In this document: positions 1-64,000 of the stretch, one piece after another | How positions within the stretch are numbered: position 1 is the first letter of the stretch | Layout: each line of letters starts with the position of its first letter | Source of the DNA: Natronobacterium haloterrestre | Lineage (GTDB): Archaea; Halobacteriota; Halobacteria; Halobacteriales; Natrialbaceae | Direction of reading: 5' to 3' | Length of the DNA: 64,000 nucleotides | NCBI RefSeq assembly: GCF_900112205.1 | Contig: NZ_FOKW01000004.1 | Location: forward strand, 1 to 64,000 | Notes under the pieces: generated by a model | The model's input: only the letters and a program-made list of their open reading frames with translations | Database searches by the model: none | Told to the model about the DNA's origin: nothing | Position numbers and translations under genes: made by a program

Positions 1-82
1 AGACGCTCAGAAGATCCACAAGCAACGACCGATCCTTCAAGAACAGCTCGCTACCACCATCCAACCGACCGCTGAGGCTTAG
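1..82 (+). CDS. 3' end of a cut gene
   Basis: An open frame beginning at base 2 runs without a stop to TAG at 80-82 and encodes a 26-residue hydrophilic tail ending QPTAEA. It ends 10 bp before the ATG of the next gene, which fits an operon. The rest of the gene lies outside the window, so no family can be named. Because a ribbon-helix-helix-like gene and short iterated repeats follow, a partition or regulatory cassette is one possible setting, but the tail alone does not show that. Confidence 0.4.
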   Translation, partial: DAQKIHKQRPILQEQLATTIQPTAEA

Positions 83-92
83 CTAAAGACCA

Positions 93-308
93 ATGATGGC
101 AGCATTAGTTCGAGCTCTCGAGAACCATCCCGAACATCTGGATGACGTTGGTCATCGTCTTCAGGACGAACTTGATGTCGACCAAGGGGATGTTGATCGG
201 AGCGAGGTTATTCGGCTTGCGCTTCGGCTTGGACTTCGAACCGCGGCACCAGAAGTTATGGAAGCAACGCGTGAGGCGGTCAGCGACAAGGCGACAAAAA
301 ACCTATAG
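93..308 (+). CDS. Small ribbon-helix-helix-like DNA-binding protein
   Basis: This 71-aa acidic protein contains the segment DVDRSEVIRLALRLGL (about residues 33-48). It resembles the second half of an RHH/CopG-type domain, where SEVIR.AL helices are typical. The N-terminal part is helical and could be an extra arm. It starts with ATGATG 10 bp after the preceding gene fragment. The final codons overlap the first of four CCTATA repeats at 302-343, which could be its operator or a binding array. RHH proteins commonly bind short tandem repeats spaced by about one helical turn. The fold is recognised from local pattern only, and partner and role are unknown. Confidence 0.5.
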   Translation: MMAALVRALENHPEHLDDVGHRLQDELDVDQGDVDRSEVIRLALRLGLRTAAPEVMEATREAVSDKATKNL

Positions 309-343
309 ATGGCCCTATATCGTATCCTATAGGAAAACCTATA
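302..343 (+). repeat. Four CCTATA direct repeats at exact 12-bp spacing
   Basis: The hexamer CCTATA occurs at 302, 314, 326 and 338, each exactly 12 bp from the last. The third copy extends to the palindrome CCTATAGG (326-333). The array overlaps the stop codon of the RHH-like gene and lies about 120 bp upstream of the next ATG (463). Equal phasing on one face of the helix suggests a cooperative binding array, such as an operator or centromere-like iteron, for the upstream RHH-like protein. The binding partner is inferred. Confidence 0.6.
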
Positions 344-462
344 TTCACATATTCTCGCCGTATATTGCCTCTCATCTCCTTCTAACTATAGATGCGAGTG
401 ATCGAAGAGGATTCGTCAGTGGGCTAGGGTATTTACCGGACCAATCAAAATCTCCACTTACG

Positions 463-1242
463 ATGAGTCAATCAAACGCATCATCCCCCGCTGACGATCA
501 CGGCTTCCACGATGGTGGAGGCCCCCTCGAGCTACCGGTGGAACTCGACGCAACCAAGATCGAGAACAGGTTTGTAAACGAGCCAGAGTACAAAATCCAG
601 GGCCAGATCCCAGTCGAGCAAGGATCCGACCTTGAAGTGGACCTGTCTGCTCTCTCCAGTACCAGTGGTTGGTACGTTGATCCTGACGCCGCCCTCTACA
701 TTCAGGGGACGGGCTACACGCAGGGGACGATAGACAGCTATTACGTCAAAATTCAACAAGTCGCGACGCAAAGGCCGCGTATCGTCCCGATCGAGTCAGC
801 AAAGGTCCCGGTCGCCAGCATGGACATCAAAAAAAGTCTGAGCGATGTCGGTGTGTCGGCTTCCACCCCTGGATCCGCCGTCGTTGATCTCGTCGATCGC
901 TACGTCACTAGCGCGACCGAAGTCATCACGCAGAAACTGCTCAACGGTCGTGGTGGAATCGTTGACCTCCTCACTCACGCTGACGGCACCCGTGTCAGCA
1001 TTGACGTCGAGAAACCCTACGCTGGATGGCAACACGACGTGCAGCAAATCAAAAACGACCACGATCTCCAAGCGCTTGACCCCGAAGACTACGAGCACGT
1101 ACGCGCTATGGTGCGACCCGTTCTCGGTGCCACTTGGGGAGATAGCGAGTATGAGGCGAGAATAGAAGTGCCCGACCCAGACCTCGACCGCCTCTACGAA
1201 CTCGCAGACGACGAGAGCTACGAAGCTCTTACTCGAGTCTGA
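463..1242 (+). CDS. Hypothetical acidic protein, 259 aa
   Basis: I do not recognise this family. The open frame extends upstream to 142, but the segment before ATG 463 is basic, of unlikely composition and runs through the CCTATA repeats, so ATG 463 is chosen. The product has no membrane segment. Its N-terminal half is rich in beta-prone residues and includes a Ser/Tyr/Gly-rich stretch (about residues 60-95). The C-terminal half contains helical segments ending in an acidic tail (DLDRLYELADDESYEAL). It is transcribed away from the operon at 1507-7592 and separated from it by 264 bp. No function can be assigned. Confidence 0.55.
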   Translation: MSQSNASSPADDHGFHDGGGPLELPVELDATKIENRFVNEPEYKIQGQIPVEQGSDLEVDLSALSSTSGWYVDPDAALYIQGTGYTQGTIDSYYVKIQQVATQRPRIVPIESAKVPVASMDIKKSLSDVGVSASTPGSAVVDLVDRYVTSATEVITQKLLNGRGGIVDLLTHADGTRVSIDVEKPYAGWQHDVQQIKNDHDLQALDPEDYEHVRAMVRPVLGATWGDSEYEARIEVPDPDLDRLYELADDESYEALTRV

Positions 1243-1506
1243 CCGCTACGCCTCCTGCTGATCTACGGTTCTATTGGGAGAAATTGATCTTGGTGAATCG
1301 AACAAATGAAGATGAGTTTCCGAAATATACGTAGGCGTATGCATGTATCGGATCATACGGTCTGGCTGCCGTATTGATGTCAGAGTGCCCATGAACCTAG
1401 CGGGATGTGTTTCTCCTTCTGAAACTGCCCATCCTCGACGCGGTTCAAAATGGCTTGAGGGACAGAAACCCCATAACTAGTGGATGTTCGTTCGGTAGGC
1501 CCCGTT

Positions 1507-2664
1507 TCACATTGATTCTTGAACGAATTCGGGTGTGACCCGCTCTTGGTTTTCCTCAACAGCAGAGTCCAATACGCGGCTACAGATAGCAAGGGCTTGG
1601 CGAACGTTACCCTGTGAACGTTGTAGGATCACATCCAACGCTTCATCAGTAAACGGGTCGATCGAAGAAGTTTCGGTCGGCCCATTGCGTTCTCGACTGA
1701 GGTAGTCTGATACCAGGTCGTTCAGATGCTCGTTTGTGAGGGGTTTCAGAGCGACCTCCTCGCCGATCCGCTCGCTAAAAGCATGATATTCACTCATGAC
1801 GTCTTGCCAGACCTCGGGAGCACAGCCAAACAACATACACAACCCGGAACTATTCTGGTCCATCAGGTGTCGAATACTGTTGAGCGTGGCCTGCTCATTC
1901 TTTGGGCTGAGACGTGCGATACTCTCGAACTCGTCGACGAAAACGAATACGCCAGTGTAACCGAGTTCGAGTAGCATATTCTTGAAAGCGGTGAACGCCC
2001 GGACGCCCATCGTATCGTCATCGAGTGCGCTGTGGATTTCCATCTCCTTGCGCTGCTCATACCGGATACCCTCTGCGGTCAACCACTGCCAAGCATAGAG
2101 GTTGGTGTCTTCGTACACCATGTGTACGATCGCACGAGCAAAGTCGGCAAAGTGAGTCACATCGCTTAACCGTCGAACCGCCTCCGGGACGATCTCAGAG
2201 AGAAGGACGTCTCCCTCATCGATGAGCGATTTCATTGCGCTCGCGCTAATTGGATTCGCATCTGTGACGTCACGAGCAACCGAGGCGAGGTACTCGTAGG
2301 CCAACTCTTGGACTCGATTGAAACCTAGGTCGTACACGAACTCATGATAGATGTCGAGAAAGCCCTCTCCCGGTTGAGCGACGTACCCAACGACGACATC
2401 GTCCCGGTCCCGTAACAGAGAGCGGGTATATTTGAGCGTATGCGACTTTCCGTTGCCGTATTTCCCAGTGATAACGAGATGCTTAGACTTTCCAGTCGAA
2501 AGCATCGTGGAGACTGTGGAACTAATCTTTTCGGAGACGTGTTGTTGACCACAGTATATTTCGGGGTCCTCTGCGGGAACCGGGCTGTACGGAAACGGAT
2601 TGGCCTCGAGGTCGTACTGTGAGTAATCTTGCTGTTCGTCTGAAATGTCGAATGCGTCGGCCAT
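1507..2664 (-). CDS. AAA+ P-loop ATPase, Orc1/Cdc6-like fold
   Basis: The 385-aa protein has a Walker A motif GKYGNGKS (residues 67-74), a Walker B VFVFVDEFES (239-248) and a likely sensor-1 segment near LCMLFGCAPEVW. The layout, including the helical C-terminal region, resembles Orc/Cdc6-type or bacterial ExeA-like AAA ATPases, not a processive helicase. It is the last gene of an operon: its ATG overlaps the stop of the wHTH gene by one base (TAATG). A role as the DNA-loading or energy subunit of the TGT-containing modification complex is my inference, perhaps standing in for the ATPase DpdB of the bacterial system. An initiator protein is less likely because it is embedded in the operon. 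Confidence 0.7.
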   Translation of the reverse strand: MADAFDISDEQQDYSQYDLEANPFPYSPVPAEDPEIYCGQQHVSEKISSTVSTMLSTGKSKHLVITGKYGNGKSHTLKYTRSLLRDRDDVVVGYVAQPGEGFLDIYHEFVYDLGFNRVQELAYEYLASVARDVTDANPISASAMKSLIDEGDVLLSEIVPEAVRRLSDVTHFADFARAIVHMVYEDTNLYAWQWLTAEGIRYEQRKEMEIHSALDDDTMGVRAFTAFKNMLLELGYTGVFVFVDEFESIARLSPKNEQATLNSIRHLMDQNSSGLCMLFGCAPEVWQDVMSEYHAFSERIGEEVALKPLTNEHLNDLVSDYLSRERNGPTETSSIDPFTDEALDVILQRSQGNVRQALAICSRVLDSAVEENQERVTPEFVQESM

Positions 2665-3560
2665 TATGTATCCTCCTGGTGGAACGTGACGTCGCGGTCG
2701 TGGACCGCGAGGTAGTAGTATTGTTTGTCGTACAATTCAACGCCAGACATCACCTGCTGTGTCGACTGCGACGTGGAGACTAACGTTCCCTCATCTGCCA
2801 CGGAAATCCGCTTGATTCCGAGAGCAGAATCTTTAGCCTCCGTATCCATCGGAGCTCCCGAAAGCTCGAGTTTGCCGACGTTTTGCTGGCAGAGAGCGAC
2901 TAGTGCCTCGTCGAAACCCGCACGTGAACATCCAATTCGTTCACAGACTTCCTCCCGAAGTTGCGGTATCGACAGATAGCGCTGTCGTAAATCTACGCCT
3001 GCTGTCTGTTCGAGGTGGTCATAAGCGTCAAGCACCACGAAAGGGAAGTTGTCCGGAATGCTGGATTGGCTGGTCAAATAGTAGCTCCCAGTGAAGGCAT
3101 TCCGCTGAACGCGACCTAATCGTTCGGCCCAGTCGCCGACGACCTCTATGCCGGTCTGGTTGAAGGAATAGGGTGTATACTTCTGGTCTTCTTCCAGGCT
3201 CTCCAGAAGGGTATCGAGGTCTGTAGGTTCGAGTCGCTCCAGAACCTCGAGAAATGTTCCGTAGTGGGGGCTACGAGTTGCGAGGATTGAACTCACCTGC
3301 TGCCAGCTCTCATCCCGAATCGCCTCTAAGAAGGCTTCGCCGATAGCGGTGGTCCCGTAATAGGAATCGTCATCTGATTCGCGTTCGTCCAGCAGATCGA
3401 TTCGTTTCGCTTCTAGAACCGTTTCTCGCGCTCGCCGATGACTTACATCGAGAGCGGTCTCGAGATCCTCTGTCGTTTTCTCGTCGTCTTCACAGGCATG
3501 TGTGAGTTCAACCAAACGACTCAGTGTGACTGGACGGATCGTCGCTCGTTCGTCACTCAT
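2664..3560 (-). CDS. Winged-helix protein, operon partner of the AAA ATPase
   Basis: The protein has 298 aa. Residues 10-60 look like a helix-turn-helix (VELTHACEDDEKTTEDLETALDV followed by a recognition-type helix), then a wing-like stretch and several helical repeats. It has no catalytic motif or membrane segment. It overlaps the upstream TGT gene by four bases (ATGA at 3557-3560) and abuts the ATPase gene, so all three should be translationally coupled. In general plan (wHTH protein followed by a P-loop ATPase) it resembles the 309-aa and 1025-aa pair of the second operon. A DNA-recognition adaptor role is inferred, and the protein family is not recognised. Confidence 0.65.
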   Translation of the reverse strand: MSDERATIRPVTLSRLVELTHACEDDEKTTEDLETALDVSHRRARETVLEAKRIDLLDERESDDDSYYGTTAIGEAFLEAIRDESWQQVSSILATRSPHYGTFLEVLERLEPTDLDTLLESLEEDQKYTPYSFNQTGIEVVGDWAERLGRVQRNAFTGSYYLTSQSSIPDNFPFVVLDAYDHLEQTAGVDLRQRYLSIPQLREEVCERIGCSRAGFDEALVALCQQNVGKLELSGAPMDTEAKDSALGIKRISVADEGTLVSTSQSTQQVMSGVELYDKQYYYLAVHDRDVTFHQEDT

Positions 3561-4591
3561 GTGAGCCTCCTCACTTGCTGTTTTGCGGTCTCATAGGCCC
3601 GTCTAGTAACTTCGTTGCCCTGGAAGCGAAGATCGAGATAATTCTCGACATCCCGATCAGACTCAGCTATGTATTTGAACCGTCGAAGCTCCGTTGCAAG
3701 CGCCCAGAGGTTATGCTGAGTGAGTGCAGTTCGGTCTTCCCGAATGTCTTCTAAACTCCGTTGACCACAGATCGGACAGGGGCAAGGCAACCGATCTAAG
3801 TCCTCGATGTTGTGGAGTTCTTCCCCTCCAAAACCAGGTATCAAGTAATTACGATTGCCGGCACTTCTGATGAACGCCGACGAATCGAAACTATCGACAC
3901 CGAGATAAAGTAAAAGTGGTTGATAGACTAATCCGCCGAGACCATAGACGTGTAGATGCTTCTCCGTCGCATTTCTTGCAGCAAGTACCAACTTTGTCAC
4001 CTTTTTGTAATCTGTCCGGATCGGCACCATGCTCCCGAGTGCATATCCATCAAAATCTCCGCGGTTCTCTAGGTACTGGATATTGTTACGAATCGTTTCT
4101 GGATCGTACCCGTGAACGCTCGCGAAGAGTAGAGCATCACCAGTATGGAGATCACTTGCCTCGAGAGCAAACTCGATGCTTCGGTCGATACGCCGTTGAT
4201 TCTCTGCTGCACGGTTTTCTCTGGACAAAGGGATGTCAATTGTCCCGTGTATGTCGCTATCTAATTTCTGTTGAGTTTTGATCGTCTTTTCCGGCGTAGT
4301 GTCGATCTCCTGTTCCGAAAAATCGAATCCACCGCTATCAGCGAAGATGATGGTGTCTTCTGGAACGTCCATCTCTTCGCGGAGGGTCACACCATTCGTT
4401 AGCCGATTCCACATCGGGTCCCGGTTCCGTATCGATCGAGCGTTAATCATCGCCGCGGAAAACTCCGGGATAGTGCCGACGTACTTGGGAGTGTTATCAC
4501 TCGATCGCTTCCCCACGTTCCTAACTGGGAAGAGAACTGGTGTATCCAGTTCTCCGTGGGGAAGATCGAGTTTCCGTTGTCTGTACAGCAT
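3557..4591 (-). CDS. tRNA-guanine transglycosylase (TGT) superfamily enzyme
   Basis: The 344-aa protein keeps the key TGT features: FADSGGFD with the first catalytic Asp (about residue 85), GVDSFDSS with the nucleophile-position Asp at about 236, and the zinc site CPCPIC...H (C270, C272, C275, H293). TGT enzymes swap guanine for a 7-deazaguanine in RNA or, in the DpdA branch, in DNA. It is shorter than archaeal tRNA TGTs and lacks a PUA domain, which argues against an ordinary archaeosine role. It sits between a second TGT-like protein and a wHTH/ATPase pair, so I predict DNA as substrate. All catalytic positions appear intact. Confidence 0.8.
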   Translation of the reverse strand: MLYRQRKLDLPHGELDTPVLFPVRNVGKRSSDNTPKYVGTIPEFSAAMINARSIRNRDPMWNRLTNGVTLREEMDVPEDTIIFADSGGFDFSEQEIDTTPEKTIKTQQKLDSDIHGTIDIPLSRENRAAENQRRIDRSIEFALEASDLHTGDALLFASVHGYDPETIRNNIQYLENRGDFDGYALGSMVPIRTDYKKVTKLVLAARNATEKHLHVYGLGGLVYQPLLLYLGVDSFDSSAFIRSAGNRNYLIPGFGGEELHNIEDLDRLPCPCPICGQRSLEDIREDRTALTQHNLWALATELRRFKYIAESDRDVENYLDLRFQGNEVTRRAYETAKQQVRRLT

Positions 4592-4688
4592 CCCTCCCGC
4601 TCGGATATGCTGTTATCTTACTTAGATAATGGGGCGATAGACGATCAGAAGAGGTGAAGTATAGAGGTTCGCCTTAGTAATTTCTCGT

Positions 4689-7592
4689 CTAATACTTCTC
4701 GAAGGCCATCTGAGTAGGTTCCTCTTCTACACGACGACAGAGGCCCTCAATCGCTTCAGGTTCCAGTGATTCGACACTGTCTATACGGTGTGCGAAATTC
4801 TTCATATAGTGTCCTTTCAACCCTACTACGATTGTGCCGTGGTTTTTCGCGTCTTCTGTGCGGGCAGGCACTGACACGATATTATCGAACTGGTCGTCGA
4901 CGAGTTCCCGGTTGAAGACGACTCCAATACGATCAGAACGAACGTCCTGGACCATATTATCGATGTCAATGCTGGTGTAGTAATCCTTCCCGAGAGTGAA
5001 GAAGACTACATCGTAGTCTGACTCGTTCAGCACCTGCTCTAAGTCGGCCTGAATGCTGAGTTGTTTAGATCGCTCCCTGATGTCGGCAACGCCCATCGAG
5101 CTGAACGTCACTTCGTATGGCGGCAACGGTTCGTCCTCGGAAACGAGGCCGAAGCCTGCACTTATGAAGTACCGCTCGACATCGTGACCTTCTCCTTTGA
5201 GCCGTCTAACCGCTTCCTTCACGAACTCCTGCTGTCGGCCCGTGTAGAGATCCTTGGCGTTGATTGCAGGAACATTATCGCGCTCCAAGAGCTCTTCTCT
5301 CGAGAATTGGAGCGTCTCTTTATCATCGAAGACGGGTGCACCTTCGGGGATGTCCTTCGAGCCAGAACATTGGTCGATAACCAAAATGTCGAGCCCATCC
5401 TGGACGTTGATTTTGGGTGGGTGAGGCAGGAAGTCATCCCCAGCTATGTAATTCTCTCCGCACGCTTCCAAAGCATTCTGGCGCAGTTTCGATGGATCTT
5501 GGAACGTCTGGATTGTACAGTTACTTTCCTCCACGGCATCTACGATGTGCTCGTCGATTTCTCCGTCAGGTGTGTGGAGGAACACCTTCTGGTATCGCTC
5601 TGCTTGCTGACCAAGGTTTTCAGCCATGCGACTCCGGGCAAGCGAAACGCCGGTGGGGGTCTTGTCCCACCACTCTCGTACACCGCCGGCGTCCAAAACG
5701 CCAACTTCGGCAACTGGGAGATCATGCACCTGCTGCCAGAAGTCAGGATGCTCGGCTCGAAGGTAGTCCTCGATAGTTTCGTAGCCGTTCAGAGATGCCG
5801 TACCTCGAGTTCCGATGAGGATTTTCGGTAGCTCGTCGGTGAATTCGTCGTAGAACCGTCGGGTGTTATGGAATCCACGTCGACGGTTGCGGTCGTTACC
5901 ACGGAAGATACAGACCTCAATACTGTTCTCGGTACAGATCGAGCAATCGCACTTCTCCCAAGGTCGGTTTTGCAGTGTACGCTGGTACTCTTCTAAGAGG
6001 TCTTCGTCGCCGATCCACGTCGCGTAATCGCGAACGACGGTCCAAATCGCGTCATAAGTAGTTTCAGGATCGTCGTTTTCAAGGATGGTAGTCATACGCG
6101 GGAAAGGCTCGAACTCCTGCTGTGCGACGGTTAGTAGATCAGAATACTCTTCGAAGCTAACCGGGTCCTCGGGATCGTCTTTCCGAAGAAGCTTGACCAG
6201 CTTTCCTCGAAGATTGTCGCTGAAACTCGCTTGTAGCTCTCGGGCGTACTCGAAATCGTCTCTAAAAGCGGTTTCGACTTCTTGGAGTAGCGAAGCGTCG
6301 TATTGCTCGTCGTGACGGTGTTCACGCAGATATTCTCGAGTGGCTGGAAGGACCTTTTCTGCTTTCTTTTGCCACTCATAGAGCGCGTCAACGATGGGTT
6401 CCTCAGAATCGAAGGCTCTCAACGCAACTAGCGTCTCGCGGCCTCGAAGGGACTTCTCCACGGCCTCTGCAAGAGAATCGCGGTTAGATGGGTAACGCAC
6501 CCGAATCGCGTCGTATCGCTCGTTGTTGTCAAGCCGGTAATTCTGCCCTCCTGTCCATGCCGAACGGAGCATACTCGCACTATCGAAACTGGTCATCCCC
6601 GATCGACCGACCGTCTCGAATCCTTCGCTCTTCGCAAACCCGAAGACGTGCGAGTCAATGCGAGTGTTATTCTCGCGTTCAAACTCCTTTACAGACTTTC
6701 CGACGCCCTTCACGATTTGCCTGACGTCATGGATGGGACTGCCAGCGACGCCACCGATACCGAGATAATCGTATCCAATGTCGAGCACTTCTTCCGTGGC
6801 CTCGATATACGTCTCGGGGTTCCAGCCCTGGATCGCTACCATTAGCCGGAACGGGTAGTTACCTCGGTGGTACAGGTCGTACATCTCCTGAGCGTTCCGG
6901 AGAGTAAGCTCGTAGCGGAATGCTGCGTCGTCCTCTCGGTACACCGCTCTGGGATCGCGAGCCAATCGCGCAAGTACCGTATCGACGTCACCCTGGAAGT
7001 CCTCTGGAGCAAAGGCCTCGACCTCTTTCTTCGATTGAGTACAGATGGTCGGTTCGTACTCCTCGACGTAAGTAGGCCATTCGTTGGGCCACTCGTCGAC
7101 CATCAAATCGACGACGTCAGTCAGTGCGTCTGGGATGTCACTCTTCTTGAAATCGGTATGGAAGGCGCGTTCGTCGAGGTACAGACGACCCTTGTCTTTC
7201 CCCGAGCCCAAAACGAGGTGATCGATAGTAACGCCGACTGTGACCTCCAGCGTTTCGTAGAAGTCGAGCATCTCGGCGTTCCCGTACGGAGGGAACGGGA
7301 GTGACTTGTAGCCCCACGCGCCGCAGTCGCTGATCGTAGGAAGCCATTCTGGAACGGACAACACCGGGTCATCGTAGACCCCGTACTCGGCGAGACGATT
7401 TGCTTTGCGAGTCGTCTCTTCGACTTGTTCACGCGAAATTAGCACGCCATCGATCGGGGTTGTGTCGCGCTCGAAAATGTCCCAGATGTAATCTAGATCC
7501 CGCTCCTGACGGTCGAGAGTAGAGAGTTCGTCGTGTCGGAAATCGTAGTGGGAATCGACCGCGTCGTCCCACTCAGGAACGTAAAATCTCAC
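4689..7592 (-). CDS. DpdA-like TGT fused to DUF6884/YaaA-like domain
   Basis: This 967-aa protein starts with GTG. Residues about 60-590 are a divergent TGT: SDCGAWGY (88-95) replaces the usual DSGGF, SGMTSFDSAS carries the nucleophile-position Asp (337), and CDCSIC...H (C548, C550, C553, H575) forms the zinc site. A linker domain (about 590-720) precedes a DUF6884/YaaA-like domain starting DILVIDQCSGSKD (about 735) and containing ISAGFGLV. It is the first gene of the operon, 97 bp ahead of the second TGT. The 254-bp upstream gap contains the perfect palindrome GTTCCGGAAC (7665-7674). The assignment to the DpdA branch is from family resemblance, and base exchange in DNA is inferred. Confidence 0.75.
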   Translation of the reverse strand: MRFYVPEWDDAVDSHYDFRHDELSTLDRQERDLDYIWDIFERDTTPIDGVLISREQVEETTRKANRLAEYGVYDDPVLSVPEWLPTISDCGAWGYKSLPFPPYGNAEMLDFYETLEVTVGVTIDHLVLGSGKDKGRLYLDERAFHTDFKKSDIPDALTDVVDLMVDEWPNEWPTYVEEYEPTICTQSKKEVEAFAPEDFQGDVDTVLARLARDPRAVYREDDAAFRYELTLRNAQEMYDLYHRGNYPFRLMVAIQGWNPETYIEATEEVLDIGYDYLGIGGVAGSPIHDVRQIVKGVGKSVKEFERENNTRIDSHVFGFAKSEGFETVGRSGMTSFDSASMLRSAWTGGQNYRLDNNERYDAIRVRYPSNRDSLAEAVEKSLRGRETLVALRAFDSEEPIVDALYEWQKKAEKVLPATREYLREHRHDEQYDASLLQEVETAFRDDFEYARELQASFSDNLRGKLVKLLRKDDPEDPVSFEEYSDLLTVAQQEFEPFPRMTTILENDDPETTYDAIWTVVRDYATWIGDEDLLEEYQRTLQNRPWEKCDCSICTENSIEVCIFRGNDRNRRRGFHNTRRFYDEFTDELPKILIGTRGTASLNGYETIEDYLRAEHPDFWQQVHDLPVAEVGVLDAGGVREWWDKTPTGVSLARSRMAENLGQQAERYQKVFLHTPDGEIDEHIVDAVEESNCTIQTFQDPSKLRQNALEACGENYIAGDDFLPHPPKINVQDGLDILVIDQCSGSKDIPEGAPVFDDKETLQFSREELLERDNVPAINAKDLYTGRQQEFVKEAVRRLKGEGHDVERYFISAGFGLVSEDEPLPPYEVTFSSMGVADIRERSKQLSIQADLEQVLNESDYDVVFFTLGKDYYTSIDIDNMVQDVRSDRIGVVFNRELVDDQFDNIVSVPARTEDAKNHGTIVVGLKGHYMKNFAHRIDSVESLEPEAIEGLCRRVEEEPTQMAFEKY

Positions 7593-7846
7593 AGATTCTA
7601 TTCACCGTCTTACGCTAAGTTGGTTCCTCCTTATGAATCTCCCTTTCCGCTTCGTCGAAGTGTAGTTCCGGAACGGATGAAAATATTATCACGTTAGGAC
7701 GTACCCGAGCCCGAGGTGGGCTTTTCTGGTCTTGTTGAAACCCACAGCAGGTGATGGAGATTAGCGGTCGTGCTGTATAGAGCGCACATGTCGGTTATAG
7801 AGTAGGACGTCATCGATCGTCGGGAGAATCACTAAGTACAGATTGG

Positions 7847-9031
7847 TTATTCAACTATCTGAACTGCCTCTTCCGTCGGCTCAATACGACTATTTTTGTT
7901 CCGATGGTAGTAGTCCTCCAGATGCTGAGAAAGGTACTCCCATGCCTCTTTTCCTGTCTCGAGACCCCAAGAAGAAGCAAGTTCCCCATTCGATGTTGGC
8001 GCCAAGCGAACAATATCTGCCACTCGTTCCTGTTCCTGCTCCGAGAGCTCACGTCTCGCCGAAGAACCAGCACTCACCGAACCAGAGTCATCTGTCATTG
8101 GTGCCGGTACCTGCTGCGACTCAGAACCACTCTGCGTAGATTGTGAATCGTCCTCCGTAGTCTGCGTCGAAGCCGGGGTGTCTTCCACAGACGCGAGCGC
8201 TTGCAACGGTGTTTCTTCTGGGACTTCGTCCATCAATTCCTGCGCGATAAGCGAAAGCATCTGCTGCTGCCTCTCCGGAGTGATCGAGAACTCATATCGA
8301 ATCTTTTCCTTCACAACCCCATCGGTCTGATGCCCCTCAAATACACTATGAGTATAAGACACCCGCTGAATATCCACCTGCCCGTGGAGGTTCGGTGCGA
8401 CCGTTATCCCAAGCGTCCATGATTTCGGTTCAAGTTTACTGTAGTTGGTGGAGAACTGTGGAGATAGCTGCGTATCACGTTGGTCTACACTGGGCGGAAT
8501 ATCTGTTTCTGTCGATGCTAAATCATGAGTCGGTGAATACGTTTGCCCGTCACTCCCGACGAATTTCGTTTTACTGAGCCCGTTCCACTTTTGCACGTAC
8601 TCGGAAGTGTTCTCGATGCGAGTTACACAGAGAAACCGGTCCTCAGTCTGGATAGAATCAATCTCATGAGGCCAAGCGAGTGGTTCGATGTCGGTTCGGA
8701 ACAGTCCGATAAGAGACACGCGCAGCGGGCCCTTCTCGACTGTCAAGTCATCTGCAAGCGTGCCCTCTATCGACGCTACGCTAACGGGTGTACCGAGCGC
8801 CGCGAGTCCACGAGCAAACCCACTGAACGTACTTGTACCGTCCGCAGTACCAGCAGTTGGGTCACCATTCTGTATCTGCTTGTACGCATCCCGAATCTCT
8901 TGGAAACGCTCCTTGCTTCCACCCTGATCTGGATGGTGTTCCTTTACCAGCGCTCGATATGCAGCTTCAACAACTACCTCATTTGCATTTTTTGTTATTC
9001 CGAGGACATTGTACGGGTTGGGCATACGCAT
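7847..9031 (-). CDS. DnaJ-domain fusion protein with DUF4352-like middle and wHTH-like tail
   Basis: Residues 4-60 form a J-domain with the HPD motif (33-35), which normally stimulates Hsp70 ATPase. A beta-rich middle section (about 70-260) resembles DUF4352/telomeric-repeat-type immunoglobulin-like domains. A Gln/Ser/Thr-rich linker (about 275-325) is followed by a C-terminal helical domain (SEQEQERVADIVRLAPTS...) like small haloarchaeal DUF5797-type proteins. There is no signal peptide or membrane segment. It lies on the same strand as the TGT operon, 254 bp upstream, so it may be co-regulated but is probably transcribed separately. The fusion is unusual, and a role in assembling or disassembling the neighbouring complexes is only a guess. 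Confidence 0.75.
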   Translation of the reverse strand: MRMPNPYNVLGITKNANEVVVEAAYRALVKEHHPDQGGSKERFQEIRDAYKQIQNGDPTAGTADGTSTFSGFARGLAALGTPVSVASIEGTLADDLTVEKGPLRVSLIGLFRTDIEPLAWPHEIDSIQTEDRFLCVTRIENTSEYVQKWNGLSKTKFVGSDGQTYSPTHDLASTETDIPPSVDQRDTQLSPQFSTNYSKLEPKSWTLGITVAPNLHGQVDIQRVSYTHSVFEGHQTDGVVKEKIRYEFSITPERQQQMLSLIAQELMDEVPEETPLQALASVEDTPASTQTTEDDSQSTQSGSESQQVPAPMTDDSGSVSAGSSARRELSEQEQERVADIVRLAPTSNGELASSWGLETGKEAWEYLSQHLEDYYHRNKNSRIEPTEEAVQIVE

Positions 9032-9447
9032 CGATACGAGTCAATCAAGAAATTTGTTTTCCTTCTTATAGATGCACGGCTATCTAACGACCGCATTGTT
9101 CTAACCGGCTGAAACAAACGATGACTTCTTACTGACCAAACGCGCTGTATTCAGCATACCATTCCTAGCAACTGGAGAGTGTTTCGACAGAATCAGGATC
9201 CTCCAAGAGAGGCGAACTCAAAGCGTGGTTTGTTAGCCACTGAGCCAATTTACCTACGGTTAAGACGGTTCTCGACCTACACGTTTTTGACGCGCGGTGG
9301 TCCACAGAAGTGGGCCCGGTGGTGAAGACACCGAACCCGCGCTGTCTGGAGCAGACAGCATGTACATAGTCGAGGACGATTCGCAAAAGTCCGACGATGG
9401 AATAGTAGACGCAACTATCGCATTGCCCTCAACGGAGGTGGAGAAGA
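9032..9447. other. Intergenic region with hairpin dyad and possible small ORF
   Basis: The region lies between the divergent DnaJ-fusion and wHTH genes. The only structured element I see is the dyad at 9341-9359 and the 32-codon open frame that starts right after it. The rest shows no convincing gene. The promoter of the DnaJ gene must lie near its left end. Confidence 0.5.
9341..9359 (+). promoter_or_regulatory. Perfect 8-bp inverted repeat
   Basis: GCTGTCTG and CAGACAGC are separated by GAG. The dyad ends one base before an ATG (9360) and could be an operator or an RNA hairpin controlling the 9360/9448 genes. No protein partner is known. Confidence 0.4.
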
Positions 9448-9458
9448 ATGGCAGCTAA
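9360..9458 (+). CDS. Possible 32-aa small acidic protein
   Basis: An ATG directly after the dyad opens a 32-codon frame (MYIVEDDSQKSDDG...) ending in TAA at 9456-9458, which overlaps the start of the wHTH gene by 11 bases. Acidic composition and start-stop coupling with the next gene make it plausible as a leader or small protein. At this length it could also be chance. Confidence 0.25.
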   Translation: MYIVEDDSQKSDDGIVDATIALPSTEVEKNGS

Positions 9459-9801
9459 GAGTGACGTCGACACCCAACCGGCTTCGGTGCACAAACTCCT
9501 CGGCAACGAACGGCGTAACCTGCTCATTCGGTACCTCTCTCTGTTCGAGGAGAACGCCTCTGTAACAGTCCGTCACATCGCGAGGGTCATTCGAGGAATA
9601 GAGACCGGCACGCCACCCACGCAGGTCAGTACAGGCGATTACGAATCAGCCTACAACGGACTGATTCAAACGCACCTCCCGAAACTCAGCGCGAGGGGCT
9701 TGATTGAGTACGATGAATCAGCGAAGGAGGTAGTGGTAACCCCCTGTCTCCAGAGGTACGCATCGATCTCTGTGCTCGCTCAACTCGCCATCTCGGTCTA
9801 A
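9448..9801 (+). CDS. Small haloarchaeal winged-helix protein (DUF7344-like)
   Basis: This 117-aa protein reads as a compact wHTH: HKLLGNERRNLLIRYLS near the N-terminus, a helix around SVTVRHIARVI, then HLPKLSARGLIEYDE (about residues 72-87), a typical recognition helix and wing of the DUF7344 family of haloarchaeal regulators. A good Shine-Dalgarno sequence GGAGGTGG lies about 9 bp before ATG 9448. It probably binds DNA as a transcriptional regulator. Its target is unknown, but the dyad 90 bp upstream is a candidate for autoregulation. Confidence 0.7.
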   Translation: MAAKSDVDTQPASVHKLLGNERRNLLIRYLSLFEENASVTVRHIARVIRGIETGTPPTQVSTGDYESAYNGLIQTHLPKLSARGLIEYDESAKEVVVTPCLQRYASISVLAQLAISV

Positions 9802-10055
9802 GGTCACCTCTTCAGAATAAAGTAAGTCACCAGTCTACGCGGCCAATATCTTTATCTCTTGACCGCATTTGATCCAGTGGACGACGGCCTACCGCGTAGT
9901 GGGATGCGCGGTATGCTCTGGAATTACGTCGTCCCCACCTGGGAAGCTTGGGAGTTGCCATCCTCCATCGGTGGCACGAACTTCCCTTTTGAAATAGTGA
10001 CACAGCACCGCCAAAGTAGCCGGTATTAATTTGTGTGAACACAGAACACTCGACC

Positions 10056-10322
10056 ATGCCAAGAATATCTCAGTCAACCACGCTGGAACAAGTTGAACAC
10101 ATTCTCGGGAGTGGATCTGGGATCCTTGATTTTGCAGTTGAAGGTGAGAATGACTACTACACGTGGGAGGATGGTGAAGATGCGAATTGGGAGATAGAGG
10201 GCGTTGACTGCGTCAAAAACGTTGAAGAAGATCGATTCATCATGTTCCCTGAAGGAGATTCATTCACGTGTGAGGTCGAAACCGAAGAGGATGAGAGTCG
10301 AGTTCGCTGCTGGTGCGAATGA
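10056..10322 (+). CDS. Hypothetical acidic protein, 88 aa
   Basis: ATG 10056 is preferred over GTG 10035 because an AT-rich TATA-like stretch (TATTAAT, near 10023) sits at the right distance for leaderless transcription from 10056. The protein is very acidic, rich in Trp and Tyr in the middle (ENDYYTWEDGEDANWE), and has three Cys (C at DCV, TCE and CWC) with a CWC near the C-terminus. No family is recognised. It is isolated, with an AT-rich spacer on both sides. Confidence 0.45.
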   Translation: MPRISQSTTLEQVEHILGSGSGILDFAVEGENDYYTWEDGEDANWEIEGVDCVKNVEEDRFIMFPEGDSFTCEVETEEDESRVRCWCE

Positions 10323-10676
10323 CCAGTTTTGTACGAGTTGGCTCTGATGAATTACTGGGCAGCGGCGACTTTCGGTAGGAAACCACGTCGCTCAAAGCGT
10401 TACGCTGGAACGCTCTTGTGTGCAATCTCGAAGGATCCGTGTTGGCGAACCAATTAGACGTTCTCACGATGACTCCAACACACTAGACCCCTTGCAGTAT
10501 GGCGATTCGCCAGAACCTACGAGTTAATAATGGCAGTGGGGTCTGAAAACGAAGAAATAACAGATGGAGTTCAATTTGGCGGCCAAAAGTGTATTGGGGT
10601 TTATGTAACACTGACAAACATCCTAATACCAGAATTTTCATACGATACCTCTTGCCACGTCCCCCAATTCTCAAGG

Positions 10677-11013
10677 AATGTGTGCAACCTGCCCACATTA
10701 GGATAATCAGTCAAACTATTCTGGTCGTGTATTAAATTTGAGTTATAAAAACCATCTTATGTGTAGTAGGTTACCTAGCGCATGTCTGATTTTGAATATT
10801 GTGTTTCGGATTTCGTCTTGCGATTTCTGGAACTCTGTGGGCAATCTGCCCACATTACAGTAAAAATTCTCCCATGATGTGTACCAAGCGTGCTGCATAA
10901 TGGTAATATTATTTATAATATGGAGGATGATACACAGAATATCATTTGGATGATTTCAGAGTCGTCTCGATGGCCTGCGATTTTTAGACCGATGTGGGCA
11001 GGTTGCACACATT
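10677..11013. repeat. 337-bp segment bounded by perfect 22-bp inverted repeats (MITE-like or regulatory)
   Basis: AATGTGTGCAACCTGCCC... at 10677-10698 is matched exactly, in reverse complement, at 10992-11013. A third partial copy of the core TGCCCACATTA lies in the middle (10847-10857) inside the palindrome 10836-10854. No open frame of note lies inside and I see no clear target-site duplication. It could be a MITE, a relic of a transposon, or a replication or regulatory array. Confidence 0.55.
10836..10854 (+). promoter_or_regulatory. Palindrome TGTGGGCA-ATC-TGCCCACA
   Basis: These are perfect 8-bp arms with a 3-bp centre. The right arm plus TTA repeats the core of the flanking 22-bp inverted repeats, so the same protein may recognise all three sites. 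Confidence 0.45.
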
Positions 11014-11408
11014 TGTGTCATCCCGAGAAGCTATATTTGTCACCAGCACCGTCTTTCGGTAGTTCTAGTGGGAAACAAAAACCCAAATCCTATTTCGTCT
11101 TCTATAAACTCCTTAGAAAGTGTGAGGTCGGCAATGGCAAAAATCGACGAAATCTCTCACGCTTTCTCTCGCCATTAGATGGTATATTATCGTTTCTAAT
11201 ACTCTTATATAGCAAAACGTGGAGTCGTGAGGGTGGTTTTGAGTCCGTAAGAACCCATGCCTATGAGCCATTAAGGCGACGAACCGACTGAGCCAACTTG
11301 CGAAGAACTTCAGTCGCCAGTTGGGCTATCTACATATTTGCACCAACTTATATACTAACGTATGTTTCTTAGGTAGAGATCCAAATGCGCTTGTTAGGCC
11401 GAACAGGT

Positions 11409-13385
11409 CTAGCTATAGTACGTTGGTACTAGCTGGTGATCGGGAATCTCTTGCAACCGCTCAATCGATAATTCGTCAGCCGCCGAGATGTCCCATACGA
11501 TGTCGAAGAATTCGATCGCGGCATCGACAAACTGCGTTCGTTCGGTGTAGATCCCACATTCGGGGTTCCAGTCGTAACTGTTTTCCATGAAGTTCGCAGA
11601 CCCGAGGAGTGCTGCCCCTTCCTCCGGTGCACCGACCGTCTGGAGTTTGCCATGAATCCCGATCTCATTGAGGTCGCGGAAGTCCATATTGGGCGTCACA
11701 CGCTGGTGTTGCTTGAACCGCGAATAGGTACGCACCGTCACTCGATCACGATGTTCTTTGATCTCGCTCAGCAGGTTTCGTTGAAGCCGCCGCCACTCCC
11801 AAGGTTCCTTCGTATGGCGAGTGAGCAAACGCAACTCGAAGCCATGTTCGAGAAGACGACGAATCTGAGCCACGTACTCATTGAACGTATCGTCGTCGAA
11901 CGGTGTCATGATGCGCAAAACCTTGTCCTCGATGTCGCGCTCGAGGCCGAGGCTGAACAAGCGGTCGGTCATTGCAGTGTACGATTCCAGTCCCGACGAG
12001 CGCCTCTCATGCCAGCGGCGGAGACGCGCCCGTTCTCTGCCGAGTCCTCGTGAGTCTCTGACGTAGGCGTCCATCTTCTGTTCTCCGAGAGCGTCCGGAT
12101 CGACGAGCGTGTAGGTGAAGTAGGTCGGCGCGATCGCCCCGCTGTCGATCGATTCGTAGTCTTGAACCACCATCGACTCGGTCGCAACGGGGTCTGGTGG
12201 GAGTGACACCGTCTCTTGAGAGAGGGAGTCGATACGACTCTGAAGGTCCGAACAGCGTTCTACGAGGTGTTTCGTGTATTCGTCTCGTACAGCCTCGACA
12301 TCGACAGCTTCTGGCACGGTCTCAAATTCGACGAGGCCATCGCTAACTTCACACTTCACTCCCGGAACTGATGAAAGTGCTTGGTAGAGAGAGTACGGTG
12401 TTATGCTCGGCCACCGCTCAGTAACGAAGTGCACGTCGAACGTCGCCAGGACAGGGTATGCCGCAACAGTAGCGACGACTTTGAGAGCTGCCTCCCGTTC
12501 ATCAGCGCTAAGGTCCGCATCTTCCGACACATCGTCGAGTCCGATCGACTGGTCCGTGTTGACTCTCTCTAAGTCGGCCTCAGTGGATGGCACCAGCAGT
12601 GACCGTACCTGGTCGAATTCGTTCTTGTATTCCTGCCGCTGGTTACGGACTGCGTCTTCGACTTCCGTTTCATCGACTGTGATCGCTTCCGTATTGGCGA
12701 GGTTTGCTACCTCGGCCATCTCCAGTTCTCCCTTCGTCGGAGTTGTTCCAATCAATCGCTGCACGAGGTCTTCTAGACAGGCTGCGTCCGCAGACTCGAA
12801 GACGCAAGAGAGGATGTCGCGATAGGATTCTGCAACAACGGTCTCAGTAGACATTGTCTGCTGGGCCGACAACGAACTGCCGATCCGTTCTCGATTAAGG
12901 TCGACGCTGTCGGGATAGATAGTCATGAACCCGAGTGACCCTAAGAGGGGAGCAAGAACGGTCTCATCCCACTCGTCGGCGAGCAGGCTGTCGAGTTCGC
13001 GTCTCGGGATGTTGTCCTCCTCAATCTCGTTGCACGAGCGAAGCACCATCTCAGCTGGCTGAAGCCGAGCGACAGTAGCTGTTCGGATGAACGGCTGTGG
13101 CTCGTCCGATATTAGCACTACCATTCCCAGTAGGGAAATGGTGCCGTTGTCGACGAGACCGAGTTCGTCGAGCAGCCACTCGTGTATCAAGATGACGGGA
13201 TCGCGGCCTCGTTCGTCATTCGTTCTGACAATTTCAGTCCGAACGTGCGGTTCGAGCCGTTCCTGTATCGACTCCCCAGTTGCTGTTGCGGCGAGTGCAG
13301 AGTACACGCTCTCCGCTGAAAGCGCCCAGAGGCGCTCAGGTGACTGTGTTCGGAGTTCGTTCGCGGCGTTGAGTGGATCACTCAT
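11409..13385 (-). CDS. Phospholipase-D-family nuclease, DpdK/DrmC-like effector
   Basis: The 658-aa protein carries one C-terminal HKD-type motif: HGKLQTVG (H at about 578, K at 580) followed by LLGSANFMENS (Ser/Asn at about 596-598). PLD-family nucleases with a single HKD motif act as dimers through a phosphohistidine intermediate. The first 450 residues are helical and of unknown fold. It is the last gene of the seven-gene operon and overlaps the preceding helicase by 8 bp. PLD proteins pair with DUF1998 helicases in DISARM (DrmC) and with DpdJ in the Dpd system (DpdK). With the TGT genes nearby, a DpdK-like nuclease is the better reading. Substrate is not shown. Confidence 0.75.
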   Translation of the reverse strand: MSDPLNAANELRTQSPERLWALSAESVYSALAATATGESIQERLEPHVRTEIVRTNDERGRDPVILIHEWLLDELGLVDNGTISLLGMVVLISDEPQPFIRTATVARLQPAEMVLRSCNEIEEDNIPRRELDSLLADEWDETVLAPLLGSLGFMTIYPDSVDLNRERIGSSLSAQQTMSTETVVAESYRDILSCVFESADAACLEDLVQRLIGTTPTKGELEMAEVANLANTEAITVDETEVEDAVRNQRQEYKNEFDQVRSLLVPSTEADLERVNTDQSIGLDDVSEDADLSADEREAALKVVATVAAYPVLATFDVHFVTERWPSITPYSLYQALSSVPGVKCEVSDGLVEFETVPEAVDVEAVRDEYTKHLVERCSDLQSRIDSLSQETVSLPPDPVATESMVVQDYESIDSGAIAPTYFTYTLVDPDALGEQKMDAYVRDSRGLGRERARLRRWHERRSSGLESYTAMTDRLFSLGLERDIEDKVLRIMTPFDDDTFNEYVAQIRRLLEHGFELRLLTRHTKEPWEWRRLQRNLLSEIKEHRDRVTVRTYSRFKQHQRVTPNMDFRDLNEIGIHGKLQTVGAPEEGAALLGSANFMENSYDWNPECGIYTERTQFVDAAIEFFDIVWDISAADELSIERLQEIPDHQLVPTYYS

Positions 13386-16300
13386 GGTTCCTTGGTTCGA
13401 GGTGAAGGTCGTGAGATAGCAGGTCTAGCAGTTCGTCCTTTGCAAACGATTCGGGGTCGTTCTGCTCTACACACCCATACTGGTAGAGGCAGAACGGACA
13501 TCCGTTCTCGCAGTTGCACTTCGACTCGTCCGGTGAAAACGCCTCACGCATGAGTTCGACGGCGCGTTCGAATTTCTCTCCGTCATCTTGGGTCAGCAGC
13601 ACGGTGATGCCGCTTCCGCCTTCGTCGGAATCGTAGACTAGTGTTCCTTCGTCCTCGATGGATTCCGGAACCTGCCTGACGCTAACACCGCCGATGTACT
13701 GGAGTGCGACTCGGAGGCCGTGAGCGAAGCCGTGTTCGAGTTCTTCGCTGTCGAAGCGTACCCGAACCGCCTTCGTAGAGAACTTCGTTGCGGGCCGGAC
13801 AGCCTCGCTCTCATCGACCGGATGTTCGACGTTGTTCGTACAGTATGCCGAGTCTCCGGTTTTCGCGATTGCTCCGTTACATCCGTCGACACCGCACATC
13901 TCGAACACGTTCGGTAACGGGTCTGCTCCACCGTCCTTGTAGGTCGCCCAGTATTTGCTCGTCGAGGCGAGTAGCGTGACGTCACCGTACTCGAACTGTC
14001 CGTGGACGGTCCCGTTTTCGTCGATGATGTCCCGGGAGAACGTCGCCTCGAACGAATCGCCGGCATCGGTTTCGACGGGAGCGTACGTGCTCTGGGGTTC
14101 CGTATCGTTCTGGTAGACCGTCGAGGGTTGAAGTTGCTGGGTACTCGGCGTCGAACTGAGCGGGAGATCGTGCTGGTACGCAATCACTCTTTCCGGGACC
14201 TGAGTGACGAGCGGCTTCAGTCGCGTCCCGCACGACTCGCAGTTGGAAGTGTCGCTATCGTACTCGGAAGCACACGTCGGACAAATAGCCGCATCTTCGA
14301 GGTCGTCAGTGATGCGTGCGGATTCCAGCGGCTCCCAGTACACCTGTGTCACGACGTAGGTCTCGCTGTCGTAGAGATACGCAGCGCCAGGATGGAGTTC
14401 AGAGAGAGCGATGCGGCGCTCGCGTGACCCGTCGCTGACGTGCTCGAAGTCTTCACCGACGAGTTGGTAATCGACCGAGCTACCAACCGACCGCAATCCG
14501 AACGCAGCAGGACTCTCCCGGTTCAGATAGCTACCGAAGTCCATGTCCTCAAGTCGGTCGAGATAGTCGTTCAGTTGGTCGAGTTGACGCTCGACCTGCT
14601 CTCGCTGTTCTCGTAGGCGGCGCTTTTCGTCGCGGTCGCGAGTATTCCGTTCTTCTCGCCGTAGATCGCTTACTTCCTCGTCAAGTTCATCGATGTCGTC
14701 GTAGATGTCGTCTTGCTGGTCGCGATAGAGATCGACGATAGTCTCCTCGAAGCTCTGTTTGTCCTCGGTTCCGGCGAGGATCCCTTCGACGATGTCCCCA
14801 TGCTTATCGAGAACCGACTCGACGACACCGTCACAGTCGTTACGCTGACACACCCCGCCGTAGCCAGCGGCGTGCTTTCGGCCACACGCTGAACAAACGC
14901 TGAACGACAGGAGGTCCTCCAACCACTGCTCGATTTCGTCCCGGTTCTCGTCGAGGAGCCTCCGAAGTGCTTCAAGCGGAGCATCATCGTTCCAACTCTG
15001 GACTTGGAAGTTCGTGGACGAAAGCACCCCGGTGAACGTCATCACGTCGTTCGGTCGGGGCTCCGTTCGCGGTACTGGCTCGTTGCCACAGACGATGAGG
15101 TCTTCGAGACCGCTCTGTTCGCGGCGCCATGGGACCCATCGGGTCGTCGCAGCCCAGTCGAGGACGGCCCACGAAAGCGACTGGTGGAGCACTTCGTGGT
15201 TCACCTCGTTGAGCGGAACCTGCTGGGGGTCGGCCGCGATGAGTTCCTCTGGGTGTTCGTGGTAGTAGTAATCGATGGGGTTCCGCTGGCTGACCGAGTG
15301 AATGAGGGAATTGCCCGAAGCCCGACCCGCACGTCCGATTCGCTGAAGATACGAGTTGGCGTTCGGCGGGGTCCCGTACAGGAGGAGCGTGTTGAGGTCG
15401 CCGATGTCGACACCTAACTCCATCGCCGGCCCAGACGAGAGGAAGTGTGGATACCGCCCCTGTCGGAACTGGTACTCCAGTTTTCGCCGCTCGTCGCGGT
15501 CGGTCTCACCGTAGTATGCCCGCGCGAGCAACATCATCGGGTCGGACGTCGAAACCTGTTGAGCAGTCAGGGAGTAGTGGGAGTGAGAGAACTCCGACCG
15601 GTCCTCTATCGTCGTTCCGAACTCGATGACATCATCCGGTGCGAGCCCTAGAGTGACTTCGAGCGAGGTCGCGTATTCCTCTTGGCTCGGACTGTAGTTC
15701 GTCGGCGTCACGTTGTCGACGACCGCACATTCGACCGCATCTTCGTCGACCATGACGAACCGACTCCCCTCCTCTTCGACGCGACGTAGAATACCGCGAT
15801 CGACGAGGGAGTCGAGATGGTCGTGTCCGTTCTCGATCTCGTCCACCAGATTCGGCTCATAATGGTGGTTCTGACCGATTGCCTCTACGAGTAACTCACG
15901 CTCGCCCTCGCTGAGCTCGTCAAGTCCGGCGTCCAGCCGAACGTCGACCAGCCCCTCGTCGCTAAGCTGGCTACTGCGGTAACGCTGACTGTACTTACCT
16001 TCAAAGACGCGAGATAGCAATTCTTCTGTCAGGTATTCGTCGACCGACTGGTCGTAGCCGGTCAGATGTTCGTACATCTGCGGGGCGTTACCGTCCTTAC
16101 CGACTAATTGCCCTTCGTACTGGTGTGCATCGTCTACTCCGCACTCCACGACGTCGGACAGTGTTGCCCAACCCGATTCGTCAGCCTCCGAGCTGACGCT
16201 ATCTACGAACAACTGGTCGAAGAAGAACGACTCTTCGGGTTCGCGGAAGTTCCGTTCGAGTTCCTTCATGTCGGACTGGCTGTCCGCGAACGAGAGCATC

Positions 16301-18828
16301 TTCGATTCTCCGAAGGTACTGGGATCGTCACGATCTGCCAGTGAACGCAACAAATAGCGCCCGCTCGTCACAGCAGCATTGGCCGGACCACGGAGCATCG
16401 AGTCGTATCGCCGGTTCTTCGCGTAGGTTTCTCGCCGATCTTCGTGGTAACACGGCAGTCCGCCGGAGAAGTTACTCGCTTCCCTGATTCGTCCGTTATC
16501 GTCTACCATCCGAAAGTTCCCGTAGCCCTTCGCCCGGCGGCTAATCTCGGGATCGTCGCAGTTGCAGTTGTGTGGACCGTTAGGAAGGAACTCGTGCCCG
16601 CAGGACTGACACTCGTCGACCATGTTGATGTCGAACAGCGCGGATCGAACGAGTTTCCGTTTATTGCAACTGCACGACGCGGGTGGATTACCGAAATACA
16701 CTTCGTCGCACCCGGGGTCGCTACACGTCCATCCGAGGAACCGTTTGGGCGTGAGTTCGCCGTCACAGTCGTCTGTAGTGCACTCCTGACCCTCCGGATC
16801 TTCATAGACTTCTCCACACTCGGTGCAATACTGAACATCTTCGTCTGCAAGCGGCTCTAACGCAGTGGAACGGCAGGAATGACATTCGGGTTCCCGTGCT
16901 TCCTCGACCGTGAGTTCGCCGTCACAGTCTGGGTTGGTGCAAACGTGCTTCTCCATCGAATCGTCGAGGACCATCGAGGCGTCGCAGTCGGGACAGTCAT
17001 GCTGATGGTCAATCTTCTGACGCTCGCCACAGTCCGTACACTCGTAGTACGGTCGCCAGTAAACTCGAACCATCTCCGGTGTTTCGCCGTCGATGGTCTC
17101 ACACTGACATTCTCTCCGTTGGAAATACTCGAAACGGCCTTCTTCCGACGTGACGGTATGAGGTGCGAGGCGCTCACAGTTTGGACAGAACCACGATTCA
17201 AGCGACTCTTCACCACACTCGTTACACAACGAGAGTTTCGTCACGAAGTGGTGGCCGCACTCAGTACAGGACGACTGCGGGGTGTCGTAGACTGTCCCAC
17301 AGTTAATACACGTGTAGTAACCGTCGAGCGGCCAGCTGAACAAGTGGGCGCGGCGCTCGAGAATGCCCGACACCTCGCCGATAGTCATGAAGTTCGCTAC
17401 GACTGTCTCCGCCTGGGACTCAGAAAGCCCAGCCTCGTCGATCAGGCGGCCCCGAAGACCGACTGGCCGAAGTGGGGTCTCACGGAGCGCCGCGTAGATC
17501 CCGCGGACGAACTCAAGGGGCCCACCTTCGTCCTCGACTAAATGTTCGTAGAGCGCATCATCAACGTCCTCACTACCATCCTTTACGGCAGCTGCGTCAA
17601 GTGCTTGCCTCGCGGCATCGGTGTCCCCGGCACGTAACTCCTCTTCGCTCATTTCTGCCGAAACAAATTCGTCGGGGATGTCGACGGGGAACGGTGCGTC
17701 GAGGGTACGCTCGTCTTCTTCGACAACTTCGATGTCAGGGTCGACGAACGGATTGATGCGCTGGAAGACCGTCCGTTTGTTCTCCACGGTCGCCGACGCA
17801 CCGACGATGGTGAGATCGTCGTCTGCCTCACTCTCGTACCCGTTGAGTTCCTGCCGCTCTCGAATATACCGGCGCATGAGCGTCGACGTGAACGAACCGA
17901 AGAGCTCGGAATACTCGTGGATCTCATCGAACACAAAGTATTTCGGCTCGGCGACGAAGCGCTGCTGTTCCTCGTCACCGTTGACGTTGAAGAGCCTGTA
18001 GTTGATCGTGTCTGGGTTCGTCAACAGGATGTCCGCTGGCGATTCGACGATGGCGTCACGAGTGACATTGATGAAATCGAACGTGAGGTCGTCCTCGTGT
18101 TCCACCATCGGTTCGACGACGAACGAGTCGTCGTCACGCTGCCTAACCGTCAGCGACGAATCACACTCGTCGCACGGGCAGTCGAAGTATTGGAACGTGG
18201 TCTGGAGGTACGCGAGTTCGTCGGGGTCGCGACGCTTAGTGTCACCGTCGTAGATACCAACGGTCACTTGCTCGTCCGACGATCGATCTCGATTGAGCGT
18301 GAAGAGGTAGTCGATCAATCGCTTCAACTGGTCCTGTGCGAGTGCTTTTGTCGGGTATGTGAGGACGCACTTGACGCTGTCTGGTGGATGGTCGTCGTGC
18401 TGACCCGCTTTTGCCTCAGTAATGAACTGAAGGATAGGGATGAGCCATCCCTCGGTCTTTCCCCGACCCGTACTTGCGGTCAGGAGCGTGTGGTGGTCCT
18501 CGAGAACCGATTCGACCGCTGACTCCTGAAATTCATACAGGGATCGGAACCCGGCCTCAGAGAACGTTTCGGTGACATCGTCGTGGAGGCCTTGGTTACT
18601 GGCGAACGTCTCCCAAGAGGTGTCGCTCATCCGTGGAAGGTCCAGCACCTGGAGGAAGGGGCCTTTCGTCCGGATGAACTCAGGAAGGTCCTCCTCCAGT
18701 GACTCGCCAGACCCGTCGTGGTACCGCGAGACGAGGCTCTTGACGGCTCGCTGTGGTTGGGAGCCGGCGTAGTGTTCAGCGTACGATTCGCGCATCGAGT
18801 TCGCGAGTTCGAGTGGGTCGAAATCCAT
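13378..18828 (-). CDS. Giant DEAH/DUF1998 helicase, second copy (DpdJ/DrmB/DruE-like)
   Basis: Superfamily 2 motifs are clear: TASTGRGKTE (about residues 119-128), DEIH, GASATVE and QRIGRAGR (about 1165). Between the two RecA lobes lies a block of about 20 CxxC pairs (about 505-765), that is, several zinc ribbons. A charged coiled coil follows (about 1380-1430). The C-terminus is a DUF1998/MrfA-type domain with four Cys in CNCENGCPFCLYQYGC. ATG 18828 is preferred over TTG 18837, giving 1816 aa. The gene is a colinear, strongly diverged paralogue of the preceding one. Such helicases are translocation and unwinding motors in DISARM, Druantia and Dpd defence. Here it is coupled to the PLD nuclease gene. 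Confidence 0.8.
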   Translation of the reverse strand: MDFDPLELANSMRESYAEHYAGSQPQRAVKSLVSRYHDGSGESLEEDLPEFIRTKGPFLQVLDLPRMSDTSWETFASNQGLHDDVTETFSEAGFRSLYEFQESAVESVLEDHHTLLTASTGRGKTEGWLIPILQFITEAKAGQHDDHPPDSVKCVLTYPTKALAQDQLKRLIDYLFTLNRDRSSDEQVTVGIYDGDTKRRDPDELAYLQTTFQYFDCPCDECDSSLTVRQRDDDSFVVEPMVEHEDDLTFDFINVTRDAIVESPADILLTNPDTINYRLFNVNGDEEQQRFVAEPKYFVFDEIHEYSELFGSFTSTLMRRYIRERQELNGYESEADDDLTIVGASATVENKRTVFQRINPFVDPDIEVVEEDERTLDAPFPVDIPDEFVSAEMSEEELRAGDTDAARQALDAAAVKDGSEDVDDALYEHLVEDEGGPLEFVRGIYAALRETPLRPVGLRGRLIDEAGLSESQAETVVANFMTIGEVSGILERRAHLFSWPLDGYYTCINCGTVYDTPQSSCTECGHHFVTKLSLCNECGEESLESWFCPNCERLAPHTVTSEEGRFEYFQRRECQCETIDGETPEMVRVYWRPYYECTDCGERQKIDHQHDCPDCDASMVLDDSMEKHVCTNPDCDGELTVEEAREPECHSCRSTALEPLADEDVQYCTECGEVYEDPEGQECTTDDCDGELTPKRFLGWTCSDPGCDEVYFGNPPASCSCNKRKLVRSALFDINMVDECQSCGHEFLPNGPHNCNCDDPEISRRAKGYGNFRMVDDNGRIREASNFSGGLPCYHEDRRETYAKNRRYDSMLRGPANAAVTSGRYLLRSLADRDDPSTFGESKMLSFADSQSDMKELERNFREPEESFFFDQLFVDSVSSEADESGWATLSDVVECGVDDAHQYEGQLVGKDGNAPQMYEHLTGYDQSVDEYLTEELLSRVFEGKYSQRYRSSQLSDEGLVDVRLDAGLDELSEGERELLVEAIGQNHHYEPNLVDEIENGHDHLDSLVDRGILRRVEEEGSRFVMVDEDAVECAVVDNVTPTNYSPSQEEYATSLEVTLGLAPDDVIEFGTTIEDRSEFSHSHYSLTAQQVSTSDPMMLLARAYYGETDRDERRKLEYQFRQGRYPHFLSSGPAMELGVDIGDLNTLLLYGTPPNANSYLQRIGRAGRASGNSLIHSVSQRNPIDYYYHEHPEELIAADPQQVPLNEVNHEVLHQSLSWAVLDWAATTRWVPWRREQSGLEDLIVCGNEPVPRTEPRPNDVMTFTGVLSSTNFQVQSWNDDAPLEALRRLLDENRDEIEQWLEDLLSFSVCSACGRKHAAGYGGVCQRNDCDGVVESVLDKHGDIVEGILAGTEDKQSFEETIVDLYRDQQDDIYDDIDELDEEVSDLRREERNTRDRDEKRRLREQREQVERQLDQLNDYLDRLEDMDFGSYLNRESPAAFGLRSVGSSVDYQLVGEDFEHVSDGSRERRIALSELHPGAAYLYDSETYVVTQVYWEPLESARITDDLEDAAICPTCASEYDSDTSNCESCGTRLKPLVTQVPERVIAYQHDLPLSSTPSTQQLQPSTVYQNDTEPQSTYAPVETDAGDSFEATFSRDIIDENGTVHGQFEYGDVTLLASTSKYWATYKDGGADPLPNVFEMCGVDGCNGAIAKTGDSAYCTNNVEHPVDESEAVRPATKFSTKAVRVRFDSEELEHGFAHGLRVALQYIGGVSVRQVPESIEDEGTLVYDSDEGGSGITVLLTQDDGEKFERAVELMREAFSPDESKCNCENGCPFCLYQYGCVEQNDPESFAKDELLDLLSHDLHLEPRNHE

Positions 18829-18854
18829 CGGTGGCAATTTGTGTGGGATGTTGG

Positions 18855-21800
18855 TCAGTCGGTGAGCTGTTCGTCGATTTCGTGGTTCGTGATCGGCTGA
18901 ATGATCACGCTACCGTTGGCGAGGATGTCTCGAAGACGTTCTCGGTCGAACGACCGCTGGTCGTTCCTGACGTCACAGCCGTATTGGTAGAGACAGGACG
19001 GACACCCGTTCTCGCAGTCACAGTCGAACTGATCGCGCATAAGCCCGACTGCACGGTGGAACGCCCGGAACTCTCCGTCCGTCCGTTCGAAGAGGAGTCG
19101 CGCGACGTCGGACCCGCCCTCTTGAGACTCGAAGACGTCTACGTGATCCTCGCCGACATATTCGGCGAGGTCACGGATGTTGACGCCGCCGAGGTATTGC
19201 AGCGCGACTCGGAGGCCGTGAGCCAACGTGTGCGACAGGTCGCGGTCGTTGAGGTCAACTCGGACACCCTGAGTGTCGTACTGGTATCCAAGGCGAATGA
19301 ACTCGGAGTCAGCACCGCGGCCGTTAGGGAAGTGGTCAGGGTCGGCGCTGCACCGACGCTCGTCGTCATCGTCACGATAGATGACGCCTGGACAGTTCTC
19401 TTCACCGCATACCTCGAAGGCTGTCGGCCTCGGATCGACCTCACCGGACTTGTACTTCGTCTTGTAGCTCTTCGTGTGCAGCAGAACCGAGTAATCGCCG
19501 TACTCGATCGTCCCGAGAGGATCGCCATCGGCATCCTGGAGTTCGAACGTCCGTTCAGAGTCGAACTCGAGTATCGACGTCTCCCGCTCGGCGTACGTGT
19601 TCTGGATCGGTTTGTTCGGTTCGTCGTGGAGGTAGCGCGCTTCGTCACCTTCTGCGGTCAGTTTGAGGTTGTCGTGGTAGGCATCGACCGAATCGAGTAC
19701 CGCCAGTCGGCGTCGCTTGAGCGGTACATCGTTATCGCAATCACACCCGTCAGCGTCGAGGTCGTGCGAGGTGTGGCACGCCGGGCAAACGAGTTCCTCG
19801 GCCAGGTGATCTCCGTCGACGGCTTCGCTCACGGTATCCCGGAGGTCCGAGCTAGCCTTGTCGTCGAGTCGGACGCGCGAGACGGTGTACGTCTCCCCGC
19901 CGTCAAGGTAGGCGGCACCGGGGTGGAGTTCTGAGAGCGCCATCTGCATCGCGCGGCCGCTCCCCTGATCGCCGACGTTCCGGCGGTTGTACCCTTCGTC
20001 GACCAGGGACAGACCTGCCGTCGTGGCGACGCTCCGCATCGAGAAGTCGTATTTGCTTTCACGGGACTCTCTGAGGAAGTCGAAGTAGCTCGCACCACCT
20101 AGATCAGAGAGGTAGTCCTCGAGAACCTCGATGCGGTCCTTGAGGCCCCGGCGTTCGCGCATGATGCGTGCTCGTTCGTCTGACCCGGCCCGCTGCTGGT
20201 CACGACGCAACCGAGAGTTACGTCGTTTCAGGTTGGACAACTCACTTTCCAGTCCCCGTTTGTATTCGCGGTATCCAGTGATGTAGCGCTCGTCAAAGTT
20301 CGCGAGAACGTCGTCGACAAGGTGGCCGAACTCGCTCTGAGCGTGCAGGATTTCTCCATCACAGTCACTGTTGGTACACGTTTCGCGGTCGTCGTCAGTA
20401 GCATACCGCCGCTCACATTCTTCGCAGTAGCGGTAGTCGAGGAGAGATTCAAGGTAGTCGGCGATGTCTCGTTCATAGTCGTCGACGACTTCGCCGAGTA
20501 CGTCGAGTTTTGAGTCGTCGCCACCGAGCGATAGCGTGTCGGCACCGAGGGACATCACGTGGGTCAGTTTACTGGCGTCGTCACGTTCGCTCTCGTCGAG
20601 CATGCTCCGACGGTGATAGGTATCTCCACCATCGATCGACCGCGCGCGACCGTGTCGACTGACGTCCCACGGAATAGTGAAGTTAGCCGCCACGTAGTCG
20701 AAGATCCCCCACGACAGCGAAACGCGTAGGACCTCCTCGTTGTGTTCGTTGAGCGGTACTGGAGTCGGATCGGTGTCGATGAGTTCGTCCGGGTGGTCGT
20801 AGTAGTAGTAGTCGATCGGGTTGCGCTGACTGACCGAGTGAACCATCGAAGAATGGGAGCTGCGCCCCGCACGCCCGACCCGCTGGAGGTACGCGTTCAT
20901 GTTCGGCGGCGTCCCGTACAGCAGGAGTGCGTCGAGGTCACCGATGTCGACCCCGAGTTCCATCGTCGGTCCCGAAGAGAGGTGGTGGGGGTAGTTCTCC
21001 TCGCGGAAGAGGTACTCTAATTCCCGACGTTTGCGCTTATTCGTCGCCCCGAGATACTCCTCAGAGATGAGAATCCGCGTCTCTGAGTATTCGGCACGGT
21101 GGGCACGCTGTGTGAACCGGGGATGGGAGGTCGAGGCACGTTCGGCGAGCGACGTTCCGGACTGAACAGTGGACTGCGTATCCAGACCAAACTGGTGCTG
21201 GAGCGTCGTGTAGTACCGCTCAGTATCAGGGTCGAACCGAATACCATCACCGTCGCCCGCAACCGTAACAGCGAGCGCCGACGGATCGAACGAGACGTAG
21301 TCATCAGAGTGCCCGTAGGAGAGGATATTGCGGTCAACCAGCTTGTCGACGACTGCTTCGGCGGGCCTGTCGGGACTCGGATGGTCGAAGTTTGCGACAC
21401 GATAGTCATTGCCCTCGTCGGCGAGTTCGCGGACGATAGCGCGCTCATCACCATCGAGTTCGTCGAGACCTGGGGCAAAGCGGACATCGAGCAGTCCTTC
21501 TTCGGTGAGGGAGCCGTCCCGCTCGCCCAAACGCTGGCTGTAGGTGTGTTCGAGTGCGCGTCGGGTGAGTCGATCCCGAAGCGCGTCATCGTCGTCCCAG
21601 CGCTTTCGGGGCTGATCTTTCAATCGTGACTTCAGGTCAAACTCGACACTCCTCGCGACTCGCGGCGGTTCCAGTGCATCGTTTACCTCGTCGACGATGT
21701 TCGCCGCGTCCTCGAGGACCTGATTAAACGGTGTCCAGTCGTTCCCGTCATTATGGGACGACGCACTTTCGATTAACAGTTGATCGAGAAGGGTCTCGAC

Positions 21801-24383
21801 CTCTGGTTCCGAGAAGTCACGACTGAGCTCCTTCATGTCACGATGAGAGTCAGCGAACGACAGGAGCTTCGCCGCCTGTTGGCCCTCCTCGTCGGCGACG
21901 CGGCGCAACATGTACTGCGAGGTGGTCACCGCGAGATTGCTCGGTCCTCGCATCAGTTCGTCGAACCGGCGGTCAATCTCGTACCGGGCATACGGATGCG
22001 GGCACGGGACAGCCGACGGCTGCGAACTCATCGTGTGAATCCGCCCACTGGTGTCGATCGTCTTGTAGGCCTGATGATGACCGGTCCGCGGATGGATGTC
22101 CGGATCGTCACAGTTGCAGCCCTCGTCGCCGAGGAATGCCGTCTCACACGAACGGCAGTGTTGGTCGTCGTAAATCTCGAAGAGTCCGCGCTTTACGAAC
22201 GACGATGAGCCACAGTCGCATTGATCAGGGGAATCATCGAAGAGGATCCGGCTACAATCGTCGCTCCCACAGACCCAGGGAAGGAACCTCGTCGAGGTGA
22301 GTGAGGAACCACAGTCGACGCACTGGTCAGGGGCCTGCTCGGGGTGTTCGTAAGTCGCGCCACATTCCGGGCAATCGAATCGACTCGCAACAGTAGCTAG
22401 CCCGAAGTCGGTCCCGTCACAGTTATCGCAGACTCGCTCAATCTCGTGAGCCGACTCACACTTCGGATTAACGCAGGTGAACGTCTCATCGTCGGTCCTG
22501 ACGGTCTTGGAACCGCACTCGGGACAGTCACGGGTCGTCGTTCGCTCGGTTCGGAGTCCACAGTCGAGGCACTCGAGGAACGGCTGGAACGTCGTACGAA
22601 CCATCTGGACGACATCGTCGCGCGCTACCTCACATCGGCGGCAGACGTGTTCCTCGTCTTGGTCGATCGTCCCGTGTTCGGTTGGCGTGTACGGCTCTAG
22701 TTGGTCGCAGCCTGGACAGTACCATCCGACAAGGTGTTCGTCGCTACAGTGTCGGCAGTAGGTAGAGCGCGTGACGAAGTCGAACCCACACTCGTTACAG
22801 TCGTCCTGTGGGGAGCGGTACGTTGCGTCACACGATGGACACGTATAGAAGCCGTCGATCGGCCAAGAGAACACGTGACTTCGGTTCTCCAGCATGCCGG
22901 AAAACTCACCGAGGGTCCGGACGTTCGCCACCAGTTTCGATGCTTCATCGGCGTCGAGATTCAGCGTCGTCGCTAACTCGTCGTGTAGTTGGGACCGCGT
23001 GAGTGGCCCATCGTACAACAACTGGTGGACGTAGCGAACGACCTGTGCGCCGGGGTCGTCCTCGGCTTCAGTGAGGTAATCGAAGAGAGCGTCACTCGCT
23101 AGCGTCTCCCGGCGGTCACGGTCGTAACTCGATGCATCCTCCAGCGTGTAGTCGAACGCATCGAGGCCCGGAACAACGTCGTCCGGCGCGGCCGTCGCAC
23201 GCAGAATGCGGTCGACGGACAGACTGTGCGACGTTAGCTCTTCCGGAACATCGTCCGGAACCTCCCCATCGAGGTCGCGTGGTGACTCACTCACCTGTTT
23301 GACGTCGACGGCACCGCTAACCTTCTGGAACAACTCGACGTCGTTCTCGACGGTCGCACTGCTCGCGACGAGTTGTAAGTCATCGAGGCCGCGTTCCTCG
23401 CGGAGCGACTGGATTCGCTTCATCAGCGTCGACGTGTAGCTCCCGAACAGGCCGTCGTAGGTGTGGACCTCGTCGAAGACGAGGAATTCAGGTTCGTAGA
23501 CGAACCGCTCGTGCTCGTCTTCGGCGTTAGTGTTGATGAGTCGGTAGTTGATCGTGTCCGGGTTTGTGAGCAGGATGTCAACGCCGTTCTCGAGGATGTC
23601 GTTCTTCGTTAGCCGCAGGAAATCGAGCGGAACGTCGTGCGGATCATCGTCTTCACAGTGCGCTTTCTCTGGGATGAGTTTGAACCGAGCGCCGGTGTTT
23701 CGGATCCGAACACCACCACCGCAGTCTTGGCATTTGTCGAGTTCGTCATTGTACCCAGGGCACTCGAAGTGACGGAAGGTCGCATTGAGGTACCCTTCGG
23801 AGCCTGATTCGCCGACATTCCGCGGGGTATCACCGTCGTAAATACCGACGGTAATCTGTTGTTCCGACCGTAGGTGGTTGTTGATGAGGTAGAGGTACTG
23901 GAGGAGGCGCTTCAACTGGTCCTGTGCGAGCGCCTTCGTCGGATAGATGAGCGTGGCCTTGACGCTCGTATCGTCACCCCCGTCACCATGCCGTTTGTTT
24001 TCGAGGATGCGGTTGAGGATGGGAATGAGCCACGCTTCAGTTTTTCCTCGTCCCGTCGCGGCAGTAATGACGGTATCATCTCCCTCAAGAATGGCCTCGA
24101 TACTACGCTCCTGGAAGTCGTAGAGTCGTTCGAAGCCGATTTTCGAGAAAGCCCGGCGGATATGCGGCTCGAGACGTGCCGACCTGGCGAACGCGTCCCA
24201 CGAACGGCCGCTCCAGTTCGGGATGTCGAGTGCCTGAAGGTAGGGGCCGCGCATCCCCGTGATGTCGTCCTCGCCGTCCGCCAGGCGATTAGCGACGCTA
24301 CGCGCAGCCCGTCCACCACGACCGATAAAGTAGTCGTGGTATGCGGCTTGCATTTGTTCCGCGCTGGCGACGGGGTCCTTCAT
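18855..24383 (-). CDS. Giant DEAH/DUF1998 helicase, first copy (DpdJ/DrmB/DruE-like)
   Basis: The 1842-aa protein has the same plan as its downstream neighbour: TAATGRGKTE (about 107-116), DEVH, ASSATVE, a zinc-ribbon block of many CxxC pairs (about 514-757), QRVGRAGR (about 1167), a coiled coil, and a DUF1998 end with CDCENGCPSCLYQYGC (about 1788-1802). All ATPase motifs of both copies look intact, so neither is an obvious regulatory dead copy. It begins 3 bp after the stop of the 278-aa gene and is followed by 26 bp before the second copy. Tandem retention of two full-length copies suggests a heteromeric or sequential motor, which is inference. Confidence 0.8.
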   Translation of the reverse strand: MKDPVASAEQMQAAYHDYFIGRGGRAARSVANRLADGEDDITGMRGPYLQALDIPNWSGRSWDAFARSARLEPHIRRAFSKIGFERLYDFQERSIEAILEGDDTVITAATGRGKTEAWLIPILNRILENKRHGDGGDDTSVKATLIYPTKALAQDQLKRLLQYLYLINNHLRSEQQITVGIYDGDTPRNVGESGSEGYLNATFRHFECPGYNDELDKCQDCGGGVRIRNTGARFKLIPEKAHCEDDDPHDVPLDFLRLTKNDILENGVDILLTNPDTINYRLINTNAEDEHERFVYEPEFLVFDEVHTYDGLFGSYTSTLMKRIQSLREERGLDDLQLVASSATVENDVELFQKVSGAVDVKQVSESPRDLDGEVPDDVPEELTSHSLSVDRILRATAAPDDVVPGLDAFDYTLEDASSYDRDRRETLASDALFDYLTEAEDDPGAQVVRYVHQLLYDGPLTRSQLHDELATTLNLDADEASKLVANVRTLGEFSGMLENRSHVFSWPIDGFYTCPSCDATYRSPQDDCNECGFDFVTRSTYCRHCSDEHLVGWYCPGCDQLEPYTPTEHGTIDQDEEHVCRRCEVARDDVVQMVRTTFQPFLECLDCGLRTERTTTRDCPECGSKTVRTDDETFTCVNPKCESAHEIERVCDNCDGTDFGLATVASRFDCPECGATYEHPEQAPDQCVDCGSSLTSTRFLPWVCGSDDCSRILFDDSPDQCDCGSSSFVKRGLFEIYDDQHCRSCETAFLGDEGCNCDDPDIHPRTGHHQAYKTIDTSGRIHTMSSQPSAVPCPHPYARYEIDRRFDELMRGPSNLAVTTSQYMLRRVADEEGQQAAKLLSFADSHRDMKELSRDFSEPEVETLLDQLLIESASSHNDGNDWTPFNQVLEDAANIVDEVNDALEPPRVARSVEFDLKSRLKDQPRKRWDDDDALRDRLTRRALEHTYSQRLGERDGSLTEEGLLDVRFAPGLDELDGDERAIVRELADEGNDYRVANFDHPSPDRPAEAVVDKLVDRNILSYGHSDDYVSFDPSALAVTVAGDGDGIRFDPDTERYYTTLQHQFGLDTQSTVQSGTSLAERASTSHPRFTQRAHRAEYSETRILISEEYLGATNKRKRRELEYLFREENYPHHLSSGPTMELGVDIGDLDALLLYGTPPNMNAYLQRVGRAGRSSHSSMVHSVSQRNPIDYYYYDHPDELIDTDPTPVPLNEHNEEVLRVSLSWGIFDYVAANFTIPWDVSRHGRARSIDGGDTYHRRSMLDESERDDASKLTHVMSLGADTLSLGGDDSKLDVLGEVVDDYERDIADYLESLLDYRYCEECERRYATDDDRETCTNSDCDGEILHAQSEFGHLVDDVLANFDERYITGYREYKRGLESELSNLKRRNSRLRRDQQRAGSDERARIMRERRGLKDRIEVLEDYLSDLGGASYFDFLRESRESKYDFSMRSVATTAGLSLVDEGYNRRNVGDQGSGRAMQMALSELHPGAAYLDGGETYTVSRVRLDDKASSDLRDTVSEAVDGDHLAEELVCPACHTSHDLDADGCDCDNDVPLKRRRLAVLDSVDAYHDNLKLTAEGDEARYLHDEPNKPIQNTYAERETSILEFDSERTFELQDADGDPLGTIEYGDYSVLLHTKSYKTKYKSGEVDPRPTAFEVCGEENCPGVIYRDDDDERRCSADPDHFPNGRGADSEFIRLGYQYDTQGVRVDLNDRDLSHTLAHGLRVALQYLGGVNIRDLAEYVGEDHVDVFESQEGGSDVARLLFERTDGEFRAFHRAVGLMRDQFDCDCENGCPSCLYQYGCDVRNDQRSFDRERLRDILANGSVIIQPITNHEIDEQLTD

Positions 24384-24385
24384 CG

Positions 24386-25222
24386 TTACAGGTTAAGCTC
24401 CACCGCCGATTCCAGTTCATCCACGCGTTTCATCTCCTCGAGCGAGTCGAGCGAGACATCAGCCAACGTAAGCTGTTGGGACTTACTGAGCGTCTTTACG
24501 TCCTCGATCGTGGAGTCTGAGAGGTCGTGTTTCTCTTGAAAGTCGTCGAAGCTCTGGAGCGATTGATGTTTCTCCCAGTCGCTGGTGGCGTTATCCCACT
24601 TTGATACGAAGCTCGTGGCGCTTCCGCTCGAGTCCATCAACTCTCGCGTCAGCAACGTGTGCATGTGGTTGAGTGTACGCGCGAAGTCCGAGTCCTGCCC
24701 ACCGAGGATCTTCTGGAGTTCTTCCGCTGCCGCGACCTTTGTACTCCAATCGTTGCGCTTGCTGTCGAGTTGACTCTCAATGGTCTCGGTGACGTTCTTC
24801 ACCTGCTTCTTCGCCGAGCGAATCTGCTCGATATGGGTCTCGACGTCCGGTGTCAGCTGGACTTCGAGGTCGCTCTGACCGTCTGCGCCAAGATCGTCGA
24901 GTTCCGCGTCTCCCTCGCCCATATCGTCGCTCTGGACGTTCTCGAGTAGATCCTCTTGAGTCACCTCGACCGCTTTCTCTGCCACCTGAACCGCACTACT
25001 GGTCATCGATGGCGCGGAACCGTCGAAGGCCTCCTCAAGCACTTTCTTGTAGTATTTCAGGTCTCGAAGGCGCTCGGCGAGGTCGTCGAGTTCGTCGTTC
25101 ACCTCGCTGATGTTGTGCCGCGCGACCGAGACGTGATACTGCGTGTTCTGTGCCTGCTTGTGTTCTCGAGCCTTGTCTTCGAGAGCGTCAACGGCCGTCG
25201 GTAGTGATTTCGATTCGCTCAT
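24386..25222 (-). CDS. Helical/coiled-coil protein, positional match to DpdI
   Basis: This 278-aa acidic protein is almost wholly helical by composition. It has heptad-like stretches around residues 15-70 (ALEDKAREHK...LDDLAERLRDLKYYKK) and 125-170 (ETHIEQIRSAKKQVKNVTETIES). No catalytic motif, membrane segment or Cys cluster is seen. It lies one base after the 1025-aa ATPase gene and 2 bp before the first helicase, so it must be co-expressed. The position between ATPase and helicase corresponds to DpdI in the bacterial gene order as I recall it. A structural or bridging role is a guess, and similarity to DpdI cannot be verified by eye. Confidence 0.65.
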   Translation of the reverse strand: MSESKSLPTAVDALEDKAREHKQAQNTQYHVSVARHNISEVNDELDDLAERLRDLKYYKKVLEEAFDGSAPSMTSSAVQVAEKAVEVTQEDLLENVQSDDMGEGDAELDDLGADGQSDLEVQLTPDVETHIEQIRSAKKQVKNVTETIESQLDSKRNDWSTKVAAAEELQKILGGQDSDFARTLNHMHTLLTRELMDSSGSATSFVSKWDNATSDWEKHQSLQSFDDFQEKHDLSDSTIEDVKTLSKSQQLTLADVSLDSLEEMKRVDELESAVELNL

Positions 25223-25223
25223 T

Positions 25224-28200
25224 TTACAGATCCTCCGTCAGAGAGACGATCGACTGGCGCTTCTGCTCGTAGTTACTGTACTCGCTGAGTTGCTTGATGC
25301 GATGTTCGAGATCGGCCCCGGTAGCGTGTTCCTGGTCTTGGAGATCGCTGATCAGCGAGTCGAACGCCTCGTATATCTCCCACGCTGCTTGTTCGTCTTG
25401 GCTCCGGGCGAAGTCGTGAAGTCGAGCGATGAACGTCACACCGGTTGCGTCACCCATGTTACGGAACTGCTTGACATCATCACGGAAGGCCGTGAGCTTC
25501 ACTTCCTCCGGCGATTCGGTGAGCAGTTCGTAGGCGTCCTCGTAACTCGACTTGATCGGAACGTCCATCGCACCTGCGCACTGATACAACGTCTCGAACC
25601 ACTCTGCGAGCTGGTCGACCGTATGGCCGCTGTCGTACCACCGTTCAACGGGTTCAAGCGCGTCCTGGATGTGTGATGCGTCGTCGTCGACCGTGAGCCG
25701 CTGGAGTTCTGCTGCGTAATCCGAAATCCGATCGAAAAGACTCGATACCTTGGTATTGGCGTTATTTCGCGTCGTTCCGACCTTGTACGCGTCAGCGAGT
25801 TCGTCGGTATCGATGACCATCGCAGCGTCGACGTGTGCCTCGAGGTCTTCGGCAACCTCCCTACGTGCTTCAGACAGGCGCTCGTAGTCTACGACGTTCG
25901 ATTTGAGGAGGAAGAACCCCTCGATGAGGTCACTAATATCCCCCGACGACACGGTGAGGTCGGTGAACGCCTGTCCAAACGCGCTATCTCGATCGAAGTT
26001 TTCGACGATCGGTTTACCGTACGACTGATTGCTGTCATACTCCTCGAAGACGATTTCTGTGGGGATCTGATCGTCGTCGACCTCAACTCCACGGGCAGCG
26101 TTGATAAGGAAGAACTGTGCGAGGACCAGCGTTTTCTCTATCGTGAGTTCCTCGGGAAGACAGTCCTCGATCTCTTCGCGCATTTCATGCTGGAACTGGG
26201 CGACGTTAGTGTCTGCCCACGCACGGAGCTGATCGAAGTTCGTCGTCGTAGGGTCGAACATATCGAACAGTCCGTACTCCAGCATCGGTGTGTAGAGATC
26301 GGCGTGTTCTGCGCCCCATTCGAGTTCGATGTCGACGCTAGCTTGGCGTTGTTGGTCCCCTTGAATGGAGACCGGAATACTGTCGCCGCGAGCGTAGTAG
26401 ATCCCACCGACCGACCGCGTCGAGGAGTTCGGATTACTCAGGCGCGTAGGGTTGTGCCACCGTTCGAGAACGGCGACTGCGCCGTCGTGGAGCGTGTCCG
26501 AACTGGGATACTCTTCGCCGCTCGTGACCCAGTCTTGGAACTCCTGGAATTTGCGCTGTCGCTCGCGTTCTTCCTCGCTCAGTTCTGGTTCGTCGATGAC
26601 CTCAACCTGCTCGTCTTCTGGATCCTCGTCGTCTGCTGCTTCTTCGCCGTCTTCGACCTCAGAAGAGTTGCTTTCTGTATCGTCTCCGTCGTCCTCGGTA
26701 TCGACCTCGTGATCCGGTACCGGCGGGTTCTTGATCTTATCGAGTACCGCACTCCCCTTGCCCTTGTCGAACACGACGTAATCGCCTTTCACAGCGGCAG
26801 TGTCGTCGTCCGGTAGTTCGATACCGAACGTTTCGAAGATGCCGACCTTGACCCCGACGCCGTCCTCGACAGGAACTCCGTACCAGCGGCTGACGTCTTG
26901 GTAGATTTGGTCGTATTTCATGTCGATCTCGAAGGTCGGCGTGTCGACGAACGAGTTCGACTTCATCGCTTCGTAAGGTGCCCACGTCGACTTGAGACAG
27001 TGCTTTACCACTCGAAGAAGCAACAGTCGCGGCGTCTTCCGGTTGCTTCCCTCGTCGTTTAGCTGTCGATAAGCGACGTGTATGAAGCGCTCGTTAAACG
27101 GGTATAAACCGTCGAAAGCTTCTGCAACGTCCTGAGGCGCATCTGCCGCATCAGAATTCCGTTCGATGGCACCTAGATACGATCGGGCGAGGGCTACCGA
27201 AGCATCGTCGTCGAGGAAGTACGCCTCGCCGTTCTCGTCGGTCATCGTTAGGTACCCCTCGGATCGGCCTTGCATGTACGTCGCTGCGTCTTCGCGAGCG
27301 AGGGCGTCGTCGATGTTGTCCTGCTCCCAACCGATCGTCCAACCGAGGACGATGTCGTAGCTGCTACTACTAAGTTCGAAGATGTGGTCTAGGAGTTGCT
27401 CTTTCAGGACGCTGAACGTCGTGAGGTCCTCACAGATGAGTACCGGCCGGATACCGCGCTCTTGATACATCTCCGAGTATTGCTGTAGCTGTTCCTTGAA
27501 GTCGCCCACGAGATTGCGGGAAAGGTATTCGTGAGCCTCGTTCTTCAAGACAGAGTACAGAACGTCTTTGTTCTCCGTGAGCTTCGTACTGAAGCTCAGT
27601 TGCAGGCGTAGAGTGCGGAAATCTGCGCGGGTTAGCAGATTGAAATCGGGATTCTCGTCACGAGACTCGAGAGCTTCCTGATACTCCCTGATGTTCTTGG
27701 CGAAGATTTCTCGCAGGTCGCTATTATCGCCTCTGCTCTCGGTCAGTTCCTGTATTTCTTGGTCTGAAAAGTGTTCGGTCGACCAGATACCGCGCATATA
27801 CTCGACGATGGCGCTCGCCGCATCGGCGGGGTCGAGATCGTCGATGTTTCTGACATCAGTATCGACGTCGAGTGGTTCAGTGAGGACGTCGATGATCTGA
27901 TCCATTCGGGTCTGGCTACGGGAGACGTGCAAGGCGACGTAATCTTCGACGCCATCGTCATCCTCGCCGTAACCATTGATCTGATACTTTGTCCACTCAC
28001 AGAGCTGGCTTTTACCCGATCCGGGTTCACCACGGAGGATGAAAATACGGTTCGGGTCGTCGATATTCGACGCAGTAATCGCGTCGAGTACGTTCTCTTG
28101 GGTAACGAAGTCGCCCGAGATACCGAGTGGGGTCAGCGTGTCTGCGTAAATCCGATCGATGTCGACGTGGGTCTCTCGGAACTGTTCGGGCGTCTTCTTC

Positions 28201-28301
28201 TTCGTATGGGCTTCCGACGTGATGAAGTGGTCGACTTCCTCGTCGTCCCAGTATTGGGGCATCTCTCCGCTGGCCGGTGAATCTTTGATTTGTTGGCTCA
28301 T
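25224..28301 (-). CDS. Large P-loop ATPase, DpdH-like
   Basis: The 1025-aa protein has Walker A RGEPGSGKSQL (residues 90-100) and a Walker B-like PVLICEDLTTF (about 286-296). A very acidic, probably disordered linker lies around 525-590 and a helical C-terminal half follows. The N-terminal ATPase resembles AAA/STAND-type NTPases of defence systems. It overlaps the preceding 309-aa gene by four bases (ATGA). A large ATPase following a wHTH gene and preceding a helicase is the DpdG-DpdH-DpdI-DpdJ arrangement. BREX BrxC is another large ATPase that could look similar, but no BREX partners are present. The Dpd assignment rests on order and motifs. Confidence 0.7.
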   Translation of the reverse strand: MSQQIKDSPASGEMPQYWDDEEVDHFITSEAHTKKKTPEQFRETHVDIDRIYADTLTPLGISGDFVTQENVLDAITASNIDDPNRIFILRGEPGSGKSQLCEWTKYQINGYGEDDDGVEDYVALHVSRSQTRMDQIIDVLTEPLDVDTDVRNIDDLDPADAASAIVEYMRGIWSTEHFSDQEIQELTESRGDNSDLREIFAKNIREYQEALESRDENPDFNLLTRADFRTLRLQLSFSTKLTENKDVLYSVLKNEAHEYLSRNLVGDFKEQLQQYSEMYQERGIRPVLICEDLTTFSVLKEQLLDHIFELSSSSYDIVLGWTIGWEQDNIDDALAREDAATYMQGRSEGYLTMTDENGEAYFLDDDASVALARSYLGAIERNSDAADAPQDVAEAFDGLYPFNERFIHVAYRQLNDEGSNRKTPRLLLLRVVKHCLKSTWAPYEAMKSNSFVDTPTFEIDMKYDQIYQDVSRWYGVPVEDGVGVKVGIFETFGIELPDDDTAAVKGDYVVFDKGKGSAVLDKIKNPPVPDHEVDTEDDGDDTESNSSEVEDGEEAADDEDPEDEQVEVIDEPELSEEERERQRKFQEFQDWVTSGEEYPSSDTLHDGAVAVLERWHNPTRLSNPNSSTRSVGGIYYARGDSIPVSIQGDQQRQASVDIELEWGAEHADLYTPMLEYGLFDMFDPTTTNFDQLRAWADTNVAQFQHEMREEIEDCLPEELTIEKTLVLAQFFLINAARGVEVDDDQIPTEIVFEEYDSNQSYGKPIVENFDRDSAFGQAFTDLTVSSGDISDLIEGFFLLKSNVVDYERLSEARREVAEDLEAHVDAAMVIDTDELADAYKVGTTRNNANTKVSSLFDRISDYAAELQRLTVDDDASHIQDALEPVERWYDSGHTVDQLAEWFETLYQCAGAMDVPIKSSYEDAYELLTESPEEVKLTAFRDDVKQFRNMGDATGVTFIARLHDFARSQDEQAAWEIYEAFDSLISDLQDQEHATGADLEHRIKQLSEYSNYEQKRQSIVSLTEDL

Positions 28302-29227
28302 TGGTGAGTGAGAAGTTGGTCGAGAGGGTACTGATACGCCGTTTCGTCCGGTCGAGAATGAATCGAAACGTGCGTCACGCTTCGTCTGTTTCCGCGGACG
28401 TCATCGTCGAGGTCTGCTGGTGGCACTTCTACCTGGTTCTGCGCGTCGCCGGGTGCAGACAGGGACAAGACCCCATCTTCCTCCATGTTACGGAGGACGT
28501 CAGCGATTGCAGGGTGAAGCCGCGGCGTTCCAGTTCGTGCCTTGTAGACGGTGAACAAGTTGTCGTTGATCCAGTTGAGTGCGCGTCGGAATTCACCGTT
28601 TTCAACTGTCTCTCCGTCGTAGCCTGCGTCCTCTCCCGAACTAGTTGGGGCGAGTATGAGCGCGTCGTACATCATTGCCCGACAGGGGCTCAGCACGAGA
28701 CCGTCCTCGGTCTCCGACACGAGACCCAGTTGCTCGCACAACGTCACCCACATGTCGATCTTCTCGTCGGTCCAACTGAAGTCGTAGTCAGTCTCGCGCT
28801 TCAGGATGGTTCGAAGGTTGTCTCGGCCAGCGTTCACCGTTCGGCTCCCCTCACTCAATAGGGCACGGTGAACATCCCCAAAGTGGGACTGACGACCGTC
28901 CTGCTGATTGCAGTGGTATAGCAACTGTGCTTCGAAAGGGAGACCCTCGAAGTGCCGCTCGTTAATGGGTTCGACCGTATCTTTGATGTCTCCGGTCGGA
29001 CTCTCGACGAGATCGACCGCATTCAGGAAACGAAGTGACCCTTCGACGTGATCGGTTTTCACCTCACCGCCGGTGGCTGGTCGACCGAATTTGCTCGTGA
29101 CTTCCGAGACACTGGTGGTCCCCTGAAGTGAGCCGTAGATGTGTTTTAGCTCCGGTGCTCGCACCGAGATGAACCCGGTGAGTAGTTTGTCCGGCTTGTT
29201 GGTCGCCGGTGTGTATGTTGTACTCAT
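28298..29227 (-). CDS. DpdG-like protein with winged-helix character
   Basis: This 309-aa protein overlaps its neighbours on both sides by four bases (ATGA junctions at 29224-29227 and 28298-28301). Residues about 10-75 and 115-170 look like helix-turn-helix or winged-helix units (STSVSEVTSKFGRPA..., DKIDMWVTLCEQLGLVSE). A conserved-looking CRAMMYDALIL segment lies near 185. No enzymatic motif is visible. Its place directly upstream of the large ATPase fits DpdG. A role in DNA or modification sensing is inferred. It is similar in size to the 298-aa wHTH protein of the TGT operon but I see no clear sequence identity. Confidence 0.65.
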   Translation of the reverse strand: MSTTYTPATNKPDKLLTGFISVRAPELKHIYGSLQGTTSVSEVTSKFGRPATGGEVKTDHVEGSLRFLNAVDLVESPTGDIKDTVEPINERHFEGLPFEAQLLYHCNQQDGRQSHFGDVHRALLSEGSRTVNAGRDNLRTILKRETDYDFSWTDEKIDMWVTLCEQLGLVSETEDGLVLSPCRAMMYDALILAPTSSGEDAGYDGETVENGEFRRALNWINDNLFTVYKARTGTPRLHPAIADVLRNMEEDGVLSLSAPGDAQNQVEVPPADLDDDVRGNRRSVTHVSIHSRPDETAYQYPLDQLLTHQ

Positions 29228-30159
29228 ATGTCCTCCTGGTGGCGATAACGATAACTGTCTAATCGATCTTCCTCGAATTCTACACGTTCGAGCATATCGA
29301 GCATGCTGTTCGCGACTTTCTGCGTGGGCCCGCGCTCAGTCCACGAACGGAGCGCCTCTCTGATGCGCTCGGAGTAATCTTCCAGTACACGGTCTACGTC
29401 CTCTCGAATGAGGTAGTAGAGGGGTGCCCAGGCGGGACTGTCAGCCGGAATCTGCGTGTAATCGAAGAGTACCGGAATCGAGCCTGCCTCGAGACCCTCC
29501 TGTTTGTGATGCGCAGAAATCTGATGGAAGAACAGATTCTGCGTTGTTGATAGCGGTAGATCCGAGTCGAGGTTGTACTGTATGTACCGCTTCAGCAGTC
29601 CTTTGTAATCGGTGACCGTGCACTCGAACTCGTCGATGAACGACTTCCCCGGTTTCTTCGTATGACGGGGCATCTTCGGTGTACTCGTATCAGTGACGAG
29701 CACATATGGCAGACCTTCCGGGCGCTTCCGCAGCAGCCGCCGAATAACATCCTGATCGTCGAACGTACTGTCTTCGTCCCGTAGTTCTCCCGTCAGCATC
29801 TCTTGGCTGACGTAGTGAACTAGTGGAAACTCGACACCATCCACCCCATTCTCTCGGAGATCCTCGTTCGGAAACAGTTCGTACTCGACGAGTCGCAACC
29901 CGTTGTCGTATATTTCGGGATGCGAGACTCTATCGAGGCCGAATTCGGCGAGGAACGGCAACGATCTGAGTTGCGCACGTGCTTGGGAACCAGTCTTTGC
30001 TAGTTGCGGATCCCGAATCACGAGAAACGAATCTCGTGTTCCGATGAAGTCCGCTAATGCTGGCGTCTCTGAGTCGGGTGGATCGTGCATCGTTCTGGTG
30101 ATCGCTTGGGAGTTGGTTTCGGCGTCGGTGTGGGATGGACGCCGTCTGAACGCACCCAT
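29224..30159 (-). CDS. First gene of the effector operon, unrecognised family
   Basis: A 311-aa protein starting at ATG 30159; an internal ATG at 30090 (MHDPPDSET) is a possible alternative, since the first 23 residues are basic and low in conservation-like features. The body has alternating beta/alpha character (DSFLVIRDPQLAKTGSQARAQ, GLPYVLVTDTSTPKMPRH) and a C-terminal helical part. No nuclease or helicase motif is evident. It opens the seven-gene operon and faces the CARF-HTH gene across a dyad-rich promoter region. I cannot match it to a named Dpd component with confidence. Confidence 0.65.
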   Translation of the reverse strand: MGAFRRRPSHTDAETNSQAITRTMHDPPDSETPALADFIGTRDSFLVIRDPQLAKTGSQARAQLRSLPFLAEFGLDRVSHPEIYDNGLRLVEYELFPNEDLRENGVDGVEFPLVHYVSQEMLTGELRDEDSTFDDQDVIRRLLRKRPEGLPYVLVTDTSTPKMPRHTKKPGKSFIDEFECTVTDYKGLLKRYIQYNLDSDLPLSTTQNLFFHQISAHHKQEGLEAGSIPVLFDYTQIPADSPAWAPLYYLIREDVDRVLEDYSERIREALRSWTERGPTQKVANSMLDMLERVEFEEDRLDSYRYRHQEDI

Positions 30160-30526
30160 TGACCGTAGCTATCGCTACGTCGTTCTCGGCCTTCTCAGGC
30201 CGTGAACGTAGGGTGCGAACGCATAGCAGTCAGAGCGGAACCCACATAAAACTGTCGGGAAGGTTATAATTCCATAGATGCCTCTACTCGCCCCGTCGGC
30301 GAGATGAGCGAACACTTCACACTCTCTGTCGAATCATCATATAATTATCGGCGATGAAACAGTTAGACGTGAGTTGCGATAATGCGATACGGTAGATCGC
30401 GAACTAAACCAAGACATCGGATGTGCCAGTGATTTCTGGACCCTTCTCGTCGCTCCTGTTCGAATATAGTGCGCACTGTTGCACTATTCCGGAACAGTAA
30501 CGATGCTTCGAGCAGATGCTATCGAT
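30160..30526. promoter_or_regulatory. Divergent promoter region between effector operon and CARF regulator
   Basis: This 367-bp AT-rich region drives two divergent units. TTATAA at about 30271-30276 is placed to serve the minus-strand operon (5' leader of roughly 80 nt). ATATAATTAT near 30339 is a candidate core element for the plus-strand side, though it lies rather far from ATG 30527. Dyads cluster at 30165-30211, close to the operon start. A CARF-HTH protein encoded next door is the natural candidate regulator. Confidence 0.5.
30165..30211 (+). promoter_or_regulatory. Cluster of three overlapping dyads upstream of the effector operon
   Basis: GTAGC-tatc-GCTAC occupies 30165-30178. CGTTCTCGGCC (30181-30191) pairs with GGCCGTGAACG (30198-30208) with one mismatch across a 6-bp centre. 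CTACGT (30175-30180) pairs with ACGTAG (30206-30211). All lie 5 to 52 bp before ATG 30159. They are likely an operator or a leader hairpin. The regulator is not proven. Confidence 0.5.
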
Positions 30527-31180
30527 ATGCGCACATACCTCGCTCCATTGGGATTCGATAGTCGACGCGTAGTCAGACCAGTTTTGAGTGAAGGTATAGA
30601 GACAGGAGATCAAGTCGTATTACTGCAACCCGCAAGCAGTTCCGATCGAGGAGAGGATGCTTTTCAGGAAGTTCAAAATGTTCTGACGCAAGTAGTCCCG
30701 GACCTAGACTTAGAAACAGAGCATCTACCGTACACAGATTTTGTCGAGACAACGTTATACTGTGCTGATCTCATCCAAGCATCGGAAGGTGAAACCATCG
30801 TTATTTTGGGTGGTGGTGCGCGGGAATTACTGTTGCCACTAACAGTCGCGACATTCACTAGTGGTGAAAATATCGACACAGTGCTCCAAGTAGGCGATAT
30901 AGATAGCAGTGTCCGACGGTTACCACGCTTGAATCTCCGCGGGGAAGTTTCGGACGCTGAAGCGACCCTTCTCGCCGACCTCCACGACCTGGATACAGTT
31001 TTATCAATAAGTGAAATAGCAGATGAGCTTGATAAGTCGAAGAGTACAATCGCACGCCATATCAATAGCCTAGAATCCGCGGGCTTCGTGCGGACCAGAA
31101 AGAATGGGAGAAGCAAAACGGTCGAAATCACCGACAGTGGTCGGATTTTCCTAAAGACAAGAGCTGCTAACGTTATCTGA
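30527..31180 (+). CDS. CARF-HTH transcription regulator, Csa3-like
   Basis: The N-terminal Rossmann-like CARF domain begins MRTYLAPLGFDSRRVVRPVL and includes the nucleotide-site-type loop ILGGGARELLLPL (about residue 85 onward). The C-terminal MarR/ArsR-like wHTH contains SISEIADELDKSKSTIARHINSLESAGFV. ATG 30527 is chosen because Csa3-type CARF domains start here; upstream TTG 30479 and ATG 30503 are in frame but add an unlikely tail. Csa3 proteins bind cyclic oligoadenylate and regulate CRISPR loci. With no cas genes here, it probably regulates the divergent defence operon. Product length 217 aa. Confidence 0.8.
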   Translation: MRTYLAPLGFDSRRVVRPVLSEGIETGDQVVLLQPASSSDRGEDAFQEVQNVLTQVVPDLDLETEHLPYTDFVETTLYCADLIQASEGETIVILGGGARELLLPLTVATFTSGENIDTVLQVGDIDSSVRRLPRLNLRGEVSDAEATLLADLHDLDTVLSISEIADELDKSKSTIARHINSLESAGFVRTRKNGRSKTVEITDSGRIFLKTRAANVI

Positions 31181-31356
31181 AACGATCCGCTCTGTCCCTT
31201 CTAGCGGCATTATCACTATCTTGGAGAATAGACATCTTTGTGATGTTTATTCCAGACCTGCATTGAATTGTGTCCTATGGAAACGGTCAGAACCGAGATT
31301 TATGTCCCTGGACTGTCCAGTAAATCCTGGCGAATCGCAGGACAGCAGGAACCCCC

Positions 31357-31371
31357 GTTCGATAATCGAAC
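31357..31371 (+). promoter_or_regulatory. Palindrome GTTCGAT-A-ATCGAAC
   Basis: The arms are perfect 7-bp copies around one base, between the CARF gene and the tRNA. Since the tRNA is transcribed toward it, it may act as a processing or termination structure, or as a protein-binding site near the presumed integration junction. Confidence 0.35.
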
Positions 31372-31451
31372 GAAATCAAATGCGCGATCGGCGGCTCGTT
31401 TATAAACGATGTACCGCCGTCTTGCGAATGTGATCCGTTCGGAAAACGAAT

Positions 31452-31525
31452 GGGCGCTGCAGGATTTGAACCCGCGGCAACTTGGTCCGAAGCCAAGCAC
31501 TCTGTCCAGACTGAGCTAAGCGCCC
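31452..31525 (-). tRNA. tRNA-Arg (anticodon UCG)
   Basis: The minus strand folds as a cloverleaf: acceptor GGGCGCT/AGCGCCC, D-arm GCTC...GAGT, anticodon stem CTTGG/CCAAG with loop CTTCGGA (anticodon TCG, reading CGA), and T-arm GCGGG-TTCAAAT-CCTGC. No intron is seen and CCA is not encoded. Its 3' end faces the low-GC island, the normal polarity for an integration target. Confidence 0.93.
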
Positions 31526-31713
31526 GCACCCGTTCATTTCCGCGGGTTCCGTATAAGTGTCTCGATTCCCACTACGATTGATAGGCGAAACCACACCGCC
31601 CTGCCCGGATTCGGCACGGCTCGAGGGCCCCGACTCCGCTACGACTCGACCCGAATTCCCGGTCGATGAAAATCAGCGACGGCGGTCTTTAAGTGGAGAT
31701 CCTACGACCGGAT

Positions 31714-31896
31714 ATGTCGCTGAACGAGGCCCCCATCCCCGACGATGGTCAGTCCGCGGACGAGCCCCTCGAGTTGCTCACGGACGACGAGGAGGTCTGG
31801 ACGGCGGTTCCTGTCGACGCGACGGGGGACGACCGGATCACGAAGTGGATCTCGGTCGAGGACGATCTCCTCTGTGATCTCGAGGAGTGGCGATAG
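31714..31896 (+). CDS. Small conserved haloarchaeal protein (DUF7511-like)
   Basis: The product is 60 aa. ATG 31714 is chosen: it follows a TTTAAG box by about 27 bp, fitting leaderless transcription, and the frame upstream is short. The core LELLTDDEEVWTAVPVDATGDDRITKWISVEDDLLCDLEEWR-type sequence (residues 19-60) is a recurrent small haloarchaeal domain that I associate with DUF7511. Function is unknown. It is the first core-chromosome protein gene right of the tRNA and its G+C-rich codon use differs from the island. Confidence 0.75.
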   Translation: MSLNEAPIPDDGQSADEPLELLTDDEEVWTAVPVDATGDDRITKWISVEDDLLCDLEEWR

Positions 31897-31991
31897 CCGA
31901 ACGGCGCGGTCGACGAATTCTCCTGTTGCGGTTCCGTTGCGAGTCGGATCGCACCGTTTAACCACTCGGCCTGACCACTCACCGCTGTGCC

Positions 31992-32843
31992 ATGACAGCG
32001 CGGGAGACGGTCCGAGGGTTGCTCGAGTTGACGCGGCCGGTGAACGTGATCGCCGCGAGCCTGTTGACGTTCATCGGTGCGTTCGTCGCCGGTGGGATCG
32101 CCGATCACGCCGCCGAGGTAGCGGCGGCGGTAGCCGCGACCGGCCTGGCGGTGGGTGCCGGAAACGCCATCAACGACTACTTCGACCGCGAAATCGATCG
32201 GATTAATCGGCCCGATCGGGCGATCCCGCGGGGAGCGGTGAGTCCGCGTGGAGCGCTCGCGTTCAGTATCGTCCTTTTCGCTGTCGCAGTCGTGCTGGCG
32301 GTGATGCTGCCGACGCTTGCGATCGCGATCGCGGGGATCAACCTCCTGAGTCTGGTGGCTTACACCGAGTTGTTCAAGGGACTGCCGGGGCTGGGGAACG
32401 CGCTGGTCGCGTACCTCGTTGGGAGTACGTTCCTGTTCGGTGCGGCGGCGGTCGGGGAGGTCGGCCCGGCGGTCGTCCTCTTCTTGCTCGCGGCGATCGC
32501 GACCCTGACTCGCGAGATCGTCAAGGACGTCGAGGATCTCGAGGGGGACCGCGAGGAGGGGCTCAACACGCTACCGATCGCGGTGGGCGAGCAGCGGGCG
32601 CTGTGGATCGCGGCCATTCTGCTGACGATCGGCGTTCTGGCGAGTCCAGTGCCGTACCTGCTCGGGTATTTCGATGTGGTGTATCTGGCACTGGTCGTGC
32701 CCGCGGACGCGGTGATGCTGGCCGCGGCCGTCCGAAGTTTCGACGATCCGACCACGGGTCAGTCGTGGCTCAAGTACGGGATGTTCCTCGCGGCGCTGGC
32801 GTTCGTCGTCGGCCGGGCGTCGCTCGAGGTCACTGGCGTGTGA
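31992..32843 (+). CDS. Geranylgeranylglycerol-phosphate geranylgeranyltransferase (UbiA family)
   Basis: A 283-aa polytopic membrane enzyme of archaeal ether-lipid synthesis that adds the second geranylgeranyl chain to geranylgeranylglyceryl phosphate. The first Asp-rich motif is NAINDYFDREIDR (about residues 58-70), followed by RPDRAIPRG. The second is REIVKDVEDLEGDREEG (about 175). Eight or nine hydrophobic helices are visible and the length fits the family. Menaquinone-type UbiA paralogues are an alternative, but NDYFDREIDRINRPDR is typical of DGGGP synthase. It stands alone with its own promoter. Confidence 0.88.
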   Translation: MTARETVRGLLELTRPVNVIAASLLTFIGAFVAGGIADHAAEVAAAVAATGLAVGAGNAINDYFDREIDRINRPDRAIPRGAVSPRGALAFSIVLFAVAVVLAVMLPTLAIAIAGINLLSLVAYTELFKGLPGLGNALVAYLVGSTFLFGAAAVGEVGPAVVLFLLAAIATLTREIVKDVEDLEGDREEGLNTLPIAVGEQRALWIAAILLTIGVLASPVPYLLGYFDVVYLALVVPADAVMLAAAVRSFDDPTTGQSWLKYGMFLAALAFVVGRASLEVTGV

Positions 32844-33125
32844 GCGGCGTGTGGGCGGTGTCGACAGCAGCAGAACGCCGTGTGACCACGTGACCGCTGG
32901 CAGTTCGGCGTTCCGTCTCGTTCGACTTCCGCCGCCGAATGTGACAATCAAACCCGGCGCGCTGGTTCCGGATCTCACGGTGGGCTCGGCTCGTTCCATC
33001 TTCGAGGAGAACTCGTTCGTGGCCCCTATCAAAAGGATTATAAACTGGATCCTGTATTTTCATACCAGACGTTGGTACAGAGTGCTGGCTGCCGAGACGG
33101 TCACGGACGGATGTGAGTATCTGGT

Positions 33126-33761
33126 ATGTATGACCTCGTAGATGTCCTCCCGGACACGGACCTCGGTCCGGGGACGAACATCCTTATCGCCGGTCCGCCG
33201 CTCACGGGCAAGCGGGAGATCGCGTTCGACATCCTCAGAAGCGGGATGAGCAGCGGCGACGGAACGATCGTCGTTTCGACCAAGGACAGTGCCGACAAGG
33301 TACTCGAGCAGTTGTCGTTGGACACTCAGGAGTCCGCGTCCGACACCGCTCCCGTCGGGGTCGTCGACTGTGTCACGAAACAGCGTGGTATCGGTGCCGT
33401 CGAGAACGATCCGCGGATCAAGTACGCGTCTTCGCCGGTCGATATGACCGGTATCGGGATCAAACTCTCCGAGTTCCTTCAGGAGTTCTACGAGAACCGG
33501 GGCGCGACGCAGAATCGGGTGCTGTTGCACTCGATTTCGACGCTGTTGATGTACTCGGACCTCCAGACCGTGTTCCGATTCCTGCACGTCTTTACCGGCC
33601 GCGTCCAGAGCGCCGACGCCCTCGGGCTGTACGTTATCGACTCGACGTCACACGACGACCAGACGATGAACACGCTCAAGCAACTGTTCGACGGCGTGAT
33701 CGAACTCGAGGACGGCGACGGCGACGAGCCGGACATCACGACGGCAGGACTCTCTGCCTGA
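33126..33761 (+). CDS. RAD55/KaiC-like RecA-fold ATPase, haloarchaeal
   Basis: The 211-aa protein starts with a degenerate Walker A, GPPLTGKR (residues 23-30), where the usual Ser/Thr after Lys is Arg. The following GTIVVSTKDSADKVLE and later VLLHSISTLLMYSDLQ and LGLYVIDSTSHDDQT resemble the core strands of KaiC/RadA-like proteins of the small haloarchaeal RAD55 family. Such proteins often act as signalling or regulatory partners and not in recombination. TTATAAA about 85 bp upstream is a good TATA box. Whether it hydrolyses ATP is doubtful given the Walker change. Confidence 0.75.
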   Translation: MYDLVDVLPDTDLGPGTNILIAGPPLTGKREIAFDILRSGMSSGDGTIVVSTKDSADKVLEQLSLDTQESASDTAPVGVVDCVTKQRGIGAVENDPRIKYASSPVDMTGIGIKLSEFLQEFYENRGATQNRVLLHSISTLLMYSDLQTVFRFLHVFTGRVQSADALGLYVIDSTSHDDQTMNTLKQLFDGVIELEDGDGDEPDITTAGLSA

Positions 33762-33838
33762 AACGGACCCCCGCTGGTCGTTAGGTTCCCGAGAGAGCGG
33801 ACGATAGGTGTTTAGGCCGTAACCCGCTACGCTACGGT

Positions 33839-34255
33839 ATGCCAGTCGAGTCCGACGCGGAGATCGAAGCGGTGCTCGAGGCCGAAACCGTCGCCGTCGT
33901 CGGCTGCTCGAGTACACCGGGCAAGGCGGCCCACGACGTCCCGGCGTACCTCGCGGACCACGGGTACGAGGTGTACCCGGTGAACCCGTTCGCCGACGAA
34001 ATCCTCGGCCGACGAGCGGCCGATTCCCTTTCGGCACTCGACGACGCGGTCGACGTCGATGTGGTCTGTATTTTCCGGCCCAGCGACGAGGTGGCAGGGA
34101 TCGTCGACGAGGCGCTCGAGCGCGACGACGTCGAGGCGATCTGGACCCAGTTGGGAATCGAAGACGACGAGGCGACAGTACGCGCCGAGCGGGCGGGAAT
34201 GACCGTCGTACAGGATCGCTGTATGAAGGTCGAACACCGGCGGTTGCTGACATGA
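33839..34255 (+). CDS. CoA-binding domain protein (YccU family)
   Basis: The 138-aa protein is a single CoA-binding Rossmann domain: AVVGCSSTPGKAAHDVPAYLADHGYEVYPVNP near residues 17-50, then VVCIFRPSDEVAGIVDEAL and the end motif VVQDRCMKVEHRR. This matches stand-alone YccU-type proteins, whose exact role is not known. It begins 78 bp after the RAD55-like gene on the same strand, so the two may be co-transcribed. Confidence 0.85.
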   Translation: MPVESDAEIEAVLEAETVAVVGCSSTPGKAAHDVPAYLADHGYEVYPVNPFADEILGRRAADSLSALDDAVDVDVVCIFRPSDEVAGIVDEALERDDVEAIWTQLGIEDDEATVRAERAGMTVVQDRCMKVEHRRLLT

Positions 34256-34384
34256 CGACGAGCGACGATACGCTGGCGATCGTCCTATACCGCGATACGG
34301 CGGGCTTTGAAGGCCATGCGCCGGTTTCGACCCCAGCTACCGACAGAGACTTATTCGACAGAGGAGTACGCGGTACCAGTACCC

Positions 34385-34579
34385 ATGTGTGACCGGTCCG
34401 GGAGCTGTACGAACGAGGGGACGTGCCAACTCGTCCTCAAGAACCGGAATACGGGGATGGAGATGGTGGAACATCACTGCAAGGCCCACCTCGTGCTTCG
34501 CGTCTGGGAAGTCGAACGCGACGACGAACTCGACGTCGTCGACGCGACTACGCTCCGTCAGCCACCGGCACCGGGGTGA
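34385..34579 (+). CDS. Small Cys-containing haloarchaeal protein
   Basis: A 64-aa protein from ATG 34385 (the upstream extension to 34307 is unlikely coding). Cys and His residues at MCDRSGSC, GTCQL and EHHCKAH could bind zinc. The rest is acidic. I know no named family for it. It is followed by the convergent cysteine-synthase-type gene. Confidence 0.55.
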   Translation: MCDRSGSCTNEGTCQLVLKNRNTGMEMVEHHCKAHLVLRVWEVERDDELDVVDATTLRQPPAPG

Positions 34580-34733
34580 AGCGGACGTTCGTGGAGCGAC
34601 AGGGTCGAGATCGGGGTCGGGATCGAACGTCGCGATCGAAGGTCGATCCGAGCCACAGACGACGCGTCAGTCCCCTGGATTGACTTTTTCACTCTGAACC
34701 GGGGGCGCGGCGACCGGCCGTCGGCGGACCGGG

Positions 34734-35714
34734 TTACGAACTCCACTCGTCGAACGAACGATAGATTCCCTTCGAGAGGTATCGCTCGCTCGAGTCCGGG
34801 AAGACGGTGACTACGGTGTCGTGGGGGACGTCGATCGTCCCGTCGGCGATCCCGCGGGCGATGCGTTTCGCCGCGACGCTTGCTGCACCCGCGCTCGAGG
34901 CGACCAGGTGTCCTTCCTCGCGTGCGAGGCGGACGAGTTCGTCGTGGGCCTCGCGATCGGAGACAGCGTAGACCTCGTCGACCAGTTCGGGATCGAACAG
35001 TTCGTTCGTCGAGGGATCGTGCGTACCGATCCCCTCGATCTTGTACTCGTCTTCCTCGCGATCCTCGCCGACGACCTCGCCGTACAGCGACCCTTCCGGT
35101 TCGACGGCACCGACGTAGGTGTCGGGGTTCTGCTCGAGGGCGTAGCGGGCGATCCCCATGAGCGTGCCCGCGGTGCCACAGCCTGCGACGACGGCGCCGA
35201 CCTCGTCGTCCAGCGCCTCGTAGATTTCCGGGCCAGTGGTCGCGTAATGTGCTTCAGCGTTCAGCGGGTTCGAGAACTGCTGGGGGACGACGGCGTCGTC
35301 CAGTTCTTCGGCGAGTTGCTGTGCACGGTCGATCGCGCCGCCCATTCCGTCCTCCGTCGGCGTGTTGATGATCTCCGCACCGAGTGCGTCCATCAGCTGT
35401 TGTTTTTCGACGCTGAACCGCTCGGGAACGACGAAGATCGCGTCGAGACCGAGCTGTTCGGCCGCGATCGCGAGCCCGATGCCGGTGTTCCCGGCGGTCG
35501 GCTCGATGATCGTTCCCCCGGCGGGGACGTCCCCGCGCTCGAGCATCCGCTCTAGCATGTAGCGGCCGATCCGATCCTTCACGCTCGCCCCCGGGTTGAA
35601 CGACTCGAGTTTCGCGTAGATGCGTACGCCCTCGACGCCATCCTGTACGCGGACGAGCGGCGTGTCACCGATCGTCTCGAGTACCGACTCCAACGGTCGC
35701 TCGTGGGTCGTCAT
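34734..35714 (-). CDS. cysK: PLP-dependent cysteine synthase / cystathionine beta-synthase family
   Basis: The 326-aa fold-type II PLP enzyme shows SFNPGASVKDRIGRYML with the PLP lysine (about residue 45), the PTAGNTGIGLAIAA phosphate-loop region and AGCGTAGTLMGIARY. It makes cysteine from O-acetylserine (or phosphoserine) and sulfide, or cystathionine in the CBS branch; sequence alone does not separate these. ATG 35714 is preferred over the in-frame ATG 35735, since a TAAAAG element lies about 38 bp upstream and the preceding 21 bp overlap a palindrome. It has no CBS-pair domain. Confidence 0.85.
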   Translation of the reverse strand: MTTHERPLESVLETIGDTPLVRVQDGVEGVRIYAKLESFNPGASVKDRIGRYMLERMLERGDVPAGGTIIEPTAGNTGIGLAIAAEQLGLDAIFVVPERFSVEKQQLMDALGAEIINTPTEDGMGGAIDRAQQLAEELDDAVVPQQFSNPLNAEAHYATTGPEIYEALDDEVGAVVAGCGTAGTLMGIARYALEQNPDTYVGAVEPEGSLYGEVVGEDREEDEYKIEGIGTHDPSTNELFDPELVDEVYAVSDREAHDELVRLAREEGHLVASSAGAASVAAKRIARGIADGTIDVPHDTVVTVFPDSSERYLSKGIYRSFDEWSS

Positions 35715-35720
35715 TGTGCT

Positions 35721-35733
35721 GGCAAATGTTGCC
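35721..35733 (-). promoter_or_regulatory. Palindrome GGCAA-atg-TTGCC at the cysK start
   Basis: A 5-bp perfect dyad directly before the chosen ATG (35714), overlapping the predicted transcription start. Its position would block initiation if bound, so it is a candidate operator for sulfur-metabolism control. No regulator is identified. Confidence 0.35.
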
Positions 35734-35857
35734 ACTGTTGTTAGGTCTTGCTTTTACGCTCTCCCGGACCGGCGCTGCCGAACGATCGGACCGGTACGAA
35801 AATCCCCTCGAAGCGGGTGCGAGCGACCGATGAGCGTTCCTCGGCGTCGACGGCTCG

Positions 35858-36181
35858 TTAGGCTTCGGTCTCGCCGTCCTCGGCGTCGGCCGCGGTCGCG
35901 TCCCCGTCAGTCGCGTCTTCAGTCTCCTCGAGGTCCACGTCGTCGATCGCCGCGTCCGCGAGGATCTCCTCGCCGTCGATTCCCTGTTCGTCGGCGATCG
36001 CCAGCAGGAGTTCGCGCTGCTCGGTAAGCTGGTGGTCGATCCGGTTGACCGTGTCGTGGGTCTCGTCCATTTCCTCTTCCAGACTGATGATCCGCTTCTG
36101 GAGTTGCTGTACCTGTTTGTACATCGCTTCGGCCCGATCCGAGAGCCCCTGAAGCTTCTTTGCGGTGCTGCCGAGTCCCAT
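35858..36181 (-). CDS. Coiled-coil acidic-tail protein (DUF5798-like)
   Basis: The 107-aa protein begins MGLGSTAKKLQGLSDRAEAMY. Its long heptad coiled coil (about residues 10-62) carries QVQQLQKRIISLEEEMDE and its tail of about 40 residues is almost pure Asp/Glu/Ala. Short proteins of this type occur widely in haloarchaea as DUF5798. The coiled coil implies dimerisation, but nothing further is known. It is transcribed divergently from the Hsp20 gene. Confidence 0.7.
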   Translation of the reverse strand: MGLGSTAKKLQGLSDRAEAMYKQVQQLQKRIISLEEEMDETHDTVNRIDHQLTEQRELLLAIADEQGIDGEEILADAAIDDVDLEETEDATDGDATAADAEDGETEA

Positions 36182-36324
36182 GCCAGGACGATGTGTCGGC
36201 TCTGTAATGGGCCTTTTCCTCCATCGGAGTCTCCGGCTCGAGACGATGTGTTATCGAGTAACGTGGTTCGACAAATTTATTACGAACCGCGAACAATCTT
36301 CTACTGAATTCGAGGTGAACAGCC

Positions 36325-36696
36325 ATGGTGCCCCGAGTGAACGCTCCCAGCACCTGGATGCAAGGCCTCGAGATGCCGTCCCGCCTGTTCGGCGACAGCG
36401 GTAGCGACTACGAACTGTACGAGGAGGACGACGAGTTCGTCCTCACGATCGACATGCCGGGCTTCGAGACCGACGAGATCGAGTTGGCGTGGGACGACGG
36501 CGTGCTCAACGTCGCCGCCGAGCACGTCGACGACGAGCGCGGTCGGAAGAAGACCTACCACCGTCGGTTCCGGTTCCCCAAGGTCGTCGACGACGAGTCG
36601 ATCACCGCCGAGTACACCAACGGCGTGCTCGAGGTCCGGCTGCCGTCCGCCGAAACGACCGCCCGCGGCAAGACAATCCCGCTCGAGGGCGAGTAA
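36325..36696 (+). CDS. Hsp20 / alpha-crystallin small heat-shock protein
   Basis: This 123-aa ATP-independent holdase has an alpha-crystallin domain from about residue 30 (YELYEEDDEFVLTIDMPGFE) to GVLEVRLPSAE, where the GVLxVxLP signature is typical of the family. GAGGTGA about 10 bp before ATG 36325 is a clear ribosome-binding site, and TTTATTA near 36276 a probable TATA box. The C-terminus lacks a clear IxI motif but has TIPLEGE. It probably forms oligomers and protects unfolding proteins under heat or salt stress. Confidence 0.9.
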   Translation: MVPRVNAPSTWMQGLEMPSRLFGDSGSDYELYEEDDEFVLTIDMPGFETDEIELAWDDGVLNVAAEHVDDERGRKKTYHRRFRFPKVVDDESITAEYTNGVLEVRLPSAETTARGKTIPLEGE

Positions 36697-36876
36697 GCCC
36701 TCGGTCCCGGTCGCTGACCGACAGCCCGTCAGCGACCCGTGAACCGGCACCCGGGTTCCGTCGGTGAACCCGGCGAACCCCTCGTCCCGACGACGAGGGT
36801 CGAACGAGGCCCTCGTCCGTCGGGCGTCCCCGCCGTTTTCCGACTTCGAACGCCCGAATCATCGCCGACAGGAACC

Positions 36877-39147
36877 ATGCAGCTCCGCGTCAAACCACGC
36901 AAACGGAAGGACGCAGGGACCGGCCTCGCCGCGATCGACCGCGAGACGATGGACGACCTCGGCGTCTCGAGCGGCGAGTTCGTCGCGGTCGACGGACCGG
37001 ACGGACGAGTGGTCGCCCGCGTCTGGCCCGGGCCCGCGGAGGACACGGGACGTGGTATCGTCCGCATCGACGGCCAGTTACGGAAGGCCGCCGGGGCTCG
37101 GATCGACGACCCGGTCTCGGTCGAGCCCGCGGACGTCGAGGGAGCCGACCGGGTTACCATCGCCCTCCCGGAGAACGTCCGGGTTCGCGGCGACCTCGGT
37201 TCCTATCTCCGGGACAAACTCTCCGAGCGCGCGGTGAGCCCCGGCGACCGGCTCTCCCTGTCGCTCGGCTTCGGGCTCCTCTCGACGCAGGCCGGCAGAC
37301 AGCTCCCGATCACGGTCGTCGATACCGAACCGAGCGGCACGGTCGTCGTCGGCGCCGACACGGAGATCGACGTCGAGGTCGCGGACCGGGACCCGGACGA
37401 ACTGGCCGTCGAGGCCGCCGGCCCGCTCGAGGGCGACGGTGCCGAGACCCCGACCGTGACCTACGAGGACGTCGGCGGCCTCGATCAGGAACTCGAGCAG
37501 GTCCGGGAGATGATCGAGTTGCCGATGCGCCACCCCGAGCTCTTCCGTACGCTGGGTATCGAGCCGCCCAAGGGCGTGCTCCTGCACGGCCCGCCGGGCA
37601 CCGGCAAGACGCTGATCGCCCGTGCGGTAGCGAACGAGATCGACGCCCACTTCCGGACGATTTCGGGGCCGGAGATCATGTCGAAGTACTACGGCGAGAG
37701 CGAGGAACAACTCCGCGAGGTCTTCGAAGAGGCCGCCGAGAACGAGCCCGCGATCGTCTTCATCGACGAACTCGACTCGATCGCGCCCAAACGCGAGGAG
37801 GTCACCGGCGACACCGAACGACGGGTCGTCGCGCAACTGCTCTCGCTGATGGACGGCCTCGAGGACCGCGGCGAGATCACCGTCATCGGTACGACCAACC
37901 GCGTCGACGCCATCGACCCCGCGCTCCGACGTCCGGGCCGGTTCGACCGCGAGATCGAGATCGGCGTCCCCGACCGCGACGGCCGCGAGGAGATCCTCGG
38001 CATCCACAGCCGCGGGATGCCGCTCGCCGACGAGGTCGACCTCGAGCGCCTGGCCGAGAACACTCACGGCTTCGTCGGTGCCGACCTCGAGAACCTCGCC
38101 AAGGAGGCCGCGATGACGGCCATGCGTCGGGTCCGGCCCGACCTCGACCTCGATCAGGACGAGATCGACGCCGAGACCTTAGAGGAGATCGAGGTCACCG
38201 TCGACGACTTCAAGTCCGCGCTGCGGGGGATCGAGCCCTCCGCGATGCGCGAGGTCTTCGTCGAGGTTCCCGACGTCACCTGGGACGACGTCGGCGGACT
38301 CGCGGAGGCCAAAGAGCGGCTCCGCGAGAGCATCCAGTGGCCGATGGAGCACGCGGACGCCTACGAGCGGGTCGATCTCGAGCCCGCCAAGGGCGTCCTC
38401 CTGTACGGTCCCCCGGGTACCGGCAAGACCCTGCTCGCGAAGGCCGTCGCGAACGAGGCCGAGTCGAACTTCATCTCGGTCAAGGGGCCCGAACTGTTCG
38501 ACAAGTACGTCGGCGAGTCCGAGAAGGGCGTCCGCGAGGTGTTCAGCACGGCTCGCGAGAACGCCCCGACGGTGATCTTCTTCGACGAGATCGACGCCAT
38601 CGCGAGCGAGCGCGGGAGCGGCGTCGGCGACTCGGACGTCGCCGAACGGGTCGTCTCGCAACTGCTGACCGAGCTGGACGGCCTCGAGGAACTCGAGGAC
38701 GTGGTCGTCGTCGCAGCGACCAACCGGCCGGACCTGATCGACGACGCCCTGCTCCGGCCGGGCCGGCTCGACCGCCACGTCGAGGTCGCCGAACCCGACG
38801 AGGAGGCCCGTCGCGAGATCCTCGAGATCCATACCCGCGACCGGCCGCTGGCCGACGACGTCGACCTCGCGGACCTCGCGGCCGAAACCGCCGGCTACAC
38901 CGGCGCTGACCTCGAGGCGGTCTGTCGCGAGGCCGCGACGATCGCGGTCCGTGATCACGTCCGCGCCGAGGCCGAAGGCGAGGACCGCGACGTCGACGAG
39001 ATCGAACTGACGGGCGACCACTTCGAACGGGCCCTCGAGGACGTCTCACCCGAGTCGGCCGCGGAGTTCGAGACGGGGCCGAGCGCCGGCGAGTTCGACG
39101 AGTTCCTCGAGGGAGCTGAGGCCGAGACCGGGACCGAGGCCGAATAG
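36877..39147 (+). CDS. cdc48: Cdc48/VAT-type double AAA ATPase
   Basis: ATG 36877 ([16 protein letters not shown]) matches the normal start of the double-psi-barrel N domain and gives 756 aa. Module D1 has GPPGTGKT and [12 protein letters not shown]. Module D2 has GPPGTGKT and [13 protein letters not shown], both with arginine-finger segments ([17 protein letters not shown]). Cdc48 hexamers unfold protein substrates for the archaeal proteasome. Haloarchaea often have several paralogues. The upstream extension of the frame to 36739 is not conserved-looking and is discarded. PAN is also encoded in this window at 60641. Confidence 0.93.
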
Positions 39148-39768
39148 TCGGACGGTTCACGCCCATTGACTTGCGACCACTCGGTCGTCGATCATCGATA
39201 GTCGATCGTCGATCCCCGACGTTCGGCGCGGTCCCCTTCACAGGACCCGTCGAGCCTTCGGCGGGGGACGTCCGGGGCTGATCGCCGTCGGGTCCGGCGA
39301 TTCTGGAGGCGAAAGGCCCTTAAGGTGCAACCGTCTACGAGGAAATGGATAGGTCGGGCAGTTTGGCCCTGCTCGTAACCCGCGCTATGGTCATTAGCGG
39401 GGACCGAACGCCGCGGGCGTCCGGTCAGACCGGCCGGGGCCCCGGGAGCCAACAGAGAAGCCTCGTCCGTCGGGGACAGCGGTCCGCGGTGGCCGTCCGC
39501 AGGGACGTCCCATCGCGGTTAGCCGGCGACAGCCCATCAGGCGCGGAAGCGAGCAGTGGACCGCCGGACACCTGTCGCTCGACGGGTCGCGGGGTGGAGA
39601 AGGCAACCGGGATTCCCCCGGCCGGAACGCCGGGCAATCGCGGAATCCACATTCATACGTCATTCCTCACCACCGCCGAGCCGTCAGGCCGGTAGACCGA
39701 TCCGTTTCGATCGGTGCCGCGTTCGCCGTAACCGCAAGGCGATTGCCCGTCCGCGTCCAGATGCCCGT
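39148..39768. other. Intergenic gap without a convincing gene
   Basis: The 621-bp gap is G+C-rich and several open frames cross it on both strands, none with haloarchaeal codon pattern or a recognisable domain. The 9-mer TCGTCGATC occurs at 39185-39193 and 39206-39214, embedded in ATCGAT-type dyads just downstream of cdc48. This may be part of its terminator. A weak AT-poor promoter for the next gene must lie near the right end. Confidence 0.5.
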
Positions 39769-40488
39769 ATGATCAGCCTCGCCCTGACGGTCCGGCAGTG
39801 TGACTGTCCGTTGAGCGCGGCGAGCGACGCCTACGACGTCGCGTTCGTGACTCCTCACTGGCGCTATCACCGCGAGCGGTCCACCCTCGAGTTGCGGGTC
39901 CTCGCCGACGCAGCCGACCGCGCCGCACTCGAACAGGGGCTGGACGTCGTTCGGAACCACGAGGAGACGACGAGGTTCGAACTGCTCGCCAAGCGCGGCG
40001 GGACGGGACGGGCCCGGCTCGCGATGGGGACGACCGACGTAATGGGGACGGTCGTCGACCACGGCGGTTACCTCACCGGGCCGTTCGAGAACGTCGACGG
40101 GAGCGAACGCTGGCAGATCGGGTTCGACGACGAGGCCGCCGCCGACGCGGCCCTCGAGACGCTCGACAACGCGGACGACGAGTGCGAACTCCGGAGTCGC
40201 CGGGTCCTCGATCCCGCGACTGTCCTCGAGGACGTGCGGGCGGAGGCGGTCGGCTCGACGGTGTTGGAGCGCGCCCGGGGCCTCACACCCACCGAACGCG
40301 AGACGCTCCGGCGGGCCGTCGAAGACGGCTACTACGACGTGCCCCGGTCGGCGACGCTCGGCGACCTCGCCGACGCGCTCGACGTGTCCGATCCGGCAGT
40401 CTCGAAGACGCTGCGGCGGGCCGAACGGAAACTGCTCGCGCCGACAGTGTCGGCCGTCGAGTCCGCTCGGCGGCGCGACCGGCGTTAA
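39769..40488 (+). CDS. Bacterio-opsin-activator-type HTH regulator (HTH_10)
   Basis: The 239-aa protein has an N-terminal regulatory part (MISLALTVRQCDCPLSAASD...) and a C-terminal HTH_10 domain: GLTPTERETLRRAVEDGYYDVPR then LGDLADALDVSDPAVSKTLRRAERKLL (about residues 170-225). This is the standard arrangement of Bat-like haloarchaeal regulators. ATG 39769 is chosen because upstream sequence of the same frame is basic and atypical. Target genes are unknown. The EamA gene 48 bp downstream on the same strand is a candidate. Confidence 0.85.
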   Translation: MISLALTVRQCDCPLSAASDAYDVAFVTPHWRYHRERSTLELRVLADAADRAALEQGLDVVRNHEETTRFELLAKRGGTGRARLAMGTTDVMGTVVDHGGYLTGPFENVDGSERWQIGFDDEAAADAALETLDNADDECELRSRRVLDPATVLEDVRAEAVGSTVLERARGLTPTERETLRRAVEDGYYDVPRSATLGDLADALDVSDPAVSKTLRRAERKLLAPTVSAVESARRRDRR

Positions 40489-40536
40489 CATTCTAACGAG
40501 AGCAACCATCCTCTTCGGACCCATAGCTCGAGTCGA

Positions 40537-41469
40537 ATGCCGCTACTGTCGTCGAAGCCCGTGTGGTCGAGGCTCTCCACGTATCTGTTCGCGCTGGCGC
40601 CGCTCGCCGCTGCCGCGCTCTGGGGCGGCCTCTACGTCGTGAGCAAGTGGGGGTTCGACGCCGTCCCGCCGCTGACGCTGGCGTTCCTCCGCGTGGCGGT
40701 CGGCGCCGCCGCCCTGCTCGTCGTCGTCCGGGCGACCGCCCCGCGCCGGCGGTTTTCGCGTCGCGACCTGCTGGGGTTCGCCGCCCTGGGCGTGGCCGTC
40801 GCCGCGTCGCTTGCGACCCAGTTCCTCGGGACGGCCCTGACCACCGCCAGCCAGGGATCGCTCGTGACCGTGCTGACCCCCGTGTTTACCATCCTGCTCG
40901 GTGTGTCCGTGCTGGGCGAACGGCTCTCCGGTCGCCTGGTCGTCGGCATCGTCACGGCGACCGTCGGTACCGTCGTCGTGCTCTCGGGCCAGTACGACCT
41001 GGCGGAGTTGACCGGCTCGGCGACCGTCGGGATCGGGATGCTCCTGGTCGCGAGCGCGACCTGGGCGGTCTATACCGTCTTCGGAAAGCCGCTGATCGAA
41101 CGCTACTCAGCCCTCGAGACGGCGACCTACTCCTGTGCCGTCGCGGTCCCGATCCTCGGGGCGCTGGTCCCGGTCGAGGTCGCGACGACCGGGGCGTCGC
41201 TGCGGGCGATCGAGCCGACGCCGGAGCTGGTCGTCGCGGTCCTCTACCTGGGACTCCTCGGAACTGCGGCTGCGTGGTACCTCTGGTACAAGGGGATGGA
41301 GTACGTCGACGCGAGCGTCGTCTCGGCGTTTTTCTTCGCCCAACCGGTCGTCGGCGCACTCTTCGGAGCGGCAGTACTCGGCGAGTCGCCAGGGTCGCGG
41401 TTCGTCCTCGGCGGCGCCGTAATGGCGGCCGGGATCTACCTGGTGTCGACGACCCGGGCGAGTGCGTAG
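40537..41469 (+). CDS. EamA/DMT-family transporter
   Basis: The 310-aa membrane protein contains about ten hydrophobic helices arranged as two five-helix EamA repeats. The first contains ALWGGLYVVSKWGFDAVPPL and FLRVAVGAAALL; the second starts near VGIGMLLVASATWAVYTVFGKPL. The family exports or imports metabolites such as amino acids or drugs, and the substrate cannot be inferred. It starts 48 bp after the HTH_10 regulator. Confidence 0.88.
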   Translation: MPLLSSKPVWSRLSTYLFALAPLAAAALWGGLYVVSKWGFDAVPPLTLAFLRVAVGAAALLVVVRATAPRRRFSRRDLLGFAALGVAVAASLATQFLGTALTTASQGSLVTVLTPVFTILLGVSVLGERLSGRLVVGIVTATVGTVVVLSGQYDLAELTGSATVGIGMLLVASATWAVYTVFGKPLIERYSALETATYSCAVAVPILGALVPVEVATTGASLRAIEPTPELVVAVLYLGLLGTAAAWYLWYKGMEYVDASVVSAFFFAQPVVGALFGAAVLGESPGSRFVLGGAVMAAGIYLVSTTRASA

Positions 41470-41543
41470 CGACTCGACACACCGGACGGTACCACGCGCA
41501 TTCAGGCGACAGGTAGGGTGGCCTCGAGTCCCTACCGCCCCCG

Positions 41544-42590
41544 ATGGGTCGCTTGCTTTCTCCGTCGACGACTGCACCCGAGGCGAAACCGCTCGAGGAC
41601 CAGACCGTCGTGATCACCGGCGCGTCGTCCGGAATCGGCCTCACGACCGCGCGGATGGCCGCCGACCGCGGAGCCCGGGTCGTGCTCGCCGCCCGGAGCG
41701 AGAACGCCTTACGAGAGGCCGTCGCGGATATCGACGCCGAGGGCGGCGACGCCGAGTACGTCGTCGCCGACGTCGGTGATCGCGAGGACGTCCGCGAGAT
41801 CGTCCGCGTCGCCGAGGAGACCTACGGCGGCTTCGACACCTGGGTCAACGGCGCGGGCGTCTCCATCTACGGTGAACTCGAGGAGGTGCCGGTCGAGGAG
41901 ATGCGCCGGCAGTTCGACACCAACGTCTGGGGCCTGCTGTACGGCTCGCTCGAGGCCGCAGACCACCTGCGAGAGCGAGGTGGCGGAACGATCGTCAACG
42001 TCGGCAGCATCGTCTCCGAGCGTGCGATCGTCCTGCAGGGGAGTTACTCCGCGTCGAAACACGCCGTCAAGGCGTTTACCGACACATTGCGGATGGAACT
42101 GGAGAAAGACGGCGCGCCCGTCTCCGTGACGCTCGTCAAACCGAGCGCGATCGATACCCCGTTCGCCGAGCACGCGCGCAATCACATGGACAGCGAGGCG
42201 ACCCTCCCGCCGCCGGTCTACGCGCCGGAGACGGTCGGGCGGACGATCCTCGAGGCGGCGACGGATCCGGACGCCGACGCCGAGATCACCGTCGGCGGCG
42301 GCGGGAAGAACATGATCGTGCTGGGGCGTTTCGCCTCGCGGCTGATGGACCGGCTCATGGAGACGCTCTTCTACCGCCTCCAGCGGCAGGATCGCCCCCC
42401 GACGGACCGCGACGCGCTCGAGGAGCCGTCCGAGGACCTCGCGCAACGCGGCGGGTACGAGGGGCACGTCGTGGACTCGAGTCTCTACACCAGGCTTCGC
42501 CAGGGTCGCATCGACTCGAAGACGGTCGCCGGCGTCCTCGCGGCGACCGGCGCGTACGCCGCGTACCGCCGTCTCGCCCGTCGAGCGTGA
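41544..42590 (+). CDS. Short-chain dehydrogenase/reductase with C-terminal extension
   Basis: A classical SDR: the cofactor loop TGASSGIGL (about residues 27-35), NGAG near residue 100, and the catalytic YSASKHAVKAF (Tyr and Lys). The substrate is unknown. At 348 aa it is about 90 residues longer than a standard SDR. The extra C-terminal part (from about 255) contains a helical segment and a terminal hydrophobic stretch AGVLAATGAYAAYRRL followed by Arg residues, which may anchor it at the membrane. Confidence 0.88.
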   Translation: MGRLLSPSTTAPEAKPLEDQTVVITGASSGIGLTTARMAADRGARVVLAARSENALREAVADIDAEGGDAEYVVADVGDREDVREIVRVAEETYGGFDTWVNGAGVSIYGELEEVPVEEMRRQFDTNVWGLLYGSLEAADHLRERGGGTIVNVGSIVSERAIVLQGSYSASKHAVKAFTDTLRMELEKDGAPVSVTLVKPSAIDTPFAEHARNHMDSEATLPPPVYAPETVGRTILEAATDPDADAEITVGGGGKNMIVLGRFASRLMDRLMETLFYRLQRQDRPPTDRDALEEPSEDLAQRGGYEGHVVDSSLYTRLRQGRIDSKTVAGVLAATGAYAAYRRLARRA

Positions 42591-42672
42591 GCCGATCCGG
42601 GAGGCCAGTCACCTGGAGTGACAGTCATCGATCGGGTAACGTTTAGGAGGGTCGCCATGATGGGTGGGGACA

Positions 42673-43551
42673 ATGACAGTCCGTCGAGCCGCGTTCGTCC
42701 TCTGTCTCCTCGTGGTGCTCGTCCCGCTGAGCGGCTGTATCGTCCTCGAGGACGTCGCCGATGACAGGTCGTCGACGGCCGGACCGGGGTCGGAGTCCGA
42801 GTCGGACGCCCCACGCGACCAGTCGTCCGACCCCGCCGCCGTCTTCGAGGGCGCGTTCGTCCACCCGGAGAACCTCGACAACGTCCGCGGCGAGCGGACG
42901 ACGACCGTGACGATCGGCGAACCCGGCGACGCCGAAACGCGAACCGAACGCGTCGCGGTCGTCGAACGCCCCTACGTCGAGTACCGCAGCGAAGTCCTCG
43001 AGTCGTCCGCGCCCGATCGCGTCGGCGACGTCTACGTCTCGAACGCGTCGGTCTCGTGGTGGTACGACCCGGACGGGCCGTCCGCCAGCTACTTCCCGGT
43101 CGAGGAACCCTTCGACGACGAGGCGGTTCGGGCCGACCGCGCAGCGCAAGCCGACCGTCAGAGCGACCGCTACGACCTCGAGTACCTGGGGACCGAGACG
43201 GTCGCCGACCGCGAGGCCCACGTCCTCGCCGTCGAAGCGAAAAACGAGACGGTCGCCGAGGGAATTTCGCTGCTGGTCGGCGATACCGAGTTCGTCTACG
43301 CTCTCGAGACGATCGACCCGACCGAGGAACTCGTCGCCGACGAGCAGCGTCTCTGGATCGACGCGGAGTACGAGTACCCGCTGAAGGAAGAACTCGTGGT
43401 GAGCGCCGAAAGCGGGGACTCCGAGGCCGACCGCTACGTCATGACCGAACGGTTCGAGACCGTGACGTTCAACGACGGGACTGTCAGCGACGACACGTTC
43501 GCGTTCGACCCGCCCGAGAACGCGACGGTGACGGACCTCACTGAGGAGTAA
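42673..43551 (+). CDS. Secreted LolA-like lipoprotein
   Basis: The 292-aa protein begins MTVRRAAFVLCLLVVLVPLSGC: a signal peptide with lipobox LSGC, so the mature protein should be lipid-anchored at Cys22. An acidic Ser-rich linker follows. The body is beta-rich and resembles the haloarchaeal LolA-like/DUF2092-type outer-surface proteins. ATG 42673 places Arg-Arg next to the hydrophobic core, better than the GTG nine bases upstream (42664). Function is unknown. Confidence 0.75.
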   Translation: MTVRRAAFVLCLLVVLVPLSGCIVLEDVADDRSSTAGPGSESESDAPRDQSSDPAAVFEGAFVHPENLDNVRGERTTTVTIGEPGDAETRTERVAVVERPYVEYRSEVLESSAPDRVGDVYVSNASVSWWYDPDGPSASYFPVEEPFDDEAVRADRAAQADRQSDRYDLEYLGTETVADREAHVLAVEAKNETVAEGISLLVGDTEFVYALETIDPTEELVADEQRLWIDAEYEYPLKEELVVSAESGDSEADRYVMTERFETVTFNDGTVSDDTFAFDPPENATVTDLTEE

Positions 43552-43648
43552 CGGAGCCAGGAGAGCCGACACCTCGGAATTCCGGCCGACGCTTCGAAAA
43601 ACGGAAACGTTCTTCACGTTGGTTCGATGATATCACGGGACCGGTGGG

Positions 43649-44152
43649 ATGACGCTGCAACTGCAAAAAGCGGACGAAAGCGACCTCGAGGCGCTGGCCG
43701 AACTCTGGCGCGCGCTGGCCACGGACATGGTACAGTATTCCGACCTGAACGAACTGTCCGATGGTGCCGCGAGCGAGGCCGTCGAGGAGGAGTTTCGCAA
43801 CCAACTCGAGAGCGAGGACGTCACGAATTATCTGCTCCGGGAATCGGAATTGGAGTCGGAGTCGGAGTCGGGATCGGGAACGACGATCGGATTCGTCACC
43901 CTCCGGGAGGGAACGCACCCCTCGAGGGAGTACTCGGAGTACCTCCGGATCGTGAACCTGTTCGTGAAAGAGGGATACCGAAGCGAGGGTTACGGGTCGG
44001 CGGTCGTCGACCGCGTCGTGGAGATGGCCCGAGAAGAGGGCTGCGACCACCTCAAGGTCTCGTTCGAGATCGAGAACGACGGTGCACGGCGATTCTACGC
44101 CGAGAACGGCTTCGAAGAGAAGCAGATCGATTCCGTGTACCGACTCGAGTGA
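43649..44152 (+). CDS. GNAT N-acetyltransferase
   Basis: The 167-aa protein has the acetyl-CoA loop VKEGYRSEGYGSAVVDRVVEMA (motif A, RSEGYGSA near residue 115) and a final GARRFYAENGFEEKQ (motif B). A short Ser/Glu repeat (ESELESESESGSG) interrupts the middle. The substrate cannot be predicted. Confidence 0.87.
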   Translation: MTLQLQKADESDLEALAELWRALATDMVQYSDLNELSDGAASEAVEEEFRNQLESEDVTNYLLRESELESESESGSGTTIGFVTLREGTHPSREYSEYLRIVNLFVKEGYRSEGYGSAVVDRVVEMAREEGCDHLKVSFEIENDGARRFYAENGFEEKQIDSVYRLE

Positions 44153-44199
44153 CCCGTCGATCGCCTCGAATTATCGCAGGGGAGGAGAAACGGAACCGC

Positions 44200-45105
44200 C
44201 TACTCGGCCGCACCGAGAACGTCCGGTTCGTCCGCGAGTTCGAGGCCGCCCTCGAGGGTCCGGACTGGGTAGGGGATGTCGATCCCTTCCTCGTCGAACC
44301 GCCGTTTCACCTCGGTCACGTACTCGCCCTTGATGCGGACGAAGTCGGCCCGCGAGGGGTCCGCGATCCAGAACCGCGACTGTAGCCCGACGTCGGAGTC
44401 GCCGAGTTCGGTCAGTCGCACGCTCGGTGCGGGATCGTCGAGGATATCCGGGTGGCGTTCCGCCTCGTCGACGATGATCCGGCGCGCCTGATCGATGTCG
44501 TCGTCGTAACCGATGCCGAAGACGAACTTCATCCGGAGCTGGTCCGCCTCGACCGGGTTCTTGATGACGCTGTCGGTCAGTTGCGCGTTCGGCACCGTCA
44601 GCAGTTCGTTGTCGAAGGTACGAACGCGAGTGACCCGGAGGCTGATGTCCTCGACGACGCCCGAGTGGTCCTCCCACTCGATCCAGTCGCCGATCCGGAA
44701 CGGCTTGTCGATGTAGATGAACACGCCGGAGACGAAGTTCGAGATCGTACTCTGCATCGCGAGGCCGACCGCCAGCGCGCCGGCCGCGGCGATGCCGGCC
44801 ATCGAGACCAGGAAGTTGCCGAAGCCAGCGAAGCCGAACGCGACAGCGATCGCGAGGAAGACGACCCCGAAGGTGGCGAGTTTGAGCAGCGGCTTCTGGG
44901 CGTGGGCGTCGAGTTCGCGCGCCTCGAGCCCCCGCCGAACGATCGGCAGGAGAACGGCCTTTCCGAGGCCGTAGACGACGACGAACGCGGCGACGAAGAG
45001 GATCAGTCCCTCGAGGCTATCGGCGACCGTTGCACCCGTGAACTCCTCGAGTGCGCTGCCGATCGGACCGAGTTCGTCGGCCGCCTGCGAGGGAGCCCCG
45101 GTCAT
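44200..45105 (-). CDS. MscS-family mechanosensitive channel
   Basis: This 301-aa membrane protein has two or three N-terminal helices (about 30-120), the pore-lining helix with Gly/Ala repeats (GIAAAGALAVGLAMQSTISNF), then the beta domain (FRIGDWIEWEDHSGVVEDIS...) and the alpha/beta vestibule. It opens on hypo-osmotic stress, relevant for a halophile. It overlaps the CRM-domain gene by four bases (ATGA), so it is co-translated. Confidence 0.9.
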   Translation of the reverse strand: MTGAPSQAADELGPIGSALEEFTGATVADSLEGLILFVAAFVVVYGLGKAVLLPIVRRGLEARELDAHAQKPLLKLATFGVVFLAIAVAFGFAGFGNFLVSMAGIAAAGALAVGLAMQSTISNFVSGVFIYIDKPFRIGDWIEWEDHSGVVEDISLRVTRVRTFDNELLTVPNAQLTDSVIKNPVEADQLRMKFVFGIGYDDDIDQARRIIVDEAERHPDILDDPAPSVRLTELGDSDVGLQSRFWIADPSRADFVRIKGEYVTEVKRRFDEEGIDIPYPVRTLEGGLELADEPDVLGAAE

Positions 45106-45350
45106 CGATGCAACACCGCGGTGTGCCCGCGGGTCTCGACGAGTTCGGCTCCGACACGTTCGGCCAGGTCAGCCGCCTTCTCCTCGGTCGAACTCCCGGC
45201 CCGGGCGGCCCGGAGGAACTTCACCTTCACCAGCTTTCGGTCCGCGAGCTGGTCGTCCAGTTCGTCGACGACGGATTCGATACCGCTCTTGCCGACCCAG
45301 ACGGTGACGTCGAGGTCGTGCGCTCGTTTCTTGAGTTCCTGTCTGTCCAT
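45102..45350 (-). CDS. YhbY/CRM-domain RNA-binding protein
   Basis: The 82-aa protein is one CRM domain: KKRAHDLDVTVWVGKSGIE carries the family's VxVGKxGI signature, followed by ADRKLVKVKFLRAAR and an end beta-strand ETRGHTAVLHR. CRM proteins associate with pre-ribosomes or group II introns in other lineages. ATG 45350 (MDRQELKKRAHD) matches the usual start. It lies between the RNase P component 4 gene and mscS on one strand. Confidence 0.88.
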   Translation of the reverse strand: MDRQELKKRAHDLDVTVWVGKSGIESVVDELDDQLADRKLVKVKFLRAARAGSSTEEKAADLAERVGAELVETRGHTAVLHR

Positions 45351-45636
45351 ACCCTCGAGTAATGGAGTCAAGCCGTTTGAATCTTCGCGAACTGGACGGA
45401 CGGTAGACCGACTGCGGACCGACGGCGGACCGACGGCGTTCGATACGTTCAGCCCCGGGACGGCTACGTGACGGTCCGGTCACCACAGGTAGTCACACGG
45501 GCGGGGACGTCGGCCGACAATACGGGAAGCGACCGAGTCGTGATCGTGGTTCCACGCTCCATCGGGGGCGCTACCCGGCGGTCTCGCACTTTCGCCCTCT
45601 CGCACTCTCACATCTCGCGCTCTCGAGCCCGCCCAC

Positions 45637-45915
45637 TCAGTCGTCGTACGGATACCGTGCCTGCTCGCCACAGTCGCAGGTGATCACGACGTGGCCGTCC
45701 TGCAGCCTGACTCGAGCGTTCCGTCCGGGTCGGAGATAGGCGTCGCAAGCGTCGCAGGTGAACCGGCGGAACGTCCGCGGGAGACCGAGACGGTTGCGCT
45801 CCGCGACCCGTCGCGCGAGCCGGACGTAGTATCGCGCACGTTCCTGATCGCCCTCTGTCGCCGCCGCTCGAGCCAGCTCGTGCAGCCGTTCGATCCGTTC
45901 GGCGGCGACGCTCAT
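45637..45915 (-). CDS. rnp4: Ribonuclease P protein component 4
   Basis: The 92-aa protein matches the Rpp21 family: an N-terminal helical part (AAERIERLHELARAAATEG) and a zinc-ribbon formed by CDACDAYLRP and CDCGEQ (four Cys in two pairs). It assists tRNA 5'-end maturation by RNase P. Adjacency to the CRM-domain gene (286 bp away, same strand) is common in haloarchaea, as I recall. Confidence 0.9.
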   Translation of the reverse strand: MSVAAERIERLHELARAAATEGDQERARYYVRLARRVAERNRLGLPRTFRRFTCDACDAYLRPGRNARVRLQDGHVVITCDCGEQARYPYDD

Positions 45916-46102
45916 GGCGTGTGGTTTCGTCGGTTCGCCTATTGATGTTGCGTTCGAGTCTCGAGACTCGAGGCTCGATGCTCCGGACGCGAGACCGACG
46001 GGTGAGAACGCCGTTCGGCAGCCAGAAGCCAGTACGGCGTCGTTACCGCACGTAGTCCGGTCCGACGGTCCGTAACCACAATCAATACCGGAATATCGTA
46101 CA

Positions 46103-46116
46103 CAATACTGTTATAT
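46103..46116 (+). promoter_or_regulatory. Shared promoter element CAATACTGTTATAT, copy 1
   Basis: Identical 14-mer to 49108-49121, 30 bp before ATG 46147 of the first solute-binding protein. TTATAT serves as TATA box. Conservation shows the two tandem units were duplicated with their promoter. Confidence 0.75.
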
Positions 46117-46146
46117 ATCAACGACGAAGAACCCCGAAGGAAGCGA

Positions 46147-48219
46147 ATGAATCGGAACGCCCTGTCCCCATCCTCGCCCTCCTCCCTCCCCGACGAGCGC
46201 GTGAGTCGTCGCTCCGTGCTCGCCGCCGCGGCCGTCGCTACAGTGCCGACGAGCGGCTGTGCTACCCGTGTCCGCAGCGTCGTCGACGATGGCGGCCCGC
46301 AACTCTCGCTGACGCTCGGTACCGTCCCCACCGACGACGACCGCGGCGCGATCCGGATCGCCCGCCACCTCGAGTCGACCCTCGAGGCCGTCGGCATCGA
46401 CGTGACGCTGGACGTCCGACAGTCCTCGGAGTTTCTCGAGGCAGTGTTGCTGGATCACGAGTTCGACCTCTTCGTCGGTCGGTACCCCGTCGACGGTGGT
46501 CCCGATCCCGACCCCGACTTCCTCTATGGAGCGTTGCACTCGCAGTTCGCGACCGAGGCCGGTCGGCAGAACCCCTTCGGGGTCACCGACATGGCCCTCG
46601 ATGAAGCCCTCGAGACCCAGCGTCGCGCCGACGGTCGGGAACGGCGGGGGGCCGTCGAGTCGGTACTCGCGTACGTCGCCGAACGGAAGCCGTTCGAACC
46701 GATCTGCCGGCCGATCGAGCACCGCCTCGCCCGGCCCGAGGCGATCGACGGCTGGGCGGACGGCTGGCTCGGCACCGAACTCGACTATCTCGGCCTCGAG
46801 TCCGTCGGTACCGCGGGCGACGGCTCGGCGGATCGCCTCCACGCGCTCCTCCTCGATTCTCGCCCGTCCCGGAACTGCAACCCCCTCTCGGTGACGATGC
46901 GAGACCGTGACGTGATCGTCGACCTCCTGTACGACTCGCTTGGCGCGGTCGAGCGCGAAACCGGCACGATCCGGCCGTGGCTCGCGGATCGGTGGGAGTG
47001 GGAATCGAAGCCGGAACCGAACCACGATGGAACCGGCTCCCCTCGGCGGACGACCGCGACGGTTACGCTCCGGGAGGATGCACACTTTCACGACGGCGAA
47101 CCGATCACCGCCGCGGACGTCGCCTTCACGTACCGGTTTCTCGCGGACACCGCCCTCGGTAACGCCCCCGTCCCTTCGCCCGCACCGCGGTACCGGGGAC
47201 GCGTCGCCGCGGTCGACGACGTCGAGGTTCGCAGCGAAACCGAACTGTCGATCACGGTCGATGCCGGCTCCGAGGTCGCAAACCGGATCGCGACGGTTCC
47301 GATCCTCCCGGAACACGTCTGGATCGAGCGGCTCGCCGAGTACGGCGTCGATCCGGACCGCGGCCTCGAGGACGAGGCCGAAAATACCCTCGACACCAAT
47401 CCCGGGCTCGAACCAGGGTACGAATCGGAACCGGACGACGAGAAAGCCGCCGTCTCGGCCCCGCAGGGGCGCTGGGGGCCCGTCGCGGGCGACGTCGAAC
47501 CGATCGGGAGCGGCCCGTACCGGCTCGCCGACCGGTCGGAGCGTGATGGAATCACGCTCGAGCGATACGAGGGACACTTCGCAGTACCCTCGTTCCCGGA
47601 CGAGAGCGCGGACCGAGACGGGAATACGACCGCGACTATAGACGAAGACGGGCCGAACGACGAAACCCACGGACGGACGGAGAGCGACGGGAGCGGCGAG
47701 GACGGGGCGCAGTCCGACACTCCCACAGCCTCGATCGACGAGTTGTACTTCGACATCGACCCGAGCAGCGCGTCCGCGATCCAGCGAACCGTCGCCGGGG
47801 ACGCCGATCTGACGGCGTCGATGCTCGAGGCCGACGCGCTCGATCGGATCCCGGCGGCGGCCGACGCCGACGGCTCGGTCCGCCGCCTCGAGGCCCGCTC
47901 GCCGACGTTCTACTACCTCGGGTTCAACACGCGCCGGGGACCGGTCGGCAACGTTCATTTCCGTCGTGCGGTCGCCCACCTGATAGACAAGGCCTGGATC
48001 GTCGACGACGTCTTCCACGGCGAGGCCGACCCGATCGTAACGCCAGTCGGAGAGGAGTGGCTCCCCGACGCGGAACCCGATCTGACGTGGGATGGGACGG
48101 ACCCGGTCGCCCCGTTCCCCGGCGAAGAGGGCGAACTCGACGTCGAGGCCGCTCGAGCGCTGTTCGAAGACCGCGGGTTCCAGTACGACGAAGACGGTCG
48201 CCTGCTGCGGCGGTACTGA
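46147..48219 (+). CDS. SBP family 5 (peptide/nickel-type) solute-binding lipoprotein, copy 1
   Basis: A 690-aa protein with a twin-arginine lipoprotein signal: SRRSVLAAAAVATVPTSGC (about residues 20-38). The mature part is an extracytoplasmic family-5 solute-binding protein (SBP_bac_5), with the recurring HFHDGEPITAADVAFTYRFL segment (about 318-340). No permease or ATPase gene is nearby, which is unusual. It is followed 18 bp later by a PAP2 gene, and the same pair is repeated downstream. An acidic Asp/Glu-rich insert lies around 495-530. Confidence 0.85.
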   Translation: MNRNALSPSSPSSLPDERVSRRSVLAAAAVATVPTSGCATRVRSVVDDGGPQLSLTLGTVPTDDDRGAIRIARHLESTLEAVGIDVTLDVRQSSEFLEAVLLDHEFDLFVGRYPVDGGPDPDPDFLYGALHSQFATEAGRQNPFGVTDMALDEALETQRRADGRERRGAVESVLAYVAERKPFEPICRPIEHRLARPEAIDGWADGWLGTELDYLGLESVGTAGDGSADRLHALLLDSRPSRNCNPLSVTMRDRDVIVDLLYDSLGAVERETGTIRPWLADRWEWESKPEPNHDGTGSPRRTTATVTLREDAHFHDGEPITAADVAFTYRFLADTALGNAPVPSPAPRYRGRVAAVDDVEVRSETELSITVDAGSEVANRIATVPILPEHVWIERLAEYGVDPDRGLEDEAENTLDTNPGLEPGYESEPDDEKAAVSAPQGRWGPVAGDVEPIGSGPYRLADRSERDGITLERYEGHFAVPSFPDESADRDGNTTATIDEDGPNDETHGRTESDGSGEDGAQSDTPTASIDELYFDIDPSSASAIQRTVAGDADLTASMLEADALDRIPAAADADGSVRRLEARSPTFYYLGFNTRRGPVGNVHFRRAVAHLIDKAWIVDDVFHGEADPIVTPVGEEWLPDAEPDLTWDGTDPVAPFPGEEGELDVEAARALFEDRGFQYDEDGRLLRRY

Positions 48220-48236
48220 CGGAGGGACGTACGGAT

Positions 48237-49064
48237 ATGTTCACCGAGATGTTGCTCCGCGTCGTCGTCGCAGTGGGCTGTCTCCTGCCGCTCGCGCTGG
48301 TCGCGTTCGTCGGGCGGGAGCGTCTCGCCTCCCTCCGGCGGGAGTGGCGCCAACGGCTCCGGGAGAGCGCGCCAGCCGTTGCGGTACTCGCCGTCGTTCT
48401 CGTCGTGAACCGGCTATTGCGATCCTCGGCCCCGCGTATCTCCGACGAGGTCGGCGTCCACATGACCTCTACGCTCTACGACCTCGAGGGCGAGTTCGTC
48501 TTCGTCTTCCAGTCCATCGAGACGCCGGCACTGACGGCGTATTTCTCGGTCGTTTACGTCTACGGTTACACGTTCCTGCTCGTCTTCCCGATCCTCGCGT
48601 ACGTCGCGCTGTCCGACACGGTCCGGTTACGGCGGCTCCTGGCGGCGTACGCGCTGAACTACGCGATCGGGCTGGCCTGTTACCTGGTCGTGATCGCGCT
48701 CGGCCCGCGCAACGTGATGCCCGAGGCGTTCGCCGAGACGATGCTGTACGATTCCAACCCGGAGTATCAGCATCTCACGCGACAGGTCAACCGCTACACC
48801 AACGTCTTCCCCTCGCTGCATACCTCGCTTTCGGCGACGGTCGCGATCTTCGCCTACCGGACGCGGTCGACGTACCAGGCGTGGTTTCCTGTCGCCGGTG
48901 TCCTCGCGGTCTCGGTCGCCATCTCGACGATGTACCTGGGAATGCACTGGGCGACCGACGTCGTCGCCGGGATCGTCCTGGCGGCCGTCTCGGTCGTGCT
49001 CTCGGTGTCCCTCGTGGGTCGGGGGTGGGCGTCGACGCTCCGCGAGCGGGTCGGACTCGAGTGA
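48237..49064 (+). CDS. PAP2-superfamily phosphatase, copy 1
   Basis: The 275-aa polytopic membrane protein starts at ATG 48237. Catalytic positions appear in NVFPSLHTSLSA (PSxH motif) and STMYLGMHWATDVVAG (HxxxD motif). The usual Arg after Ser in the last motif is Thr, and the pattern resembles the Aur1/inositolphosphotransferase branch (PAP2_3). It may dephosphorylate or transfer a lipid head group at the membrane. Coupling to a solute-binding protein is conserved in the duplicate downstream. Confidence 0.82.
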   Translation: MFTEMLLRVVVAVGCLLPLALVAFVGRERLASLRREWRQRLRESAPAVAVLAVVLVVNRLLRSSAPRISDEVGVHMTSTLYDLEGEFVFVFQSIETPALTAYFSVVYVYGYTFLLVFPILAYVALSDTVRLRRLLAAYALNYAIGLACYLVVIALGPRNVMPEAFAETMLYDSNPEYQHLTRQVNRYTNVFPSLHTSLSATVAIFAYRTRSTYQAWFPVAGVLAVSVAISTMYLGMHWATDVVAGIVLAAVSVVLSVSLVGRGWASTLRERVGLE

Positions 49065-49107
49065 CGGCCGCGTTGCGTTCGAAAGCCAAAGACCGGCCGT
49101 CCCAGCG

Positions 49108-49121
49108 CAATACTGTTATAT
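49108..49121 (+). promoter_or_regulatory. Shared promoter element CAATACTGTTATAT, copy 2
   Basis: Identical to 46103-46116, 38 bp before ATG 49160. The flanking bases differ between copies, so conservation is restricted to the element. Confidence 0.75.
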
Positions 49122-49159
49122 CACCCCTGGCGAACAGAGACAAACGAACGAGAGACGAG

Positions 49160-51208
49160 ATGTCAGAGCCCTCTCCTCCCTCCGCCGAGACGCCGCGTCG
49201 CGGTGCCGAGAGCGACCGCCGCGGCCGAGGTCCGACGACGAGCCGCCGCGCGATGCTCGCCGCGACCGGCCTGACGGCGGCGATGGCCGGCTGCGTTCGG
49301 GAAGTTCGCAACGCGGTCAACCGCGACGGAATCGACCAACTGTCGCTGACGATCACCACGCTGCCCGCCGACGGCGACCGCGAAAGTATCCAGCTCTCCC
49401 GGGCGATCCGGAACGCGCTCGAGGCGGTCGGCGTCGACGTCTCGATCGCGATGCGCTCCCACGAGGAGTTCCTGCGGGAGACGCTGATCAACCACGAGTT
49501 CGACGTTTACGTCGGCCGCTACCCGACCGGGACCGATCCGTCCTACCTCTACGAGGCACTCCACTCGCGGTACGCCGACGAGGCGGGCTGGCAGAACCCG
49601 TTCGGATTCACGAACCTCACGTTCGACCAGAGCCTCGAGCGCCAACGCGACGCCGGCGACGGCGAGCGACGCGACGCCGTCGCGGAGACGCTGTCGGCGT
49701 TCGCCGCCGAGCAGCCGTTCGTTCCGATCTGTGCGCCCCGGGAGTACCGGCTGGCCCGGACCGACCGCTTCGACGGCTGGGGGGATCGACACCCGGCGAC
49801 TCCGCTGGGATATCTCGGACTCGAGGCTCTCGACCGGGAGAACGGGAGTGGAAACGACGACAGCCGACTCCGGGCCGTCCACACGGACGCCCGCCCCTCG
49901 CAGAACCTCAATCCGCTGTCGGCCGAATACCGAAACCGGGGACTGTTCACCGGATTGCTATACGATACGCTCGCGGTCGATGCAGCCCTGCTCGAGGATT
50001 CGGGAGCCGAGTCGGACGGCGAGGATGGGGAGGACGGCGAGGACCGCGAGAACCGCGAGGACGGCGAGGATGGGGAGGACCGCGAGAACGCGGCTGAGGA
50101 GGATGAGGGAGACGAGGGAGAGACAGGGGACGAAAACCCGGACAGGGAAACCGATGCGAACGACGCCGATGCCACGGGACCCGACCTCCGCCCCTGGCTC
50201 GCCGACTCCTGGACCCTCGAGGACGACGTACTGACGGTACGGCTCCGCGAGGACTGTCCGTTCCACGATGGACGGCAGGTAACCGCCGACGACGTCGCCT
50301 TCACCTATCGGTTCCTCGCGGACACGACCCTCGGCGACGACCGGGTTCCGACGCCGTCGCCGCGCCACCGCGGCCAGGTCGCCCCCCTCGAGGCGGTCGA
50401 GGCGGCCGGCAACGACCGCGAGATCGCGTTCCGGTTCCGACGCTCGCTCGAGGACGCGAGCGCGGCGGTCGCTGGGGCGCTGACGGTCCCGATCCTCCCG
50501 GAACACGTCTGGCGAGAGCGGTCGGCGGCCGCCGACGTCACCGGCGTCCGCATCGCCGAAGGGGTCACCGAGGCGCTCGTCGTGGACAACGTCCCGCCGA
50601 TCGGGAGCGGCCCCTTCGCGTTCGCCGACCGAACGGACCGGGAACACGTCACCCTCGAGCGCAACGACGACCACTTCACGCTTCGCGAGGGCGTCGATCT
50701 CCCCGCGCCGACCGCGTCCGAGATGCGGGTCGCCATCGACCCCCGGAGCACGTCGGCCGTCGAACTCGTCTCCGACGACGACGCCGACGTTACCACATCG
50801 ACGCTGGAGAGCTACGTCCTCGACGACGTGATCGAGGCCGCCGACGAGGCCGACGACCTCGAGGTGCTCGAGTCGTCGCCGCGATCGTTCTACCATCTGG
50901 GTTTCAACGCGCGTAAAGCGCCGTTCAGCAATCCCCGATTCCGGCGAACGGTGGCCCGACTGATCGACAAGGCGTGGATCGTCGACGAGGTGTTCGACGG
51001 CTACGCCCGGCCGATCGCGGCGCCGCTCGTGGATCAGGAGTGGGTGCCGGACGACCTCGCCTGGGGCGGTGACGGCGACGGCGACCCCGCAACACCGTTC
51101 CTCGGACAGGACGGCGAGGTCGACGTCGAGGCAGCGCGGGCGGCGTTCGAGGCGGCAGGGTTCAGGTACGACACGAACGGCCGACTCCGTACACGGGTGA
51201 GTCGGTAA
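49160..51208 (+). CDS. SBP family 5 solute-binding lipoprotein, copy 2
   Basis: The 682-aa paralogue of the protein at 46147 has signal TTSRRAMLAATGLTAAMAGC (about 27-46, Tat lipoprotein) and the same CPFHDGRQVTADDVAFTYRFL segment. Between about residues 280 and 320 it carries a low-complexity Glu/Asp/Gly repeat not shared with copy 1 (DNA repeat at 50015-50080). ATG 49160 is chosen because it gives the complete signal; the open frame upstream is a shadow of the PAP2 gene. It ends in TAATG with the next gene. Confidence 0.85.
   Translation: MSEPSPPSAETPRRGAESDRRGRGPTTSRRAMLAATGLTAAMAGCVREVRNAVNRDGIDQLSLTITTLPADGDRESIQLSRAIRNALEAVGVDVSIAMRSHEEFLRETLINHEFDVYVGRYPTGTDPSYLYEALHSRYADEAGWQNPFGFTNLTFDQSLERQRDAGDGERRDAVAETLSAFAAEQPFVPICAPREYRLARTDRFDGWGDRHPATPLGYLGLEALDRENGSGNDDSRLRAVHTDARPSQNLNPLSAEYRNRGLFTGLLYDTLAVDAALLEDSGAESDGEDGEDGEDRENREDGEDGEDRENAAEEDEGDEGETGDENPDRETDANDADATGPDLRPWLADSWTLEDDVLTVRLREDCPFHDGRQVTADDVAFTYRFLADTTLGDDRVPTPSPRHRGQVAPLEAVEAAGNDREIAFRFRRSLEDASAAVAGALTVPILPEHVWRERSAAADVTGVRIAEGVTEALVVDNVPPIGSGPFAFADRTDREHVTLERNDDHFTLREGVDLPAPTASEMRVAIDPRSTSAVELVSDDDADVTTSTLESYVLDDVIEAADEADDLEVLESSPRSFYHLGFNARKAPFSNPRFRRTVARLIDKAWIVDEVFDGYARPIAAPLVDQEWVPDDLAWGGDGDGDPATPFLGQDGEVDVEAARAAFEAAGFRYDTNGRLRTRVSR
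50015..50080 (+). repeat. Imperfect 45-bp tandem repeat coding an acidic linker
   Basis: The 21-mer starting GACGGCGAGGATGGGG occurs at 50015-50035 and again at 50060-50080, within a run of GAG/GAC/GGC codons. The repeat encodes the Glu/Asp/Gly insert of the second solute-binding protein and likely varies by slippage. Confidence 0.7.
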
Positions 51209-52134
51209 TGCTTCTCGAGGTCCTGATCCGGCTCGTCGTCGTCGTCACCGTCATGCTGCTCGCCTCGACGGCCGCCTTCGTCGGCCGCTACCGGCTCCGG
51301 GACACGCGCCTCGAGTGGCGCGAGCGCGTACAGGAGGTCGCGCCGATCACGGTCGTTCTCGTAGCCGTATTGCTCGGGAACAGCGTTGCCAGACAGACGG
51401 TTCCGGACCTCTCGTGGATGATCGGCTGGGAGCGGACGGGACAGATCGAGGCCCTCGAGGGGTCGTTCATCGTCTGGCTGCAGTCCCAGGCGACCCCGGA
51501 GCTGACGGCGTATTTCTCGTTCAGCTACATCTACGCCTACGTCTTCCTGCTCGTCTTCCCGATCGTCGCCTACTTCGCGCTCTCGAATACGCGTCCGCTC
51601 CGGGAGTTGCTGGCGGCATACACGTTGAACTACACGCTCGGACTGGTCTGTTACGTCTTCGTGATCGCCTACGGTCCGCGAAACATGATGCCGGAACTGG
51701 TCGATGCCCTCCTGTACGACACGTACCCGCGATACCAGCACCTCACGCGGCAGGTCAACCGCAACACGAACGTCTTCCCTTCGCTGCACACGTCGCTGTC
51801 GACGACCGTCGCTTTCCTGGCGTACCGAACACGAGAGATCTATCCGAAGTGGGCCCTCGTCGCCCTCTGGATCGCGCTCTCGGTCGCCGTGTCGACGATG
51901 TACCTGGGGATCCACTGGGCGATCGACGTCCTCGCGGGCGTCGCACTCGCCTACGTGAGCGTCACCCTCTCCGAGTTGCTCGTCGGGCAGTGGTCGGTCT
52001 GGGACTGGCTCGAGAGCCGGGTTCCGTCCCAGTCCGAACCGAGCGGACAATCGGGAAAGCGGCCACGAGAGACGCGGGACCCCGAGCGCGACCGCGCCGT
52101 CGAACCGACCGATTCGAGCGGCGAGGACGGGTAA
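51208..52134 (+). CDS. PAP2-superfamily phosphatase, copy 2
   Basis: The 308-aa membrane protein is paralogous to the one at 48237: NVFPSLHTSLST, then STMYLGIHWAIDVLAGVALAYVS. It overlaps the solute-binding gene by one base (TAATG). A hydrophilic tail of about 50 residues rich in Arg, Glu and Ser (from about 258) is absent from copy 1. The substrate is not known; the pairing with a binding protein in both copies suggests joint handling of a phosphorylated solute or lipid. Confidence 0.82.
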   Translation: MLLEVLIRLVVVVTVMLLASTAAFVGRYRLRDTRLEWRERVQEVAPITVVLVAVLLGNSVARQTVPDLSWMIGWERTGQIEALEGSFIVWLQSQATPELTAYFSFSYIYAYVFLLVFPIVAYFALSNTRPLRELLAAYTLNYTLGLVCYVFVIAYGPRNMMPELVDALLYDTYPRYQHLTRQVNRNTNVFPSLHTSLSTTVAFLAYRTREIYPKWALVALWIALSVAVSTMYLGIHWAIDVLAGVALAYVSVTLSELLVGQWSVWDWLESRVPSQSEPSGQSGKRPRETRDPERDRAVEPTDSSGEDG

Positions 52135-52260
52135 CCGCTGTTCGAGGCTGGTGCTATCGGTATCGGGGGAAGCGTCGTCGAAAGGAGTGGGACTGCGATC
52201 GTTCGTCCGTTCCGGGCGTAATCTGTCCGTACGCCGTACTCGCAGCCGATCGCTCGCCGG

Positions 52261-52626
52261 TTAGTCGTCCTCGAGCGCGTCGGCGATCCGCTTGAGCGCG
52301 CGGGTCTGGTCGCGCATCTCGTCTCGCAGCTGTCGAACCTCGCGGACGAGTTCCTCGTTGCTCTCGTCTCCGCCGCCGCGGCCGCCCGGACCGCCGGGGC
52401 CGCCGCCCATCATGCCGCCCATCATCTGTGCGAAGGGGTTGCCGCCGCCGCCCATGCCGCCGGGGCCGCCACCGCCGCCACCGAACGGACTCTCGGGGGC
52501 CTCGCCCTCTTCGCCTTCCTCGGCGCGCTTCTCACGGATCTCTTCGACGCGCTCTCGGAAGGATTTCTCCTCGCTGTCGTCTCCTTCTCCGTTCGCACCG
52601 GATTCGGCTTCGTTGTCGTCCGTCAT
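52261..52626 (-). CDS. Gly/Met-rich linker protein with coiled-coil tail, haloarchaeal
   Basis: The 121-aa protein has a charged N-terminal helix (SEEKSFRERVEEIREKRAEE), a Gly-rich stretch (about 47-85) of GGGGPGGMGGGG and MMGGMMGGGPGG type, and a terminal helix of heptad character (NEELVREVRQLRDEMRDQ). ATG 52626 gives a normal acidic start. GGM repeats recall chaperonin C-terminal tails and the Gly-rich tail of the neighbouring prefoldin. It is divergent from prefoldin beta across about 240 bp. No established function. Confidence 0.65.
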   Translation of the reverse strand: MTDDNEAESGANGEGDDSEEKSFRERVEEIREKRAEEGEEGEAPESPFGGGGGGPGGMGGGGNPFAQMMGGMMGGGPGGPGGRGGGDESNEELVREVRQLRDEMRDQTRALKRIADALEDD

Positions 52627-52868
52627 ACCCTCGGGTTCTTGACGGCCGGGGAAAAGGATTGCCATGTTTGCAATCCGGCCTGTACGAGTTTTGCTTTGCA
52701 ACCCCGCCCGCACGAGCCGTTCACGGCCTGGCGGTGGCACATCGGGCCGCGTGAGCCGCGGACTCGAGTGACGTACCTCGAACCCCGAAAGATCGACCGT
52801 GTGCCGACGATCGCTCACTCTCGACGACAAAGCTTGGCTTTATCAGTCCGGAGGGCGAGGGTCGAGAT

Positions 52869-53267
52869 ATGCAAGGAAACCTGCCGCCGGAAGCACAGGA
52901 GAAAATCGAACAGCTTCAGGACCTTCAGGAGACGGCCCAGGAAGTCGCCGTCCAGAAGCAGGAGGCCGAAACCAGCCTCACCGAGGCCCAGAACGCCCTC
53001 ACCGAACTCGAGAACATCGACGAAGAAACGACCATGTACCGACAGGTCGGCGAACTCCTCGTCGAGACCGAGTACGACGAGGCCGAGGACGACCTCGAGG
53101 ACAAGGTCGACACGCTCGAACTCCGCCTCGAGACCCTCGAGAAGCAGGAGGACCGCGTCCAGGAGCAGTTCGAGGACCTCCAGGACGACCTCGAGGAACT
53201 GCTCGGCGGCGCCGGCGGCATGGGCGGCCCCGCGGGTCCGGGCGGTCCGGGCGCGGGCGGCGCGTAA
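52869..53267 (+). CDS. pfdB: Prefoldin subunit beta
   Basis: The 132-aa protein has two long helices joined by a beta hairpin: [20 protein letters not shown] (about 12-31), [21 protein letters not shown] in the hairpin (about 57-78), and a second coil [21 protein letters not shown]. Prefoldin hexamers pass unfolded proteins to the thermosome. An extra Gly-rich tail ([14 protein letters not shown]) follows the second helix. Next gene is DUF3194. Confidence 0.93.
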
Positions 53268-53312
53268 ACTCGTACTCGTAGCGACCGATAATCGACTCGA
53301 TTCCCTCGATAC

Positions 53313-53609
53313 ATGACCTCGGATACCGACGCGGACGCCGACGTAGGCAGCGAGACAGACGAGCCGTCCGACGAGACCGTCGTCCAGACGGCGTCGGACG
53401 CCGCGGAAGGACTGATCTTCTCGCGGTACAAGCAGTCCGAGGTCCGCGATTACGACGTGACGATCACCTTCGAGGACGGCGTTCTCGAGGTCGACGTCTA
53501 CCTCAACGCTCCGGACGAGGAAGACGGACCGGATCCGGAGCGAGTCGCGGACGACGCCGCGCTGGCCGCGCGGCAGGCGGTCGACGAACTGTTCGCCGAC
53601 GGGCAGTAA
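53313..53609 (+). CDS. DUF3194 protein
   Basis: The 98-aa protein contains DAAEGLIFSRYKQSEVRDYDVTITFE and GVLEVDVYLNAP, the core of DUF3194, a small archaeal family regularly found after prefoldin beta. The neighbourhood agrees: it starts 46 bp downstream on the same strand. Function is not known. Its N-terminal 28 residues are an acidic haloarchaeal extension. Confidence 0.85.
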   Translation: MTSDTDADADVGSETDEPSDETVVQTASDAAEGLIFSRYKQSEVRDYDVTITFEDGVLEVDVYLNAPDEEDGPDPERVADDAALAARQAVDELFADGQ

Positions 53610-53839
53610 CCCACTTTCCGGTCGACCGCTAGCTACTCGCCGTTCTCACGTGGCCCACAACTGATAAGTATCCGTCCTGTGAATCGAACGTTGAGGACTA
53701 TGGAGACCTCTTCTCAGTAGTTCGGCGCTCTCGCCTCGCAATAGTAGCTACACTTCCGTGAGTGGTGAGTGCCGCGTGGTTCCCGGCGATAGCCGCGGGA
53801 CAGTATCGGTTATTCGATAGCCATGACGCCACCAACCAC

Positions 53840-55159
53840 ATGTCACGAACGCACGACGCAGAAAGACGAACAGCCATCGCGAAGAAATCGGAGACCACCC
53901 CCATCGAGACAGACGAGATAGAAGCGCTCGCCCGGGCGGCAGGCGACGAGGTCGTCGCAACCGTAACCCAGGCCGGCCGAGAGGATCCGGGAACCTACTT
54001 CGGTCGCGGAAAGGTCGACGAACTCGCCGAGACCGTCGCCGCGAGCGACGCCCACCGCGTCGTCGTCGACGACGCACTTACGCCGGGCCAGCACCACGCC
54101 CTCGAGTCGGCGATGCCCGACAGTACGGCGGTCGTCGATCGCCACCGACTCGTCCTCGAGATTTTCGAGGCGGGCGCAGGATCGAGACGGGCGACGCTAC
54201 AGGTCGAACTCGCCCAGCTCCGGTACGACCTGCCGCGCCTGATCGAGTCGGCCGACGAGGGCATGCTCAACGAGATGACCGAGAAGGGATCGCCCGTCTA
54301 CGACGTGCGCGACCGGATCGATCGACTGGAGCGGAAACTCGGGGAACTCCCCGAACCGGCGGAACAGTTCCGCGAACGCCGCCGTGAGGAGGGGTTCGAC
54401 CTCGTCACGCTCGCCGGCTACACGAACGCGGGGAAGTCGACACTGCTGCGCCGACTCGCGGACGAGATGTCGCTCCGGAACTCGAGCCGCGAGGCGGGCG
54501 ACGCCAGTACGGAGAAAGGCGCTACCGCAACCGTCCGGGACCGGTTGTTCGAGACGCTCGAGACGACGACCCGTCGGGCGACGGTCGACGGCCGACCGCT
54601 GCTCGTGACGGACACGGTCGGGTTCGTCGACGACCTCCCGCACGATCTCGTCGAGTCGTTCAGTTCGACGCTATCCGAGGCGGGTGCGGCCGACGCCGTC
54701 GTGCTCGTGGTCGACGCGAGCGATCCCGAACCGCTGTTTCGGGACCGGCTCGACGTCTCACTCGCGGTACTGAAATCCCAGGGCGTCGAGGACGAACGGA
54801 TCGTCCCGGCGTTGAACAAGGTCGACTGCCTCCCGGCTGACGCTCGAGGGCGCCGACTGGACCTCGCCGAGAAACGGTTGCCACCGGCGGCCGCCAATCC
54901 GATCCCGGTGAGCGTACTCGAGGGGACGAACCTCGAACGCCTTCGCGACCGGATTCTGAAGCGGTTGCCCACCGACGCTGCGGCCCTCGAGGTCCCCAAC
55001 TGCGACGAGGCGATGACGCTCGTCTCGCGGGCCTACGACCGAACATCCGTCGAAACCGTCGACTACGACGACGCGGTGACGATCCGGTGTCGGGGCCCGC
55101 CGCGAGTCCTCGAGCAGTTACGGGCGCGGGCCGAACGGATCGCCGGCGAACGCGCCTAG
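53840..55159 (+). CDS. hflX: GTPase HflX
   Basis: The 439-aa protein starts at ATG 53840 (MSRTHDAERRTAIAKKS), preferred because the upstream extension of the frame lacks charge balance and a TATA-like sequence lies in it. The N-terminal HflX domain contains DPGTYFGRGKVDEL; a helical linker precedes G1 GYTNAGKSTL (about 194-203) and G3 DTVGFVDDLP. HflX splits ribosomes in bacteria. The archaeal role is less clear. Its stop overlaps convergently with that of the lut gene (CTAG at 55156-55159). Confidence 0.92.
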   Translation: MSRTHDAERRTAIAKKSETTPIETDEIEALARAAGDEVVATVTQAGREDPGTYFGRGKVDELAETVAASDAHRVVVDDALTPGQHHALESAMPDSTAVVDRHRLVLEIFEAGAGSRRATLQVELAQLRYDLPRLIESADEGMLNEMTEKGSPVYDVRDRIDRLERKLGELPEPAEQFRERRREEGFDLVTLAGYTNAGKSTLLRRLADEMSLRNSSREAGDASTEKGATATVRDRLFETLETTTRRATVDGRPLLVTDTVGFVDDLPHDLVESFSSTLSEAGAADAVVLVVDASDPEPLFRDRLDVSLAVLKSQGVEDERIVPALNKVDCLPADARGRRLDLAEKRLPPAAANPIPVSVLEGTNLERLRDRILKRLPTDAAALEVPNCDEAMTLVSRAYDRTSVETVDYDDAVTIRCRGPPRVLEQLRARAERIAGERA

Positions 55160-57423
55160 CGATCCGGCCCCAGTACCTCGATCGGGTGCGGTACCGGCCG
55201 CTCGAGTAGCGTCTCGAGCTGGTCGCTACAGGACGTCCCGGAAGCGACCACCCGCTCACTCCCCTCGAGTTCCTCCGCCAGTTGCTCCCCCGCGTCCACG
55301 CTCACGTCGTAGTACTCCCGCTTGTAGCCGAACGAACCGGCCATGCCACAGCACTCGCTACCCGTCGTCTCCGGTGTATAGCCACACCGCTCGAGGACGG
55401 CCGTCGTCGGGGCCTCCAGATCGAGCGTGCGCTGCTGGCAGTGGGAGTGGTAGGCGATCGGTTCGTCGCCGTCGGCGGTCGAGAGCGCCCCGACGTCAGC
55501 GCCGTTCTCGAGGAGGCCGTAGACGTACTCACAGATCTCGTAGCTGTTCGACCGGAGCCGCTCGAACGACGCCTCGGGGAGCAGTCGTTCGTACTCCCGC
55601 CGAAAGGCAGCCAAGTCGGAGGGTTCGATCACGACCACGTCCCGGCCGGCATCGATGTCCGCGGCGAGTTCCCCGTAGAGTTCGCTCGCCCGTCGATCCG
55701 CCGTCGCGATCATCCCCTGGGAGAGCGCTGCGCGGCCGCTTTCCGGGAGAGACGGAACCGAGACGGGCACGCCGAGTGCCTCGAGCGTCCGGACGGTAGC
55801 CTTCCCCCGAGCGACGTCGACGTAGTTCGTGTAGACGTCGGGGTAGAGGACCGCCTCGCGCTCGAGGGCCGTCCCCACTCGAGCGCGGCGTCGGGACGCC
55901 TCGGCGCCGCCGTTCGCCTCGAACCAGTCGACGAGCGACTGGCGCTGGAACACAGGGAGGTCCCGTCGCCGGTCGATCCCGATGGTTCGCTCGAGGAGCG
56001 CGCGAACCGGACCCGTGCCGGCGAGCCAGTTCGAGAGCGGCGCGGTCGCGCTCGCCAGTTTCGCGACGGTCCCGACGTTCCCGAAGAACCGCTTGTCGAG
56101 GGGGACGCCCGACCCGGACTCTGCGTCGGGCGTAAGCCCGTCGACGAGAAAATCGTAGGTCCCGGGGTCTTTCCCGCGGTTGATCCGATCGCGAACGACG
56201 GTGTTGATCCACGGGATGTCGATCTCGACCGGACAGGCATCGACACAGCGCGTACAGCCAGTACAGAGGTCGTTGAACTCGGCTGCGGCGTCCTGACCGT
56301 GAAGGCCGGCCTCCCAGCCGGTCGCGATCCCCCCGGAGTAGGTCTCGCCGCCGAAGCCGTGGCCGCCGACCGACTGGAAGTTCACACAGGCGTTCGAGCA
56401 GGCACCACAGCGGATACAGTACAGCGTCTCCCTGAGCTGGTCGTCCTCGCGCATCGCCGTCCGGCCGTTGTCGAGCAGGACGAGGTGGAACTCGCGGTCC
56501 GACTCCCCGTCCGACGCGGTGATCGGCTCGTCGGCGTCGGGACCGTCGAACTCGAGCGACGGCGACTCCGTCGGGGGCGTAAGCATCGTCACGTACTGGG
56601 AGATTGGCTGGCCCGTCGCGCTCCTGGCGATCAGGTTCACGAACGGCTCGAGGTCTTCTATCGACGGGATCAGTTTCTCGATTCCGGCGACGGCGACGTG
56701 GGTGTCCGGCGTGACCGCACACTTGCGGGCGTTGCCCTCGTTCGTGACGAGCGTGATCGTCCCGCTGTCGGCGACGACGAAGTTCGCGCCGGTGATTCCG
56801 ACGTCGGCTTCGCGGATGCGTTCGCCGAGGTAGTCGCGGGCGAACGCCGTGAGGTCCGCAGCGGTCTCGAACTCGACGTCGGGATCGAACTCCTCGCGAA
56901 GCAACTCGGCGATTCGCTCGCGACTGAGGTGCATCGCCGGGCCGACGATGTGCGAAGGCGACTCGTCCGCGACCTGGATCACCCACTCCCCGAGGTCCGT
57001 CTCGTAGACGTCGACCCCCTCCCGCTCCAGGGCGTCGTTGAGATCGATCTCCTCGGTGGTCATCGACTTGGACTTGACGACCGACGGTCGGTCGTGGTCG
57101 GATCGGCCGTCGGCGTCGACGGCGTCGACGACGTCGGCCACGTAGGCGTTCGCATCCGCGGCGTCGTCCGCAACGTAGACCGTGCCGCCGTTTTCCTCGA
57201 CGACCTCCCGGACGGTTTCGATCAGTTCCGGGAGGCGGTCGATCGCGTCTTCCTTGATGGCTCTCGCGTCGGCCCGGAGCGCCTCGAGATTCGCCAGTTC
57301 GTCGTACGCGGCTTCGCGGCGGGCATTGTCCTCGCTCGCTCGTGGCCGGACGATCTCGCCTTCGGTCTCGAGCAGGTGACGCAGCCGTTCTGCGGTCTCG
57401 CTGCGGGACGGGTCACTCGCCAT
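55156..57423 (-). CDS. LutB-LutA-type fused iron-sulfur LUD/CCG protein
   Basis: The 755-aa protein fuses a LUD domain (about 140-300, with ITLVTNEGNARKCAVTPDTH), two 4Fe-4S clusters CIRCGACSNACVN (about 340) and CTGCTRCVDACPVEI (about 395), and a C-terminal CCG-type domain with SHCQQRT and GSECCGMAGSFGY. Bacterial LutABC oxidises L-lactate with these parts on separate chains. The fused form, together with the LutC gene directly upstream, suggests the same reaction. ATG 57423 follows the LutC stop; the GTG at 57429 is less likely. Confidence 0.85.
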   Translation of the reverse strand: MASDPSRSETAERLRHLLETEGEIVRPRASEDNARREAAYDELANLEALRADARAIKEDAIDRLPELIETVREVVEENGGTVYVADDAADANAYVADVVDAVDADGRSDHDRPSVVKSKSMTTEEIDLNDALEREGVDVYETDLGEWVIQVADESPSHIVGPAMHLSRERIAELLREEFDPDVEFETAADLTAFARDYLGERIREADVGITGANFVVADSGTITLVTNEGNARKCAVTPDTHVAVAGIEKLIPSIEDLEPFVNLIARSATGQPISQYVTMLTPPTESPSLEFDGPDADEPITASDGESDREFHLVLLDNGRTAMREDDQLRETLYCIRCGACSNACVNFQSVGGHGFGGETYSGGIATGWEAGLHGQDAAAEFNDLCTGCTRCVDACPVEIDIPWINTVVRDRINRGKDPGTYDFLVDGLTPDAESGSGVPLDKRFFGNVGTVAKLASATAPLSNWLAGTGPVRALLERTIGIDRRRDLPVFQRQSLVDWFEANGGAEASRRRARVGTALEREAVLYPDVYTNYVDVARGKATVRTLEALGVPVSVPSLPESGRAALSQGMIATADRRASELYGELAADIDAGRDVVVIEPSDLAAFRREYERLLPEASFERLRSNSYEICEYVYGLLENGADVGALSTADGDEPIAYHSHCQQRTLDLEAPTTAVLERCGYTPETTGSECCGMAGSFGYKREYYDVSVDAGEQLAEELEGSERVVASGTSCSDQLETLLERPVPHPIEVLGPDR

Positions 57424-57425
57424 CG

Positions 57426-57932
57426 TCACCGGTCCTCCAGCACGACGACGTGTCCCTCGCCGGGGCCGTGGACGCCGTGGACCAGCCCGCCCATGTCCGC
57501 GGTCGCGCTGCGGCCGGTCGCGAAGACGACGCTCCCCCGGCCGCGGGAATCACCCTCGAGCAGTCGATCGAATCCGTCGCCGAGGTCGGCGACGACGTCG
57601 CTTCCGGCGACGACCGCGACGTGGCGGTCCGGGTAGAGACTGACTGGTTCCTCGCCCCGTTCGCTGGAGCCGATCGCGACCGTTCCGTGCTCCGCGACCG
57701 CGAACGCTGCCGGCGTCACGCCCGTCACGGCGTCCTCGAGTTCCGTGGGTGTCGGCTCCGCGGTCACGGCGTCGGGCAGCGAAACCCCCTCGAACGGGAG
57801 CGCGGTACCGACTGCGGGATCGTCGACCGCCGCGCCGATCCGCTCGCTCGCGGCACTGGCCGGCACGACCTCGCTCGTGACTTCGAGGGCCGCGAGCGAG
57901 CGTTCGAACCGACCGATCGTATCGGTCGTCAT
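57426..57932 (-). CDS. lutC: LutC-type LUD protein
   Basis: The 168-aa protein has the LUD fold of LutC: residues about 60-160 contain ELEDAVTGVTPAAFAVAEHGT and LYPDRHVAVVAGSDVVADL. It is transcribed ahead of the LutBA fusion with only two bases between stop and the next ATG. Together they form a probable L-lactate oxidation operon. Subunit role is not established in archaea. Confidence 0.83.
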   Translation of the reverse strand: MTTDTIGRFERSLAALEVTSEVVPASAASERIGAAVDDPAVGTALPFEGVSLPDAVTAEPTPTELEDAVTGVTPAAFAVAEHGTVAIGSSERGEEPVSLYPDRHVAVVAGSDVVADLGDGFDRLLEGDSRGRGSVVFATGRSATADMGGLVHGVHGPGEGHVVVLEDR

Positions 57933-58030
57933 TACGAACCGAATGCCGGCGGACGAGCAAGACGCTGGTGGTCACTGCCGATGTTACCGCCGGAAGACGA
58001 AACCGAGAACCGAAACGAGAGAGCGAGGGC

Positions 58031-58144
58031 GAGAGTGAGAGAAAGTGAGAGCGAGGGCGAGGGCGAGGGCGAGAGTGAGAGAAAGTGAGAGCGAGGGCGA
58101 GGGCGAGGGCGAGAGTGAGAGAAAGTGAGAGCGAGGGCGAGGGC
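58031..58144. repeat. 40-bp G/A-rich tandem repeat, nearly three copies
   Basis: The unit starts GAGAGTGAGAGAAAGTGAGA and contains GCGAGGGC hexamer steps. Copies begin at 58031, 58071 and 58111; the third is six bases shorter, having lost one GAGGGC step, and a partial copy follows at 58145. It lies between lutC and the amidotransferase gene, just past the latter's stop codon. No coding function. Confidence 0.8.
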
Positions 58145-58170
58145 GAGAGTGAGAGAAAGAGAGTGCGTCC

Positions 58171-58725
58171 TCAGGCCGATTCGCAGATCTCGAGGAAGTT
58201 CTCGAAGATCTCGTCGCCTTCCTCGGTGTGGGCGACCTCGGGGTGCCACTGGACGCCGTAGAGGTCGCGATCGGTGTCGCTCATCGCTTCGACCCCGCAG
58301 ACGTCGCTCGTGGCGGTCAACTCGAACCCGTCGGGGAGTTCCTTGACCTCGTCGGCGTGGCTCGCCCAGACCCGCGTTTCCGGATGCAGGGAGCCGGTCA
58401 GCGGGTCGTCCTCGTCGACGATGTCGACGGTGACGTCCGCGTAGCCGCCGTAGTCGCCGCCGCCGACCCGGCCGCCGAGTTCCTCGGCGATCAACTGCAT
58501 GCCCAGACAGATCCCCAGCACGGGGACGTCGGCCTCGAGGTAGTCGGGGGAGTGGCCGATCCGATCCATATCCGGGCCGCCCGAGAGGACGACGCCGTCG
58601 GCGTCGACGTCTTCGGGTGGCGTCTCGTTGTCGATCAACTCCGTGTCGACGCCGAGGTCGCGAAGCGCCCGGCGCTCCAGATGCGTGAACTGTCCGTGGT
58701 TGTCCACCACGACGATTTTCGTCAT
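58171..58725 (-). CDS. guaA: GMP synthase glutamine amidotransferase subunit
   Basis: The 184-aa class I amidotransferase has the nucleophile in GICLGMQLIAEE (Cys about 78), and the catalytic His and Glu in YGVQWHPEVAHTEEG (about 163-170). Archaea split GMP synthase into this glutaminase and a separate ATP-pyrophosphatase, which is not next to it here. ATG 58725 (MTKIVVVDNHGQF) is the standard start; 7 upstream codons are rejected. Confidence 0.88.
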   Translation of the reverse strand: MTKIVVVDNHGQFTHLERRALRDLGVDTELIDNETPPEDVDADGVVLSGGPDMDRIGHSPDYLEADVPVLGICLGMQLIAEELGGRVGGGDYGGYADVTVDIVDEDDPLTGSLHPETRVWASHADEVKELPDGFELTATSDVCGVEAMSDTDRDLYGVQWHPEVAHTEEGDEIFENFLEICESA

Positions 58726-58799
58726 TACGGGTCCATAGCCAGTCACCCGGTAAAAACGACCCGGAACGTGCTCTCGATCGATCGCGACCGCGGCGTCGG

Positions 58800-59447
58800 C
58801 TACTGCCCGTAGGACTCGAACTTCTCGAGGACCGTCTCGAGTTGCTCGTCAGAGAGCGTCTGTGGCTCCAGCCCTGCGGATCGGCTCTCGAGGTAGAGCC
58901 GAGCCAGGCTCTCGACGTGGTGGGTGTTCTCGAGGGCGGTCGGGAGGTCCGGCGCGGTGACGACGAGCCCGTGGTTCTCGATCAGCGCGGCGGTGGAGTC
59001 GGCCTCGTCCATCGCGGCGACGATGTTCGCCGCGAGGTCGTCGGTCCCGTAGGGCGCGTAGTCGGCGACGGGAACCCGCTTGCCGACGGCGACGATCATG
59101 TAGTGGATCGGCGGGAGCGGCTCATCGGCGACGGCCAGCGCGGTCGCCCACGGCGAGTGGGTGTGGACGATCGCGCCGACGTCCTCGCGCCGGTAGATGG
59201 CGCTGTGCATCGGCACCTCGCTGCTCGGGGCCATCTCGCCGGCCACTCGCTCGCCGTCGGTCCCGACCACCGGCACGTCCGCGAGATCGAAAGCGTCGTA
59301 GGGGACGCCGGTCGGGGTGATCGCGAAGGCGTCGGCGTCGTCGCCCTCGCCGCGGACGCTCAGGTTCCCCGTCCGGGCCGGCGTGAGATCGGCCAGTTCG
59401 GACGCGTGCTCGACGACGGCTCGTCGCTCGGCCTCGAGTCGTGTCAT
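58800..59447 (-). CDS. Class II aldolase (fuculose-phosphate-aldolase-like)
   Basis: The 215-aa protein has zinc-ligand [10 protein letters not shown] (His pair, about 92-94), a Glu near [12 protein letters not shown], and ENHGLVV with a third His. It cleaves a sugar or methylthioribulose phosphate into dihydroxyacetone phosphate and an aldehyde; which one is not visible. It overlaps the HAD gene by four bases (ATGA at 59444-59447), so a two-step phosphate-sugar pathway is likely. Confidence 0.87.
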
Positions 59448-60145
59448 AGTACCCGCTCCGTTAGCTCCTCGAGGGTATCTATCCTGTGGTCGGGTTTCCG
59501 ACGACCCGCGAGGTCCTCGTCGCCGACGTCGCCGTTGAACAGTACCGTCTCGATCCCGACCGCGTTCGCGCCGACGACGTCGGAGGCGACGGAGTTGCCG
59601 ACCATCACGGCCTCCGAGGCCCGCCGGTCGAGTCGCGCCAGCGGCAGCGTGTACATGACCGAGTCGGGCTTCTCGCGGCCGACCTCCTCGGAGGTCAACA
59701 GCAGGTCGATGTCGTCGGCGATGCCCAGCCGCTCGAGTTTGCGCAACTGGATCCGCGTCGTGAGGTTCGTCACGATCGCCACGTCGATCCCGCGCTCCCG
59801 GAGCGTCTCGAGGGTCGGGATGGTTCCGGGGAACGGTTCCATCGCCTCCAGGAAGCCGTTCCAGTACGCGTCGCCGAGCGCGAGCGCGTCCGCCGGCTGC
59901 GGCCGGCCCGTGCGCTCCTCGAGCGCGTATTTGAAGTACAGCAGGCGTTCGTGCGAGGCTGCGGTGCCAGAGAGGTGACGCTTGACCTCGCGACGTCCGG
60001 TCTGGTAGAATTCCTCGAACCCCGCGTCGTCGAACTCGTAGCCGCGTTCCCGGGCCGCTTCCTTCGCGGCCTCCTTTCCGGCGCGGTTGCACGGCGGGTA
60101 GGGGTAGAGCGTGTCGTCGAGGTCGAAGAGGACGGCAGTCGCCAT
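59444..60145 (-). CDS. HAD-superfamily hydrolase
   Basis: The 233-aa protein begins [19 protein letters not shown], with the nucleophile and acid Asp residues of the DxDxT motif (8 and 10). VTNLTTRIQ (motif II) and [17 protein letters not shown] (motif IV) follow. Probably a sugar- or nucleotide-phosphatase. Co-translated with the class II aldolase. Confidence 0.88.
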
Positions 60146-60297
60146 ACGACGGTCGTCGGCCGCGACGGAAAAACGAGTGTCGGTCCCGGTGCTGGACTCG
60201 AGAGTTGAAGTCCCCAGGGGGCGTTCGAAGCGGAAACTCGGCGCGTGCGGTCCCCGGTTCCGGTACGTTTATGCGTCAGTCACCGGAGAATACGCGT

Positions 60298-60435
60298 ATG
60301 CCAGTCGATCTGAGCGAGTTCGACCACCCGTCGTGGATCACCGCAGCGGGGATGGGCGTCGGCTATCTGCTGATCCTCGCGGTGCTGACGATCGCGCTGT
60401 TTCTCGTCCCCTGGCTGGTGTTCGGCGCGCTGTAG
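60298..60435 (+). CDS. Single-helix membrane protein, 45 aa
   Basis: A short protein with one hydrophobic span, GMGVGYLLILAVLTIALF, preceded by a charged N-terminal part (MPVDLSEFDHPSW). The ATG 60298 is preferred over the longer in-frame start at 60205. CGTTTATG (60266-60273) may serve as TATA element about 25 bp upstream. Small, probably expressed, function unknown. Confidence 0.55.
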   Translation: MPVDLSEFDHPSWITAAGMGVGYLLILAVLTIALFLVPWLVFGAL

Positions 60436-60640
60436 CGCCGTCCGATCCGGGACAAACCCTCGAACGTCGACCGTCGTCCCTTATTCGTCGTCGCCGCCAG
60501 CCCTTCTCGTCGTCTCCTTTGTCTTTCGCCACGCGTCCTCGCGGAATCAGGACTACGATCGTGGGTGCGTCGAAGAAGGGTAGATCCGAAACCGCGAACC
60601 GAACCGAGGTCGACCTCCCGTTATCGAGCGGTCTGGGTCC

Positions 60641-61861
60641 TTACGCGAACGTCTTCGAAACGTCCGCGGTGTCGTCGGAGTCGGCCTGGACCTTGTCCCA
60701 GGCGTCGTAGAAGTCCTCCATCCGGATCTCGGTGCGGTCGTCGCGGATGGCGAACATCCCCGCCTCGGTACAGACGGCCTTGATGTCGGCCCCCGAGGCT
60801 TCCTCGGCCTCCTCGGCCAGTTCCGCGAAGTCGACGTCGTCGCTGACGTTCATCCCGCGGGTGTGGATCTCGAAGATGATCTCGCGACCCTCCGCGTTCG
60901 GCTTGGGCACCTCGATGAGGCGATCGAACCGGCCGGGACGGAGGATGGCGCGATCGAGCATGTCGAATCGATTCGTGGCGGCGATGATCCGGATCTCGCC
61001 ACGTTCCTCGAAGCCGTCCATTTCGCTCAGGAGTTGCATCATCGTCCGCTGGACCTCGGCGTCGCCTGAGGTCTTCGACTCCGTCCGCTTCGCGGCGATG
61101 GCGTCGATCTCGTCGATGAAGATCACGGCGGGCTCGTGCTCGCGGGCGACCTTGAACAGGTCACGGACGAGCTTCGCGCCCTCGCCGATGAACTTGTGGA
61201 CCAGTTCCGAACCGGCCATCTTGATGAAGGTGGCGTCGGTCTGGTTCGCGACGGCCTTCGCGAGCATCGTCTTCCCGGTCCCCGGCGGGCCGTACAGCAG
61301 GACGCCGCTCGGCGGGTCGATCCCCACGTCGTCGAACATGTCGGGGTTCTTCAGCGGCATCTCGACGGTCTCGCGGACCTCCTGCATCTGGTCCTCGAGG
61401 CCGCCGATGTCCTCGTAGCTGACGTCCGGACTCTCGGTGACTTCCATCACGCGGGCGCGGACGTCCGTCTCGCTCGAGAGGCTCTTGACGATCGACAGGG
61501 AGTTGTTGACCGCCACCCGGTCGTCGGGATCGAGGTCTTCCCGCATCTCTTCGGTGACCTCGGTCAGCGCTTCCTGGTTGTTCCCGTGCTGTTTGATGAT
61601 GACGCCCTCGTCCGTGATCTCCTGGACGGTGGCGACGAACAGCGGGGACTGTTTGAGCTTCTTGTTCTCGTGAGTCAGTCGCTCGAGCTTCTGTTGGTAC
61701 TTGTTGTTCTCGGCGTTCGCGTCGAGGAGTTTGTCGCGCATCTCCTCGTTTTGGGCCTCGAGGACCTCCAGCCGTTCCTCGAGTGCCTGAATCTTTTCCT
61801 GTTGGGACGCCTCGTCCTCGTCGTACGGGAGGTCGACGTCGTCCACAGTGTCGGTCATCAT
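60641..61861 (-). CDS. pan: Proteasome-activating nucleotidase (PAN)
   Basis: The 406-aa AAA ATPase has an N-terminal coiled coil (KIQALEERLEVLEAQNEEMRD, about 19-39), an OB domain and one AAA module: [13 protein letters not shown] and FIDEIDAIAAKRT, with RPGRFDRLIEVP as arginine-finger region. It unfolds substrates for the 20S proteasome. ATG 61861 gives the normal start. The C-terminus VSKTFA does not show a standard HbYX tail, which PAN normally uses to dock to the proteasome. Confidence 0.92.
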   Translation of the reverse strand: MMTDTVDDVDLPYDEDEASQQEKIQALEERLEVLEAQNEEMRDKLLDANAENNKYQQKLERLTHENKKLKQSPLFVATVQEITDEGVIIKQHGNNQEALTEVTEEMREDLDPDDRVAVNNSLSIVKSLSSETDVRARVMEVTESPDVSYEDIGGLEDQMQEVRETVEMPLKNPDMFDDVGIDPPSGVLLYGPPGTGKTMLAKAVANQTDATFIKMAGSELVHKFIGEGAKLVRDLFKVAREHEPAVIFIDEIDAIAAKRTESKTSGDAEVQRTMMQLLSEMDGFEERGEIRIIAATNRFDMLDRAILRPGRFDRLIEVPKPNAEGREIIFEIHTRGMNVSDDVDFAELAEEAEEASGADIKAVCTEAGMFAIRDDRTEIRMEDFYDAWDKVQADSDDTADVSKTFA

Positions 61862-61930
61862 CGTTGCTTTGGGTGTTGGCTCATAAGAGACTTCGGGTCG
61901 GGACACCCCGCGTGGCGGACTGACCGCCCA

Positions 61931-62815
61931 CTATGGAGGTATACGTGTCCGTATCGCGGTGAATCCGGGGGGATTGACGGTCGTTTTTCCCGTCGGTTCC
62001 AGCGTCGTTTCTCGAGCGTGGCACGCCGGTTCGACCCGGACGGAGGGCGGAGGAGGAGGAAGAGGAGAGGAAGACCGCGACGCCTCGGAGTGTTCGACGA
62101 CCCAGGGGACGACGACCTCGGCCAGCCGATCGTGTGCCTCGTCGTAGGGTATCGACGCGGGTCGGTCCCCGCGCTGGCCGTGATAGGAGCCGAACTGCGT
62201 GTGGTTCATCCCCCGTATCTCGTGGCTCTCCGCGGTCGGCGGGAGCTTCGCTCGACTCTCACGGTACGCCTCGCGGTCGAGAACGCCGTCCGCGCTTCCG
62301 GTCACGCTCAGGACGGCCATCGACCGGTCGCTCACGTCGGCGTCGCAGTAGGAGGCAAACAGCAGGAGGCCACGAACCTCGTTCGACGACGCGTACTCGC
62401 AGGCGGCGACGCCGCCGAGGGAGTGGCCGCCGACGAACCAGGTCCGCACCTCGGTCCGTTCCGTCCGGATATCGGCGGCGGCGTCCGTATCGAGCAGCGC
62501 GACGTTGAGCGGCATCTCCGGGACGACAACCGTTACGTTTGCCTCCGTCACGAGCGGGGCGAGGGAACTGTAGTAGGCGTCCGGCGCGACCCGTGCGCCC
62601 GGGTAGAAGACGAGGCCCACGCTCGAGGTCCCGTCAGCCGGCTCGAGCGTGGTCACCCCGTCCTCCCTCGTGACTGAGACCCGTGGATCGTCCTCGACCG
62701 CCTCGATCGACGACTGCGAGCCGTGGTACGGGACGGAGAAATAGGCCGCAACGCCGCCAACGACGAGCACGACTCCCACGAGTACGACGATCGCGACCCG
62801 TTTCCACGAAGGCAT
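61931..62815 (-). CDS. Membrane-anchored alpha/beta hydrolase
   Basis: The 294-aa protein has an N-terminal transmembrane anchor (MPSWKRVAIVVLVGVVLVVG), a nucleophile elbow WFVGGHSLGGVAACEYA (Ser in GHSLGG, about 141), an Asp in TGSADGVLDRE and His in RGMNHTQFG. An alpha/beta-hydrolase-type serine esterase. A Pro/Ser-rich tail follows. It is divergent from the small HTH gene. Substrate unknown. Confidence 0.83.
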   Translation of the reverse strand: MPSWKRVAIVVLVGVVLVVGGVAAYFSVPYHGSQSSIEAVEDDPRVSVTREDGVTTLEPADGTSSVGLVFYPGARVAPDAYYSSLAPLVTEANVTVVVPEMPLNVALLDTDAAADIRTERTEVRTWFVGGHSLGGVAACEYASSNEVRGLLLFASYCDADVSDRSMAVLSVTGSADGVLDREAYRESRAKLPPTAESHEIRGMNHTQFGSYHGQRGDRPASIPYDEAHDRLAEVVVPWVVEHSEASRSSSPLPPPPPSVRVEPACHARETTLEPTGKTTVNPPGFTAIRTRIPP

Positions 62816-62980
62816 ACGCGGAGAGGGACGCCCCTTCGTCAAAACAGTTCGCCCGCCGGGACGGTCCGAGAACCGACCGATCGCCGCGGCTGCTCGAGTT
62901 CGAGCCACGCTCGCTCAATAACCGACATGCATTAGACGAAACAGAAAATATTATCACTCCGTATTCGATATGGGTATACG

Positions 62981-63259
62981 ATGAGTGCATCAGAGCCTGT
63001 TCGACAGGGGACCGACGACGCCGACGAGCGCGGAACCTGGGAGGACGTGCGCGACCTCCCGCCCAGCGCCAAACTGGTCGCGAAGGTGCTCGAGTACAAC
63101 GACACGATGACCCAACAGCAGATCGCCGAGGAGACCCTGCTGCCCTCGCGGACGGTCCGCTACGCGCTGAACCGTCTCGACGAGGAGAACGTGGTCGACT
63201 CCCGATTTTCCTTTGCGGACGCTCGCAAGCGGCTCTACACGCTCGATATCGACTGTTAA
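62981..63259 (+). CDS. Small winged-helix (MarR-like) protein
   Basis: The 92-aa protein has a wHTH: KLVAKVLEYNDTMTQQQIAEE then TVRYALNRLDEENVVDSRFSF (about residues 47-68) as recognition helix and wing. Common small haloarchaeal transcription factor. The promoter TATTCGATATG region lies 15-25 bp upstream. Targets unknown; the next gene on the strand is mre11, 94 bp away. Confidence 0.8.
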   Translation: MSASEPVRQGTDDADERGTWEDVRDLPPSAKLVAKVLEYNDTMTQQQIAEETLLPSRTVRYALNRLDEENVVDSRFSFADARKRLYTLDIDC

Positions 63260-63353
63260 TTCTTCGCCCGGCCCGGAGCGTTCGCCTCGCTTTACTTTCA
63301 GTCCGGTCGCAGAACTCCTATAGGGGCCGGTCTCGAACGATCGGTAGAAATAG

Positions 63354-64000
63354 ATGACGCGGGTGATACACACGGGCGACACCCACATCGGGTACCAGCA
63401 GTACAACGCGCCCGAGCGACGGCGGGACTTCCTCGAGGCCTTCGAGGCCGTGATCGAGGACGCGATCGAGGACGACGTCGACGCAGTGATCCACGCCGGC
63501 GACCTCTTTCACGACCGCCGGCCGACCCTGGTGGACCTCCAGGGTACCGTCGACGTCCTCCGTCGGCTCGCCGACGCCGACATCCCCTTCCTCGCCGTCG
63601 TCGGCAACCACGAGGGGAAACGGGACGCCCAGTGGCTCGACCTCTTCGCCGACCTCGGACTGGCAACCCGGCTCGGGGCCGAGCCCGAACTGGTCGGCGA
63701 CGTCGCCGTCTACGGCCTGGACTTCGTCCCGCGGTCCCGCCGAGAGGACCTCGAGTACGAGTTCGCCGCCCCGCCCGAGGCGGCCGAGTACGCGACCCTC
63801 GTGAGCCACGGCCTGTTCGAGCCGTTCCCCCACGCCGACTGGGACACCGAACGGCTCCTCGAGGGGTCGACGGTCGAGTTCGACGCCGTCCTCCTGGGGG
63901 ACAACCACCATCCCGACACCGCCGAGGTGAACGACACCTGGGTCACCTACTGTGGCTCGACCGAGCGGGCCAGCGCCAGCGAGCGGGAGGACCGGGGATA
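63354..64000 (+). CDS. mre11: Mre11 nuclease, N-terminal part cut by window end
   Basis: 215 codons are visible. Phosphoesterase motifs are complete so far: GDTHIGYQQY (8-17), HAGDLFHDRRP (I/II), GNHEGKRDAQ (motif III region) and VSHGLF. Mre11 with Rad50 processes double-strand breaks. A rad50 gene should follow outside the window. The predicted protein would be longer than what is visible. Confidence 0.92.
   Translation, partial: MTRVIHTGDTHIGYQQYNAPERRRDFLEAFEAVIEDAIEDDVDAVIHAGDLFHDRRPTLVDLQGTVDVLRRLADADIPFLAVVGNHEGKRDAQWLDLFADLGLATRLGAEPELVGDVAVYGLDFVPRSRREDLEYEFAAPPEAAEYATLVSHGLFEPFPHADWDTERLLEGSTVEFDAVLLGDNHHPDTAEVNDTWVTYCGSTERASASEREDRG

Follow-up and report, generated by a model that had tools for sequence, protein, structure and literature searches.

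Solute-binding lipoproteins with a predicted circular permutation are paired with PAP2-family membrane proteins in haloarchaea

Described relatives and layout of the locus

Canonical solute-binding proteins (SBPs) of family 5, or cluster C, such as DppA, OppA, AppA, NikA and AccA, belong to the Pfam family SBP_bac_5, and in ABC importers of the peptide/nickel type the SBP gene has permease and ATPase genes beside it. A naturally circularly permuted ligand-binding protein, MglB-2 (Tp0684), has been described in Treponema pallidum and classified as 'Type Ic / Cluster Bc' (PMC4990184). Our literature search found no report of natural circular permutation in cluster C. There is also precedent for an SBP-like lipoprotein that guides glycosylation dependent on polyprenyl phosphate: mycobacterial LpqW governs the branch point at which the routes to higher PIMs and to lipomannan part, it assists the mannosyltransferase MptB, and its loss diminishes lipomannan/lipoarabinomannan synthesis and, in Corynebacterium, lowers MptB activity (PMC7261415, PMC3229680).

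The SBPs described here share SBP_bac_5 with the canonical proteins but differ from them in a chain that is predicted to be permuted, in the lack of the permease and ATPase genes that accompany peptide/nickel importers, and in invariant motifs of their own. With TpMglB-2 they have in common a natural permutation in an SBP lipoprotein. Unlike them, TpMglB-2 is a glucose-binding protein of cluster B with another fold class, goes back to another permutation event and has no phosphatase partner; Pfam finds only family 5 in our SBPs, which speaks against membership in cluster B.

The locus comprises two SBP-PAP2 gene pairs arranged head to tail on the plus strand at positions 46103-52134 of the window, by which we mean the whole 64,000-nt stretch that was analysed (contig 21 of the 4.5-Mb genome G000). 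The first pair consists of SBP1 (46147..48219, 690 aa) and PAP1 (48237..49064, 275 aa), and the second of their paralogues SBP2 (49160..51208, 682 aa) and PAPB (51208..52134, 308 aa), the stop codon of SBP2 and the ATG of PAPB overlapping by one base. The preliminary description of this DNA had reported two such pairs with a family-5 binding protein, and both statements hold: the two SBPs score 151 and 150 bits against SBP_bac_5, far above the cut-off of 32.4. PAP1 and PAPB reach 64-68 bits against PAP2_3 (cut-off 27) and 44-48 bits against PAP2 (cut-off 27.2), which places them among PAP2_3-family membrane phosphatases/phosphotransferases. A twin-Arg motif was found in 69 and the lipobox Cys in 68 of 70 aligned relatives of the SBPs, which are thus confidently predicted to be Tat-exported, lipid-anchored lipoproteins. 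SBP2 also carries a long acidic low-complexity insertion with GEDGEDREN-type repeats (49988-50180), presumed to form a loop; SBP1 has other insertions at other places.

Both pairs are preceded by the same 14-mer, CAATACTGTTATAT, which includes a TATA-like TTATAT. One copy lies at 46103..46116 on the plus strand, 30 bp 5′ of the SBP1 ATG, and the second, an exact match, at 49108..49121 on the same strand, 38 bp 5′ of the SBP2 ATG. When up to one mismatch was allowed in its first 13 bases, these were the only two sites in the entire 4.5-Mb genome. The 13-mer AATACTGTTATAT, with up to two mismatches, was located upstream of 17 of 24 SBP genes in the Natrialbaceae, nine of them exact; across the 1.75 Mb of sequence around these genes the same search gave 31 matches, those 17 included. 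Outside the Natrialbaceae it preceded one of 43 SBPs. Genome-wide uniqueness and conservation upstream of orthologues rule out a chance match as the source of the 14-mer and argue for a genuine promoter element that is apparently dedicated to these genes and conserved within the Natrialbaceae. The preliminary description had noted the shared element, and the copies are indeed identical; its dedication to these genes had escaped notice.

The tandem duplication, likewise reported before, is real, with 41% identity between SBP1 and SBP2 and 58% between PAP1 and PAPB. These values already indicate that it is not recent, a point missed at the time. In the SBP tree, SBP1 clusters with the first-position SBPs and SBP2 with the second-position SBPs of other Natrialbaceae genera, including those of Natronorubrum sulfidifaciens, and these separate groups, each with several genera, rule out a recent duplication. 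As Natronorubrum bangense also harbors the same four-gene array, the tandem array is judged from these comparisons to be old, retained and common to several genera of the Natrialbaceae. SBP-PAP2-SBP arrays devoid of the second PAP2 gene occur in two genera.

Predicted circular permutation and two branches of the lineage

In a genome scan with Pfam, the matches to the family-5 profile appeared in reversed order: in each SBP, the N-terminal part was matched by about positions 270-362 of the profile and the C-terminal part by positions 2-287. Profile-profile comparison with a template built from 24 canonical haloarchaeal SBPs gave the same swapped segments, permuted residues 225-587 aligning with template positions 54-378 and residues 41-197 with positions 366-528. 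Once the template was written twice, a single alignment of 492 columns covered permuted residues 41-587, with an increase in score from 344 to 421; canonical SBPs gained no score against the doubled template. The N-terminal segments that match the C-terminal part of canonical family-5 SBPs in the profile comparison are encoded on the plus strand at 46294..46806 in SBP1 and 49331..49831 in SBP2. A profile built from just this segment aligns to about residues 345-516 in solved SBPs, and the solved structures matched by the SBPs include AppA, DppA and AccA. AlphaFold models of the SBP reached a pLDDT of about 35 with single-sequence and four-sequence input alike. On the strength of the alignments, both SBPs are assigned as circularly permuted family-5 (cluster C) proteins in which the normally C-terminal third comes first. 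The preliminary description had rightly set the SBP apart from ordinary ABC components, the permutation itself having gone unseen.

LpqW (PDB 2grv) was the third-best solved match of the N-terminal-segment profile, a weak one (E 1.1e-5) over 65 residues only, and was not in the best 60 for the full SBP profile. We claim no membership because the match is so short; it also lies at the canonical position near the C-terminus of LpqW, which, unlike the SBPs of the window, is bacterial, has GT-C mannosyltransferase partners and is not paired with PAP2. Any likeness would be a loose analogy in the way of working.

The same permutation is found in a second set of haloarchaeal SBPs, which differ from those of the window in having a DppB-type permease and no PAP2. 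Their representative in this genome (G000:C9:146121-147815) has the permease gene downstream, and so do most of its relatives in other haloarchaea. The PAP2-linked and permease-linked groups are colinear over 526 columns. In a tree of canonical SBPs and permuted proteins rotated back in silico, the canonical, the permease-linked and the PAP2-linked SBPs each occupied one side of a strongly supported branch, and with a midpoint root the two permuted groups adjoined each other. This topology agrees with a single permutation event, after which the lineage divided into one branch for transport and another linked to PAP2. Several positions are near-invariant in the PAP2 branch and absent or rare in the permease branch, namely the W, Q, P and F of GWQNPF, the motif PxDxD, T320 and R335. 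These branch-specific positions suggest that the ligand or the partner has changed.

Pairing with PAP2 and absence of a transporter

The co-conservation of SBP and PAP2 in other haloarchaea, which the preliminary description had proposed to check, turned out to be very strong. In 60 regions from other Halobacteriales genomes, which contain 67 full SBPs, a PAP2 gene directly follows the SBP gene on the same strand in 58 cases. Of the remaining nine SBPs, four take the second SBP position in SBP-PAP2-SBP arrays and five are solitary; the pair is therefore not obligatory. Clustering of all neighboring ORFs in these regions yielded no other broadly conserved gene. At the level of whole genomes, 34 of 59 had matches to both proteins and 24 to neither; the single discordant genome, with an SBP match and no PAP2, is 76% complete. 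The Fisher p-value for joint presence or absence is about 1e-15 with the relatedness of the genomes ignored. Among sequenced plasmids, 12 records contain a PAP2 match above 200 bits, and a long, colinear SBP match occurs in exactly these 12. The records come from Natronorubrum, Halostagnicola, Haloarcula, Haladaptatus, Halobaculum, Haloferax and Salinigranum, and in the plasmid regions inspected SBP and PAP2 lie side by side, the Salinigranum SBP being annotated as two pieces.

It is very improbable, in our judgment, that the genes are merely co-transcribed neighbors brought together by chance of inheritance and lacking a joint function. The nine SBPs with no adjacent PAP2 and the related PAP2 proteins that are found alone would fit such an explanation, but the joint presence and absence is near-perfect and extends into several genera, where one species has both genes and another has neither, and the spacing between SBP and PAP2 is short or overlapping in distant families as well.

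The searches also brought up related genes and set the range of the family. The same genome carries a third, more divergent SBP-PAP2 pair (G000:C20:496695-499580) with orthologues in other Natrialbaceae, and a further PAP2 relative (G000:C9:111718-112476) that is 43% identical to PAPB and has no adjacent SBP among the matches listed; stand-alone relatives of this kind occur in other genomes too. In three genomes a solitary SBP is followed by a small ORF that looks dodecin-like by eye. A phylum-wide search of 247 genomes, with five candidates scored per genome, gave none outside the order among the matches listed, and no relatives were found in the viral contigs searched. In a scan of genome contigs with one protein as the query, the only close relative was that of Natronorubrum sulfidifaciens.

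No ABC permease is encoded in the window; on this contig, the closest BPD_transp_1 permease lies beyond the window at 75.4 kb, roughly 23 kb away. Every one of the genome's five further family-5 SBPs adjoins BPD permeases, versus none of the three PAP2-linked SBPs (the pair at 497 kb of contig C20 included). No permease is conserved beside the pair in the 60 loci, and a motif scan of the 60 regions found no ABC ATPases. The earlier statement that permease and ATPase genes are lacking nearby, and that this is not a usual ABC uptake system, thus stands for the window and extends to the other loci. Given this absence and the strong co-conservation, neither a neighboring transporter operon nor a lack of conserved pairs elsewhere speaks against the preliminary description.

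One of its suggestions, a phospho-solute scavenging unit, is supported by no uptake gene. In such a unit, the SBP would feed an ABC permease encoded elsewhere and PAP2 would dephosphorylate the nutrient before uptake. The genome does have several BPD permeases, and permuted SBPs can evidently serve transporters, since the sister branch is permease-linked. Against this stand the five SBPs that each have permeases of their own, the 60 loci devoid of a conserved permease, and the rarity or absence in the permease branch of GWQNPF and PxDxD, which points to a different ligand or partner. We regard scavenging as unlikely.

The PAP2 enzyme and a possible role in the envelope

PAP1 and PAPB share with PAP2_3/Aur1-like and PgpB-type lipid phosphatases/phosphotransferases the Pfam match, the catalytic His, His and Asp, and a C1-type Arg. 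Their nearest solved relatives are PgpB, YodM, AUR1 and LpxE. R156, H198, H240 and D244 are invariant in 30 PAP2 relatives and correspond to the Arg in GPRN, the His of PSLH, and the His and Asp of HWxxD. The active-site stretches that contain these motifs are encoded on the plus strand at 48702..48959 in PAP1 (GPRN ... PSLH ... HWATD) and at 51673..51927 in PAPB (GPRN ... PSLH ... HWAID). The classical motifs KX6RP and SRX5HX3D do not occur, GPRN and STMYLGxHWxxD standing in their place; the window's proteins thus differ from the PAP2_3/PgpB-type enzymes in a C3 motif that lacks the Arg of SRx5Hx3D, and also in their genetic tie to an SBP. Aur1-like proteins likewise deviate from the classical PAP2 motifs. 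From hydropathy and the distribution of charges, the active-site loops of the PAP2s are predicted to lie outside the cell. With the twin-Arg motif and lipobox of the SBP and these predicted outside loops, the SBP would lie on the side of the membrane to which the PAP2 active site is exposed.

The wider neighborhood hints at a similar location. In six loci, and on several plasmids besides, an arylsulfotransferase (ASST)-like protein and a PMT_2/GT39-type membrane glycosyltransferase adjoin the pair or a lone SBP. These loci are a subset outside the Natrialbaceae, and in Haloferax, one Haloarcula plasmid and Halobaculum the only such neighbor by annotation is the arylsulfotransferase-like one. 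This neighborhood is suggestive of lipid-linked chemistry on the outer face. The genome of the window gave no arylsulfotransferase match, so this glycan context is not directly applicable to it. Our literature search found no report on arylsulfotransferases in haloarchaea, nor any on haloarchaeal PAP2 proteins with lipoproteins or on dolichyl phosphatases. Separately, in eight loci, as well as in Haloferax gibbonsii, the gene immediately upstream of the SBP encodes a membrane protein with the motif WTAVQxHEEYWDWFRLRHTV. It matched no Pfam family, and an identity as LssY_C (PF14067) was rejected for want of a match at these loci.

Our preferred reading, to which we give an even chance, is that an orphan lipid-anchored binding protein works with an outward-facing PAP2 lipid-phosphate enzyme in the assembly of envelope lipids or glycans. 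Each pair would form one extracytoplasmic module in which the two proteins may be physically coupled. The SBP would be exported by the Tat pathway and anchored as a lipoprotein to the external face of the membrane. It would descend from a dipeptide/nickel-type (cluster C) binding protein that was permuted in a haloarchaeal ancestor, and service to a permease would have been lost in the PAP2 branch. Its ligand is probably a lipid-linked or sugar-phosphate compound, which it would present to its PAP2 partner or use to control it. The polytopic PAP2 protein, with its putative active site on the outer side, would remove or transfer phosphate on a lipid-linked substrate, for which polyprenyl or dolichyl phosphate and an archaeal phospholipid are candidates.

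A related explanation takes the SBP for a sensor whose ligand binding alters PAP2 activity as a signal, not as a biosynthetic step. It could draw on the orphan SBP adjoining a membrane protein, on the short dedicated promoter and on a paralogous duplication with divergence. We nevertheless hold it to be improbable, as the PAP2 proteins keep the full set of catalytic residues and no signaling gene is conserved nearby. The membrane-sensor and surface-lipid roles raised in the preliminary description are both close to the envelope-assembly reading that we prefer.

More tentatively, and with somewhat less confidence than we give to the envelope role, the genes may constitute a haloarchaeal receptor-enzyme system in which a permuted cluster C SBP, freed from its transporter, gates or feeds an outward-facing PAP2, the paralogous pairs, controlled by a promoter element of their own, being adapted to different ligands. 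The public records inspected annotate these proteins as 'ABC transporter substrate-binding protein', a name that would mislead for the PAP2-linked branch. The only natural SBP permutation found in our literature search, that of TpMglB-2, belongs to another structural cluster, and a large permuted lineage of cluster C with a transporter branch and a phosphatase branch would allow direct tests of how SBPs come to leave transport for other tasks. Through the strict pairing of SBP and PAP2, lipid-phosphate chemistry on the archaeal outer face would likewise become accessible to study. The pair suggests that many salt-loving archaea have turned a binding protein to a new use, the guidance of an enzyme at the cell surface.
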